From the NCBI GenBank assembly GCA_018389105.1, contig JACATO010000624.1:806001-870000 (forward strand): a DNA stretch of 64,000 bases, written 5' to 3'. This document shows positions 1 to 64,000 of this stretch, piece after piece (positions within the stretch are counted from its first letter, which is position 1; each line of letters starts with the position of its first letter). This DNA comes from Nautilus pompilius (lineage: Eukaryota; Mollusca; Cephalopoda; Nautilida; Nautilidae). The notes under the pieces were generated by a model that was given only the letters and a program-made list of their open reading frames with translations, did not search any database and was not told where the DNA came from. The position numbers and the translations under genes were made by a program.

Positions 1-1189
1 AGAGCCGACCAAGCATGAAATCATTAAGATTTTGTTTCGTCGAAAGACTTTATTTTGACATGGAGGAGCAAGCACAGATTCCAATGCATTCACATTACCT
101 GTACTCGAACTTTTTTTTTTTCACAGTCTTCTGTCAAGATGTTTTCAAACATGTTCTCTCTGGTTTATGTATAGACTCTGCGATGCTCAGAAAATTAACC
201 GAAGGCTCTTTTGCTTATAATCGATTACGCTTTTTTAATGTACATTCCAGCACATTTAGATATAATACTGAAATATCGTGAACCATATTTTTCGATTGGG
301 TTTACAGAAATTCAAACATATATCAGTGGATTAAATCATTAATAAAAGTAACTACCTAACCGTCAAGTTCACTGGGGACTTTCCGTCTAACCACTTGTTG
401 CATCTTAATGTGTTGCAGTCACGGTGAGAAGGGCTGACCGCTAGACGACGCCACCTAGATCTCGCCCAAATGGGATTCAAACGTGTGCGCATCGTCGAGA
501 ATACGACATTCGTTGATAAAATGAACATTACACAGTGTTATATCAAATTAAATAAATATCCAGCGAGGTATTTTAACGATTTTGTTTTCAGCTTCAATGC
601 AATTATTCTGTCGCCAGTTTATTGATTTATTATTTTATCTTTAGGACCAGTTTTCTTAATTTTTAAATAATAATTCTGTAAATAAATTCAAGCGAAAACT
701 TTCTTAAAAAAAGAAAACAGAACGTCTCTGAATTAATAGTAAGTTACAAGTCATAGCTGTTCGATTTGTTTTGCAAAGAGTTGAAGATCTAAAGCCATAC
801 AATCCAACTTGGGTTGACAGTATTCTCAAAGTCTAGAGAAGCTGACATTTCTGGAATGTAACGAATTGACAAGCACAATGTCGACCAATTAATTTTAGAA
901 AACACTGCAGACCATGCATCAGAAAAGTCTGACGAACGCCAAAAATCTTCCAGTAAACTATATAATATTACGCAGCACTCGTCAGGTATAATTACGCACA
1001 GGTATATGCAAAATCTGCATCGGAATAAGGAATAATGCGCAAAGTGAAAATGAGTTACAATGTCTGGAATAACAATAATTATTAAAAAGTCTAATAATGC
1101 AGTCATTTAAGTAATACATCAGGTATTTCTCAGGATTCTCTCTTCGCGCACGGCAAAAATATTGTCATGATAATTAGAAATGTCGGGGG
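1..1189. other. AT-rich spacer, no gene recognised
   Basis: Both strands are AT-rich and broken by frequent stops. The short open stretches show no recognisable domain, codon bias or convincing splice-site pair. A slightly less AT-rich piece near 360-500 has no recognisable similarity. Confidence 0.5.
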
Positions 1190-2650
1190 AAGTGATATGG
1201 TGGTGGAAAGAAAAGAAAGGAATATTAAAGAAATGAAGTCTCAGGACTAAATGAAGATGGAACATTGTACATGAGGATATGAGCAAACGTCAGTGTAGTG
1301 GCGCAAGGGAAGATCCCGGCAGAAAAGGAGATATATAATGAACTAGAACCGAAGAACGGCAGCCATTAAGTGGACAAGTAAGGATGTTGAAAAAGAGTGC
1401 CCAATGAAAGATGACAAAAACCAAGGTAACAGGAACAAATGAGATACCAGTTAAGGTGTGTAAATATCTAGGCAACTATGGAATCAAAGTACTAACTAAA
1501 GTCTTTAATTCTATACTTGTAGCTGATATAATACTATCGGAGTGTAGGAAAATCATCTTGGTGCATATCTACTAAGGAAAAGAATTAATATTCTGCTGAG
1601 TAAGAACAGCAGTGAATTTAGAAGAATGCCCTTTTGGATTTATGCCAGGAAGCACCACAATAAACACTATCTATGCGTTGAGAATAGTCTTGAAAAAAGT
1701 ACAGGGAAGGTCAGAAAAAACATCAACATGGCATTCAACGACTTAGTGAAGGCCTTCAATTGAGTGCCAAGGGAGGGGGTATGGAAATGTTTGAAAAGTG
1801 GCATAGTCCCAGGATTCTGTGATATTAGTACAAGCTAAAAGGGGGATGCACAACAACAGTAAGAAGTGAAGCTACAACAAGGATCGTTGCTCAGCCCATA
1901 AATGTAATGGATGTGTTGACGCAGGCTGTGAGAGAAGTTCCTTGGACGATACTTTATGCAAACGAAATAGTTATGGGTGATAGAAATGAGGGTGACATGA
2001 ACGAAAGGCTCAAAATGTGGAGAAAGGCCTTAGATGAATGAGGAATGAAAATCAGCAGATCCAAAACGCAATACATTGCGTGAGAGTTCGAAACGAAAGT
2101 ACAAAGGGAGGGTAAGACAAAAAACCAATAGTGTCAATATAGAGAGGGTAATAAACTATCAATATTTTGGAACGATGGTTCGGAAAAATGGAGGCACAGA
2201 AACAGAAATTAAAATCAAATGAAGTCAGCATAGAAAAACTGTAGAAAGCACAGTCTGAGTCTGTGTGACTGAAGGAGGCAACGCAAACGAAATGAGGATC
2301 CTGCGTTGGATGAAAAGAATGAAAACAAAGGACAAGATCAGGAACAGTTATATAAAAGAGGCTGTGAAAGTGAAGACAATATCAAAAAAGGAGATGGAGA
2401 AGCGGCTAGAGCGGTTTGGACGTGTACAGAAAAGAGATGAAGAGCAGCATCCAATGAGAAAAATTATGATGGTGGAAATACCGGGATGGAGAATGAGAGG
2501 CAGATTAAAAATGAGGTGGAAAGACGCGTTGACGAGAGACATAGAATATGAGACACTGGAGAAAAACGCGATGGGTGGCAGAGGGTGACGGACCATTGTG
2601 GCTCCCCAAGTAGGTATAGTCTGTGAAAAAACAAAAAATATATTATTATT
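1190..2650 (+). pseudogene. RTE-type non-LTR retrotransposon, decayed reverse transcriptase half
   Basis: This is the 3' part of a LINE polyprotein, readable only across several frames. Around 1430-1560 the fragments match the start of an RT domain (GTNEIPV, then KYLGNYGIKVLTKVFNS). At 1620-1690 comes the FGFMPGSTT-like motif, and at 1690-1760 a MAFNDLVKAF motif corresponding to F-DLEKAYD. At 1915-1960 I read MDVLTQAVREVPWTILYANE. The catalytic YADD/FADD box is therefore changed to YANE (1955-1966), losing both catalytic Asp residues. KISRSKTQYIA follows near 2050. The C-terminal region is open from 2265 to 2588 and contains RILRWMKRMKTKDKIRNSYI and RFGRVQKRDE, characteristic of the RTE-type tail after the RT. 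A low-complexity A/T tail near 2620-2655 probably marks the 3' end. Premature stops and frameshifts throughout show it is long dead. Clade assignment rests on motif recognition only. Confidence 0.8.
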
Positions 2651-3600
2651 ATAAAAGGTAATGGCTTTCAGTGATACGATTTCTCGGTAAATAAACATTT
2701 TGAAAATTAGTAAGAAATTATTTTCTGTACAACTTATAATCGGGTAGTAGTGCATGAAGTATGGTGATAATTTACATAAGTAGGTGCTTTTCCGAAATAC
2801 GGGCGTAAAGTAAAATCGAAGAGTGGCGAAAGCAAATCGATGGCTGTAAATTAGTGTTGTAGCAGAATAAGGTTTAAATGGGAATGTATCGTGCCTGACA
2901 GGCCGATTAGATCACCTAAAAAAAAGGTGAAATGTCATTAACAAATAAATGAATACTTACATAATCTTAGTAAACTTACACATTTACTAGAACGGTAAAG
3001 GAAATCGGACTCGGTTTTGGTAAATTCACGATGGAATAATTACAGTTCTCAATTTAACATGAAGCAAAAATTGAACATGAGTGTTTTAAAAAAAATTGTT
3101 TTACAGATTCCAGTAGAGAAAAAAAAAACAAATTATCAATATTTTCGATATGGGAAGTTCAACGAAATTAAGAAATTACTGAGTTGATTAATAGAAGTTA
3201 ATCAATTGAATATCGTTACGTCCTTTGAAGATAACATCTTTTGAGATATCCCAAAAAATGTGAAGGTTCTTCTTTCGGCTCCTTTCTTTTTTTACCTTAG
3301 GTAAAGGGTTGTTGGCCAAATTGTTCTCTCTAAAAACAATGCATTTTCTAGTAAGGTTGAAATCATCTTCCTCTCAAGGACCATCAAAATAATATTCCGA
3401 AACCTCGGGGATCACTAAACCAGCGAAAACATTAGGTGAGATATACATAAGTATCGTTAGTTAATACGTTATATTGGCTTCATTCTATTTTTTTATTTTT
3501 GATAGCTTTATCATTTTATTAAAATTATAAATCGCACTTTATGTGCACTTTTTCCTCAATAATTTATTAAAAACGCAAACTTTATAATTATTATATCAAG
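2651..3600. other. AT-rich spacer
   Basis: I see no domain-bearing reading frame, tRNA-like structure or long repeat here. Short A runs near 2919 and 3119 are the only low-complexity features. Confidence 0.5.
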
Positions 3601-3609
3601 TTTTGTGAA

Positions 3610-3840
3610 ATTTCATACAAACGACAAATTTAGAAGATTTATTGAGCGCATATTGCTGCACGTTTGTTGATGTGTTTTTACTGGAGGAAGAAAACCGTGA
3701 GCGTAGGATCCGGTCTGCGTTGGATGAGGGCTCTGATTTGACACCAAACCTCTCACGGCATAGGTTCCGGTCCCCAGCCGTACAGTGGTAACCTGTCATC
3801 AAGGCCACTTCTTTCTCGATCTCAACCGCGAGATGTCCAC
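3610..3840 (-). repeat. possible decayed tRNA-derived SINE
   Basis: This patch has a higher GC content than its AT-rich surroundings. Read on the minus strand it contains GGGGACCGGAACC, followed by GTGAGAGGTTTGGTGTC. These resemble the GGGGACCGGATAGGTTTGGC segment of the SINE copy at 58690. It continues to a CTCAATAAATC-like 3' end. The tRNA-like head is not clear, so it may be unrelated unique sequence. Confidence 0.25.
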
Positions 3841-4105
3841 GGCACTTTTCTGTCTAAAAAGGAAAACAATAAAGAACAAGATTTGTGTATTTTTTCTCTG
3901 CGAGTGAACAAAGAGGATGATTGGGTCGTAGGATTATTTTCAGTTCTCATAGTTTCTAATGCAGCCTCTTTAATAGACTCAGGTAAAGTTTCTTGATTGG
4001 TGAATATATATGTTTTAATATTCTAATCTTATCTGATACGTGTACATTCAACGAAATTAATTCAAAATATATTCTGATTACATCGACATAAAAATTATTA
4101 TTATA

Positions 4106-4830
4106 CAGGGCGTTCCAAAAATGATATACATACTTTTCTATAGCCTCGTAAGCAAAGAGATTAGATATTTGCTCATCCATGAAACACCTGAAACACGATG
4201 CAATACGATAATTGTTCAACAGAGCGACTCTCAACGTCATGTGTTTTGAAAGGAACAGATGTTGAAGCATAAACAGTTATCCGTCGGAAGAGTTCCCGGA
4301 TATAACTGGTTTCACCTTTTAACACGACTCAGAAAGAAATCTGTTGGTCTGAGATCTGGAAAGCATGATTAATATCCAACTGGCTTGCAGCTTCCAATCC
4401 ACCTCCAACAGAATGTTCTGTTTTCTTTAAATGCTCGCACATGTTGACCAAATATGCAGCGAAGTGTTATCTTGCTGATAAAACACTATTGCTATAAGCG
4501 GTCCAAATGTTGGGCTCAGTAAAGAGATTGAGGCACTGTTCACCAATCACTGTGTCACAAAAATGGCCCGATAAGACCGAGGAAAGAGTCATCTTTATCC
4601 ACGCTGTGAACATCTTGCCGGAGTATCGCTTTCTCACTTTTTTGTACGAAAATATATTTTCGGTCTCGAATATGTTCCTCAATCATGTAATCGTAAAGCG
4701 GTTTCATAATGGTGATTCATACTGGCAGCACTTTAAGCAACATTCTCAAAATTTCAGTATCTCTTTATTATTTACTTGCGATTTTCATAGGACAACCGCT
4801 CGCTGAAAACGTGTGGCGTCAACAGAAGTG
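4106..4830 (-). mobile_element. possible mariner-like element relic with one terminal motif
   Basis: A motif reading TACAGGGCGTTCCAAAAATG begins at about 4106. It resembles the terminal inverted repeats of many arthropod mariner-like and IS630-like elements. Inward from it (to about 4820) both strands have open stretches of moderate complexity. The minus strand reads LSGHFCDTVIG near 4590, which could be a remote remnant of the LSGHVN-HNCRIW region of such transposases. I could not find the matching second terminus. The call rests mainly on one terminus-like sequence. Confidence 0.27.
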
Positions 4831-6780
4831 CCCTCTTAACATTGACAGATAAAATACCTTTGTGTGGTAGCATAAGAAAGTGTGTGTATGCATCCCATTC
4901 TTTTATTTTTTAACCTCTGTCATTGATAATTTATGTTGGATTTTTACTTATAAAATCTCTAAAACATTTCTCATTAAACTATGAAACTCCCCCAACCCTA
5001 CAATTTTTCCCTCTATAACATCATGAAATTAGCTTGGTCCGCAAACTTCCATCGGGCACAGCTCCACTAAGGTCCATCACCTCGTAGACTGTGCACTACC
5101 AATTTATCGCGTGAGATACAGCAACTAAAAATGTCAGTAACCAGTGATACAGCGTCATCGTCTGTTTTGTTTCGGTTTTACGTAAAAGAAATCCAACTTA
5201 CGAAGTAATTACGTGGTGAGAAATTTTCGAAACGATGTTAATGAAGTAGTTCCAATCGGTACTGCCTCTAATTCCGCCTCGAAAATGATCTGATTAACTA
5301 ATAGCATTACAAAAAGTTCACATTATCTTTATTTTATTTTGTTTTGTACAAGTTACTACGATTTCTGCTATGCTTTTGACAAGTCAATTTGTGATTCAAA
5401 TAATTTATAAAACAAATTAGATTGTCCTTTTTGATATTGTTGGCTGTTTAGTTTTCTTTATTTTTATTTTGATATTGCAATCATCCGTTTTCTTTAACCT
5501 TATGAATCCTGATGGCCTCACCTGATTATTAGCCTATTTTTTTTACAAACACCGCTAGTCGCCATTTGCAAGCTTAATTTCCTAATTTCTTAGGCGATCG
5601 CTGATGGACTTCCTTTCTTTGAAGACTTAAATAGATACGGAAATGTGCTCAGAGCCCAATATATCGTGCTTACGGGATAGTGTAACGTTGCCGTAACAGT
5701 CCAAAATATCAGGCTAATGGGTTCAAAGAGTTAAAGGATACAAAAGTATATATAATAGGTATTAATTCCCGTCAATACGACTGGTATTCAGCTAGAGATC
5801 TCTGACAAGTGAACTTCTTTCACGTGCCGATTTCTGAAGTCTTAAATCTGTTAATCTCCCGCTCAATGGTTATCCAATTAAATACTAGAAACTAACATTC
5901 AAATAAACTCTTCTGAGATAGCATTATCATAATATCCGGCTCTTGGATTTCATTTGAACGTCCACAATAATAATTTTTTTTTAAGTTAAACAAAAATTGT
6001 ACTTCAAAAAATATAAAATAGGGGAAATTTTATACAATGAACTAGAATTTATCTTTAGTTTAAAGCAAAGCGTATGTTTGTGCAGAATTTACTGTCTTTT
6101 ATATTCAATGTTAGACACATTCCACATAGAGATGGATTTTTTCGTTCTTTATGGCAGTTATTCAAGACAAAAGAGGTAGGAATTTTTTCTACAGACTTAC
6201 ACTAAATTAGCAATTCTTCTACATTATTATTTATTTCGCTGCTTCGTCGATCGTTACGTTCAAATGTCGCAATATCGAGTTCAAGCCGCAAGAAATCCGC
6301 ATGCTTACCAGAAATATACAGTACTGTAAATAATTTTTTAAAGAAAGAGAAAAACTGGGTATAAAATGCAAATAACATCTGATAGAATCGCATCACATAG
6401 GTGAAAATGAAATGCTTCAAAGTAGTCATAGGTTGATATAGTAGGTACTTGGTAAATACTATGACTACTGGGAAAGAAATATCATATGATAAGCATATAA
6501 AAATCAAGATTTAGTTAATGAAAGCTACTCAACGCAACATATTTCAACTTTATTTCATCATGTTTCAATGGTATCTGCATGCGTAGATGCGAGGAGGATA
6601 CGAGAGAATGGTACTGCTGACAACAGAAAAGTTCGAGAAAGAAAGCTCAGTCTCCAACAGTGATGTTAAGTGCCTCTGTGTATATTCTCTATCTGGTAGA
6701 CGACAATCCAGTAGACGCGTTGCGGATGACAGCTGCAAGTACGGGTGTTAAGGTTTTCTTCGAAGATAGTAAGCTTCTCA
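4831..6780. other. AT-rich spacer
   Basis: I recognise nothing on either strand. The open stretches (for example 5997-6179 plus and 6202-6507 minus) are rich in Phe, Tyr, Leu and Ile, as expected from random AT-rich DNA. Confidence 0.5.
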
Positions 6781-6784
6781 AAAT

Positions 6785-7262
6785 CCTTCGCTAAAGAAAG
6801 CAAACAAACGGAAAAGCCGGAATGGAGCAAACCTGAAATAAGGGTTTTTTTACATACGAATCCAAGTTTTAACTGTTGGCAATAATCAGTGTGACAATTT
6901 ATTCGAAGACGGATCGCGTACCGATATAATAGTTAGTGTACATCAGCTACGGTGAAATATAGGGGTTGATCAATAGAAGTCTGGCGATGCATATCAACTA
7001 AGGGTGTTGGACATTAGCGTGCCATTCCATTAGGAAGACACCCAATTATGCAGGGATTCACCTTCTAGCATAACAATGGCCATAACTGTACAGCCAATGT
7101 GATGAAAATATATCTGGAACGTAAAAAAGAACTAATAGAACACTTACAAAGATTTGACCTGCACAAAGTCCTGGTCAGATGGCAACAAAACATCTTGCAT
7201 GACCTGTGGACAGTGCACAGGATTTTTGGGACAACAATCCCCAGTCATACATTAATAACGGT
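6785..7262 (+). pseudogene. Tc1/mariner transposase relic
   Basis: Frame-hopping translation recovers the order of a Tc1-type DDE transposase. Near 6850 I read FFTYESKF, corresponding to VIFSDESKF and the second catalytic Asp, which is not preserved here. Near 6920 a basic RRIAYRY piece corresponds to VRRR-GERY. At 6951 TVKYRG-SIEVWRCIS is followed by KGVGH, matching TVKHGGGSVMVWGCFS and GVG. At 7060 HNNGHNCTANVMKIYLERK corresponds to the DN-PKHTAKVVK-YLE third-acidic region. A HDLWTVHR stretch near 7200 corresponds to EHLWDELDR. Several stops and frameshifts make it non-functional. I found no terminal inverted repeats. Confidence 0.6.
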
Positions 7263-7465
7263 ATAGCAGGGTTTCCTGCTCTATAAAAGCAAAAAGCTCA
7301 CATACTTCATACCAGTGTACTGTACAACATATTCACTTTTAAAAATATATTTTCTGTAATAATGTATTGTGTATTTCTTATATACTTCTCTCAGTCACAA
7401 TTATTCATTATTTTGGCATATCCTGTGTGTTCCCATAACTATTTTAAATAATAATTCTTTTCTAG

Positions 7466-7581
7466 AGAGCCGCCTACTGAATAGATTCGCTGATGAAGAA
7501 GGAAAAGATGAGCAAGAAGCAGTTGTAGAAAGTTTGTTGACGGCCATCGCAAACCTTTATTCGAAGTCGTCCAGCGACTAG
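7466..7581 (+). CDS. candidate terminal coding exon of an unrecognised gene
   Basis: A pyrimidine-rich acceptor (ATTCTTTTCTAG) ends at 7465. It is followed by an open, polar stretch of about 37 codons ending in TAG at 7579-7581. The frame enters in phase 1. The peptide begins SRLLNRFADEEGKDEQEA and continues into an amphipathic Leu/Ala/Ile helix-like segment ending in Ser/Asp. Its balanced composition, acidic and alanine-rich rather than Phe/Tyr/Ile-rich, is unlike random AT-rich translation. I do not recognise the protein. It could be the last exon of a gene whose other exons lie far upstream or outside the window. It could also be chance, since the stretch is short and no partner exon is identified. 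Confidence 0.35.
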
Positions 7582-10500
7582 TGGCTAAGCGGATGTCGCA
7601 TCGTGCTGTCATTTCTTAAAAACCAAAGTGCGCATACAAGTGTCGTAAAAAAAATGTTTATTTAATTTTATTTGGAAATTCTTAGTGCTTGTGATTTTGA
7701 TCATGTCGATCTGATATTTTTTAAAGTTACTTTATTCTTTACGGTAGCATTTGAGAGGAAAAGGTGCAACGTCAATAACCAAAATTAAATCAAAACCTTC
7801 TCCGTGGTTTCTCTTACAGGTTCTACTATATGATCAAGCTAACAGTTATTGCAAACTCGCCTGCTGAAACAGGAATACTGGGAGATAAGAAAATCCAATT
7901 TTATAAAATTCCACTGTATTTAAATTAACTATAATATTGGCGGTTAATAACTCTCCGTTGTTCTCATTTTAGAAGTTAATTATGTGGCTTTGACTGGCTG
8001 AGAAAAATCAATTTCAGATGGTATTTATTTAAAAATCTTGATGTTAAAACATTTCCTGTTATATATATATATATATATTGGCATTTACTAATGAAAGTAG
8101 CTATTTAATGTCATTTACTGGCATATACTTATAACAATGGAGTTTCTTTGGCCTTTAATGCTAATAGATCGGTATTTACTAACGGTGGATATAAGAGAAC
8201 ACGTACTTTCATGTACTAGTGAGCATAGACTTCGCCTAACAGTTACAGGTATTTAATGCATAGATTATGCGAGACATTTCGCGACAAAATAAAAATATGT
8301 TTTCATCTAGTTATAGATGTCGTTAATCTTTTTTAAAAAGCGCATCTACACCGATTGAAAGCTCAGAAACGTAAGTAAATAGAAGTGATTGTGTACAAGC
8401 CCCTGCTGCTCGAATTTAGAAGATTCCATAAATACGGTATTTTGAAAAAGTGATGAGGAGATAAATGACCTCCAGCGTGCACGACAAAATGAGACCTACC
8501 TAGGAGGAAAAAAGACATGTTATAGTACTTTTCGATGTGAGCTAGGAAGCTGAGAAGACAGCCACTATTTAATTAATCATGCCTACCTAGGCGGTTTTAT
8601 CAGATATAAAATCAGCTTTATTTCTGGACACGTTTATATGACAACATACCAGAGTGAAATAAGTGGAATTGACTTATCTGAAGAACTCTCATTTCTTTTC
8701 TTCCGTATCTTTTCCTAGAATTGAGGAGATGTAATGTGATGAAGCGTATGGGGCTGATTTCTAATCGTATTCTTTACAGATGCGTAAACTATAAGCCAGA
8801 CATGCTTAGCATTCAGATATTTTCTATGATAATAAAATACCGCTACCATTTGTAGTTACTAGTGGAAAAGGTAAAAGACTGTCAGTTCCTGACAAGGAGA
8901 ACGTCCAATGTTAATGGCAAACATTTTGTAGTCCTCTTTCACAGCTTATGTCTTTATGCTTAATATTTTTGCAGCATTTCCTCCTAGGAATGAATTCTCG
9001 TCGAAGTTACAGCTGGCTGATGAATGGTTTTCATTTGAATTTCGTAATTAAAACTTTTAATTTTTTAAAAACTTTAACGTATTATTTAACGTGAATTTGT
9101 CTATTTCATAAACATTTGTCTATTTTTTAAGAATTAATTCCTGAGAATCTAGTACTAAACTTAGAAGCCCAAAGAGTAGACAGCACTAACATTTCAAAGT
9201 ATTTCTACTAAATGCCATTATTTATAATTTCCTTTTAATCATTCTACTCTTCAGTTTAACCATAGCAGAAGAAATTAATTTAAGACCTCTGTATAAATTT
9301 GAACACATCCGGCTCATCCAGGATGGATATATTTATATCGTATTCTATCCTCTGTATACTATTTAAATTATGCCTCAGCTAATTTGCATATTTATTCGAT
9401 AAATTTTAAGTATTGTTATACAAACTATTTATAAGATTAATTTTAAAATAAAAAATGAGTTTTAGTTTATTTTATTCCTTAATTTAAAAAAAATCATTTG
9501 AAGGCTTTCTATCATCTAACTCAGGTCTGAGATTTATGCAAACAGATAACTTACTACTGCATATTTTATTTTCAATAATCAGCGTTCTGCTTCATTAAGC
9601 AAACTCGCTACTTCGATCTTTCATACTAATTATTAAAGTAGATAAGCAGTTTATAATTTTTTACGGTAATGAATCCGATAAAAATGTAGTACACCTTCCC
9701 CGCCAACCTAGTTTGGTTGACTTTCATTTAGAACCAGCAAAGCAGATGTTATGCGTACGATTTGGCGTAGGAGGTTTCACACGGGGGGATATATGTCTTT
9801 TTTATTTGTAATTGCTGGTTGTTGATGGCTTCAACAAATATTGAAATGAAGTACAACACTGAAATCTAACTCTCTTGTTTATTACTAATAAGAAAATAAG
9901 AATTAGCTTCTAGATTTTTTCCTAAAGCTGTCCTAGGGAGATTCTAGAATACTATATCAAAAAATTATATATATACACTTTCGACAAAAACATTTATATA
10001 GAAATGGGGAAAAACCTATATCGCTTATTACTGTCATTCACAAGATAATTTCATATTCTTTGTCATAAATGTAAATAAAAAGGCTGTTATTTAAAGTTAA
10101 GCTATGGTTCTGCAACATATTTTTTCAAAGATTAACCATCAACTTAATTTCATTGAAATTTTTTGAATGACTGTGTCACAGGAGCTGCTGGGTGCGACAT
10201 AGCATTTTCATCCAGTGGGCTAACAAGTGAGTGCCTGATTGCCAAAATGGGAACAGTCAGAAATCACTTTCCCTGGCATCGCTTGTTTGGTGGAAGTCTT
10301 GTCAATTAAATCGATACAGATAGTGTTTCCACCAAATTATCAGCTACGATCGCTAGTTAGAACAACAAAAGATATATGCAAGCCTGTCATCCGTGGAATT
10401 TATGTATGTATCATAAAATCATATGATATTAACTCGTTCTCACAAGTGGATGTGAATCGTTGAAGTGTGGTGGTGCGATAGATTTTTGCTGATCTTTAAA

Positions 10501-12339
10501 TTTAATTTTTCAATTGTAAGTGTTCTTAGTTCTTATTTTATTATAAACAATATTATTTTTTCTGCGTTTTTAGATTTTAAAGCATGAAAATAAATTTTTC
10601 CTAAATGTATACATTAAACACCCTATGTATAGGATTGCATATTGCATGCTTAGAATGCTAAATCACAGAACAAAAGTACCTTTTAGTATATATAATTAGG
10701 TGCCATTAATTATGGTTTAGAATGGAGTTTCCTCATCATTATATTCAGTGCTAATCTTTAACATTTAGATGGCTATATTTAGTAATTAAATTTTAGTTAT
10801 CAATAATTTTTGTTTTTACATATAAATTTAGTTTATATCAATATAAATATTTTGCTTAAAGCATATTTACAAAAAAGAAAAGTTTTGACTCTTTTCTTGA
10901 TAATAAACAGCAAACCTTTTATTTTAGTTATCAAGAATCGTTTGATTTTCATTATTGAATAGGCTGAAAGGTCCGCTCTTTACTACTCTCCTGTCAAGTG
11001 TGGAAAAGCAGTCTTTTATGCCAGATTTTTACTATGATTATTATTGTACACATCGAATAAATAAAGTTAAAAAGAACATTTTACAGATTTGTACTGTTTC
11101 TTCATTTGTGAGGTCATACCATTTTTACAACAACAAAAGTATAACTAATACTAAATCAAAATTTAAACTTTGAAAATCCTACACATTATTTATTTATTTT
11201 CCAAATATCATCATATAAATACATGTGAAAAATTCTTTAAGAAATTAAAATTATTTTAATTGATAATATATTCACTTATTCGCTGTTTATATTAAACTTA
11301 GATGTACAAAGTCGATGATAGTGGATAAAAAGTTTTTTCCTAAACTTATCTTCCTTTTCAAACGTATATTTTCTTTTATCGTATAAATGTATAATAAATT
11401 TATTGTAACATTTAGGTTTTATGAAATTTATTCTGAGATGAACGACAGATGTCACACGATTGCTGATTCTCCATCGACCATAACACCGATATTAACAGAG
11501 AGAATCTTTGTTTTACCACATTATCTAGGACTTTTTAACAATTTCAGTATAATCTGACAATTAATACCAAATATAAAAAAACATTAATTAAACAAGTTGG
11601 TGATTGCTCTGTGCAAAATCCATAGCATCGAAGTTGGTGGTAAAGTAATTCTGAAACAGAATTCACTATCCAGTCGTGATAAGCTGCCAAATCTAAAGTC
11701 CCTGAAGTCCTACAGATAAAAGCTATTTTCTCGGCGTAGAAAAGTCTAAAATTGCTAAACCAAACAAAAGCTTAAATAATTTTTTAAAATTATTTTCGGT
11801 ATAAAAAACAAAAAAGTAATTATAAAGAGAAAGTCTTCAAAGAATTTTTTTACAGATGTAGAATAAATCAGGAGAAAACAAAACAATGAGGGAGAATAAT
11901 CAGCGTAACAGCTTTCAACATGATGTACAATTAGTAATGAATATTACCATCAGGTGGGAGCACTTGATAATAATGACGCTTTAAAAATGACCAGAACTTT
12001 AAAATGTCCATGAAACGAAAAAAACATATATCATCTGTGATCCATCATCAAAAATGTTTATGCAAAATTAAGGTCAATATTTATCAATTGTGGAATTGTA
12101 CATATTTGTGTAGAAGCATTCATTTATTATTAACTGTTTAAGTAGGCTTTTACATAGTTTTTCCATGTAATCGGGACTATTCTTTTGCTTAATACTCTGT
12201 CATTCTGAAAGCTGATAGGTTATCTGGAACAAAGTAAATAAGAAATGAGTTTCGATTTATATATACAGCTATCATTAGTACATCGACACACACAGTGGAG
12301 ATATTAGTGCATTTCGAAATACCCACTTAGAGTCAATGC
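7582..12339. other. AT-rich spacer
   Basis: There is no gene-like reading frame here. The open stretches at 10239-10463 and 10955-11173 (plus) show no domain. The only clear structure is the AT dinucleotide run at 8060-8079. If 7466-7581 is an exon, the first few hundred bases are its 3' untranslated region. I see no strong AATAAA signal close to it. Confidence 0.45.
8060..8079. repeat. (AT)n microsatellite
   Basis: An uninterrupted AT dinucleotide run of about 20 bp lies in spacer. Confidence 0.9.
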
Positions 12340-12369
12340 TTCAGCACATGTAGATGTCGACAAAAAGAA

Positions 12370-12720
12370 ACTTCATCTTTATAATGATCTCCAAGTAAGT
12401 TTACTAGACTTCTGCGGTCAAAGAGCTGAGTTCGATGCCCGCAAGGATCGAGCTGATTTAGCTTGTATCTCTGGTATGATGACTTCTCTCTTTTTTTTAC
12501 ACCGGCTGAACGCATGAGTTTTCTTTAAGCACACCAGTTTCCTTCTCCATCTAAAAATAACTTCTGATAAATTTTTTTGGATTTTTTTAAATCTTAAAGT
12601 GCTGACCGTCGAATAGAGCAGAATTGGCAGCGATTCCTAACGGACATTATCGGCACTACGTTTTTCTTACCCGGGTTGCCTCGCTTGTAGGCATCGGTGT
12701 ACATAAGAAAAAATAAATCT
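12370..12720 (+). repeat. tRNA-derived SINE, copy A (long or composite)
   Basis: The head shows TTTACTAGACTTCTGCGGTC followed by GAGTTCGATGCCC at about 12427. This is a pol III B-box-like element in the same context as in copies B (minus, 25960) and C (58690). After it come GTATCTCTG and CACCGGCTGAACGCATG, aligning with GCATATCTC and CACCAGCCGGCCGCCGCGTG of copy C. The end (12670-12715) reads GGGTTGCCTCGCTTGTAGGC, then ATCGGTGTACATAAG and an A-rich AATAAA-like tail. This matches the 3' end of copy C. It is about 150 bp longer than the others in the middle, so it may be two overlapping insertions or one copy with an insert. Confidence 0.6.
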
Positions 12721-13774
12721 CCGCCAATCATAGAGTTTTGAGTGTTAAACCCTCAAACTGCAAGTCCATCAACCAATCCAGCTAGACTTTTGTCCAAGAA
12801 AAAACGGATAAGTTCGAGTTTCCATGACAACAGCTGCATCTTCTGCTGATTTTGCGGTATTGGCTACTGTGAAGCTCAGTCATCTGAGTTGTGTAGATCA
12901 TGAATGATTGGTAAAAATGGATAAATTGCATTCACTTGCAGTTCATGTTTTAAATCAAGCGTGAGAACTTTATTTTCAAGAGACCGTATTTTATAAAATT
13001 ATTTAACTATGGCTCTGTAATTCTTATATACATGTACTGCGAGATAATTAGCTTCCGCCAGCCTCGCTGACTGATGCTAATCAAAATCTCTTGTTCAAAT
13101 AATTACTGGACTTATTATAAAAATTTCTGGAATGCCGTAATAAATTCCGTGTGATTTCTAAAGTGTTCTAAAGATATGTATTGATCATTTGTTTTTTATT
13201 ACATTAGAAACCGGAAAATAAAATTGACAAATAAAGCTGAATTAGCATCCCTCCAAATTAGCCTATATTTTGGTTCGATTTTTTTTTGTCATTTCTTTTA
13301 GTTTAACGCCATTTTTTCAAACAATTGAAATAAAATTTTGCTTACATCTGAAGATAATCAAAAGATTTATTAAACGTTTTGCAATTAGAAGATAAACTAC
13401 ACCTAAAACTGGAATAATAGTCAATGGAATAATACTGAAAAGAATGCAAAAAAAATTCAGTTCTTCACATTTCATTTGATTGGGTTTATTTGCTTATATT
13501 CGCTAGAATATACATCGAATGAAATTTTATAAAATAATTAATTTTTCAATCGAAAAGAGAAAACGAATGCTTTCTGAACTTAAAGCGTAACCCGTCAAGG
13601 CTCCAGATATTGAACAGAGAAATTTCCAAAAAAAAAAAACAATTAAGAGTAGTATTTACTGTGAACTCACAAAATACTTATTTTGGACAGTGCTCTATGC
13701 GCTGGGATCAAACTGACTTTGATTTATTTGGTAAATCACCTATGCTTTCTTTCTTTTGTTTACATTTTTCACAG
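12721..13774. other. AT-rich spacer
   Basis: No recognised feature is present. The final part (about 13750-13774) is the pyrimidine-rich tract preceding the exon candidate that begins at 13775. Confidence 0.45.
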
Positions 13775-13924
13775 TTGATTCGCTGTATGGCTTCTTTAAA
13801 ATCAAACTACAAACCTTTGTAGATGGACATCCTCTAGAACTCAAAAAGTACAGTGACGTGATTACGAGCTGCAAGAACAAGTACGAGTTCGAGGAAGCCT
13901 CCGTCTGCGGCAGCCATGCTATAA
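13775..13924 (+). CDS. candidate internal coding exon (150 nt, phase 1-1), gene unknown
   Basis: The stretch lies between a pyrimidine-rich acceptor (TTTACATTTTTCACAG, ending 13774) and a good donor (GTAAGAAG, starting 13925). It is exactly 150 nt and enters and leaves in phase 1, a symmetrical arrangement typical of extracellular modules. It is open throughout. The second half uses many codons ending in G or C (AAG TAC, GAC GTG, TGC AAG AAC AAG TAC GAG TTC GAG), unlike the AT-rich surroundings. The peptide runs from DSLYGFFKIKLQTFVDGHPL through KKYSDVITSCKNKYEFEE to ASVCGSHA, with two cysteines. I do not recognise the family. No partner exon is identified, so the gene model is unsupported beyond this exon. 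Confidence 0.45.
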
Positions 13925-16900
13925 GTAAGAAGTTTAAGGAAGCTGATAGAGGTTTTGGAAAAAAGAGATGGCATAAGACGTGTTCACGTGCGTCTTTGAC
14001 GCTTACTGTGAATATCGCGCGTTGAGCATAAGTGTGCGATAAACATCGATGTTATCTCTGTAGCTAACGGGAATGATAGAGACAGACAAGCCACTTCTCA
14101 TCATATGCAATGTCAATCGTCAAATGCAATAGGCATCATAGATGCTACCATGACTTCCTGTTTTTTGAAACACTCAGTTTTCTGATAAGTTCATCTATCT
14201 TCAGTTCTCAGATAGTAGTGATCATGCATGGATGAGACGCGTCTAGCACAAGACTTTTGGTTACTGTAAGCCACGAAAAATATGGCGTTATGTCAGTTAT
14301 GGCATGAGATACAATATGGCCGCTGCACGACCACAGCTGCCTGTATGACTGAGGACTCTTAAATTTTGACCGATGTATTGATATTCTCTGAGAGGGAGTG
14401 CTGCTTGTATATGCTAATGACTGACTGACTGGAGAATCAGGACATTACAAATCTTTCTTAGCTGCCTGTCATCTGGCATGAACACCATTGAATACGTGCA
14501 GTCTTTTTTCTACTGGTCAGGACAGAAACGTTTCCATAAACCCTGCGACTCCCTAACACAGATTCTGTTACTGTAATGAGTTGCAATTGTGAAGACTGGG
14601 CAATGATTGCGGATCCTGTCAACAAAATGTTTAACCCGTTTTTGCTTTGCATATAGCAAAGAACTCTACCACAGAGTATGACCCTACCACTCCGCCTTAT
14701 ATATGGGTCCAAAATAAGTAAATGTTACTTTCAATTTTCTGTGTAGTTTTTACTCAATGAATTCTAAAAAAACGTTTTCTTTGTCTTCGTTTCCAAACTC
14801 CAAATAAAGAATAATCGGGAAGTAATTTATTTTTCTTTCAAAAACATAAGGTTAGACAATAATATAGACATCACTGCGCACAGTCATAGAAGAAATTCCA
14901 GAAAGTTAGGAAGTTTACAAACACGTGTAAAGCCTTCGTCGCTACACTCTAAACCATCTAATTTAGTGCAAAGCACCACCGTAGTTACCACACAATTACT
15001 AAGCAACCATTTCCAAATATATAATTGTGAAGATTTCTAATCTATTCTACACCGACAATCTCAACTATGTGGTGTCTTACGAAAAATACTTTTGGTGTTC
15101 AGCATTCTTTAGCAGAAAAAAATCTTTCTTTAAAATTCCAATCACGTTTCTACAGAAAACGTCAATAAACCAAACTGAAAGCAACCGAACCTTCTGTAAT
15201 TGTTCTTTAGTATTTACATTGATAGAAGGATACATAATATTTACGATTCTTATCGTATTTTGTTATTTTTTATTGGGTGGGATAGATATCTTCTTACAAC
15301 GGTGTTTTGTCTTCACTGTACGAGGCTTTTGAAAATATCATAATTTATATAAACTTCAAAAGTGGAAAGAAATTTTATTGATAAGAGCTTTAAGATGTTA
15401 TTTAAAATTCTACGTACAAAGGCAATCGTTGAATTTTGGGACATTTTTTAACCTTATGAAGATTTGTGAAAGAATACAAAACTTACGTTACATTTTGCAT
15501 AATTGGTCTTATTATTCCTTATGATTAAAATTTTAGCCCCAAGATCAAGTAATTACCATCACGGTACCATTGCATGTATTTAGAAGGTAGCTTCAAATGA
15601 ATGAAATTTTTTTTAATTCATATAAAAAAATTACTAATTTCAAAAATAATTCATCGTATACATTTGCCACCATTTGTTACGCTTCATCCCGGATTTCAGA
15701 AAATTGTGATAAGGTCATATATTTTGAGCAAGAGTCATTGAATTTGTTCAATGAAAAATATTATAATCTGCCAGCTAGACTAGACGCATTTAGCATTTTC
15801 AGATCTATCGAGCTTGGACGGTGTTGCTCCTATTGGTTCAGCGGTCAGACCACCCGGCTACAAAGGCTAGACGAGTGTCAGCCAAAATCTTGGTTATCTA
15901 ATACTCTTTTAACTGCTGGTACCTTCTTATGACCGACAACCAGACCGCGTCTATTACAAGTCTCTCATTTGCTGCACACAAAGCGCATAACAACTTCAAA
16001 ATTTCGGCTGAATTGTCCAAAATGATAACGATTACAATCAATACACTAATCTAAAAATAATTCAACCGTGTGACAGTATATCAGTCATTATTGCGAATAG
16101 TGTGTAGTTTTGCCACCCTGATGGACACTGTACGGAACCAGTTCACAAGATGTCGATGGGATCGGAATGAGACAGGAAATGACTGCGTGTCAAACGAATG
16201 TTCCATTAAGATTAAATATTCTGATTTTGCTTTAAGAGAAAAACAAAGTACTAGCCTGGAATGAAACACACACACAGCACTCAGGTGGGTTTTACATTTA
16301 TTATTTACACTAACCGCTCAATATCTTCAAGCACATTCCATTATCGTTTCTTCATTTATTTCAATGAAATAAATATAAAATACATCTTCAAAGGTAACCA
16401 GATATAACATATAAACAGTTTATTTATTATTTTGTTATTCTAATTTATAGTAGTTTGTCCAATCAATAACAATGAAATGATTTTTGTATTACTAATCAAT
16501 TACAACTACCTAACGATGTTGAACAAAATCTCATGATATCTGAGTCACTACAGCTAAGCAGAGTCCGGCATTACTTTTCATTTACTGCATGTTGCATGTA
16601 TTAGTAAGACTTTACATGATATTTACTGAAAAATTAAACATTTCTTTCACAATAGAAATTATCTACAAACTATGTACAGCATTATACAAGGTATCACATT
16701 TACTCACTAAACGTAAACGCAATTTATTTTGATGACATTGACTATGTTTTACTATTTGAAAGATTTACATGGTGTATACTGCAGTAGTATGGGGGGCTGG
16801 TCTATTTTTAACGGCACCAGTCACTCCTAATTACAGGTATAGATGAGGCTATAACCGAAGTTATCTGCTCTAATATTCGACTGAAGCCATATCTATATCT

Positions 16901-16968
16901 GTAATTATGAATTATTGGTGCGACTTAATGATAGTTATGCTAACGTGCTTTAAACTAGTTATATAAAA
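13925..16968. other. spacer, nothing firmly identified
   Basis: The part from 14100 to 14715 is of higher complexity than usual here and has a minus-strand open stretch of 84 codons (14458-14712) without recognisable domains. A TTGGTTCAGCGGTCAGACC piece near 15834 resembles the A-box head of the SINE family but lacks a convincing B box. The rest is AT-rich. Confidence 0.4.
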
Positions 16969-16969
16969 C

Positions 16970-17043
<74 letters not shown>
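16969..17043. repeat. (ATT)n microsatellite
   Basis: About 24 uninterrupted ATT units lie 315 bp upstream of the left end of the transposon at 17358. The length and purity suggest a recent expansion. Confidence 0.97.
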
Positions 17044-17047
<4 letters not shown>

Positions 17048-17218
17048 TGCACCAAGAAAAAACTTATTTTAGTTTATTATTAGCTTTTATTAAATTGGTA
17101 TACGCGTATACTAAACAATTACCAAAAATTTTCATATTTTACGAATTTATAGTATTAAAAAAAGATATTGCAACTTCGCTTGAAACAGCTATTGGTCAGA
17201 TGAGGCACTTATCTAATG

Positions 17219-17296
17219 AGATAGAGATGGAGAGAAAGACCTGGAAAGATAGAAATAGAAAGAGAGATAAAGAGAGACACAGAGAGAGAAAGATGA
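17219..17296. repeat. degenerate purine-rich (GA-type) tract
   Basis: Almost all bases on the plus strand are A or G, built from GAGA, GATAGA and GAAAGA units. It looks like an old, decayed GA microsatellite. Confidence 0.6.
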
Positions 17297-17357
17297 ATTC
17301 ATAAATGTACATATTTTTTCAGTAAATAATAAACATTTCTAATACAATAACTGTGAT

Positions 17358-17377
17358 TACACGGGCCAGCAAAATTT
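17358..17377. repeat. left terminal repeat of element 1
   Basis: The terminal 20 bases match the left terminus of the element at 59821 with four substitutions. The adjoining sequence keeps the GCTGATTTCAAA subterminal motif near 17430. Confidence 0.65.
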
Positions 17378-17616
17378 GGGTCATTGAAAATTATCTGCAA
17401 TGTTATAACTGATTTTTATATTGTTTGTGCTGATTTCAAATATGACCACTATTTTTCTCTATCAAGTAAGGATTCTTCACACTGTGAATCCGAAAATATG
17501 GTAAAAGAGATTATTAATACATATTCTAGTTGAAACATTTATTTGCAAAAGAAATTAAAAAATAGTTTAATTTACGAAATTATTGATAGAAAACCGTTCT
17601 CAACACTTACTCCCCT

Positions 17617-19300
17617 CTACAAGTCCTTATAGTGCCTTTTCCGTTTTCCCTCAAAGCTCCTTTTGGTACTTTTTCTCTTGTAAGCAGTTTGCGGCTCTTC
17701 TCTGTGCAGCATCCAACAGTAGTCCGTAATCATGTTGACGTTCCACCTACCCTGGTATCTGCGTTCCATCTCTTTGATATCTTGATGAAATATTTCCCGC
17801 TGCTCTTCACTAACAGCAACGAGATTTTTGGTGAAGTTATCTAAATGAGAATTCAGGGAGCGCACCTTCAAACTCATCTAACAATCCAAGTTTTTGAATT
17901 TCATCAGCATGTTTTCCACAATACACTTAAAGTTGGGGTCCTTAGATTTCCCAAGAAATTTCTGTACTTCTTCGAGAGCTTTCCAGGCCTCTTTATCAAC
18001 TGTTTCCATTTTTGTTTCAAACACATCGTGATCATCTTTCAGAAGTTTCCAAATATCTGGACCGACAAAAATATCTTTCACTTTTTATTCTGACAGTTCC
18101 GGAAACTTGTTGCGCAAGTATTTAAAATACTCTCCTTTTGATAGAGCCTTTACAAATTATTTCATCAGTCCAAGCTTGATATTAAGTGGAGGCAGGAGGA
18201 CTTTCTTTGGATCAACCAAACTTTCCCGTACTACATTTTTGCTTCCAGGTTCTAATTCTATCCTACACGGCCACTCCTTTTTGATCCAGTGCTGGCCACC
18301 ATCCAGGCTGTCCCATTCACACAAGAAGCAGGGGTACTTGGTGTATCCTCCCTGCTGCCCAAGAAGCATGGAAATTACTTTCAGATCGTCGCATATCGTC
18401 CATCCATGATCTTTGTATTTCAGTTCGGTGAGAATTAAGGCTAAATTCTCGTAGCATTCTTTCAGATACACAGAATGCCCTACTGGTAGTGAAGCGTACT
18501 TGCTGCCGTTGTAGAGAAGCACTGCTTTGAGGCTTCTTTTTGACAAGTCAATAAAGAGCCTCCACTCGTTCACGTCATACTGTATGTTAAACCTCTCCAT
18601 CAGTCCAGGGACATCGTTACAGTAAATTAGATCATCTTCTTTAGAAAAGTAAGGAATGAAATATTTTTCTCTATTTCTAAACCATGAGAAAGAGGTATCA
18701 GGGACAACAATTTCTTTTCCATTAACCTAGAGCCTAACAGTTCTGCTGCATCGTTAGGAAGACCCAAGTCTTTTACTAAGTCATTCAATTCAATCTGTGA
18801 AAAATGTTGGGGTTCGCTGCTGCCTAAATCATTGTGAAAGTCCTCAGCAGAATACTGGCATTCTTTTTCAGAGTCTTCAGGCGTGTCTTCTAGTTTTTTC
18901 TGTTGGTAAAGGTACTGGTATACCTGGGCCATGATGTACAGGGCGTATTGCCGACGAGAGGCTCGGACAGAAAATTTCTTTCTTATTTTTTTAAATTGAA
19001 CCCTGTACGTTACACGAACAAAAGTAACAGTCATCACTGTGATTTCTGGGTTTTTTTCAGAGCATAATGATTCCAAAATGGAAAGACATTTTCTTACCTT
19101 GAGACCACTGTCGGAGTTCTTCCACACAAATAGAACACACTTTATATGGGGCCCAGGACTTATTCTGGTCACCAAGTTTCACACCAAAATACGCATAATA
19201 CACTTTCTTAACAAAGTCTGTAATGTTTCTTTGCTGTTTCTTCACTACAACGTTCCCACAAATCTAACAAAAGTTATCAGGTGCATTATGACAATCTCTT
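17617..19300 (-). pseudogene. transposase-like protein, CxxC / HQDI family, inactive
   Basis: Read from 19300 downwards. An N-terminal C4 zinc-binding module begins DCHNAPDNFC-x-ICG, with a stop replacing the residue between the cysteines. It continues ITDFVKKVYYAYFGVKLGDQ and VCSICVEELRQW. Next comes a linker with SQIELNDLVKDLGLPNDAAE and GSRLMEK (near 18700-18800). A conserved core (18157-18600) follows: EWRLFIDLSKRSLKAV (possible first catalytic Asp), VGHSVYLKECYENL, WTICDDLKVISMLLG, CFLCEWDS (CxxC) and PPLNIKLGLMK, where His is expected instead of Asn. The C-terminus (17617-17880) has SEEQREIFHQDI and EMERRYQGRWN, then a Lys/Arg-rich tail. Frame changes near 19060, 18640 and 17880 and a stop near 18157 inactivate it. 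I know the family only as multicopy uncharacterised animal proteins. The transposase role is inferred from the terminal repeats and motif order. Confidence 0.75.
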
Positions 19301-19470
19301 GCAGCTAGTTAGTACACTTATAAAAAGAAGAAAACCACAAATAAAAACATATAAAGAAAAAAGGAGAGAAAAAGTAAACTTCTGCAGAAATGACACGTCT
19401 GGAAAAGCACACTGATTATGACAGCACCTTCTCACACAAAGATCTAATTGCAAATGAGTCCAAGTAGGGA

Positions 19471-19560
19471 GTGTGGAGAGGGGGGAGCAAAAAGGAGTGA
19501 ATCATCAGCTTATCTCACTGTCTGGCACTGCCTGGAGAGGGGGAAACAAAAAAAGAGTGA
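19471..19560. repeat. two 30-bp G/A-rich units spaced 60 bp apart
   Basis: GTGTGGAGAGGGGGGAGCAA at 19471 and CCTGGAGAGGGGGAAACAAA at 19531 are each followed by an A run and GAGTGA. They sit exactly 60 bp apart in the non-coding part of element 1, on the 5' side of its gene. They could be a diverged tandem duplication within the element. Confidence 0.5.
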
Positions 19561-19744
19561 GTAAAAACAAGTTAAAAAATAAAAATTAATTATAATTCAT
19601 TTTTTTTTTGTTTAGAAGCTTAATACAGTGGTTCTGGAGATATTGAAATCGAAAATTTGAGTTTCTGGGAAAATGGCACTTGATGGAAATTTTAAAATAT
19701 TTTTACTGAAAACAGAACCTAAAAATCTATAAGAATCAGCTGTT

Positions 19745-19777
19745 AGTTTTGGCCAATTTTTCCATTTCAGGCCTGTA
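19745..19777. repeat. proposed right terminal repeat of element 1
   Basis: On the minus strand this starts TACAGGCCTGAAATGGAAAA and runs to AATTGGCC. It partly matches the left end TACACGGGCCAGCAAAATTT if small gaps are allowed. Further in there is CAGCTGATTC. The match is imperfect, and the true end may lie elsewhere. Confidence 0.4.
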
Positions 19778-20336
19778 TTATCGAAATAAATTCTAGATAC
19801 TTTTTATCTGTTGTTTCAAATGCGCATGGATTCTGCCTTCACCGCACAAATCTTTTCCCCACGAGAATATTTTCCGATTTAAACAGCACAGGCAGAAAAT
19901 TCATATCCCGCAAATTCAAACAGATGCTGCTGACTTATGACCTGCTTACTGTAAATAAAGAATCGAGAACCTACAGCCCACGGGCCTGACCCGGTCCGCC
20001 AGTTCTTTGATCAAATATACAAGTTAATGGCCTAGTGCTCGCAAACCACGCACTTGATATTAACCCTGCATTAATGCATAAACCCACTAATTTGTTTTCT
20101 AATAAATTGGACTTAGAATTATAGCCAGGTGTCTGCTAAATTTTATTTACTGAACTGAATTGTTATTTATTGTGAAAATAAAGTGCTTAGAGATGGGAGT
20201 ATAAATGTTCTTCATGTGAGCAGTTAGCAGAGGGGAGAGACCATCCGGTAACTTGTGGAAATCTTTTATGGATCGTATCTAGAAAAGAACTTTGTGTTCA
20301 ACTTCTTTTTATATTTCATCAGTGCTGAATCACAAA

Positions 20337-22067
20337 ATGGCAAAAAAACGTAGAAAAGTAGATACTGAGTGTCGACTGTTCCAGGAAAAATGGACAGAAA
20401 TGTAATTCCTTGTGGAATATAACAGCAACCCAGTGTGCTTGATCTTCCATGATACGATAGCTGTCAACAAAGAATAATATACCTCAAAACGTCACTACGA
20501 AACCAAACAAAAAGTACGGTGAGCTAACTGGGGAGAAAGGAATGACAAAATCAATCAGCTGAAGAAAATTTGAGAGCACAACGTTCACTGTTCACTAAAA
20601 AAGCGCCGAATCACAGAGAAATACACGTGCCAGTTATGCAGTAAGTTCATTAATAGCCAAGAACATGAAGCTTTTCACGGATGGGGAATTTGTCAAGGAG
20701 TGCTTGATGGCTGTGGCTGATATTTTATGTTCTGATAAGAATTTATTTTCTAATATCAGTCTCTCTGCAAGAACAGTAATACAAAAAGTTGAAGAAATGT
20801 CCCTTGATGTGAAGCAATCACTACGTGACTGCTGTGAAAGATTCCACTATTTTTCTGTGGCAATGGATAGAAGACACTGCACAGCTTGCAATATTTGTGC
20901 GAGATTTCAACTCACAATTCGAAATTGTTGAAGAATTTGCTCAACTTGTATCGTTCAAGGGAAATACTACTGGAGCAAACACTCTATAATCTGTTTTACT
21001 CTGTATAAAAGACATGAATTTGAATCTCAAAGTTAATTTCAGTGACTACTGATGGTGCTCCTGCGATGGTAGGTGAAAATAGAGGTGTTGTAGCACTTCC
21101 AGAGAAATACGTGCAAGACACTGGCATTCAAACCAAAATTATCAAATTACATTGCATTATTCATCAGGAGTCATTGTGTGCTAAGGCTTCAGGAATGCAA
21201 GAAGTAATGAAAGTGGTCGTGAAAACAGTAAATTTCATATTATCTCGAGGTCTGAACCATACATAATTCCACCAACTATAATTGTGAGCAAATGCACAAT
21301 ATTATGATTTACTGTACTTCTGTGAAATTTTCTGGCTAAGCCGAGGTGCTATGTTAGAACGGGTTTATGAACTTCGCGTGGAGATTGATATATTTTTGGA
21401 GAGTCAAAACATGAATGCATCACAGTTTCGTGTTCCTGCGTGGTTCCCCAAATCTTGCATTTTTAGTGGATATTATTTCACACTTAAATAAGCTAAATTT
21501 TCAGCTACAAGAATGCAGTCAGCTAGTGAATGTACTTTACAAGCACATTATTGCATTTGAGATGAATCTTCGACTGTGGGAATGCCAGATTGAAAATAAT
21601 GATTTTTTTAACTTTCCACTGCTGCAGAAAAATCAACACACTGGCACTTCGATGTATGTCTGTTATACGTGAACTAAAAAATTCAGTTTTCCTCACGTTT
21701 TGCAGACACTCGGTCATACAAAGGGAATTTAAAGGTGTCTGTTACATCTTTTGATATAGAAGTGGACAGTGTTCCTGAAAAAGTTCAGATGGAACTCATT
21801 GAGCTTAAAACCAGTGAACTTATGAAATCAAAATTCCTTGCAGGAGGGGTTTCCTTATTGGACTTTTACTAAAAGTATGTAATGGAAGCTGTAATTTATA
21901 CAAATTTAGTAGATCATGCAAAAAAGATTGCGTGTATATTTGGAAGTACCTACGTGTGTGAGCAACTGTTTTCAAAAATGAATTTCACCAGGAACAAAAT
22001 GCACACAACTCACAGATTCACATCTGGATGGCATACTCAGCCTCGCCTCATCCAACTTGAAACCTGA
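20337..22067 (+). pseudogene. hAT transposase (Charlie/ZBED5-like), inactive
   Basis: The start at 20337 begins MAKKRRKVDTECRLFQEKWT, the standard N-terminus of this group. A BED-type zinc finger follows, in which VCLIF has lost the second Cys of C-x2-C. FTDGEFVKECLMAVADILCS is at 20670. Near 20860 VAMD keeps the first catalytic Asp, but the following Glu-Ser is lost. At 21042 TTDGAPAM keeps the second Asp. LHCIIHQESLCAKA is at 21150. Near 21960 FGSTYVCEQLFSKMNFTRNK is the C-terminal hAT dimerisation region. Several in-frame stops (for example early after KWTEM) and frame changes near 20650, 20900, 21270, 21680 and 21870 make it non-functional. The order of motifs is complete, so it is an old full-length copy. 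Confidence 0.85.
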
Positions 22068-22170
22068 TATAAAAACTTTCAAAAGAAATACAAAATCAAG
22101 TATCGAATTGATTATATATTTTGGTAATTTCTAATATTTTATGATTTTAGGATTTGTTCTTTTTTCTTAA

Positions 22171-24645
22171 ATTATTATCATTATTATGTAACTCATGCTT
22201 CCGACAACATGGACCTTGCATGGGTCCTTAGTTTCCTTTCACTGACTAGTGTTGTAATGATAGCCCATTTGTTGTTCCTGTTCTCAAGAATTTCTTTGAA
22301 GGTTTTGGTTGTGTCAAGATATCTGAAATGTTGTAGTTATTTGTAGAGTGAGCAGGTTGCATCTGGAGCCAAATGGAGTCTGTAAAGGTAGCTCTGGCAA
22401 GGAGAGTGTTGCAATCTCAGTTGTGATATAATTACTTGTTCCTGTATCTGACTGAGTTTGGCTTTTCTTGTAGGGAATAGTAGGCTCTACAACTTGTCTC
22501 ATCTCGCGAACTATTTTTCCAAATATTAAGAGTAGACTGATTGAATGAAAATTTGAAAGAAGCTATAGATTCCATAGGATTGTTGATGGGTTCACGTTTT
22601 GCTGCTAACTTTTCCAGGGTGTACGTTCTTTCATTTCCATAAGTTCCCACATGGCTTGGTATCCACTGAAATGTAACAGAGGCTTGAATATTGTCAATGA
22701 GGGTTAGGATTAGGTCGTTGATGTTTTCTCCTTTTGTTGATAACTTTTAGTTTCAAGCTTGGTGACAATAAAGTCTAGATTGCTGTGAGTGATGTTGGTG
22801 GTACCATCATCAGCCTAAGTAATTTGAGAACAGGGCTTTGGAATGATGTAGGCGGAGCATACATCATGATATTGAAAATTGTTGGACTCAGAACTGCATC
22901 TTGTGGTGTGCCAGTACTTATGTGAAATTGCTTCGTGGTTTGATCAGATACTTGAACTTTAATGTATCTTTCATTTAGGAAGCTTCTTATTGATTTTAAC
23001 ATGTTCCCTGCTATTCCAATTTTTGCTACCTTAGTGATGAGATCCTCCCATCACACCTTATCAAAGGCACCTTCAAGATCAGTTAAAACTAAAACAGTAT
23101 ATTCCTTGTTGAACAGACCTTTGTGACACTGCTCAGTGATTTTCATTAGAGCATCAATAGTTCCAGCCTTTGGTCGGAATCCACATTGTAAGTGGTGGAA
23201 GACTTGATCTTTGTGTAGTCTCCAGTTCAAACGGGTGTTAATGAGTCTTTCAAATAGCTTGCCTAGACAGGATGTGAGAGCTATTGGTCTGTAAGACATA
23301 ATTTTTTGCTTATCCTGATTAAGTTTTAGCAAAGGAATAATTTTACTAATCTTCGATGATGAGAGGTAAGTTCCCTGTTTCCAGACGTCATTGAAGAGTG
23401 GAAGTATCATGTTTTTCCCATTTATGGTTAAATCTTTAAACAACTGGTTGTGGATCTATCATCTCCAGCAGTTGAGTTGGAAAGCTCAGCATGTCCAAGA
23501 TTGAGATTTTCCAATGTGAATGGATGATCATACATGTCTTCTCTGTCACAGAACAGGTCTATAGTTCGGTTGCTAAGACTATCTGTATCCTAAAATAATT
23601 TAGAATTGATTGAAGAATCCAAAATACTGCATTTTTCGGAATAATGCTCTCCAAATATGTGGGCCTGGTCTTGAAGATCTGTCACAATTTTACCCTTATG
23701 CTCCAAAGCTATTTGGATATGTCGACTTGAACCATTAATAGTGTTTTCCAGGTGATGCATGAAAGGGTATCTCGATTGATTGAGCCATCAAAATCTTTCC
23801 ATGAGCTGCTTTTTGTTAATTTGATGAATCTTCTAACTACAGCTTGTTGTCTTTTGTAAGCAGCACTGTGTTTGATAGTGTGTGATTTTTTCCACTTTCG
23901 CTTTGCTTTCCTTTTTATTTGGCGCTCCCTAACAATCTCTTTATTGCACCACGATGTTGGAGGGTATATATCGGGTCCTGTTAGGGATAGCTTTCCTCTG
24001 TAGCATTGATTATGCAAGATGTGACAACTTCAACTTTTTCATCAATGTTCAGCTGCTGTTTACTTAAGATAATAACATCAGCTGCTTTGTGCTGAATAAC
24101 CAAAAACTAGATAGCTGCCTGTTTGCTTTTCTGATGTTCCATTTGGGCTGTGCTTGAATGTTTCTTTTCACTCCTGGATTCTATACACGTTACTATAGGA
24201 AAATGGTTAGAGCCAAGTGAATCATGAAGAACTCTCCACTCATTGACTCTGGCTGCCATGTCTGGGCTACTGTTTGTGATATCTATTGAGTCTGTTTTTC
24301 CAGAGGAATGGTTCTGGTAGGGTGTTCTTTGCTGTTGAGGACAATGAGATCATGATCATTAATCCATTCTCGTAATCATGTACCCGACTGATTTGTCTTT
24401 GTACTGCCCCAGTAAGGGTGTTTGGCATTAAAATCGCCAGCTAAAAGTGATTGTCTTGCATTAGGAATATAATCTAATTCTGTTGTAATGCTTTTGCAAC
24501 CATCTCTTGCATATAAGTATATCAAGTTAATGTTAAAGTCTTTATCGATACTAACGTTGGCTGAGATGTATTCTACAATATCAAAATATCTGGTGGATAA
24601 ATTTGAGATACCTGGACTGTTTCGCACACCAACACAGATTTTTTT
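22171..24645 (-). mobile_element. 5'-truncated I-clade LINE nested in the hAT element
   Basis: The retrotransposon lies in reverse orientation within the hAT 3' part. On the minus strand it starts inside the endonuclease domain (about 24640) and ends shortly after the ORF stop at 22195-22193. Its tail of TAA-like units (ATAATAATGATAATAATTT) occupies 22170-22188. TAA-repeat tails and a C-terminal RNase H domain are features of the I group. The missing 5' end is the usual result of incomplete reverse transcription. Target duplications could not be assigned with confidence because both edges are T-rich. Confidence 0.7.
22193..24645 (-). pseudogene. LINE ORF2: endonuclease (partial), reverse transcriptase, RNase H
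   Basis: Domains appear in order on the minus strand. The endonuclease remnant (24376-24640) contains LLAGDFNAKHPYWGS, a catalytic Asp/Asn motif of APE-type endonucleases. A linker follows (23709-24017, with SWCNKEIVRERQIKRKAKRK). The RT core (23051-23443) has ISKIIPLLKLNQDKQKIMSY and RPIALTSCLGKLFERLI, then HLQCGFRPKAGTIDALM and LTDLEGAFDKV. The block STGTPQDAVLSPTIFNIMM (22775-23002) comes next. The catalytic box is T-stop-ADDGTTNI: the Tyr codon is now TAG (22817-22815), in a frame shifted by one from the preceding block. RNase H remnants are seen near 22640 (FQWIPSHVGTYGNE). The ORF ends RTHARSMLSEA-stop. It is inactive through several stops and frameshifts. Confidence 0.8.
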
Positions 24646-24821
24646 CCTTTTATGTTAAATAAAGTCATCAAAAAATATAAATCTTAATTACATGAATTCT
24701 TCTTTAATAAAAAAATATTTTTATAAATACAAATATATTTATTTATCTTGTTTTACAACAATATTTTCAGCTTGTAAAATAGTTAATATTAATAATAGTG
24801 ATAGACATTTTAAGAGATTTA

Positions 24822-24862
24822 AAACTCATGGCCCCCTGATCAAATAAGGTTGCCGACCCCCA
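24822..24862. repeat. right terminal inverted repeat of the hAT element
   Basis: The minus-strand sequence GGGGTCGGCAACCTTATTTG, with a G-rich GGGGGCCAT stretch following, is the classic hAT terminus. It matches the left end (TCGAGAACCT) at 8 of 10 bases in the core. Confidence 0.65.
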
Positions 24863-25265
24863 TGTATACCCGATTACATACGAACATAAATCATTCATAT
24901 ATACAAGTATATAGATGTTTGTATGTACGTAAGTATAAGCTATACATATATGATTGTTTTTATGTACTAATGTATGTGGTATACATATGTGAATGCTTTA
25001 TGTACGTATGTATGAGGGTATCTTTGTGAATGTATATATATACGTATGTGGGTACATATGAGAATATTTGCATGTACGTGTGTATGTGGATATATCTATC
25101 AATGTTTTATGTACATATTATGTGGGTATATATGTGAGTGTACGTATGTACAGGTGTATGTAGGTATACGAGTAATATATATACCCAACTACGTACACGC
25201 CAATATTTATATGCGTACCACATACATACATAGATACAAACATTCATATATGTATACCACGTACG
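24863..25265. repeat. 36-39 bp minisatellite, orientation flipped at both edges
   Basis: About seven tandem units of 36-39 bp run from about 24918 to 25175. Each is built from TATGTACGTATGTATG-GG followed by GTATACATATGTGAATG-like sequence. The flanks (24863-24905 and 25176-25265) carry the same words in inverted orientation, for example ACCACATACATACATAGAT and CATTCATATATGTATACCAC. The array begins immediately after the hAT right terminus. The units are diverged. The apparent open frame across 25046-25276 is a by-product of the repeat. Confidence 0.75.
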
Positions 25266-25700
25266 CTCTGCTTTGAGAATATATAATTTTCTACGTCTCT
25301 TACTTTGCTTGGCTATCTTGTTTTTTCTACGGCATCGTTAGCGATTGAGACATTTTGCACTGGATATTTACTTATCTTATTTTGTTATTTATTTACTTAT
25401 TGATTTGAATAGCGCCTTTTTAGAGATATTAGGTGTGCAAAAGATGCCAGATTTATATTTTAACCCATTTTGTTCCAGTCATTGTAAAAATAAATATTTA
25501 GCAAAACAGAGTGGCCCTCGAATGGGGTAAAAAAAAAAAATTCCGTCTTTTACATAACATAGTAAAAACAAAATTTATTCTTCAAAGTTTCAAGAAGAAA
25601 AGCATAAAAATTAAACAGGCAGAACAAAAGCATAGTTTTGCGGAACCAAACTACCATTTAACCAGGTGTAGTCTCTTTTGTTGACACAAAGTTGGACAAT
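25266..25700. other. AT-rich spacer
   Basis: No gene or repeat is recognised. A short A run (25529-25541) is the only marked feature. Confidence 0.45.
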
Positions 25701-25719
25701 ATTCTACTAAACATGGCTA

Positions 25720-25960
25720 CATGTTGTGTCATAGGCCTATGTCTACAAGGGAAATAACTCCAGTAAGAAAACGTTTTGCATCGGTGGTCCGATTGGGTAG
25801 CATTGCCAATCCTGCGCCGCAAGAAACCCGGCCTTTCAGCTTTCGGCGCCATGCCAAGGAGATGCGCCAAACCGTCTCTGTTTCCCGTAGAAATCGAACT
25901 CTGGCCCTCGACCGCCGCGCCTTTTTCATGAAACATCAGTCTGCGGAATTTAGCAAGTTG
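25720..25960 (-). repeat. tRNA-derived SINE, copy B
   Basis: This is a GC-rich island in AT-rich DNA. On the minus strand GGCGCGGCGGTCGAGGGCC is followed by GAGTTCGATTTCTACGGG (a B-box-like motif) and GACGGTTTGGCGCATCTCC. These match copy C's TTGTTCGATTTCCTCCGGGG and GGATAGGTTTGGCATATCTC. The far end (CCCTTGTAGACATAGGCCTA, near 25740) corresponds to CCTTGTAGGCACCGGTATAC of copy C. The open frames on both strands in this island are therefore probably SINE by-products and not genes. Confidence 0.6.
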
Positions 25961-28900
25961 AACACCCATCTCGAATAAGTTTCAGAAGCGAAACAGACGA
26001 GACGTTACCGCTCAAGGCGACACGTTATTAAATACGAGTAAAAATTTAAGGAATGGTACCTCGTAAGAACATATAAAGGGTGCAGCATTCTACACTGGGA
26101 ATATCTGATCATGTTCTTATAAGAAGTAAACAAGATTGGCTATTCTAACTTTCTTAATCTCTTTTAACTCCACACTTTTGCGTAATTCAAAACTAAAATT
26201 ATTCAGTAATTTATGAAGAGTATGAAACTTTGATGAGTCATAAAACAAATTACTATTTTATTTTTATTGCGGATCATATAAAAGATTAAAAAATTCCCTC
26301 AAAAGTATGGAAAGCTGAATAGTTCAAAGAGTAGCTGGTACCTAAGATTTAATGGGAATGGAAGAAAGAAAAGTGCAATTTACTGTTAAGTAAATCTGGA
26401 ATTGTGTTAAGAGATTACATCGTGTTTTGTTCTATTTTTTATAATACAGCTCCGGTGACTATGGCTAAATGACATCGTCCTTCTAAACTTGCCAGCCGAT
26501 AGATGGCAGCAGAACTCACTGTGAAAAAAAAACAGCTAAAAGATAACCAATGACAAAGAGTTTCAGAAAAGAGTGGAGAATATTATTAGCAGAATTTTTA
26601 AATTAAAAAAATTAAGTAGATGAAAGAAACAATTAAGCAAATAACGTAAATAAAATTAAATAAATTTTGTTTAATAAGTTTTTCTACAAATTGAATCCGT
26701 GGAGTTCTTGCTCAAAATAAAATGAAATATAAAAGTATGTTGAAAATTTCTGCTTAGATTTTTTGGAATGTTTACACTTTTAACCCTCTGCATACAATTC
26801 TAACTACATTCACATTCCACTTTTTCATATCTGTATTACTTCCCACAGGTTGAGCCATGGGGCAGTCACAAATACAGCACCTTCGCTGTTAATATATTTA
26901 TCTCTTTGTAACGAAAAATCCGTATCTCCAACCTCTGCACGTTTTCTTTTTTTTTCTAGGAACAGAAGCGAGGGTTGCTATAGGAACTGTTTTTGTTGGT
27001 GAATGCGCAGATAAAGATGTCCACCTTTAAGCAATAAGGCAAACATTGACAAATTTTTGCCGTCATTAAGCGTTCTGAACGATTGTTTATTTAGAGAAGG
27101 AAGCTGTATGTTTGAAGATACCCGCCAAGTTATGTTTGCGTTGGTAAAAGAGAAGAAACAAGAAAAATTCCAGACTGTAAAAAAGTGAATTAATGTGGTA
27201 AAAGAAAGTCCAATAATTTTTCAGGGAATTTCACCGTAATTCTCCTTAATGATCAGTAAGCATAAACAGATTTTATATTGAAGGATGGATTTTATTTTTA
27301 AATAAATTTAAATTTAACCGAAGTTAAAAGGCGATTAAAATTGAATGTATCAAAATAGAAGTTATTTTTTTTTCAGTTGCTATTTAAGAAATCTTCAGCT
27401 TTATTTCATTACACGAATCTACTGAGCCAATTCTAATAATTGATGCATTTGCGGCCACTAATGAAGTTTGGACTTTTTCTATTATAGGAGATCAGTTATC
27501 TGAAGCGTTCGTTCTCTTATGCTAAGTGTTTTTATTTTATTTCTGTTTGAATCATTAGCAATTTTATTTTCATCGAAACACTGATAAAGAAGTAAAAGGC
27601 TCCGTCAGCGAATTAATTAAGTTGAACGGCCAGATGTAGAGTGAATCTGTGTCAGATCTTTTTGTGACAGAAGAAGAGAGTCCGAATCGCCGGAATTGCG
27701 TAGCGTTCTGAAAGTTAATGCACAGCAAAATTTCCCTAATAAACCTTTATGGTTTGCATGCGCGGAATCGGGTAAGAAAAGGGGCCTTCTATCGATCTCT
27801 CAAAAGTCTGTGCGCTACATTTGTTGGAGTAGAAAAATTTACTGTACTCGTTTCTTGCAAAGTGTCAATATAATAATTCTAGAGGTCTTCTTCAAGTTCT
27901 AATGTGGAGGAATTGTTATTATCTCACGCCGAGAAAATTGCAACAGAGGACCCGCTGGGGCTCGATCAAGAAAGAGCTATTATGGAAGCAGAAAGCGGCA
28001 ACACATCTCCAAAATAGTTTACTATAAAAAGGCTTGCGGAGGCATTCAGTCACGACCATCTTCAAAGATGGCGATCCAGTCATGGAGCGTAGTATTAAGT
28101 GTAACCGCATAACGGAAGATGTCATACGCTGTTATAAAGAGCTAAGTTGTTCAAATGTCCGTTCATTCATTTTAAAACCTCACCCTTCAGCCAGTAAGAG
28201 AACGACAGATTCTTCCAGTAGGGTGAATAAATTTATGAACGCAAATGTTTTTTTTTTCTTTCTTATTTCATGTTTTTTTGTGTTCCATGTAACAGTATTT
28301 TTCATGCTTTGCAGTGGAAAAAAAACGTCTTAGAGTATCAAAATTTTGGGGTAAGGAACGCATTCCTCACTTATTACATTATAAATAACAGGAGAAACTT
28401 TTTCCAATTTACGAAACGTTATCCAAGAACGCATCCCTTTCGTAAATGGAGGGATATCTGTATATATGATTTCGTTTTCTATTTATATTGTATTATATGT
28501 CGTTGCACTTTCTTCTAATTTCATATAACAGTATTTTTTAAATCAAAATACGTTAAAATAATCAAAACCGAAATTTTACGAAACATTACATTAAGAATAA
28601 ATAAACCATGAAGGTAAATAGTTAAGCTGATTACCCCAACTATTTTTCTACTAACTACAAGAGTAGTACATTTAAATGCTACTAACAATTGGTCTATAAA
28701 AGTAGTTTCCACCAGATTGTAGCGCATGCGTTGTAGCCGCGGAAAGTGGAAGTTAGTGAAAGTCATCTAACTACACTATACGACCTGAGCTGCTTTAGTT
28801 TAGTTGGTTAATATAGTTTACTAACTTTTATTTTGAGCACGTTTCACTTACCATGGGTATCGCACTGTCTAATATAGAGACGAAAGTAAAATATTTAATA

Positions 28901-29949
28901 CATGGGAAATACGCATTTTAGTGTTTATCACTGAATAGCACGGTCGGCGATCCGATTGTAAGCTACTGGACTATCACTTATGTGAGACTTCCTAGGAACC
29001 TCGAAGTCAGAACAGTCCGCCTAAATCAGAGTAAATAATGCAATCTTATCACGATGATTCTCACAGGACAAAATGTCATCTCTACGTAATCTTTAATAAC
29101 TAACAAAAATAACAAAAGATTAACTTCACCTAAAAGTAACTATCCTTCATTTACGGATATAAAAAAATTGGTTCTCTTTTTGTCAGTATTTAAAGATAAG
29201 TTAAAGAACTTGAGAACTTGTTGGTGGTACTAATAATAGTATGATCTTTTTCCTGGAATATAACACCGTAAGTTATTGAAGAAACTGAGCTTTTGCTGAA
29301 TTTTCATTCAAATCTGTAAAGCGATAAATAAATAAATAAATAAATATAAGCTTACTGCGTAGCAAAGTTAATAAATAAGATTTTATTTTTATTTTTGAGA
29401 TTGGATAATATATATATGTAACTATGCTAATAAACCGATTAATGTTTGGGGTGTGAGATATTTTTTTCTTAATTGAAATGTAAGAAAACAAGCAAAAGAG
29501 TTTAGTGAACACTTTTTTTTTTAACAAATCCTGTTTCTGTTTAAAATATCGTTAAATTATTTATTTTAAATGTAAACTCTCTCGTAAATTTTTTTCATTT
29601 TTATATGTATGCTCTGGTATTATGGCAAGAAAAAAATCAATGAGGTCTCATATTTTTAGACAATGATTTCCTTTCGCAGAAGCAACTGTCGGCATCCAAG
29701 TCTCCACTTAAATCAGTGAAAGGTTTTTGTAATTGATTATCTAGTTTCATTTTTCCCATTTTCTTGGAAAATGAAATTACTAAGAGATGGCTCTGATGCG
29801 AAAGGTTTCCGATACTGGAGATGGTAAAAGCTATAAGGTGGTGTTGACGTACAGTCTGCCTGTCTACATGGAAATAGACTTCTGCATTTATTTGGCAGTT
29901 TTTTATGTAAACAGAAAGAGAAGACTCAATTTTAACAAAACTGGATGGG
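25961..29949. other. spacer, nothing firmly identified
   Basis: The sequence is mostly AT-rich. The part from 27650 to 28230 is of somewhat higher complexity and has a plus-strand open stretch from 28034 to 28333. I recognise no motif in it. The remainder holds only short homopolymer runs. Confidence 0.4.
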
Positions 29950-30025
29950 AATAAAAGGCGAAGGCAATCCCGATCTTTGAGCTCGGCGTTATGGGCCGTT
30001 AGGATGCCAGTCTCCCGCCTTGTTT
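29950..30025 (-). repeat. possible tRNA-Arg-like SINE head
   Basis: On the minus strand CCTAACGGCCCATAACGC is followed by AAAGATCGGGATTGCC. This resembles the tRNA-Arg pattern GGCCTAACGGATAACGC, then GATC and GATTGC-GGTTCGA, with small insertions. The B box is degraded. I see no intact tRNA cloverleaf, so it is at best a relic. Confidence 0.3.
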
Positions 30026-32019
30026 AGGTTATGATGAAAAAATAAACCGTGACAAATTTTTCGAAGAAGCTGCATAATAAAGTTAGAAAACATTAAATGT
30101 AAAATATTTATCGTGTTGAATTTGTCGTTTCTGACGTTTATCACAACGAAGCCTGCAAATAGTAAAAAGAAACGTACTCATTGTTAAGAACTCATCAAGT
30201 CAGTTCGAGAACAGTGGTTGTAACCGACATCACATCCTTCCAGTTTATCTTCTGTTACAGTCTGAACCTGCTTGTTCAGTAAACAGAACGGTTCTTGTCT
30301 ACCATAAACGTGTCCGTTAACTTTGACCAATAATCGACTTGTCAGTAAAATGATTTTGCTTACAAATCTGGTCGATGCTTAAAAACAAATAAAAATTTTA
30401 TAATTTATAGCTTCACGGCTTCCAGGCTATCATTCCCAAATGGGTTTACTAGTCGCTTTTTTTAAAACTATCATGATATAATGATTTCCACTCTTTTCCT
30501 ATTTTTCTATCAACTAAATATTTCCAACTTGTCTTATCCAATCAAAGACAAAGAATTCTGTAACGTCACTGGCTGTGAGACTTTACGAAACGTGCAACAA
30601 TTCATCTCTCATAAACTAAAACATTTCTTTTTTTAAAAAAATTGTATCGTCACTATTTCGACAGTTTATAATTCATGTATGAACATTGACAAATTTATTT
30701 GGACCTCATGTATGAATAATTCGCATTAGCAGGCAGATGTATTTTAAATTGAAGCGTTGCTAGCCAAAATGTCAAAAAGGTTTTGAATTTGACATCTGTT
30801 GAATTTGAAGGATAATAAGCAAACTGGCAGCGATAGTGTTTCTTGTGATTTCTTCAGATGCCGGGACATACACTCCATTCAGCCTGGATGTAAATTAATC
30901 TTCATTTCGCGACTTTTAATAAGGGCCACGAGATCGTCTTTGCGTTGAAATTACGTGGCACTGAATACGACAGGTACAGAATTTACGTAATAAGTTAAAG
31001 GTGGTCTGTGCATTTTCCACTCTACTTTATTACAGATGAGAAGATATGAATCCCCCGGTAAATTGTCATTACAAGAATAAAGTGTCGATTTTTTACGCCA
31101 TCTTGATTCCACCTGACCTACACTATAAAAAATAAACAATTTAAAGAAGAAAATCTGATATCTTCTTCATGGCTGCGCCAAAGATTTTCGTTTTTTTTAT
31201 TTTCTCTTTACAGTTTTATTCTCAGTTCGCGTCTATTTCTGCACAAAATCCTAGCATCGCACTTAAAGGTCTTCTCAGACATACAGCGTTTTAACCCTTC
31301 CACGCTTGGAAATCTTTTATGGTTTTTACATTTTAAGTCACTACCATAATAACTAACTTATTTATCTTTGGCCAGCTAACAAATAAAACAAGGTATTCAA
31401 CCATATAAATTAGCTATATTATTATAACAGTTGACCAAATGACAACTGTCAATATATAAAATACTAAAGAAATTATAAATTAGTCATATCATCGAATGTT
31501 TTTTGTTCAAAAAGAAGTTTTGACAAACACAATTGTGGGTAAGCAAAATAATTTACCAACTGTAGACCTCGGTAGTAAGAATTAATTAATATGTCTATAT
31601 TCTGGAGGCTTCATGAATAAGTCGAAACCACCCCCCCAATGCCTTCCTTTCATGGTATCAAATGCTATACGTTAAAGTGGACTTCACGGGGGTTCAAAGT
31701 GTCGCTTGTCGTTATACTTTGGTGATAGTAAACAAGATAATTCTAGAAGCTTACCTTTCTTATGTTTGCGGGCATGAACACTTATTTTCGATAAATTTAA
31801 TAATGATATGATTTGTAGTTTTTTTTCAATATGTAAACTCCCAAACAACAAACTACAAATTAGGTTTATAAAGTTTTCACTGATTTTTGTAGGGAGTCAA
31901 TTATTAACATGGAAATTAACTTTAATCATTTTAAATAAAGGTTTTCTTTTTAAAAAAATGTATATAAACTATTGGTTCAGTAGTTAAACTTGGTAAAATA
32001 AACGACTGTCTTTCGGCTT

Positions 32020-32020
<1 letters not shown>
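30026..32020. other. AT-rich spacer
   Basis: No gene, tRNA or repeat is recognised. A short C run at 31630-31638 is the only compositional oddity. Confidence 0.45.

Positions 32021-32087
<67 letters not shown>
32021..32087. repeat. (GA)n microsatellite
   Basis: An almost pure GA tract has two small interruptions (GACAGA and GAAGA). It is the first of three GA tracts within 1.2 kb. Confidence 0.95.
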
Positions 32088-32091
<4 letters not shown>

Positions 32092-32499
32092 TAAAGGAAA
32101 AAATATGCAAATAAGATAACATCGGGTGAGAACTCTTTGTCTCATTGATACTGACTGACCCATAGAACTAAAAGGTCATCTTTAAACGGGATTTAAATAG
32201 TACTTATTATGTTTCATATCTAATGTAATGCCCTGTTAGGTAAAGACGGATTTGTTATGGCGAGTATTTAAAGTTAGGTAAAGATGAATTTAATCACCAT
32301 GATCATATCGTTATTTGCACTCCAGAGGCTCTTCTTACCAACTGTTTCCACTGCTAATATTGAAACGGTAAATTAACATTATTATTCGTATGTTAAATAT
32401 GTGCGTTTTGTTGCTGTGATCAGTAACTAGGGTAAATGTATTCATTAATAAGTGCAGAGAGGGGGAGGAGAGCACCAAGCTAAGGATAATGTGATCAAA

Positions 32500-32706
32500 G
32501 AAATCAGAGCATTCAGTTTCTTTCTATGTAACAACGTTCGCGGGAATCGTCGTCGTCTCCGGGACGATCAGAATACGTGTATTGCACTCGAGCGTGTGTT
32601 TGTTTAACGATATAGACATCTTCGAAACAGAGCATTCAAAGTTGGCGAACGTCCGTGCAGGTAACCGCTTGGCACAAGAAGGATTCACCGGCGGTACGTG
32701 TTAAAA

Positions 32707-32738
<32 letters not shown>

Positions 32739-32831
32739 TCGTCTTTCATGCAAACACAGGCTTTGGATCTGGTTTCATCACCCTTTTGGTTTACAGCACT
32801 TGTGCAATTAAGTGAGTGGCATCGTGACCGG
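32500..32831 (+). promoter_or_regulatory. possible promoter / 5' untranslated first exon
   Basis: The composition changes here: several CpGs lie near 32540-32600 (GTTCGCGGGAATCGTCGTCG, then CTCGAGCGTG) in otherwise CpG-poor, AT-rich DNA. A strong donor-like site (GACCG followed by GTAAGTCGACC) occurs at 32831. No start codon with a convincing frame precedes it, so if real it would be a non-coding leader exon. A GA tract (32707-32738) lies within it. The evidence is compositional only. Confidence 0.22.
32707..32738. repeat. (GA)n microsatellite
   Basis: A GA tract with one GG interruption lies inside the CpG-richer patch. Confidence 0.93.
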
Positions 32832-32985
32832 TAAGTCGACCCCCTGTCTTTGCTTTGGCTGCTTTTCATAATTTTTAAAATTGGGTTCAACTCTACGCCG
32901 ACTACTGTGCATCTGTATATTTATTTATTTATTACCTCATAGTTTCTATATATTTAACCCAGTGTTACAGATGCTCAGTATATAT

Positions 32986-33010
32986 ACACACACACACACA
33001 CACACACGCA

Positions 33011-33049
<39 letters not shown>
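32986..33049. repeat. (CA)n-(GT)n palindromic microsatellite
   Basis: A CA run of about 14 units passes through CGCACGCACGTG into a GT run of about 18 units. Because CA and GT are complementary, the tract is a near-perfect inverted repeat. Read as single-stranded DNA or RNA it could fold into a hairpin about 28 bp long. Confidence 0.95.
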
Positions 33050-33051
<2 letters not shown>

Positions 33052-33121
33052 ATTAAAATTCTTGATCCATTATAGTTTGGGCAGCTAGAAATTTTGTAGA
33101 TCGCTATTTTTCTGGATTTAA

Positions 33122-33183
<62 letters not shown>

Positions 33184-33191
33184 GATGATGA
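33122..33191. repeat. (GA)n followed by (GAT)n microsatellite
   Basis: A GA tract (33122-33180) with one interruption changes into GAT triplets (33178-33191). The minus-strand Leu/Ser-rich open stretch here is a by-product. Confidence 0.95.
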
Positions 33192-34559
33192 CGAGGCAAA
33201 AGAATAAATGTCAAGAACAAAAGATGGAAAACGGTGTGACCTAAGAACGAGCTATTAGCAGGAAACATCGCTGTAATTAGTTGCATCTCTTTTGGATCCG
33301 CTAGATTATTACGCGTCGAATGGCTTACAGAAAGTTTCAATAGGACAGAAATATTTCTGTTTTTCCTCCTTATTGTAGAATATAAAATTATAAAAAGAGG
33401 GTCCAGTAGTTATCGTTATATGTCGCGGTATCGTAGGACTACGTCACTGTTTCAGTCGCGACCTCACTTTCAAATCTGATGAAGTGGACCGGACACTAAT
33501 CTAAATTAATCGGTGGCTAAGTGGGTTGTAGCGATTGCTTGATTTACTACCAGGTTTGTACGTAGATATTTTTAACCATAGTTACCAGGTGTGGTTTTTA
33601 ACGTCGATTATATATATATATAATGTATTTACTTTTTCGTTTTCAGCGTATACATTTCGAAATTATTAATAAAAATGTAATAATTTTGTTATGTTTCTTT
33701 TTTGTTCATATACATATGACCAAACCAACCTTTCGTGTTATTTAATATTGTTGGTTAGCGTAAAATAACTGGTATTTCAGACTGAAATATTTGCGGGACA
33801 AACTATTACAAACGACTGATGACTCGGATAAATTTCTGCTGTAGCGTAAATTTCACGAAGACTTTATTAAGGACATTTTCGGAAATATTTCCTGTGATTG
33901 AATCCTTGCTGACAGCTGGCAAGCTCATCTCAACCTAATTAGCATATATCGGCGAGAAGACTCTCGATATCCAAATACTAAATTATAAAGCCACATTAGC
34001 AGAAAATGAATTATGAAAATGACTAATTCACTACTAAAATATGTACGTGTGTGTGTCTGGTTGTTTATTGTCGGAGTATTAAAATAAAAATTTTGATTCA
34101 TTTATTCTTAAATATGTTAATGTTAATAACACTAAGTACAAGAGCGTACAAAACTACTGTCTGTCGACTACTGAGGAATCTAAAAAAATACATAAATATA
34201 TTTTAATCAGTTTAGATGCTGTCTATTTTTAAAAAAAAAATATTTACAAGTAAATAAAATCAGAACGTAACGTTTCAGCTTACCACTTCTTTATTGAGTG
34301 TTTTGGTTTAGTGGCTTTAGTTGCTGGTAACATGTACACGCCACATATGAGATTGCATTTCGATTTTATATTTTTGGCTAAAGCTGTTCGCTGTCGCGGT
34401 CTACAGACACCTGGCAGTGAGCCAGGAGGGTAGGTGCCGGCTTTAGTGACCAAGCGAGTAGTCACGCAGGTGCGGTTTGGGGTCTCTTGAGCGATGGCCT
34501 CAGTACAAGCCAGTCAAGAGTTACTCACGGGACTTCCATTTCATGTAATCGGAAGACCC
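33192..34559. other. spacer
   Basis: No gene is recognised. A short TA run lies at 33608-33623. A GC-richer segment (34380-34480) with a minus-strand open stretch (34280-34465) has no recognised domain. Confidence 0.4.
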
Positions 34560-34740
34560 TACTAAACTAAAACTCCTTAATTTTTGTCATGTGGGAAGAC
34601 ACCCAAGTGAACCCGTATACGACCGACCGTCTGTTGAAAAATAATAAGTCAGAGACGCCGAAAAGTTCCGGTCTTGACTGGGTTCGAACTTGGACTCCAG
34701 CCGTCCTCTTCTCCCGCACTCAGTTTCTTAAGATGCTCAC
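34560..34740 (-). repeat. possible second type of tRNA-derived SINE
   Basis: On the minus strand GTGAGCATCTTAAGAAACTG is followed, about 50 nt from its start, by AAGTTCGAACCCAGTC, a good pol III B box. GACGGTCGGTCGTATACGGG and a run into ACATGACAAAAATTAAG follow as a possible 3' end. The GC content is higher than the flanks. There is no second copy in the window for comparison, so this rests on the B box and composition. Confidence 0.35.
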
Positions 34741-36250
34741 CAAAGAACAATTACGATGAATTATTGATATTTGTATTATTTCCTACAATAAAGGAAAACT
34801 GATTCAAATAATCGTGTAAAAAAGTTAATCGTAATTAAATACTGGTATTTATTAAAGGGAGGTTATAAGAGATCGTTACATATGTGGCGTTCGAGGCCAG
34901 TTTCTGAGTTTCTTGCTGAATTCTTATTAATAAAAATAAATTGAGGTGTTCTAACCACTTGGGTACTGCTCACAGACTTATGGAATCTGATACTAATTTA
35001 TTATGCAGACTAATTTAAAAACACATCGAGATGTGCTAATGTTGATTCTTTAAAGATCACCACCCTTCTTTTAGATGAAGTTTTCGACATTCCGAAAGAA
35101 GTAGCAGGAGAGCTCTTGTGCTATTTCTACATAATTAATAAACATGTTTCTCACAATTACAGAGACATCTGTAAACAACGGACTTTGCCATTTGAAATAT
35201 TTTCATCGTTAACTGAATAGAATAAAATCATATCTTGTGTCTATACACTTATTAGTAAATCAAAGTAGAATTATTTGAAGGAACAGAGTTTCTTCTTTAT
35301 TATTACTTAATTAGCAGAAGAAGATACAGCTGACGTGAATCATTATTAATAACTTTAACAATGACCTTTCTGTTCTTTTCCCTATTTCGTTCAAAGTTTA
35401 TAACCTCGTATTTTAAGTTTACTGGCAGAATCACGAATATTTATTTATTCACATCTGTTGACGGGAATAAATGGCCAGTCAAAAGTGGTTTCATTAGTAT
35501 TCGATGTGGAATACCGTTATCATGCGACCATTGACACCCAATGGATCACAAAAACTGCAGTAGGTAGCAGCCGCTGACGATAGGTGCCAAATTCAGCTCG
35601 ACTTATTATCATCTGGTCAAGTGAAGGTTTCTTTAACCTCCTCCTCTCCCTTCAGCATCCTCGCAACAGTGTGTTCTAATTTGCTAACGAGCAGTGTGGC
35701 GGAAACACAATACTTGGACAAAGGTTCTTCCTGAAACCATCTGGATTAAAAACAACAACTAACAACAGGCTCGTCTCTCATTTGCTGGTTATTCGGTTAC
35801 AAACCAGACCTGTTATGATAAGAGAAAAAGAACCGCAAGAAATAACTGTGAGAAATATTAACTGATAACGTTCGCTCCAGTTCCAAAAAAACAGCAGCAA
35901 CAAGAACAATAAGAAAAGAATAGAAGGCATCAACCTACCAAAAGCCTAACCTTCTGCTGACCTGATGTATCTTTTCTCGTGCCATTCTATGTCTTTTGAT
36001 TTTTTAAGTAAGTTAAAGATGCCCCCAAAATTATTTTGTTCCTCAATAATAAAAAATAGAAATATTCGTATCTTTCTATAAAAGATGGCTGCAAAAGGCA
36101 AACAAAATAACTTTATTTAAGTTGAATTAAGAAATATCTGCAGAGTTGGTCGTATCACTTTACATATAGTTAATCTTGACGAAAACAATAACAGCTTTAC
36201 TTATTTTTTTAACATATTAAACTGTATAGAAATTGATAAATGGTAAACTT

Positions 36251-36252
<2 letters not shown>
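34741..36252. other. spacer
   Basis: Nothing is recognised. The part from 35520 to 35760 is less AT-rich than the rest but has no open frame or known motif. Confidence 0.4.

Positions 36253-36316
<64 letters not shown>
36253..36316. repeat. (TC)n microsatellite
   Basis: A pure TC run of about 32 units gives a false Arg/Glu-repeat open frame on the minus strand. Confidence 0.97.
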
Positions 36317-36319
<3 letters not shown>

Positions 36320-38055
36320 GATGACTATAAGTAGTAATATAATTCCATTGATTTTAAATTCTGGACTGCATCTGTAGCAAAGATTCAGGTAAAATTCCAC
36401 TGTATTACGCACGTATGCAGATGTTCATTGTATGTAACTTGCAAACATCTTTCAGCTTTTGTTTAACCTTTATAACGAGGAAGAACTCCCGTTGAAGAAA
36501 AGTCTAAAATATCGTTGATAAAAATGTATTTAACTGCGGAAGAATTTTCCAAATTATTTCATTGTAATTGTCTTTTCTTCCAGAAATATTTTAATTTAAA
36601 AGTCATTAAATACGCTCTTTCAGACAACTGTTATTAACCAATGAATCTTTGAGTATTTAACATCAAATCTGTTGGTTTTCCTCCGTGATACGGACTCAAC
36701 AGGATATAGATTTAGTGTGGATGATGTGATATCAACCAATTTTTCTCTTCTTTCAATAGCCAAATCTAAAATTAATGGACCTTTATTTATCATGAAACCA
36801 TTAACTAGTCCATAATGCCCAGAACTGATTTTTTTTCTTATCTTTTCTTTCTTTTTCTGCATCTTATAGTTAAATGATGTACATACTCGACTAAACATTA
36901 AAGGAAATACGTACACCATCTTTATAAACTTGTGCTTCTCTGAGCTGATTTGCTTTTTTCATTGAAAAAGGCCTGTGTTTTTCTGAAAATTGTGTTCTTT
37001 TGAACGAGGCACATCTTTTTGTCTATTAAAATAATTAACTAATTTATTTGTTATCGATTTGGGGTTTATAAAGAAGTTTTTGTGGGTGGTATTTCTCAGT
37101 TTACAGATGCATAATTGATTCATAAGCGAATATTTATTTTATGTAGCGGAATAAAGACATTACAATACCATTTGAAGACAAAGTATGGACTTAGCAGCGC
37201 CATGTAGTTTCCGGTCCATTTTTCCGATAAGGTATTTTTTATCATTTTTTTCACCTATAACTTTCTTTTTTAAAATCTAAATGCTCCTTATATACAACAC
37301 AGACTGCTTATAAAATGCAGCTTTATGAGGAAATTTCGTTTGCCGTATTAGTTTCAATTTTGGCTATGTATGTACAATTTTGGAATTCCCCAAATTCCAA
37401 GTTAACAAAATCCACCTTATAAAAAACAAATTAAGAAAATAATATAAAATCGCATTAAAACAACTTATCTTTAAATACATTTAATAAACATTTTTAAGAT
37501 GAACTGTTACAGAAAAAGCTGACAGTCTTTTTCGTTTAATCAGTTAGATTCCAAATCTACGACGGCAATCATGTTATTCCGCAAATACTAGGTCCTTGGT
37601 TGACTATTAACTGTATCATATAACTTTTCTTCTGAATTGCTTTAAAGTGCCAGCTTTGAATACTCTCCACGAAATTTTTTAAAAGCTCTGGTTGCATCCG
37701 AACCAGGATTTAACCAACTGTTAATGATTGTAAGATTAAGTTGCTTAAAATAAATACACTAACAAAATAAAAATTAAAGCTATCACACATAGTAAGAGAT
37801 AGATGAAAACAATGTGATTCCATCAAAGAAGGTGCAGAGGAAGAAATGGTAAGAGAAGAAGATGCCTGAGTAAATCCTTAACTTTTAGCATAATGTTCAG
37901 AGTGGGATTTAAAAAAAACTAATTTAAAGGATTCTACAACATTTGTTGAAATTCTTAATTATTCCGTGGTTGTTTTCAGACCTTAATCGTAAACAAAATC
38001 AAAGCTGTGTAGATAAATCAGTATAATAAAAACAAGAATATAATCAATCTACATA
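36317..38055. other. AT-rich spacer
   Basis: No domain, tRNA-like structure or long repeat is seen. The minus-strand open stretch 36620-36919 has no recognisable motif. Confidence 0.45.
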
Positions 38056-38059
38056 CACT

Positions 38060-38580
38060 ACCCTGCCATATTGTGAGTTTGTACTTGTTTGGAATTGAAT
38101 CAACAAGATTTTGTATCATCATCTGGTCTACATCCTCTCCATATTCACGTAAAAGCTTCTTTTTTGTTCTTATCTTATTGGCGAGTCGTGTACGAGTCGC
38201 TTTCACCTGATGATGCACATGCTACCAAAATTGCTTGATTAGATTAATATCAGGTTTTTGGGTGCACACGAAAAAAAAAGGCTGAATGCCTTAACTCCTC
38301 TTACAACTTCCGCCACACTAGAGATTTGTCATGTAGCGCCATATCTTAGCATGACTCATAGGCACAGCTGTAAGAGATGTTTTTAAAATGCCCGAGGCCC
38401 CTTCAACAAATACCAGTTCTGTTTTCCACAACAGACTGCATCCATACATTAACATCCCACCTCTATACTTGACCACAATGACACTGGGGTTTAAAGGTTC
38501 GTTTGGTCTTAAGGGTCTCCAGAAGCGAATTGTTGAAATCTGGGACTCATTGGAGAAAACTACATACCGCCAATAAACGA
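38060..38580 (-). pseudogene. Tc1/mariner transposase relic
   Basis: Read from 38580 downwards, YVVFSNESQISTIRFW corresponds to VIFSDESRF, with the catalytic Asp changed to Asn. NEPLNPSVIVVKYRGGMLMY corresponds to the P-TVKHGGGSVMVWG region, and TELVFVEGASG to LVFIEG. The C-terminal end (38060-38218) reads TRTRLANKIRTKKKLLREYG, then MIQNLVDSIPN. This is the standard helical tail of Tc1 transposases (ENLVDSMPNR). Stops and frame changes separate the pieces. It may extend upstream to about 38660. It is a different, more diverged copy than those at 6.8 kb and 57.2 kb. Confidence 0.65.
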
Positions 38581-38894
38581 GGATCGTGACAAATATCTCC
38601 TATGTCCAGGTCTTTTGAGGAATTTGGTTTATTTTTGTTGCAAGATCGATGTAAACAAGTAAATCTTGATGGTTAGCGCAGATGTGGTGAGTAATGGGTC
38701 GTTCTTGCCATGTTGTTGTTGCTGAAAGCCTTGAAGGTCACTCTTCCGCAGCAGTGATAATTGCCTAGGTGAATATTGTGATTATATTTCCTACAAAACC
38801 ATAAGAAGGTCGAGATTTATGACGACCTGTGTTGCTGCTGACAGGATTATAAACCAAGCTCGGATAAAAATATAAAAAATCAATGGATCCGCTT

Positions 38895-38945
38895 GTCTTT
38901 GGCCTAATGGTGATAAGGCACATGTAAAATTTCGACCTGATAAAT
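38895..38945 (+). repeat. possible tRNA-Arg-like SINE head
   Basis: TTTGGCCTAATGGTGATAAGG is close to the D-arm and A-box pattern GGCCTAATGGATAAGG of tRNA-Arg, with a GT insertion. TTTCGACCTG follows, but no clear B box. It is not a functional tRNA. Confidence 0.25.
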
Positions 38946-39900
38946 TAATTGAAAGTAGTGGGAGGACGGATTAATTCGGCAGCGAATTGCAGCTCAATCC
39001 TTAAAATATAAGTATTATTTCTCGTTCTTTCGTTTCTTTACGAACTGCCCTGTTTATTTTAGCCTCATATGACTTTAACATATCAGCCATTGAATATCAT
39101 AAAATAAATAGGTAAATAATAGTAACCGATTCATATTTTACAGCAGAACGACGTTTTCATACGGTCGGAAGGGCGGGTCTCAGTTGTTATGTTATCAGCT
39201 ACTGGTTGTTACTGCTATGGTTTTCACGCGACAATTCTCATATTTCAAAAATATTCCTTTTTTTTCTTTTTTATGTGATTTCAAACACCAAATATTTACG
39301 GTTGACAGACTATTGTGTTCTCATATTTAAAAGATAAAATGTTTTTATGTCTAGGAATAATTTCATAAAAGTAAACGGTGTCAACTGAAAAAAATATCCC
39401 TACTTAATAAACAACATCGTAAAAACTGTAACGGAATTCTAAGGCTTTCATTATAGCAATGAGACCTAAGAAACCTAGGAAAGTGCAAGAGTTTTGGCAG
39501 ATTTTATTGTTTCCACATTTTGAATAAATTCTGAATAAACTGCAAATTTCAAGCACTGGTGATTCTTTGACAGTTTTTTTTAAAATTATTATTAGATTCT
39601 ACATGAATAGCAGGAATGAATGCGCTATTCTAAGAGTTTGAATATTTAGTAAAATATGTTATGTTGACGAGAGTAAGTAACCAGTTGTTCATTGCATTAT
39701 ATTTTCATAGTTTGTGTATTAATTCATAGAATCTAGATTTTCTATATTGGATAATATTTCGTTTTATATATATATATAATATACTTAAAACGATTCTGAC
39801 AGCTATGTTTTAGATTTTAAAATTCTTCTGTTTTCCCAAAAGCTACAACGATTACAGTGAAGTCCTTTATTTACTTATTTACCTCTACCTATGTATGTAT
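38946..39900. other. AT-rich spacer
   Basis: Nothing is recognised except a TA run near 39766-39778. Confidence 0.45.
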
Positions 39901-39904
39901 GATT

Positions 39905-40030
39905 AGAGGGGTGTGGGCGGCCGTGTCCTTGTATCAGGCCAGAGATCATTCTTTACTGAACGAGGCAGGCTACCTGGTTTGGGGGTTGAGTGCAATAATT
40001 CACGCAGTACTTAAAGGCCTCGTGCTTGTC
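39905..40030 (-). repeat. possible 3' fragment of the tRNA-derived SINE
   Basis: This is a GC-rich patch in AT-rich DNA. On the minus strand CCAGGTAGCCTGCCTCGTTC, followed by AGTAAAGAATGA, resembles the SINE 3' end CCAGTTGCCTGCCTTGTAGG with ACTAAAGAATAAA, allowing a short deletion. The plus strand also reads openly here (39857-40054) with hydrophobic residues. A short coding exon cannot be excluded. Confidence 0.27.
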
Positions 40031-41268
40031 AGATATCAGATAAATATCACATAAAGCTACTTTTTACAGCAAATACGATGTGAAGTTCATATTTATCAAT
40101 AAATATTAAGAGAAATATATTTGTCAGTAAATTCCTTTAAATTTATTGTAAAAAAAAAAAATAAAATTTAAATTACTTTACTGGTTGCTTAAATCTGAGA
40201 TTCGGTTCCGTCCGTCAAGACGGCAGAAAGTTTCAGTTCTTCTGGTTAAACACCAAGAACATGTAGCTAAGAACGCTTTTAATGTTAAAGCAAGTACCAC
40301 ATAGTCTACCACTATCAGTAAATGTAGTAAATGTAATTTGTAAATACTGGTTTTACTCAATTTTTATCTGGTCGGTAAAGGCAGGATGGATTTTGTTGTA
40401 GTAATGAGGGGGGGGGACGAAAGAATATCTGAATTTTGAGCTGAGCCACAGGTTCGATAAGTGCTAGTCTCTAGAGGATCCTGAGATCTTAGAATGTCGC
40501 TTATATCCATCACAACTTTAAAATTAAAGCGGCCACGACAAAATAAATCGAGCGGACTTTATTCAAAGCACCTTGACGATAGAAAGGTCGGCTGAAGACG
40601 AGTTCACGAAGTTAGCGTACTCTTTCAACATCTGACGCTCACTTGATGTTGGGCGTCACAGACCTCATCAGTATGTGCAGTAATCATCTCCAGTCTCCTG
40701 GATATCTCTCGAATATCCTGAAGCGTTGGAAATTAACGTCATAATGGTGATCTGCGCACAGCTTGCTAATGCCATCTTTAAATATTTCCCGGAAGCGCAC
40801 TTAAAATGAGAAAGAAAGAGTGCGGATGTAGAAAAGTGAACACTAATGGCGGTTAAAGGATGTCAATCTATTTTATTTATTTATTTATTATGCATGATTC
40901 ATTCCCCTCTGGAACGATTTTGTTTTTGTTGTATGTTTCTTATCAGATGCAATCGAAGACAATTTTCTCATCTTATCCCCAGTGGCAGAAAACTGTACAG
41001 GCTGTTCAACTTCTTCTTCAAACTCTGTCACCCAGTTCGACGTGTAAGTTTACTTCCTCTGACGCCAAGTCACCCACTGTCAACTGGTGTTTGTAGCTGC
41101 CACTTACTCAGCCATTTCAAGTGATCAGCCGTTTGATAGGACAATTTTCAACCCCCTGAATGCATTAAGTTGCATTGGCCTGTCAGCCGAACTTAGTCTA
41201 CAATAATAAGTTTAAAATTTAGCTTTCACCTCTGCTTGACTCTTTAGCCTCGAACAGTTGAAGAATTC
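40031..41268. other. spacer
   Basis: No gene is recognised. A run of ten G residues lies at 40409-40418. CACAGGTTCGATAAGTGC near 40450 resembles a B box, but no tRNA-like head accompanies it. Confidence 0.4.
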
Positions 41269-41308
<40 letters not shown>

Positions 41309-41309
41309 A
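41269..41309. repeat. (TAG)n microsatellite
   Basis: About 13 GTA/TAG triplets occur in a row. Confidence 0.96.
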
Positions 41310-43934
41310 ATATTACTTGAAAAAGAGACGACAATCTAAGCTTTCTTGTTGACTTTGCGCGCTAAAATATATTTTTTTATTCCAAAACATTCTGGTCAGC
41401 TTAGGCGAAACAGTCCATTTATCGCTAGATTATATGTGACGTCATAAATTATTATTTGACGGTCAGATATGTTGATGCCTTCATCACTGCCGTGGTTTTA
41501 TTTGTATTATCGCAATTTATTAACATGATGCTCGGGTTTAAAAAGTAGGTTAACTTAAAGCAATAAAGGTGTACATAAAAAAGTAAAATCTTCGAATAAC
41601 CGTTACATGGCAGTTACTGATTTGTATATCTTGTGCCGAATGTCAGATGGACGTGGTCAAAGGCAGTCATTGAAGATGAAGTTTATTCTTGTGCCAGCGT
41701 AAAAGACCCCGCGAATATGTAAGTTGCGCCAGGTAAGTTGATATTTTTCCTTCTCCGCTACTAAAAGCTTTGTTAATCTTTGGAAGTTGATGAAGAAGCT
41801 GATGCAGTGTGCTGCTGATATAATACATGAAATACTTGCAAGTGGTCTTTACAATTCTGCACCGTTCTGTTCGTGTAGCGATAATAACAACACGCACAAT
41901 ACGTCGGTTTCAGTCGCTGAAAACAGAATCATTCGTGCGCAAACACCTGGAGAAAAAAAGCGATACATCGGCAGCGATGGAGCAAACTGACTGACCGGGT
42001 CCGATCCCAAATAAACGGGAATACATTCTGAGCTACCGCGTACTTTTGCCATCACATTTTTTTGGGAATTTGGATCTAGTTATGTCTACTGCCCATTCTA
42101 TAACGATGTGGAATCGGATTATAATTCATGGTCGGATACATTTATGGGTGTCAAAATTATTATGACAGAGATGTGTGTGAGGTACAATGGTAATTGCGGT
42201 AATAGCCCTTTAGAGACAAAGAAAAGATGGCAGCTAAGGTTAATGCCTGTGAAATAGATCACCATAACATGACGAGAAATTTTTGCATGTTTTTATTGAC
42301 AATAAGATATACACTTCCTATTCAGTCTCAATTATATTTTTTTCTAATCGTGAGAAATTAAAAAAAAACTATAAATATTCACTATATATAAATCTTTAAT
42401 TATAAATTCACCTTTGAAATATCCCATAATTAAGATCAGACATAAATCACTTTATCAGTACACACACAGTTTAAGGTATAATGCCAAATTACAATTAGAT
42501 ACATTAATTATGACTGATATCGTAGAAAACGTTTTTCCACTTCACCAATTAATCATAGTGAGTCCATATTTATGGCTGCCAATGTATGCTAAAAAAATTC
42601 CTGGATGTTAAATAAGACACCTGAACGAGTTGTTTTCTTTCTTTTTTGTTGAATAAAGCTCTACAAAAATAATCTGGGTAGTTTAAAAGAAATTAATATT
42701 CATGCAGTTTCTTATATTTTCATATTTTACATATTTTCACAAATTTATTGATCTTTTTATTGCTTAATTTTGCAGTATATACTGTTTAGAGTTTGTTTAA
42801 CAGGTAAAAAAGCAATTGCTTCATGTTTTTATTTTATTTCCCTTAATGATACTTCTCTGAGTATCTCGTTTCCTCCCACATCTATAAAATGAAAAGTTCT
42901 AGTAGTAACTTTTAGCCGAGGTCCCGATAGCTGAAAAGGTTTTCTCCAAGCGATTGATGATTTTCGATGTTACAGCTTTAACGTTGTCTTTCTAGAATAC
43001 CCCAAGCACAAAACAAATGGAGTGAGGATTATTCTACCATTTAAGCGTAAAAATCCTCAAAACCATTAGCCATATATATAAAATTTTCGCGTTGAAAATA
43101 GAAAAATCAAAATATAATATATCAGAAAAGAACAACCTGCGATCTGCAGTAAATTAATAACTGGCTCAAAATCATCTTTTGTTGGGGTGGCTGCAGTTTT
43201 CACTTGGGAACCTCGTCTAAACTAGAAACCCCATCCCGAAAAAAGCACGATCAGAAATCGGCTGTAATTTCACTCATCTGTAGATAGATGATGACTGTTG
43301 GAGGAAAAAACAGAAACATTTTCTCCAGACAGATTTCTTATATTACTCATCGTATTTGAGAAAGCTTCGTTTTTGACATAATATTCGATATTTAACTTTT
43401 AAAGCGGTTTTGATTAGGAAAGTCTTGTTTTGTGAGGTTAAACATTTTTTTAATGATATACTAAATTTTAAACAAATTTATTAAATTAAAAAATTGGCGG
43501 GACGACCTTGGCTCCATCGGTCGATCACAAAATATTCCAGTTCCAAAACCATCCACTTGTTAAATTGTTATGTTACAATTTTGTTTTGTCTTAAGTCTTG
43601 ATAGAATTGTGCTACAATTGTAAAATCCATCGGTTTCTAGATAAGCGTGTGTATTATAACTAAATACTGTTGCGAGGTAATCAGGATATCTGGGAAAATC
43701 TTCAGTTTTGCCGTTAGCACTTTTCCATGTGATTTTGTTCCAGCTAGTTAAAAATATCAGGGAAGAGAAATCTTCAGTCTAGCTTCAGATGGAATTTTCT
43801 GAGCTTGTCTGGCGAGTATGCATGGCAGCTTTCATAGGGTCATCTGCGAGCAGTTTAATGGAGTTTCAATTTAACTGAGCGCCCTGTGAAGCTGTAGTTG
43901 AGTGCATAGTTTTCAAAAAGATTCAGGCCGCAAA
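41310..43934. other. spacer
   Basis: A possible tRNA-like piece lies at 41960-42010: ATCGGCAGCGATGG, then GGGTCCGATCCC about 29 nt later, in A-box and B-box spacing. There is no convincing cloverleaf. The rest is AT-rich and unrecognised. Confidence 0.35.
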
Positions 43935-44030
43935 ATGTCTTGTGATACCGCGAACCTTGCGGGAAATCTTCGCGGAAGAAAGAGACGATCTTGCTTGGAT
44001 CCGCCACTCAAAGACTCAGCAAGAGCATGA
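43935..44030 (+). CDS. 31-codon open frame in a GC-richer island, doubtful
   Basis: ATG at 43935 opens a short frame reading MSCDTANLAGNLRGRKRRSC and ending KDSARA-stop. The surrounding 300 bp (43780-44070) is less AT-rich than its neighbours and has several CpGs. The frame is short, has no recognised homologue and shows no splice evidence. It could equally be a leader exon, part of a regulatory island or chance. Confidence 0.15.
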   Translation: MSCDTANLAGNLRGRKRRSCLDPPLKDSARA

Positions 44031-46252
44031 GACGAATGTGCCAAGCTCTGAAGACCCTTCACACAAGTTTCGAAATAAATTTGGAGCAAAATATCAGATT
44101 TTTCTCTTACTGTTTCGATAACTAAAATTTTTCATTTTCGCGAGGCATCCCTATAAATCCGTTCTGATTCCATTATTTAATGTTATCTTTGACACTTTTC
44201 TGACATTAATATCTCTTGAAATTATCGTTTATACACATTCCAGTTTCGTTTTGCTTATAGAGAGGAACAACATTACGACATCGATGTTGCATTTATTGAT
44301 CCATAGCAACGCTTAAGTAATACTGGGTCTCAGAGAGACACTTAGCAACCGACCTCAAGTAGTTTTGCATCAGTTTTAGGTGTTCATTTTAATGAATGCA
44401 AGGAGAGTCTGAATCATGCTCTATCTTTTCTGAGCACGAAAGGAAACAATTCGAGCAGTTCCCTGGGATAGCTTCTGCTGATCGTGAGTAGTAGAAATCT
44501 GATAAGAAGGGGTGCACTTGGCTGTGAAATGTTAATGCCTTTTATTTCCGAGTCAGATGACGGCACACACACGAGGAATCGTAACTTTAGTCTCCCGGTC
44601 GATGCGTAATGCAGCCGCAGTCATATTCCTTACCCAATCCTTCTTCTGACCAATATTTCCAGCATAAAAAAGATAATTTTTCTAAACCAGAAAGGCTGAA
44701 CGTTTTGATATTGTCAGAGGCACCTGCGCCCCGCCTCTTCCATCTGAAACTCAATGCGTGTCTTGGGGAATAGCTGCATCACGCCTCTTGCAAATAGCAC
44801 GCCTTCTTTTGAAATATGCAAGGCATGCTATTTCTTTTAAGCGTTGCTTGTAGATATCAAAACTTCTATCCATCGAGCTAAGAAACAAAAACAGGAAAAA
44901 GGGGGAGGGTGGAGCGAACCTGTGGAACAGATTCGAGAGAATATTTCGAGGAAGAAAGGGGATCCTTTTACGACGCTCGCACCGATCGGTTCAAAACATT
45001 TCTATGGCCGATATAACACATCTGAGAAAATCAAGTTCCAGGTAGTATCGCATTATCTGTCTGCACGACCAGCTGCGGCATAAATAATTTTCCTGCTCTT
45101 AGCCGAGAGAAAGCCTTTGATGACTCGTAAATAAACCCTAAACCCCGGAAGTACAAAGCTGACTAGATCTTTTTTTCCTCCAATGTTCAGAATGAGCTTC
45201 TATTTCCTATTTTCATTATATTTTGTAGAATTTCTAAAAAAAAGAATTTAAAAAGATGTAAATATTTCGAAACAGTTGCTAAATATAATACAGTCAATCA
45301 TCTTGAATTGAAAATCAACAGATAAAGCAAATTATATACATGAAAAAAGTTAAAATATTTTGAAACCTACCGGAAAAAGTTTAAAACATCTTAGGAGTTT
45401 ACTCAGTATACTTGCCACAGAGCGTGCGTGGCCTTTTCGAGAGCACCAGGAAAACTAAATAGTAGTGAATAAAACTATTTTAGCCAGTTCGCGCTATCGC
45501 AATTCACAAATTATCGCCATTTGTTTACTTTATACATCTGTTTTCCTGTTACAGTAATACTGTAGCCAGTTAGTATTAATAAAATCTAGTATTGATAAGT
45601 ACAGACAGTTGAAAAAATTTCTGTTTGCCAACGAAAACGTCTATCATCTCTTATCCAAACTTGGTAAGTCTATTAATCTGAATCATTCTGCTTACTACAA
45701 ATGTGTGCATTCCTGTATATATATAAAAAAGTAAATAATCTTGACATTATTAAGTAGCAAGCGTAAAATTTATATATTTACAAATAAATTGCAGGAGCAC
45801 ACATTATATAAAAACTCCACTGTATCTGTGATATATCCACTTGTCAAGATGCGAAGATTTCGGCTGACTTAATTGCATCGTTTGTACAGGAGATGATCAA
45901 GGTAAATCTATAATCTTTTCTTGTCTTATGTTTATGGGAATTCTTCATTTTATAACGAGTGAATAAACCATATAAACTTTTACAAAAAAAAGTTTTTTGG
46001 CTCTTCTTCTTCAGTCGGCCGCATACATTTATTTCAACTTTCCTCCCTCATCTAAACACAAAGGATTTTGTAGGATTTTCTGGGCACAAATGTGGAGGTT
46101 CTGTGGTTAGTCTTGATTGTCTTGCATCTTGACAACGCTCAAAAGCACCCCAATTAACTTTACACGAGTAACTTGTTTGGTCTTTAAACTTTCCCCTTCT
46201 AACTTACCGCTGAGAGATGCTTTTAGACACCAAAATATAGCACGAAGGGTTC
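44031..46252. other. spacer
   Basis: The part from 44540 to 45080 is less AT-rich and contains a plus-strand open stretch (44844-45083) without recognisable domains. The remainder is AT-rich spacer. Confidence 0.4.
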
Positions 46253-46276
46253 ACAATAATAATAATAATAATAATG
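46253..46276. repeat. (AAT)n microsatellite
   Basis: About seven AAT units end in a GATAA variant. Confidence 0.9.
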
Positions 46277-49030
46277 ATAAGCAGTAAAACGACAAAATAA
46301 TGTTTCTTCCGAACACAATTGTTACATTAATTTCGTTGAAATTCTATCACTATAAAATGCTCGTCGTTAAAATTGTTGCTTTCACTTTTTCATATTATTT
46401 CTTTCTTTTTTTCCATATAATTTAATTTTCAGTTTTTACTTTAAAGCCGCACGTTCTGGTAAATATACGAAAGCTTATATTTTAAAGATAATTAAAAAGT
46501 TTTCGTTTAGAGTTATTTCCCAATAAAATATAATTTCAGTTTTCAATCACAATTTATTTAAAAATTCAGAATGAGCAATAATAAATAGCGTAATTAAAAA
46601 CGATTTAGATACAGATGAGTTATTATATATACAACCAAACTGATTTTTAAAAAGGGTTTTTCACTTAAAAATATTATACAAGCATTAACCAAGGAAATAC
46701 AAACAGGCACGCAGTTGTTTATGTTTATGCCAAAATAAAGAAACTACACAATAATGCAATATTATTTTTGGTAAATACATTTACAGGTTTTATCATTTGA
46801 AGCCAATTGCTCTGCAACCAGCTTTCCTCAACAATGCTTTACTGACAGCTTTAAAATAACATTATTTTTGACATAAATGATGACTACAAATTAAATTTCA
46901 GCTCAAATTATGCTGAATTAAACGTACTATTTTATATGAAGTGGATTACAGTGAGAGTCAAATGAATTTGAAAAAAGTAGACATACCTGCTTTCGAAATA
47001 CGATATTATTAATCCCACAGAATATTATAGGCATACGGTTTCTTTTAGCTTCATTAGTATAAATATTATTTCATCTTTAATGCAAGATATCAACTTGTGT
47101 ATTTAGGCGGTCAGCATTTCGCCGATTTCGATAAAAGCCGTGCAGAATGTCAATTCACTTAGCGTTATATTGTAAAAATGTTTTCTTAAAATTGCTAACG
47201 GTTAGAAGAGCATCTTTAATAATATGCAGCCTCGCTTTACAAATGAGAAAAATTACACAAAACAAGCAAGTTTTATCTAAGGGAAAGAAAAATATTTTGG
47301 CATATACATATCCATCCCTGTTTATATCAATAATTGTTACACTGTTTATACCCAAATCAGAAAAAAATCTTTAAATATTACCAATATATCTTACTGAAGT
47401 AGTCAGTAAAGTTTATAAAAGCTTGTGTGAAAATTACTTTAACAAGAATATAAAATGTCTTAAAATTTCTATAGCCTTGATTCCTAGTCTATCTTGATGA
47501 AACATTGGAAATTTTCAGTAGGTGTAACTTGATAATTCAAATGCTGCAATGCAATCTACATACCAGTTATATCATTAATTTAGCAGCAAATATACAACAT
47601 AAAGAGGAAGTTCATATTGCAACAAACATTTTTAATAAGGGGCGTTTGAGTGGTAAGTAGCGTGCTGAGAGACTAATAGCGCGTATACCGGATAACTTCA
47701 CAATACACTCATTACTGACCTTCAAGGATTCTCTGTCTGTCATTTTTGACAAACTGCACTTTATATTGGATTAAATTTTTCATCGGCGCAGGGAGTAGCA
47801 GTCGTTGTCGAAACTCCACAAATGTTCAATTGGCGCAAGACAGGAGACAGGGAGCGACCATGGGAGGGCGAGAAAAGTTAGTTGCTGAAAATAGTATTAA
47901 CAGTCTCTGGCAGCACAAGGACTGCACTATCTAGTTGAAAGTGTTAAGTTTTCGGTGCCGTCCAAAATAAAAGGGGGGACAACAGCGTCTGCCAAAGTCG
48001 TCTTACGCTTGATTGTTTGCACAATTTCTAAAAAAAACTTTTTTTAAATATCCTGCAGTGAAAACTAATGCTGCTCATGTCATGACGCTTCTCTCTCCCT
48101 ACCTTACAGACACGAAATGCACCAGCGTTCCACAGGTAAAATCTCGATTTATACGAGAAATTAACGTTTAGTCCGTGTTTCCTGGTCAAATGTAGTTCCT
48201 GACCATTGAAGTCACAGATGACGTGTAACAATATGTGAACGACTAGCTGAAGGTCAGACTGCAATCTGATGACCGTAACTCTTGACAATTACTCGCCGAC
48301 GTTTTACCATTCGAGTTGGTCGTACGAAGCTGCCCCGGTCTTGTATGATGTTTAGTGGTACTGCATGATCCTATCATTACTTTAACTTCATTCTAATTCT
48401 GTCTGGACAATCAGATTGCTGTGAAAGAGAACTCACTGTCACAGCAGCTCAGAATATGTCGAATGCTCTCTTTCGGCTGCTCTACTGTGCATCTTGGCAC
48501 CGTTAAGTCGCGATCAGAAGCGCTTCGTTCTTACTGCATGTATAACATTCATTTTAAAAAACATTATTACTTTTTTGGTAAAGTACACTAATGTACCACG
48601 GTTATTAATTTTCTTCGGTAAGTTTAAATCACGGTCAGGCTAGTGTAATTAGCTCAAAGCTCGAATAATTAAGCTGTAGAGCTTTTCTCGTTATGACCTG
48701 GCGCAACACTTGCCTCATTGAGCAGTGTATACCCTGGATGGAAGCTTAATTATAATTAATGAAAAAAACTAAATATTTCTCAACAAACTAACCCAGAAAA
48801 GTATCTAAGCGCCTATAAGTTAAGGCTGCGCAAAAATTTCAAAAAATAATAAGTCCCTCCCGTAGTATCCACTCATAAAAAAATTTTCAGAAATGTCTTA
48901 GAGCGCGTAATTATAAAAAAAAATTGCCTTTTCGTTTCTTGAGGAGATTAAATGATCCCCGTTTTTTTTTTTTTTGTTGCAAGTTTTCGATCATTATTTG
49001 AATTTAAACATTCGGAACAGAATCTACCAG
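46277..49030. other. spacer
   Basis: No gene is recognised. The part from 47640 to 48540 is less AT-rich, with short open stretches but no motifs. A homeodomain-site-rich segment (48650-48765) is listed separately. Confidence 0.4.
48650..48765. promoter_or_regulatory. possible enhancer-like cluster of TAAT core sites
   Basis: GTGTAATTAGC, CGAATAATTAAGC and a perfect 14-bp palindrome TTAATTATAATTAA (48746-48759) fall within 115 bp of mixed-composition sequence. TAATTA is the core homeodomain site. In AT-rich DNA such cores are common, so function is speculative. Confidence 0.15.
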
Positions 49031-49123
49031 TATCTCAAGATACTTTGGACAACTACCGCTGGGATTTAAACCAGGAATCTCCTGCTGATAATTAGCGTCA
49101 GCTGTCCACAGTATCTTGAGATA
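49031..49123. repeat. 21-bp inverted repeat hairpin with tRNA-like loop
   Basis: The left arm 49031-49051 (begins TATCTCAAGATACT, ends TGGACA) and the right arm 49103-49123 are reverse complements at 20 of 21 positions. They are separated by a 51-nt loop. On the minus strand the loop contains CCTGGTTTAAATCCCAG, close to a pol III B box and T-arm (GGTTCAAATCC). The loop edges AGTTGTCC and GGACAGCT could form an acceptor-like stem. The unit is about 93 bp. It could be a fold-back MITE, a tRNA-derived hairpin element or a structured RNA gene. No second copy is seen in the window. Confidence 0.7.
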
Positions 49124-50615
49124 GTGAAAACACTATACAACATATCATTCTACTTGTGACAAAAAAGTACTTACTCAGTTCTGTAGCAAAACACCGAGAA
49201 TCACTCAAATTCAACAAATTCAGATCAAATCGCGGTTTGGATAAAGAAAACAAACATTTTTTGGAAAATAACAGAAATCATTATCATTTATCACAGACTC
49301 CCAACTGACGACTAAGAAACTCGCTATTTCAAAAGCTAATTTTCTATGTAGATGTTTGTAGGTTTGACAAACAAAGGGGCTAATTTACTTTTAAATGGAT
49401 TAATTGTCGCACGTTTGTTAATCTGCTGTCTTTGCTAAAATATTTATAGAGCTTGTCAAATGTTGTTTCTTTGAAAGAAAAAAACAACAAAAGATAATGA
49501 CCAGCTAAGAGAGCTATTAAATAAATGATTAAAACATAATTATAGAAGAAAATCAGTCACTAGAACAGAATGGATGCAAGGTGATCTTTGTGATTTAGGG
49601 AAATGCCATAATTCACGGATTCACTGTAAACATTTGCAAGTGGAACTAACAAAGCATTCCGAGGTCAGAGTTATGAATGTGATGATGTTAGTGAAATAAA
49701 ATGCGAAAGCACCATTACCCTCGACATTACAAAATCTTACATTGAATTACGGTTATATGCATGAAAACGGATATTGTAGGAGGAAATCATCCTAAATTTT
49801 AAACGGAGCAACGTTGACACGACTGGGATTTCTACAGCGTTCAGAAAAAATATGCAGTTCTCGCTCGTTGAAATATTTTTGATGAATTAACTTTTGTTGT
49901 AACAAACGATTATTTCTCATACTTTTTTTGCTTGCTGAATCCATACCATTGCTGGCTTACGGTTATCAGATCTGACAAATACAGCTTACTGGAATGGTGC
50001 TAATTGTCGGCTGATCGATTAGTGATTTTGATTGGTTTTCAGCGCAACTACAGTCAGACGTTCATAGTCGATAGGGTTGTGCCGAGTTCAGCAGTTTCCA
50101 CGATGAAGTGCAGAGGAAAATGTTTTCCAGGACTGTGGCTTGAATGAGTGTTGCAAATGATAGAGTAGACAGCTTTTCAAAGAGATTGTCGACAATTACA
50201 GGATATTATCGGTGGTATATATAACCTAATGAACAAACACGCACACATATATTTATAGATGTATAATGTCAGTGCTGGTCAAGCGAATTTAATGCAATAA
50301 GTCGGGCAGATTCACGTATTTTTTTTCTCACATGATGCGAGTGGATAGACTAGTCTAATTTGACCAGGCAAATGAGAAATTTTGTTTAGAATTAAATTTC
50401 TTTTATAACCATTTCAGGCATGCGAAGTATTGTTGATGCAGATCGGTGTGATGTCAGAAACAAAATAGAGAATAAATGACACTCTCTCAGGATGGGTCAG
50501 GTAAAATTCTTATTTTTTCCTCTCATGTCCATTGAGTATAATCGGATTCGTGTGTAACGAACGGGTTAAAATATGTTGCTGTTTCAAGTGGCCACACAAT
50601 TTTATTAATGATTTT

Positions 50616-50618
<3 letters not shown>
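49124..50618. other. spacer
   Basis: No gene is recognised. The part from 49930 to 50110 is less AT-rich but has no long open frame. Confidence 0.4.

Positions 50619-50711
<93 letters not shown>
50619..50711. repeat. (GA)n microsatellite
   Basis: This is the longest microsatellite in the window: about 46 uninterrupted GA units, giving a false Arg/Glu-repeat frame. The length and purity point to a recent expansion. Confidence 0.98.
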
Positions 50712-50712
<1 letters not shown>

Positions 50713-53700
50713 CCGTGATTTAATACAGTTCATTATTTTATGCAATATTTGCATAAATTAGCGAATGTTTCGTTTTTATTGTTAACATGGAAATGGTCGG
50801 CCATTAAGTAAGCAAGTTACTATTATTCGAAATATATTAGTAAATATTAAATATATATGAAACAAAAGTAGCACATCACCTTAAGCATTAAAAATTACCT
50901 TTTTTAATTAAAAGATAAACAACATATAACGAATAGCCCATAATACCTTGTTAACTTGAAGTTCTTATTACTTGCTTTTGTTATATTTAGCATTTAGCAT
51001 TACAAAATAGTTGAAAACAAAAAAGTAATTATATGACGACATTTGATTTTTCTTTCTTATGTATTACGATTTTTGCCTTCGCACTGACTATACGAAAGAA
51101 AACATCTTGTGCCTTGCTGTCTACCGTTCTCTAATAAAAGCTGCGACGAAATAAATCAATCAGATGGCTGACATAGCTTCGTTATATTACACACGTGCCT
51201 ATAAACCACATTAAAATTTTTTAGTTTCGTCTAAAGCAAGATTTATAACTAAGCGTTAAATGGTATCTTTTTACCCTCCATGCCAAAAGCAGAAATCCGT
51301 AATTTAATAGAGTTATTAATACAGCTGAACAGCTTTATATTTATCATTTTTAATTTAAAAATTTTCTCAGAAATTGAATTTAAACATTCCTACAATTTAC
51401 CGAAATATCGATTAAATATGAATGTATCAAATTGAATTATTTAGAATTATCGAACAACCGCAAGACCAATTATACCAACTCGCCTCCAAGAAAGAATTTT
51501 TATAAATTATTAAGAATTAACAACTCTGCAACAGATTTCCTAGGGGATTGTTCAGTATTTCTAGCACGTTAATAAATCTGTTTGAGAGAATAAAATGTTA
51601 CTTTGTAACAGAGTAGAAAATGTCAGTAGTTCTATACATTTTACTTCTTTCTTGACATTTGTGATTTCGAAGAGATCAAAGAAAGTGCTAACTGCATATC
51701 ATGGTAAATACTAAGCGCTCACGGAAACATTTTCAAGATAAAGAAAAAAATTATTTTGTCGTTGATAGCAAGAAAGAGGGTTATAAATTTCTGTTTGGAT
51801 GGTTCGGAGACACATGTTTGGAAATGAGAGAGAGAGAGAGAGAGGAGTCTGAATGAAAATAAGATTACTAGATTTTTAGCTGTCTGTTCTTAATTTTTAA
51901 CTTTCAAATCAGGTTAAATAATTCAACTTCCTCTTTCAATGTCTATACCAAACAAGTAAGTGTTATATAGTGTACGCTGTGAGTAGCATACTGTACTAGC
52001 CTTTTGTAAGCGTCTTATTTTAAGATAATAGAAATTGCGTGTTGTCGTTGATATATTAACGAAATAAAGGATTTTAAAATTCACAAAGAATTGCGATATT
52101 TTTTGAACAATTTTAAAGTGATGTTTGTGTTTTATGTGTATGAAGACAAATTAAAACAATGTACTGTGTCCATGAAGCAAATACACTATCAGCTGAATAC
52201 TCTTGCTGTGTAAGGTTCTCATGTCAACATGTTAAATTTGTTAGTATGTAATCTCACGTTACGGTATCACTGGACCGATTCTCCGTCGTTTTGGAAAAGT
52301 AGTGGCCACGTGTATGTAGATAAAGTGTACGAAACGTAATTAATATTGCCTCAGTCAATAATGATCAATAAGACTTACTTTCACTGTTAAGGGTGGTTGA
52401 TTAGTGGGATTGGAGAATAAAGATAAATTTTCCATCTTATTTATTAGCTATCGAAGCCTTTTGCTTTTGTTTATGGTTATTATACTTGAGTAATTTTAGT
52501 ATTCGGCTTTTAGCTTGGTCCTTATGCAGGACGTTTGTAAGTCATTTCGTCGGAATCTCAGTTTAAATTATTCAATTTTTCTGTTTCTTTCTTAATTTTT
52601 GTAAAAGAACGACCTCAACAACAGCTTTCGAAGGGTGAAAATCATGCTTACTTTTTTAATGACTGTCACGAAGAACCGACAGAACATTTATATCAGGGAA
52701 AATAGGAAGTATAAATTACAACACAATGGCTATCATGTAAGCACTACGTAAACGGTCGATTTTGTTCCTTCAGTCATTAAATATGTACTGCTCAGCGAAT
52801 TAAATGCCAACAGCTTAAACCTCTCTTCTCGAAGAAAACTGAGAGTCAAATAAATTGGTAAGATTTAGATGCAAACGATAAGAACAACGAACTCCAAGAC
52901 TTCTTTTACTTAGCATAATCAATGAACAAACCTGGCAGCCATTGCACGTATTCTATCGGCGATAATACCTTTAAATCAGCTGTTACCTAAAAATTGGACG
53001 TAAAATTCTGCTCGTAGTATTGGCTTGTCTTTTTGTGTTATATGTATCTTTTATCAATGTATTTTTCCCTCACTACATTAAAAACTCGACAGGATATGAA
53101 AGTTAACAAAACTAGCCAATTACTGAGACACTAGGTGGTCCAGCTTTATCATTCAGTAACGATTCAAAAAGAAAATTCTTTTCGGCATCACGAGAAGCTT
53201 CAGCAGAACGAGGCCGGTAAATTCTGGTTTTAGAAATTTCTTTAAGTGCAAGGAGATTCCAGACGAAGAAAATGCGCTGTAATGGTGCAAGAAGAATTAG
53301 ATTTTCTCCGCACTAACGCTGGCCATTTTACTCGGACAGTCAAAAGCCAACCATACATTTGACCACCAGCATGGTCTCTGTGCCTGCGTGCATAACTTCC
53401 GTTTCTCCGTTTCCGGTCTGAAAAGGCATTTTCTTTATTTCTAGACTGCAGAATCGTATTGCAGACTCAATACCAGAATTTAACTGCTCAGAAAAAAATA
53501 TTATTGAAAACAAAGGAAACCTATATGTAAATGATCAAAAGCCGATAACGCAAACGGAGTACTATTCACTCGTAGTACCAAATGTTGTAGGGTCTTGCTT
53601 TTTTTGAAAATACAATTTTAACAAGAAAAGAACAAAAAATATTCAGGTTTAAGTTAGTAATTTCAGTTTTGCTCTTTTACTGCTTTTTATTTTCATTCTA

Positions 53701-56700
53701 ATGTGGATAAAATCGCTAAAAATAGCAACTAGTTAGGTTCACTAGAACATGCGGTAAACCGATACTCTCGATCGAATAATTTCGTGACGACATTAACTCT
53801 TTCCGAGCTCAACTTATGCGCTACAAGCCAATTCGACTACGTACATAGCTAAGCTCACAAATGTCTTAGTAAGAGAACAAGAAGGTAAACAGGTAATCTG
53901 GTCAACAAAGTAGAGCTTTCATTTTGGGCGAGAATAGATTAACAAACATTAGGCTTTAAATCTAAGTTATTTTCTGGTGAGATATAGTTTTCTTGCCTGT
54001 CTTTCACGTGAGTTAAATTGTGAAAACAAGTCCAGGTTTCGCAAGAGAAGCGATTTAATCGTCAAATCTACAATTTTGTAGACACCGAGATTGACCCCAG
54101 GCGTCTACTATACTTGCCTGAGTTAATTTGTTCCACAAAGTACCTTTTCCAAGACAATTCCTGCTGTTTTTAATTTTGTGTCGTCTACAAGGCATAGAAC
54201 GAAACAAATTAATTGCCGTAGAAGGCACAATTCAGCAATGGAGAAAGGGAATCTGTAACATTCCCGATAGCGCCTAGGTAATCTGGAAGATGGACACGAT
54301 CTGGTTGGCTCAACTGTTTGATGCGGAAGCATAACGTTAGTCATCACGCCGTTAAAGGACGAAAACAAGTAAAAAAAAGACAAACTAAATAAGATTGTAT
54401 CAATAAGACAGGTTGTCAGAAATGCTGGTAAAGTATTCAGAGAGTACAATGTATTTTATCCACGAATCATTTGTAGCCAAGATAATCTAAATATATACGT
54501 GATGGGCAGAGAATGCAGTCAAATATTATCCGGTAATTACGCAACTTTATCCATTAATATAATTAATGACACAGGAAAGATTCAAAGTGTATGAAGAAAA
54601 ACTTGGGTTATTTGTTAAGCGGTAAGTTGTCACAGTTTCAGGAATCCCTAATTAAAGGTAACGATAAACTATAATCAACGTCATCGACTTTGACCTTTGA
54701 TCATATGATGTCGTTTATTTCTAATCAATATATTTAATTATGAATTACTGGTTTTTCTGTAATTAGCCCTAATCTCTCCTACTGTTACCAATTTTTAATT
54801 TTAAGCTACTAGACTTCTTTTACACTTAAAAAATAAAATGATGTAAATAAAAAACAATAAGCATTGTTGAGTAAAAAATTCGAATAATAATTAAAATATT
54901 TTGAAATAAATATCTATTTCCTGCGAATATTAGCATTTATATAGCATCTCATTCTCTGACCGTTTGATTTAGGCAAAAAACAAATCGTTAGTACTAAACT
55001 TTCGAATTATTTCAGAGTATCAATTAAAAAGACCTTTGGTAGGAATTTTTATGACAAAACAGCAAATCCTGAATGTTTATCGGCAAAGCTAACCCATTTG
55101 TCTTTTTAAAAATTCTTTTGCTACTACTATTCCGGATTAGAGCGACATCCCTTGTGAAACAAAATCATTAGCAGAAAGTGAATTAAATATTTTCATTATT
55201 TTAAAATTAGTTTTTCTTTTCTCTTTTCTCCAATGCCTCGTTTCTTTTCCAAAACAACGAAAAATTCTGCTAAGGTTTTCAGAAAGAAAGCTTTTGTGTT
55301 GCTGAGAAATACTATTGCGCAATATGGTTCCATGTGTCCAAAAATGACTTGCTCCGTTAGACTGGTATTTTTAACAGATTTGTCGGTTTCATAATATCAT
55401 TTTCTGGTTGAAAGCGATGATCAAAATCTTCTATTCACCGACTCAGTAAAGGCAAGTAAATCCAATCTATACTAGAAATTTAATATTAAGGATATTTACT
55501 GATTGAAATGGATTTTGCATAATAACATTGACACACTGTTCCCCTGCGTTTTGTTTAGTCTAAGAGCACGACGAGATCTATTCCTGCATACTGTATATAT
55601 TAAGGAAGATAATATTTCAAGTTTACATTTATAACAATGATGTAATTTAATAGGCAAAATTTGAATCGTTTCTTCCTCTAAATGATTTTGAAACTTCCAA
55701 TGACCTGAGTGTTAAAGTGATTCTTCTGTAACACCCATTGAAAAATAGTTAATAATAAATACCAAAATGTATAAGTTTTGCGCTATTAGATTTTGACAAG
55801 GGGAAAGGTTCTGTTGACCACACAGAACGCCAAAAGTCACCTTCGTTAATACAACACTCATTTAATATCTCCCAGAACATCGTTAAATTTCCAAACGGTT
55901 CTACATCGTCAAAGTCGCACTCGATAAATCTGGCGAGACAATGTATGCTACTGTGTGCATTAAAATGTATGCGGGTAAAATCACGATGAAGAGAAATCAA
56001 CAACAACAAAACAGAGTAGTGTTATTTACTATATTTGCATTTATTATGAAGCTATCCCGTCAGTGAAGAAAATCGAATCCAACTAAAATACTGAATAAAT
56101 ACCTCTATTTATTCGAAGGATTCCTATTTACTTGGCAGAAAAATGCGCAGGCTGTTTTTGACATACCTTTTTTATAATTAGCGTCGTGTTTCGCTTCGGT
56201 ATATACTTCTCTTAAAGATTCTATTACTTTTCCACAGCAGGTAGGTTACACACTCTGGTTTCTGTGCTTTTGATTTTCAAAAAAAGAAGAAAAATCACTT
56301 TAAAGATAAAATATTTCAGTAGAAGCAATTATTTTCGTTTCTTCGTAAACAAGATTTTCATATTTTTAGGCCAGTAGCATCCGACCACTTATTTATTAAA
56401 TCACTCAGGTGGGAGAGGTCTGATCACTCGACACTTCACGGGATTGTGCTGTTTTCCAGGGTGAGAGAAGATTTCACAGATCAAAGGTAAATATGCATAT
56501 CTTTCCTAAAAAAAACGAATTAACTAACCTTTAAAGTATTAAGTTTCTTTTGAAGATATAGCCAATAATTTTGTTGTGCTATGTGGCCAGAACGTTTTAC
56601 CACAAACACTAGCTCAGGAAATATAAAGATACACGAACTTTTCTCGTATATCACAATCACTCGTGAAGATTCTAGATAATTCATTGTTGTGTAAAGGTAG

Positions 56701-57000
56701 AGTGTTTGTCAAAATTATTTGATCACCTCGAAATACATCAAGATCGTATTAAAAACGATAGTACGTATTATATCAGTAGCTGTAACGTTTGGAACTATGA
56801 AACTGAAATTACTCTGACTGGGTCAAAATTGAAATTACAAAGAAATGACAAGTCGCTTTTTAAAATTGTTTCAAAATATGATAATAGTTATGGGAAGAAT
56901 ATAAATCCAGAAAAAGTATAGACTAGCACCATTATGGTGAGTCAGAAATCCTTATTCTACGTTCCCAAGTTTTAATCAAATGGAAAGAGAAAATTAGTAT
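50712..57000. other. AT-rich spacer
   Basis: No gene is recognised. A small GA run lies at 51826-51845. The minus-strand open stretches at 54123-54449 and 55749-56009 lack motifs. A nuclear-receptor/TCF-like motif pair at 54687-54702 is noted in the findings. Confidence 0.4.
51826..51845. repeat. (GA)n microsatellite, short
   Basis: About ten GA units are followed by a GG interruption. Confidence 0.85.
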
Positions 57001-57159
57001 GGATGAGGTCCAAAAAAACGCTATCACTGCCCATGAAGATCACTACATTAAAGTTTCCAGTCTGCGTAATTCTCTCCAGACATCACGAGATCTCATATTT
57101 CAGCTGAATGAGTCCAAATAATCTTTCAAAAGATTTAGCGATCGTCGGTAACAGAGACA

Positions 57160-57745
57160 CGGACTTACATGGTGGAGATACTGCTGGAAAACTCTTCTAA
57201 AAGCAAAGCATGTGCGGCAAAAATAAAATGTTCCAGGAAGTACGAGCACCGGGCTACCAAGCAGTCGAAAACTGTTTTCTACACTGAAGAGACCAGGTTT
57301 GAACAATTTGGTAACAACAAGCAGATTTTCGTGCGAAGGATACGTATTCTGTCCCCTACTGTCAAAAATGTAACCAAAAGATAAATATCTGGAGCCGTAT
57401 TCTTATGTTAAGGCCTAAAACCTAAAAAAAAAAAAAGATCGACGGAATAACGGACAAATAAAATCAATCTATTATGGTATTCTTGTTCACCTCAGTGGAC
57501 TTTGATTGATTGAATGAGGCGCTATGCATCGAGATGACAAAGACCAAGACATTCTTCATAAATGCACAAGGGTGTTTAATAAAAATGGCGGCAGAAATTG
57601 ATGGAATTGCCTGTCATGAACTCTTATCTAAATTTTTCTGAATATATAAAGCATCTCATCGAAGTGAAAGAAAATGTTTCTGTCTCTAATAGAGTAACAT
57701 TATAGGCGTCGCTGCAGGAAAGATGGAAAATGTTTGACTCGAACT
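57160..57745 (+). pseudogene. Tc1/mariner transposase relic
   Basis: The fragment reads through the central and C-terminal DDE domain with frame changes. At 57230-57330 KTVFYTEETRFEQFGNNKQI is followed by FVRRIR and PTVKN. This corresponds to VIFSDESRFELFGTNKQTFVRR and PTVKHGGG, with the catalytic Asp replaced by Glu. Near 57560 HKCTRVFNKNGGRN corresponds to KLCKNYLNK. At 57655-57740 HLIEVKENVSVSN and SLQERWKMF match the WDEVKEKV and LQE-WKKI tail. An A run (57425-57436) and several stops interrupt it. An N-terminal region may lie upstream (56706-56921, with LKLQRNDKSLFKIVSK), but that is uncertain. Confidence 0.65.
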
Positions 57746-58685
57746 ATATAATACGAGGTATTGACGCAACTGAAGACTGCTGCATTGCAGTAGTTTACAT
57801 TGGCACTTCTACACATTTATTTTTCAAGATGATGAATCGATATTTTGTAATCAGTGAAACTTATTTTATACCTGTAGACATATTTGGCATTTAAGAGGAT
57901 AACAAACTTAGTTACCTTTCACTTCACTATTCAGCCAGACACTAGATTTTTTTACACCAGTCAAATACTTTTGACAAACACTTGTATACGCCCAATCCAC
58001 GCAATTAAACAGTAGCAAATAAAATACAAATGCAACTGAAATACAAGACGAAACCTAAGATATTTTTAACGACGGCATTTCATTTCAACTCAAATAGCGC
58101 TCTCTTACAGTGGACATAATATTTTTGTTTTCCGTACACCGATGAAGCCAAGAAGATCGACAACACTGATGACGAACTATAGTGCCGCTGCTGTCCTCTA
58201 CGCAGTTTTCCACTTCTCTGTCATGTAGGGCCCATACTTTGAAAATCAGCAAAGAACTCCCAAATGGAAATCTTTGTGTTATAAAACTGGTAGGAAACGC
58301 ATGCGGCCGGGTTAAGAAGTGGGAAAATAAATACGCAGGGGGGGTACCGCCAAACCGCGTTGCTGCCCTTCAAGAATCGTACTCGGGTCTTCGACGATCA
58401 GTTCAATAGTTTAATATATAGATATACTTATTTTCAAGATACAAAAATTGACATTTTTCCGTAATTCAAAATCAAATTTGTTCCTCCGAGGATGCACTAG
58501 CATTGTCACATTAAAAAATGTAAATGTCAAATATCAACCGTTTCCTCCTTTTTTAAAAATTATTTATTTCGAATATAAAGTGATTTCACACAAAATTGTA
58601 AAGGGCGATAATACATTGGAATAGCGCGATACAAGAAGTAATCGCTACCGATAGATGGATTATGTGAAGTTGGAGATCACAACTT
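57746..58685. other. spacer
   Basis: The part from 58100 to 58410 is less AT-rich and open on the plus strand (58182-58409). It contains an acceptor-like CTCTCTTACAG at 58112 and a donor-like GTAGGAAAC at 58290. I recognise no domain. Confidence 0.35.
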
Positions 58686-58689
58686 GCAT

Positions 58690-58885
58690 GGGGGCTGCGC
58701 GATAGTGGTTCAGTGGCAAACTACTGAACTGTTAAGGTAGAAGGCCCTTTGTTCGATTTCCTCCGGGGACCGGATAGGTTTGGCATATCTCTACAGCTCT
58801 TCTTCACCAGCCGGCCGCCGCGTGGATTTCCTCCAGTTGCCTGCCTTGTAGGCACCGGTATACTAAAGAATAAAACTACTTACAT
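58690..58885 (+). repeat. tRNA-derived SINE, copy C (best preserved)
   Basis: The head shows GATAGTGGTTCAGTGGC (A-box-like) and, about 40 nt later, TTGTTCGATTTCC (B-box-like). The body then reads GGGGACCGGATAGGTTTGGC, ATATCTC and CACCAGCCGGCCGCCGCGTG. The 3' part is CCTCCAGTTGCCTGCCTTGT, then AGGCACCGGTATACTAAAG, ending in AATAAAAC. Segments of the body and tail recur in copies A (12370) and B (25720, minus). It is about 195 bp with no poly-A tail. I do not recognise it as a named SINE. Confidence 0.7.
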
Positions 58886-59820
58886 TTAATTATTTCACTC
58901 CATATTATAAATAGGCAAAAAAAAAGGAGAAACAGTGTATTTGTATTTTACTGTTATTTTTTCCATTTTTATTCTTCTTTAGTAAGCGTTTATTGTGTGA
59001 AGTGTCTGTTCTCTGGAGGCCGTGTTTCACACGGGTTTACACTATTTCGTGATGGTGGCTAATAACTGAACATTGTCCGGTGCAGTTAGGGTTCTTCCCT
59101 AGAAGCCACAGCGAAAATCTACGATGATTAACCGCTCGGGAGCCTTTCTACATTGGCAGCAGAACTGATAATCAGGCAATCGTGGTAGGATGGTAATTGT
59201 GGAGATACCAGAGGCCGGCCTGGATTTTTAATAGGTCATAATTACGATGACAAAGCGCGTTTCAGCAAGCGGCCAAACAATTACATTTTGTCTCGGCCTC
59301 GACCTCGCTCTGCGACCTTCAGTGCCTCTCTTCAATGTTTTGCATGAAAAGCAATAATATTTTGTCAATTCGTTCACGGTATTTTTATGGAAAGACAATT
59401 TTGATATGAAAATAGACTATTGATTCAAGACGGCATAAAAATCAATGATCTATTTTAATAATATTAATGAAAGAATAGAGCGCACTGTATTGTTATATAC
59501 TTTTATTCTATCAGTCTAAAATGCGATTAACCTTATGATTTACTGTTTTTAGTAAGTAATAAAAAAAACATTTCGAGATATTTTGCTACTATTAAAATTG
59601 AACACCTTAAAAATAATATTGCACGTTCACTTATATGTTGTAGAATTAATTTTTTAAAATTTGCATATTTATTTGAATTTTTATTATTTCCATCGATTAT
59701 CATAATGCTCACGAATTCCTCAAAATTAAATGACCAGTTAAAAAATTTACACCATTTAGTGCAATTACTAACCTTTCTCCTTTCTTTAACGAAGTCTAGC
59801 AAGAATGTTTATTCCATAAT
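58886..59820. other. spacer with a less AT-rich segment
   Basis: The part from 59000 to 59350 is mixed-composition DNA with GGCCGGCC, CpGs and homeodomain-like TAATTA and CAATTA cores, but no open frame. It could be regulatory. The rest is AT-rich spacer up to the transposon boundary. Confidence 0.35.
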
Positions 59821-59835
59821 TACACTGGTCAACAA
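59821..59835. repeat. left terminal inverted repeat of element 2
   Basis: TACACTGGTCAACAA is a perfect 15-base inverted match to 61701-61715. It is also related to the left end of element 1. Confidence 0.88.
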
Positions 59836-60057
59836 AATTAAATGTATTATACTCATTATGAATGCAAACCAACTTTTTTAGACTAATTTTTCATGCTGAT
59901 TTCAAAATTTCACTCCCTTTTTATGCAGCACGTATCAGTTATTCAGTAGATACATGCAAATCTTTACATATTTGTATATATGAAATCATTAACGTAATAA
60001 ATAAGGACATTATTTTTAGAAAGTAAATGAGTTTATTGAGTTAAAAAATCATCACTA

Positions 60058-61300
60058 TCATTCTACAAAGAGTGAATACACAAAAAATGGGTCAGACAAA
60101 ACAGACAAAGTTAGAACAACAGAGTTAGAAACATTGTGATTTGGATTTCCTGCGGTGTTCCTGATCTGGTTGATCACGGTAAAGTGTCCAGCAGTAGTCA
60201 GCCAGCATACTGTCATTCCAGAAGCCTTGGTACCGTTTTTCCATAGCACTAATGTCCTGGTGAAATCTTTCACCATGTTCATCAGACATTGCTCCAAGGT
60301 TATCTGTGAAGAACTCCAGATGGGAGTCCAAGAAGTGAACTTTCACTGACATGCGGCAACCCATTGCTGAGTAACATTTCAGAAGATTCTTGATGCCATC
60401 CTTGTAATCCATTGCCTTCTTGTTGCCCAAGAAATTCTCACAGATCCAATTGAAAGCATTCCAGTTCATCCAGTGTTGTCTTGAAGTTGACATCTTTGAG
60501 TACTTCTCTAATTTGGGGTCCGACAAAGGTACCCTCTTTCAACTTCGCCTGTGTGATTTTGGGAAACTTTTCTACAATATACTCAAACCCTCTGGCATTT
60601 CTCTTCCCTATTGTCTTTACAAACCGTTTCATCAGTCCAAGCGTTATGTGCAAAGGCGGCAATAGGACATTACATGGATCTACAAGAGGTGTATTCCTGA
60701 CGCTAGACAGTCCTGGCTGGTATGATGTTCTTGTCTGCCAGTTTGATTCCGAATAATGTCTGTCAGTTGCCCGACTTTCCCATAGACACAAGAAACGACA
60801 CTATTTTGTGAAACCTGACTGCATTCCAATTAAAATTCCAATGACTTTTAAATCTCCACATATTTTCCATGAGTATATTTCATAGGCAATGGCATGAACT
60901 AAAAGTTCCATATTCTCAAATGATTCATGAAGATGAACGGAGTGTGCAATAGGAATGGAGGGCTTCAAATTACCAATATGGAGACGTACAGCTTTTAAAC
61001 TTCGTTTTGAAGAGTGAATACACAAACGCCACTCTGCAGGGTTAGGGTTAGGGTTAATGGCAAAAGGCATGGACTTCTTCCTCTTATTGAACCAGTCACG
61101 TAAGCCATTTGAGCAAGCTGAGCAGATAAAATGTGGTGCCCATAACTTGTCCTGATCTCCAGAGGACAGTCAAAGTATAGCTTATAAATCTTCTTGATCT
61201 CTTGTGTTATTGTACGTTTTTGAGCTTTCACAATAAATTGTCCATAGACATAACAAAACACATCAGGAGGATTTCTACACTGTCTTGACATTGTTAACAC
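60058..61300 (-). pseudogene. transposase-like protein, CxxC / HQDI family, internally deleted
   Basis: Read from 61300 downwards. The N-terminal zinc module begins CRNPPDVFCYVYG (second Cys now Tyr) and ITQEIKKIYKLYFDCPL. A frame change leads to GDQDKLWAPHFICSACSNGL and RDWFNKRKKSMPFAI. The coding sequence then jumps, through a telomere-like NPNPNP stretch, to AEWRLCIHSSKRSLKAV. About 160 residues present in element 1 are missing, and the likely catalytic Asp is now His. Next come HSVHLHESFENM, WKICGDLKVIGILIG, a frame change in the CxxC region, LWESRATDRHY and LLPPLHITLGLMKRFVKTI. The C-terminus (60058-60526) keeps SDEHGERFHQDI, AMEKRYQGFWN and DYCWTLYRD, then a basic tail. It is inactive, and clearly a different subfamily from element 1. 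Confidence 0.8.
61039..61056. repeat. (GGGTTA)3 telomere-type repeat at a deletion junction
   Basis: Three exact GGGTTA units lie exactly where about 490 bp of transposase coding sequence is missing relative to element 1. On the coding strand they read as NPNPNP and keep the frame. TTAGGG is the telomere repeat of many animal phyla. Confidence 0.9.
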
Positions 61301-61700
61301 TGTAAAACAAGTAAGGAAATAGATACAAACGGTTATACTTGTATTGAATTTCAGATGATGAAATATTTCATCAGACCAATTATGACTGGACAATTTGGGA
61401 TGTTGAAACACCTATTTCATCAGACAAAACTTGATTGGTTAATTTAAGATGATGAAATATTGCATCTGAACTATGCAGCAATGAATAATGTAGTTTATTT
61501 TAAAGGTATGTTTCCATGATGTAAATGAAATACATGCATACACGTCATTAATTGGAATTTCTATATAATGCATGAGCTAAAACCAAAAAACTTTCTCATC
61601 TTGAAAAACTCTACATGATGTCAAAAAACTAATTGTATATTTGAAATCAGCATTAAAAATTACACTAAGTACACCTTGACATATGCTTGATGAAAAATAC

Positions 61701-61715
61701 TTGTTGACCAGTGTA
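61701..61715. repeat. right terminal inverted repeat of element 2
   Basis: TTGTTGACCAGTGTA is the exact inverted match of the left end, and is followed by TTAAAAT. Confidence 0.88.
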
Positions 61716-64000
61716 TTAAAATCTGACAATGTAGCAACGGCCGTCTAACGTATCGTTATTTCGTGAATTTGTCATCAAAGTTATTGAAACGTTATTATTT
61801 ACATCTTAGTTATTTGATGAATAAGAAACTGCTGTCTGACACGGATGTCCGACCGTACACAGCTACGAAATTTAGCCAGCCACATGTAGGTCACAAACTC
61901 AAACGAAATTCCAATATAGGATAAACCTAGGACGGTATGCAAGTAAGCTAGTTGCAATGATCCGGTATCGCTTTCACAAGATATTAAAATACAAATAGAA
62001 AAATAACGCTCACGTAAAAATTCCCGTTATTCGCTATAATTTGTCGGTATTTACTCATCTTTTTGACACTCCCCCAACCTCTGTCTTCTCTTGGTTTATT
62101 AAGAATCCGCACCACGCAAGTAATATAATAAACCAGCGCAAATTACCAATTATATTTATTACCAGTCTAATATTGTAGAAATACGAAGTGAGAGAATATA
62201 AAATATAAAACAGATACCTAAATAAAGCGTTACTCTTTACCACCAGGCTAAACTTTGCAGTGGAAACACTCGAATAAGATGCGACACGAGAAAAGGTACT
62301 GGAGATATTTTAAAATTAGTTAGACACCTCTCAGTCATAAATGGTTAACATTTTGGAAATAAGGTAGATGTCGAAAGACCACACCCTCTCCCGGATCCAG
62401 CCACTCGCTGACAAGCACGGAGATTTTAGTATTGATTTAAATTTCTGAACTTGTTAAACGAAGTAATGTCGTGAACTTACGCGAAAGACATTTTTTTTAT
62501 TAAAGAAAGAAAATGAAAGATATTAGGTTTCACAGAATAACCTTTGGAAACGTCATATCCTAAGCAGCAGAAATACCAGATGTTTAAATATATATATAGA
62601 TATATTTTTTAATTTAAAGTTTCGTCTCGAGAAACAAATTTCTTTAGAGGCTTTGCGAGATGCTGGCGGCCTTCACAATGTTTTTTCTCAGAGTTTTCTA
62701 CAGAATACGAGGAAGCGGCACCGTGACTTTGTCTTTCACACAAACGCTGATACGGTATAAATTACAACAGTTGATTTTAAAAAGATGATAAAACAACATT
62801 TTTCTCGTTATTTCGATAGAATGCGCGAACGCATTTTTACTTTAAAGAAAGACCAAGCATATTTACGGGGCCAACAAAAGGCACAACTCATAAAGGAAAA
62901 CAAAAGCATTTCGAACTCTGCCCGAATTCGTTTTTAATTGAACAATCTGACTCAGATAGCAGAGGAACTGCATAATATTTTTAATCTCGTGGGAAGAAAA
63001 GTGAAATTTTAAAATCCAAAAAATAAGTAGAAGAAAAGATTTTATAGCTAAGAATAGGATAGATTCTCGAGTTTCAAGCTCGATATCTATGCAAGATGTG
63101 GGCGGTACCGTGACTCATACAGGTCGAATATACGATTTTCATTTGTATTATATAAACTACTCCATTAATATTTTTCGCATTTCCATGAGTACTAACATTT
63201 TCAGTGCCTTTGCATTTGTTTTAGGCTGGTGGCTCACCATTATTCTTTCACACCTTTCGTAAGTTTTCGACAGCAAAAAAATGTTAGATGCGGAAACGGA
63301 GAGATGTTATATATTGATCTGGACTGCTTTATCAAACGCACGTGAGATTCTACTGTCTGGACGCGGAGCTTCCATACGGGAAACAGGTAGCTATTTTCTC
63401 TTGGAGGAGGATTTTTTTTTCTTTGAAAAAAATGGGGGAATTCTATTTATAACGACCCTAGAGAAACACCTTGGCGTAAAATTAGAACGAGAAAACAAAC
63501 AAACAAACAAAATCTATAGAGCTATTTTTTAATAATTTCTCCTGGGGTACAGAATCTGATAACTCAGAGAAGAATAAAATTATGCACACAAAATGGAAAC
63601 CTCGCGCGCGCTGTATCTAATTTTGTGGGTGTGGACGTGCTGATTTTTTTGCTGACGCACACACAGACAATGTATATATAATTGAGAAATTGCATTTCGC
63701 GGACAAATATGAAGAGCAAAATTAAGAGCATCAAGTACGTCGTATATAATTTATGAAGCTGAACATCAGATAGACTCTTTGTTTTCATTATACGGGTTAC
63801 CCTCCCACAATGATCACGTGATATCCACAGTAACAATGTAAGTCTTGCTTAAAGGTAAAAATTCGGCAAAATGTTAACTTGAAACATAAAAAGAACACAT
63901 TATCCTTTCTGATTTTGTATAACCCTTCGCGAATACAATAGCGGCTCATTTATTAAATGCAGTATTTTTGTAAATTGCACAAGCCGTTCTGCCGAAGAGA
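61716..64000. other. AT-rich spacer to the end of the window
   Basis: No gene or repeat is recognised. Short features are a TA run near 62588-62603 and a CG run at 63603-63611. The plus-strand open stretch 63281-63532 and the minus-strand stretch 63564-63836 show no domain. Confidence 0.45.

Follow-up and report, generated by a model that had tools for sequence, protein, structure and literature searches.

The 64,000-nucleotide window, by which we mean the whole stretch of DNA analysed, contains two bounded transposon copies, referred to as element 1 and element 2, which represent two related subfamilies (Table 1). Element 2 was described in the initial annotation as having an identical 15-bp terminal repeat at both ends, and TACACTGGTCAACAA is indeed present at 59821-59835 (plus strand) and at 61701-61715 (minus strand) with no mismatches at either; with up to three mismatches allowed, it matches seven times in the window against 2.54 expected. 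The shared subterminal blocks noted with it correspond to 57-nt arms (59878-59934 and 61612-61668) that are 74% complementary. TA is likewise present at both edges as reported, but this outer TA is target DNA and not part of the element, and element 2 proper therefore extends from CAC to GTG. Its flanks differ, and there is no perfect 3-bp target duplication in the window copy.

Table 1. Positions of the two elements and their parts in the window.
Feature	Position	Strand
Element 1, copy of the second putative Chapaev3 subfamily, 2418 bp, broken transposase gene on minus	17360..19777	-
TTA target duplication on the left side of element 1	17357..17359	
TTA target duplication on the right side of element 1	19778..19780	
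Element 1 left terminus CACGGGCCAGCAA; CACAGGCCTGCAA is the commonest form among copies read	17360..17372	+
Element 1 right terminus, TTTCAGGCCTGTA on plus; TTGCAGGCCTGTG is the commonest form among copies read	19765..19777	-
Open stretch of 189 aa in the element 1 transposase, including the D1, D2 and CxxC regions	18160..18726	-
Element 2, putative Chapaev3 copy, 1891 bp, gene on minus, broken and internally deleted	59823..61713	-
Left target flank TTA of element 2	59820..59822	
Element 2 left terminal inverted repeat CACTGGTCAACAA, 13 bp	59823..59835	+
Transposase gene remains of element 2, two frames	60125..61291	-
GGGTTAGGGTTAGGGTTA, telomere-like filler at internal-deletion junction (reference copy 1233 / 1729)	61039..61056	
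Element 2 right terminal inverted repeat CACTGGTCAACAA (= TTGTTGACCAGTG on plus), 13 bp	61701..61713	-
Right flank TAT of element 2	61714..61716	

One broken gene lies between the ends of element 2 on the minus strand, with its pieces in two reading frames and an in-frame stop. It begins with an ATG at 61291, changes frame near 61170, runs into the in-frame stop at 60801-60803, changes frame again between 60538 and 60441, and terminates at 60125-60127. The D1 aspartate, found in 60 of 60 homologues, is H in this gene. The internal deletion is private to the window copy (1233/1729 in the coordinates of copy L013) and is filled with three telomere-like TTAGGG units; among the 39 two-ended copies described below it alone has at least two such units, and the filler looks like a capture of telomere repeats during break repair. 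Elsewhere in the window, a reverse transcriptase fragment (23051-23410, minus strand; Pfam RVT_1, E 1.4e-12) marks a retrotransposon remnant, and two mutually complementary low-complexity arrays about 14 kb apart (36254-36327 and 50606-50711) are probably dinucleotide repeats, because their register slides by two bases.

The genome (727,640,739 bases in 2558 contigs) was searched with the first 301 bases of element 2, giving 1032 first-look candidates, 40 of which were scored: the window and 39 other places, at which identity is 97-98%. Copies were sampled by terminus and not by gene, and all 40 were examined. A matching right end was recovered in 39 of the 40, the window included; the sole exception is L038, for which the right end is absent within the fetched stretch. 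The ends are constant across copies (CACTGGTCAACAA..TTGTTGACCAGTG, with a few single-base variants), and their recurrence is far beyond chance.

Alignment of the flanks of the 39 two-ended copies revealed identical 3-bp target duplications in 25, each of which is either TTA or TAA. To allow for the strong bias of the flanks, a control was run in which right flanks were shuffled among copies; this gave a mean of 14.6 matches (sd 2.4), and 25 or more were reached in 0 of 20000 shuffles. The other 14 copies, including the window's own (TTA / TAT), are without identical flanks. Three two-ended copies (L015, L040 and L047) combine a TTA flank with a TAA flank, which could reflect either mutated duplications or joins of two different insertions. 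The insertion is preceded by A and followed by T in 34/39 copies, a count made without a base-composition control.

The copy at L009 (G000:C315 near 2775261-2775559) is located inside a hAT-like multicopy gene (40 scored paralogues) and is a nested transposon; the host repeat is similar to the C-terminal dimerisation region of hAT (E 0.0013; score 18.9 bits, cut-off 21.4). TAA is present on both sides of the element. The joined flanks of L009 were used as a query and yielded 57 candidates. Forty of these were scored, with the join covered in every one, and 12 of the 40 were read. All 12 paralogous sites are uninterrupted, with a single TAA and gap-free near the join, so that the empty insertion sites called for in the initial annotation are available for this one insertion and constitute a direct footprint of its transposition. 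The excess of identical flanks (25/39) above the shuffled control, together with these uninterrupted sites containing a single TAA, indicates that the element transposes and generates a TWA duplication.

The lengths of the two-ended copies cluster at about 1.33-1.37 kb, 1.67-1.95 kb and 2.30-2.39 kb, with seven copies (2295-2388 bp) in the longest class, and the shorter copies correspond to the long form minus one or two internal blocks. The breakpoints 1029/2042, 1112/1699, 1192/1846-1849 and 332/1354 (L013 coordinates) each recur at at least two places. This sharing of breakpoints at different places suggests that the deleted copies were themselves probably amplified, which would need transposase acting in trans.

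The left terminus of element 1 had been considered related to that of element 2, and 16 of 20 bases match. Its right end was missed in the initial annotation, and the last bases are GTA instead of GTG; CAC/GTG ends are found in both subfamilies, with variation of this kind in single copies. The TTA following this right end is identical to the 3 bp preceding the left end, giving a TWA duplication. Over 176 aa, the longest core piece of the element 1 protein shares 49% identity with the protein of L013, from the element 2 family. For the element 1 subfamily 241 first-look candidates were obtained and 40 scored, the 39 others being 89-94% identical, and 21 copies were examined (the window and the first 20 of those 39). 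Fuzzy matching places two ends on 20/21 of these, a figure in which L063 looks spurious and some right ends are cut two bases early. Identical TWA flanks are present in 11 copies, counted without a shuffled control.

A homologue search with the transposase protein returned 3023 database matches at E<=0.001, and those listed are mostly about 550-570 aa; the named homologues come from animals, which points to an animal genome here. None of the homologue names shown includes the word transposase, no Chapaev3-labelled protein is among the 120 matches listed, and a second search with a moth protein as query gave no Chapaev label among 120 of 2385 matches listed. A Pfam scan of the transposase pieces found no family at cut-off, the weak matches (zf-AD, IPP-2, SCD, BREX_BrxC_wHTH, Methyltransf_22 and GET4) all being below it. 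The C(2)C, LH and H(4)H motifs of a DDE transposase are present, residue by residue, in 60/60 homologues (59/60 for C327), with putative catalytic assignments; there are two invariant glutamates (E504 and E507 in P0001), and either may be the catalytic one. Conserved N-terminal residues in the 60 homologues are C5, C13, C16, C57, C60, C93, C96 and H125. No credible relative emerged from the PDB by sequence search, whether a single protein or a 60-row profile served as query. The predicted fold (residues 165-551 compared) matches RAG1 and Transib, RAG1 being reached by fold comparison only, and identity in the structural alignments is about 10-15%. One aphid gene model (P0026, Uroleucon formosanum, 700 aa) fuses the transposase with a Pfam PF07530 domain, a fusion that may stem from faulty annotation or reflect a genuinely chimeric gene.

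The matching ends, the TWA duplication and the empty sites all support the proposition that this gene family encodes a DNA transposon's transposase. Could the gene instead belong to a host family caught by the ends of another transposon? Sampling by terminus leaves end-less gene copies uncounted, which gives this reading some room, but each of the two subfamilies, which share 49% protein identity in the core pieces compared, encloses this gene within matching ends of its own, and the protein has the predicted fold and motifs of a transposase; we regard such a capture as extremely unlikely. The TA at both outer edges of the window's element 2, the lack of a Pfam family at cut-off and the absence of transposase from the homologue names shown would suit a new superfamily that targets TA and has no relation to any described group. 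The duplication is TWA and not TA, however, as seen in 25/39 copies and the empty sites, which rules out a TA-targeting element; moreover, the testable hallmarks of Chapaev3 are present along with a predicted RAG1-like fold, and a new superfamily is very unlikely.

PIF/Harbinger elements duplicate TWA, and the Harbinger DDE transposase is not known to carry a C(2)C/H(4)H zinc region. A PIF/Harbinger-type (PHIS) element would account for the 3-bp duplication alone, since 3-bp duplications are reported for that group (PMC2213677, PMC12730594), but not for CAC..GTG ends, for the CxxC and H(4)H motifs located between D2 and E, for the fold match to RAG1/Transib, or for the lack of a Pfam Myb/SANT match in the pieces scanned. 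We reject Harbinger on motifs and fold, and this reading has almost no chance of being correct.

Elements 1 and 2 are thus very probably dead copies of Chapaev3 cut-and-paste DNA transposons (CMC / Transib-RAG1 group) in an animal genome. This putative membership is grounded in anatomy, motifs and target duplication rather than in a tree. Element 2 is a genuine transposon of an already described kind, and the result is mostly ordinary: the view that the gene family is uncharacterised does not stand, as its termini, duplication, insertion context, motifs and sizes fit Chapaev3 as published (PMC4079192, PMC4411706), and the family is better called unlabelled. The databases searched give its proteins no name; none of the models in the Pfam copy used matches them, and annotations therefore show Chapaev3-like proteins as plain genes. 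A large body of "uncharacterised" animal proteins could be given the candidate name Chapaev3 transposases.

A plausible mechanism is that a single gene encodes a DDE transposase of ~560 aa, in which a cysteine-rich N-terminal part probably binds DNA and an RNase-H-like core comprises D1, D2, an inserted and presumably zinc-binding CxxC..LH..H(4)H region, and E. RAG1 cuts antibody genes. By analogy with this enzyme and with Transib, the transposase would pair both CAC-ended inverted repeats and cut adjoining the CAC, perhaps by nicking with formation of a hairpin on the flank, and the freed ends would be joined across a 3-bp stagger between A and T (A-TWA-T) to produce the TWA duplication; internally deleted copies would be moved in trans. 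The ends, the TWA duplication, the empty sites (for one insertion), the recurrent deletion classes and the conserved motifs are seen here, and the RAG1-like fold is predicted. If this is true, the unnamed family would be a living branch of the RAG1 lineage using RAG1-like nick-and-hairpin chemistry with a 3-bp and not a 5-bp stagger, and Chapaev3 would be a third, very abundant, structurally uncharacterised model for the evolution of the V(D)J recombinase, an extension that we offer tentatively, with the balance leaning slightly against it.

Among known systems, Transib elements duplicate 5 bp and Tc1/mariner elements duplicate TA, and neither agrees with the 3 bp found here; Transib and RAG1 are also separated by the low identity in structural alignments. 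PMC4411706 assigns Chapaev3 and RAG1 to the Transib superfamily, treats Chapaev transposases as no more than distant relatives of the other Transibs, and describes a Chapa zinc-finger domain at the N-terminus of the Chapaev3 transposase; the predicted RAG1-like fold lends structural backing to this grouping with RAG1. Between D2 and E the CMC groups have in common a C(2)C and an H(3-4)H motif (PMC12730594), and the elements resemble EnSpm/CACTA, Mirage and Chapaev in these and mostly in CA..TG ends, but differ in the length and sequence of the duplication (2 to 5 bp across the whole group, PMC12730594).

The closest correspondence is to the Chapaev3 families Garfield, Merrow and Conan of Zhang et al. 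2014, described in PMC4079192, to which the remaining comparisons refer. A bracovirus copy is reported there, and viral contigs scanned for it gave 34 pattern-matching stretches, none coding a relative. Garfield and Merrow appear to have an intron, whereas none is present at that place here (L010); the published exon 1 length (78 aa) coincides with the junction of MPFA and (I/V)P in our alignment, where P0025 and P0026 start. Smaller elements include Garfield_DP (2092 bp) and Conan_ET (1865 bp, 461 aa). The description of Chapaev3 shares with our copies CAC/GTG ends, a TWA duplication, insertion between A and T (published as "always", and seen in 34 of 39 copies here), the motifs C(2)C, LH and H(4)H, and non-autonomous derivatives arising by internal deletion, and in size the longest copies and the listed homologues are like Garfield_BM (2289 bp, 78+478 aa, 556 aa) and Merrow_PM (2451 bp, 78+484 aa, 562 aa).
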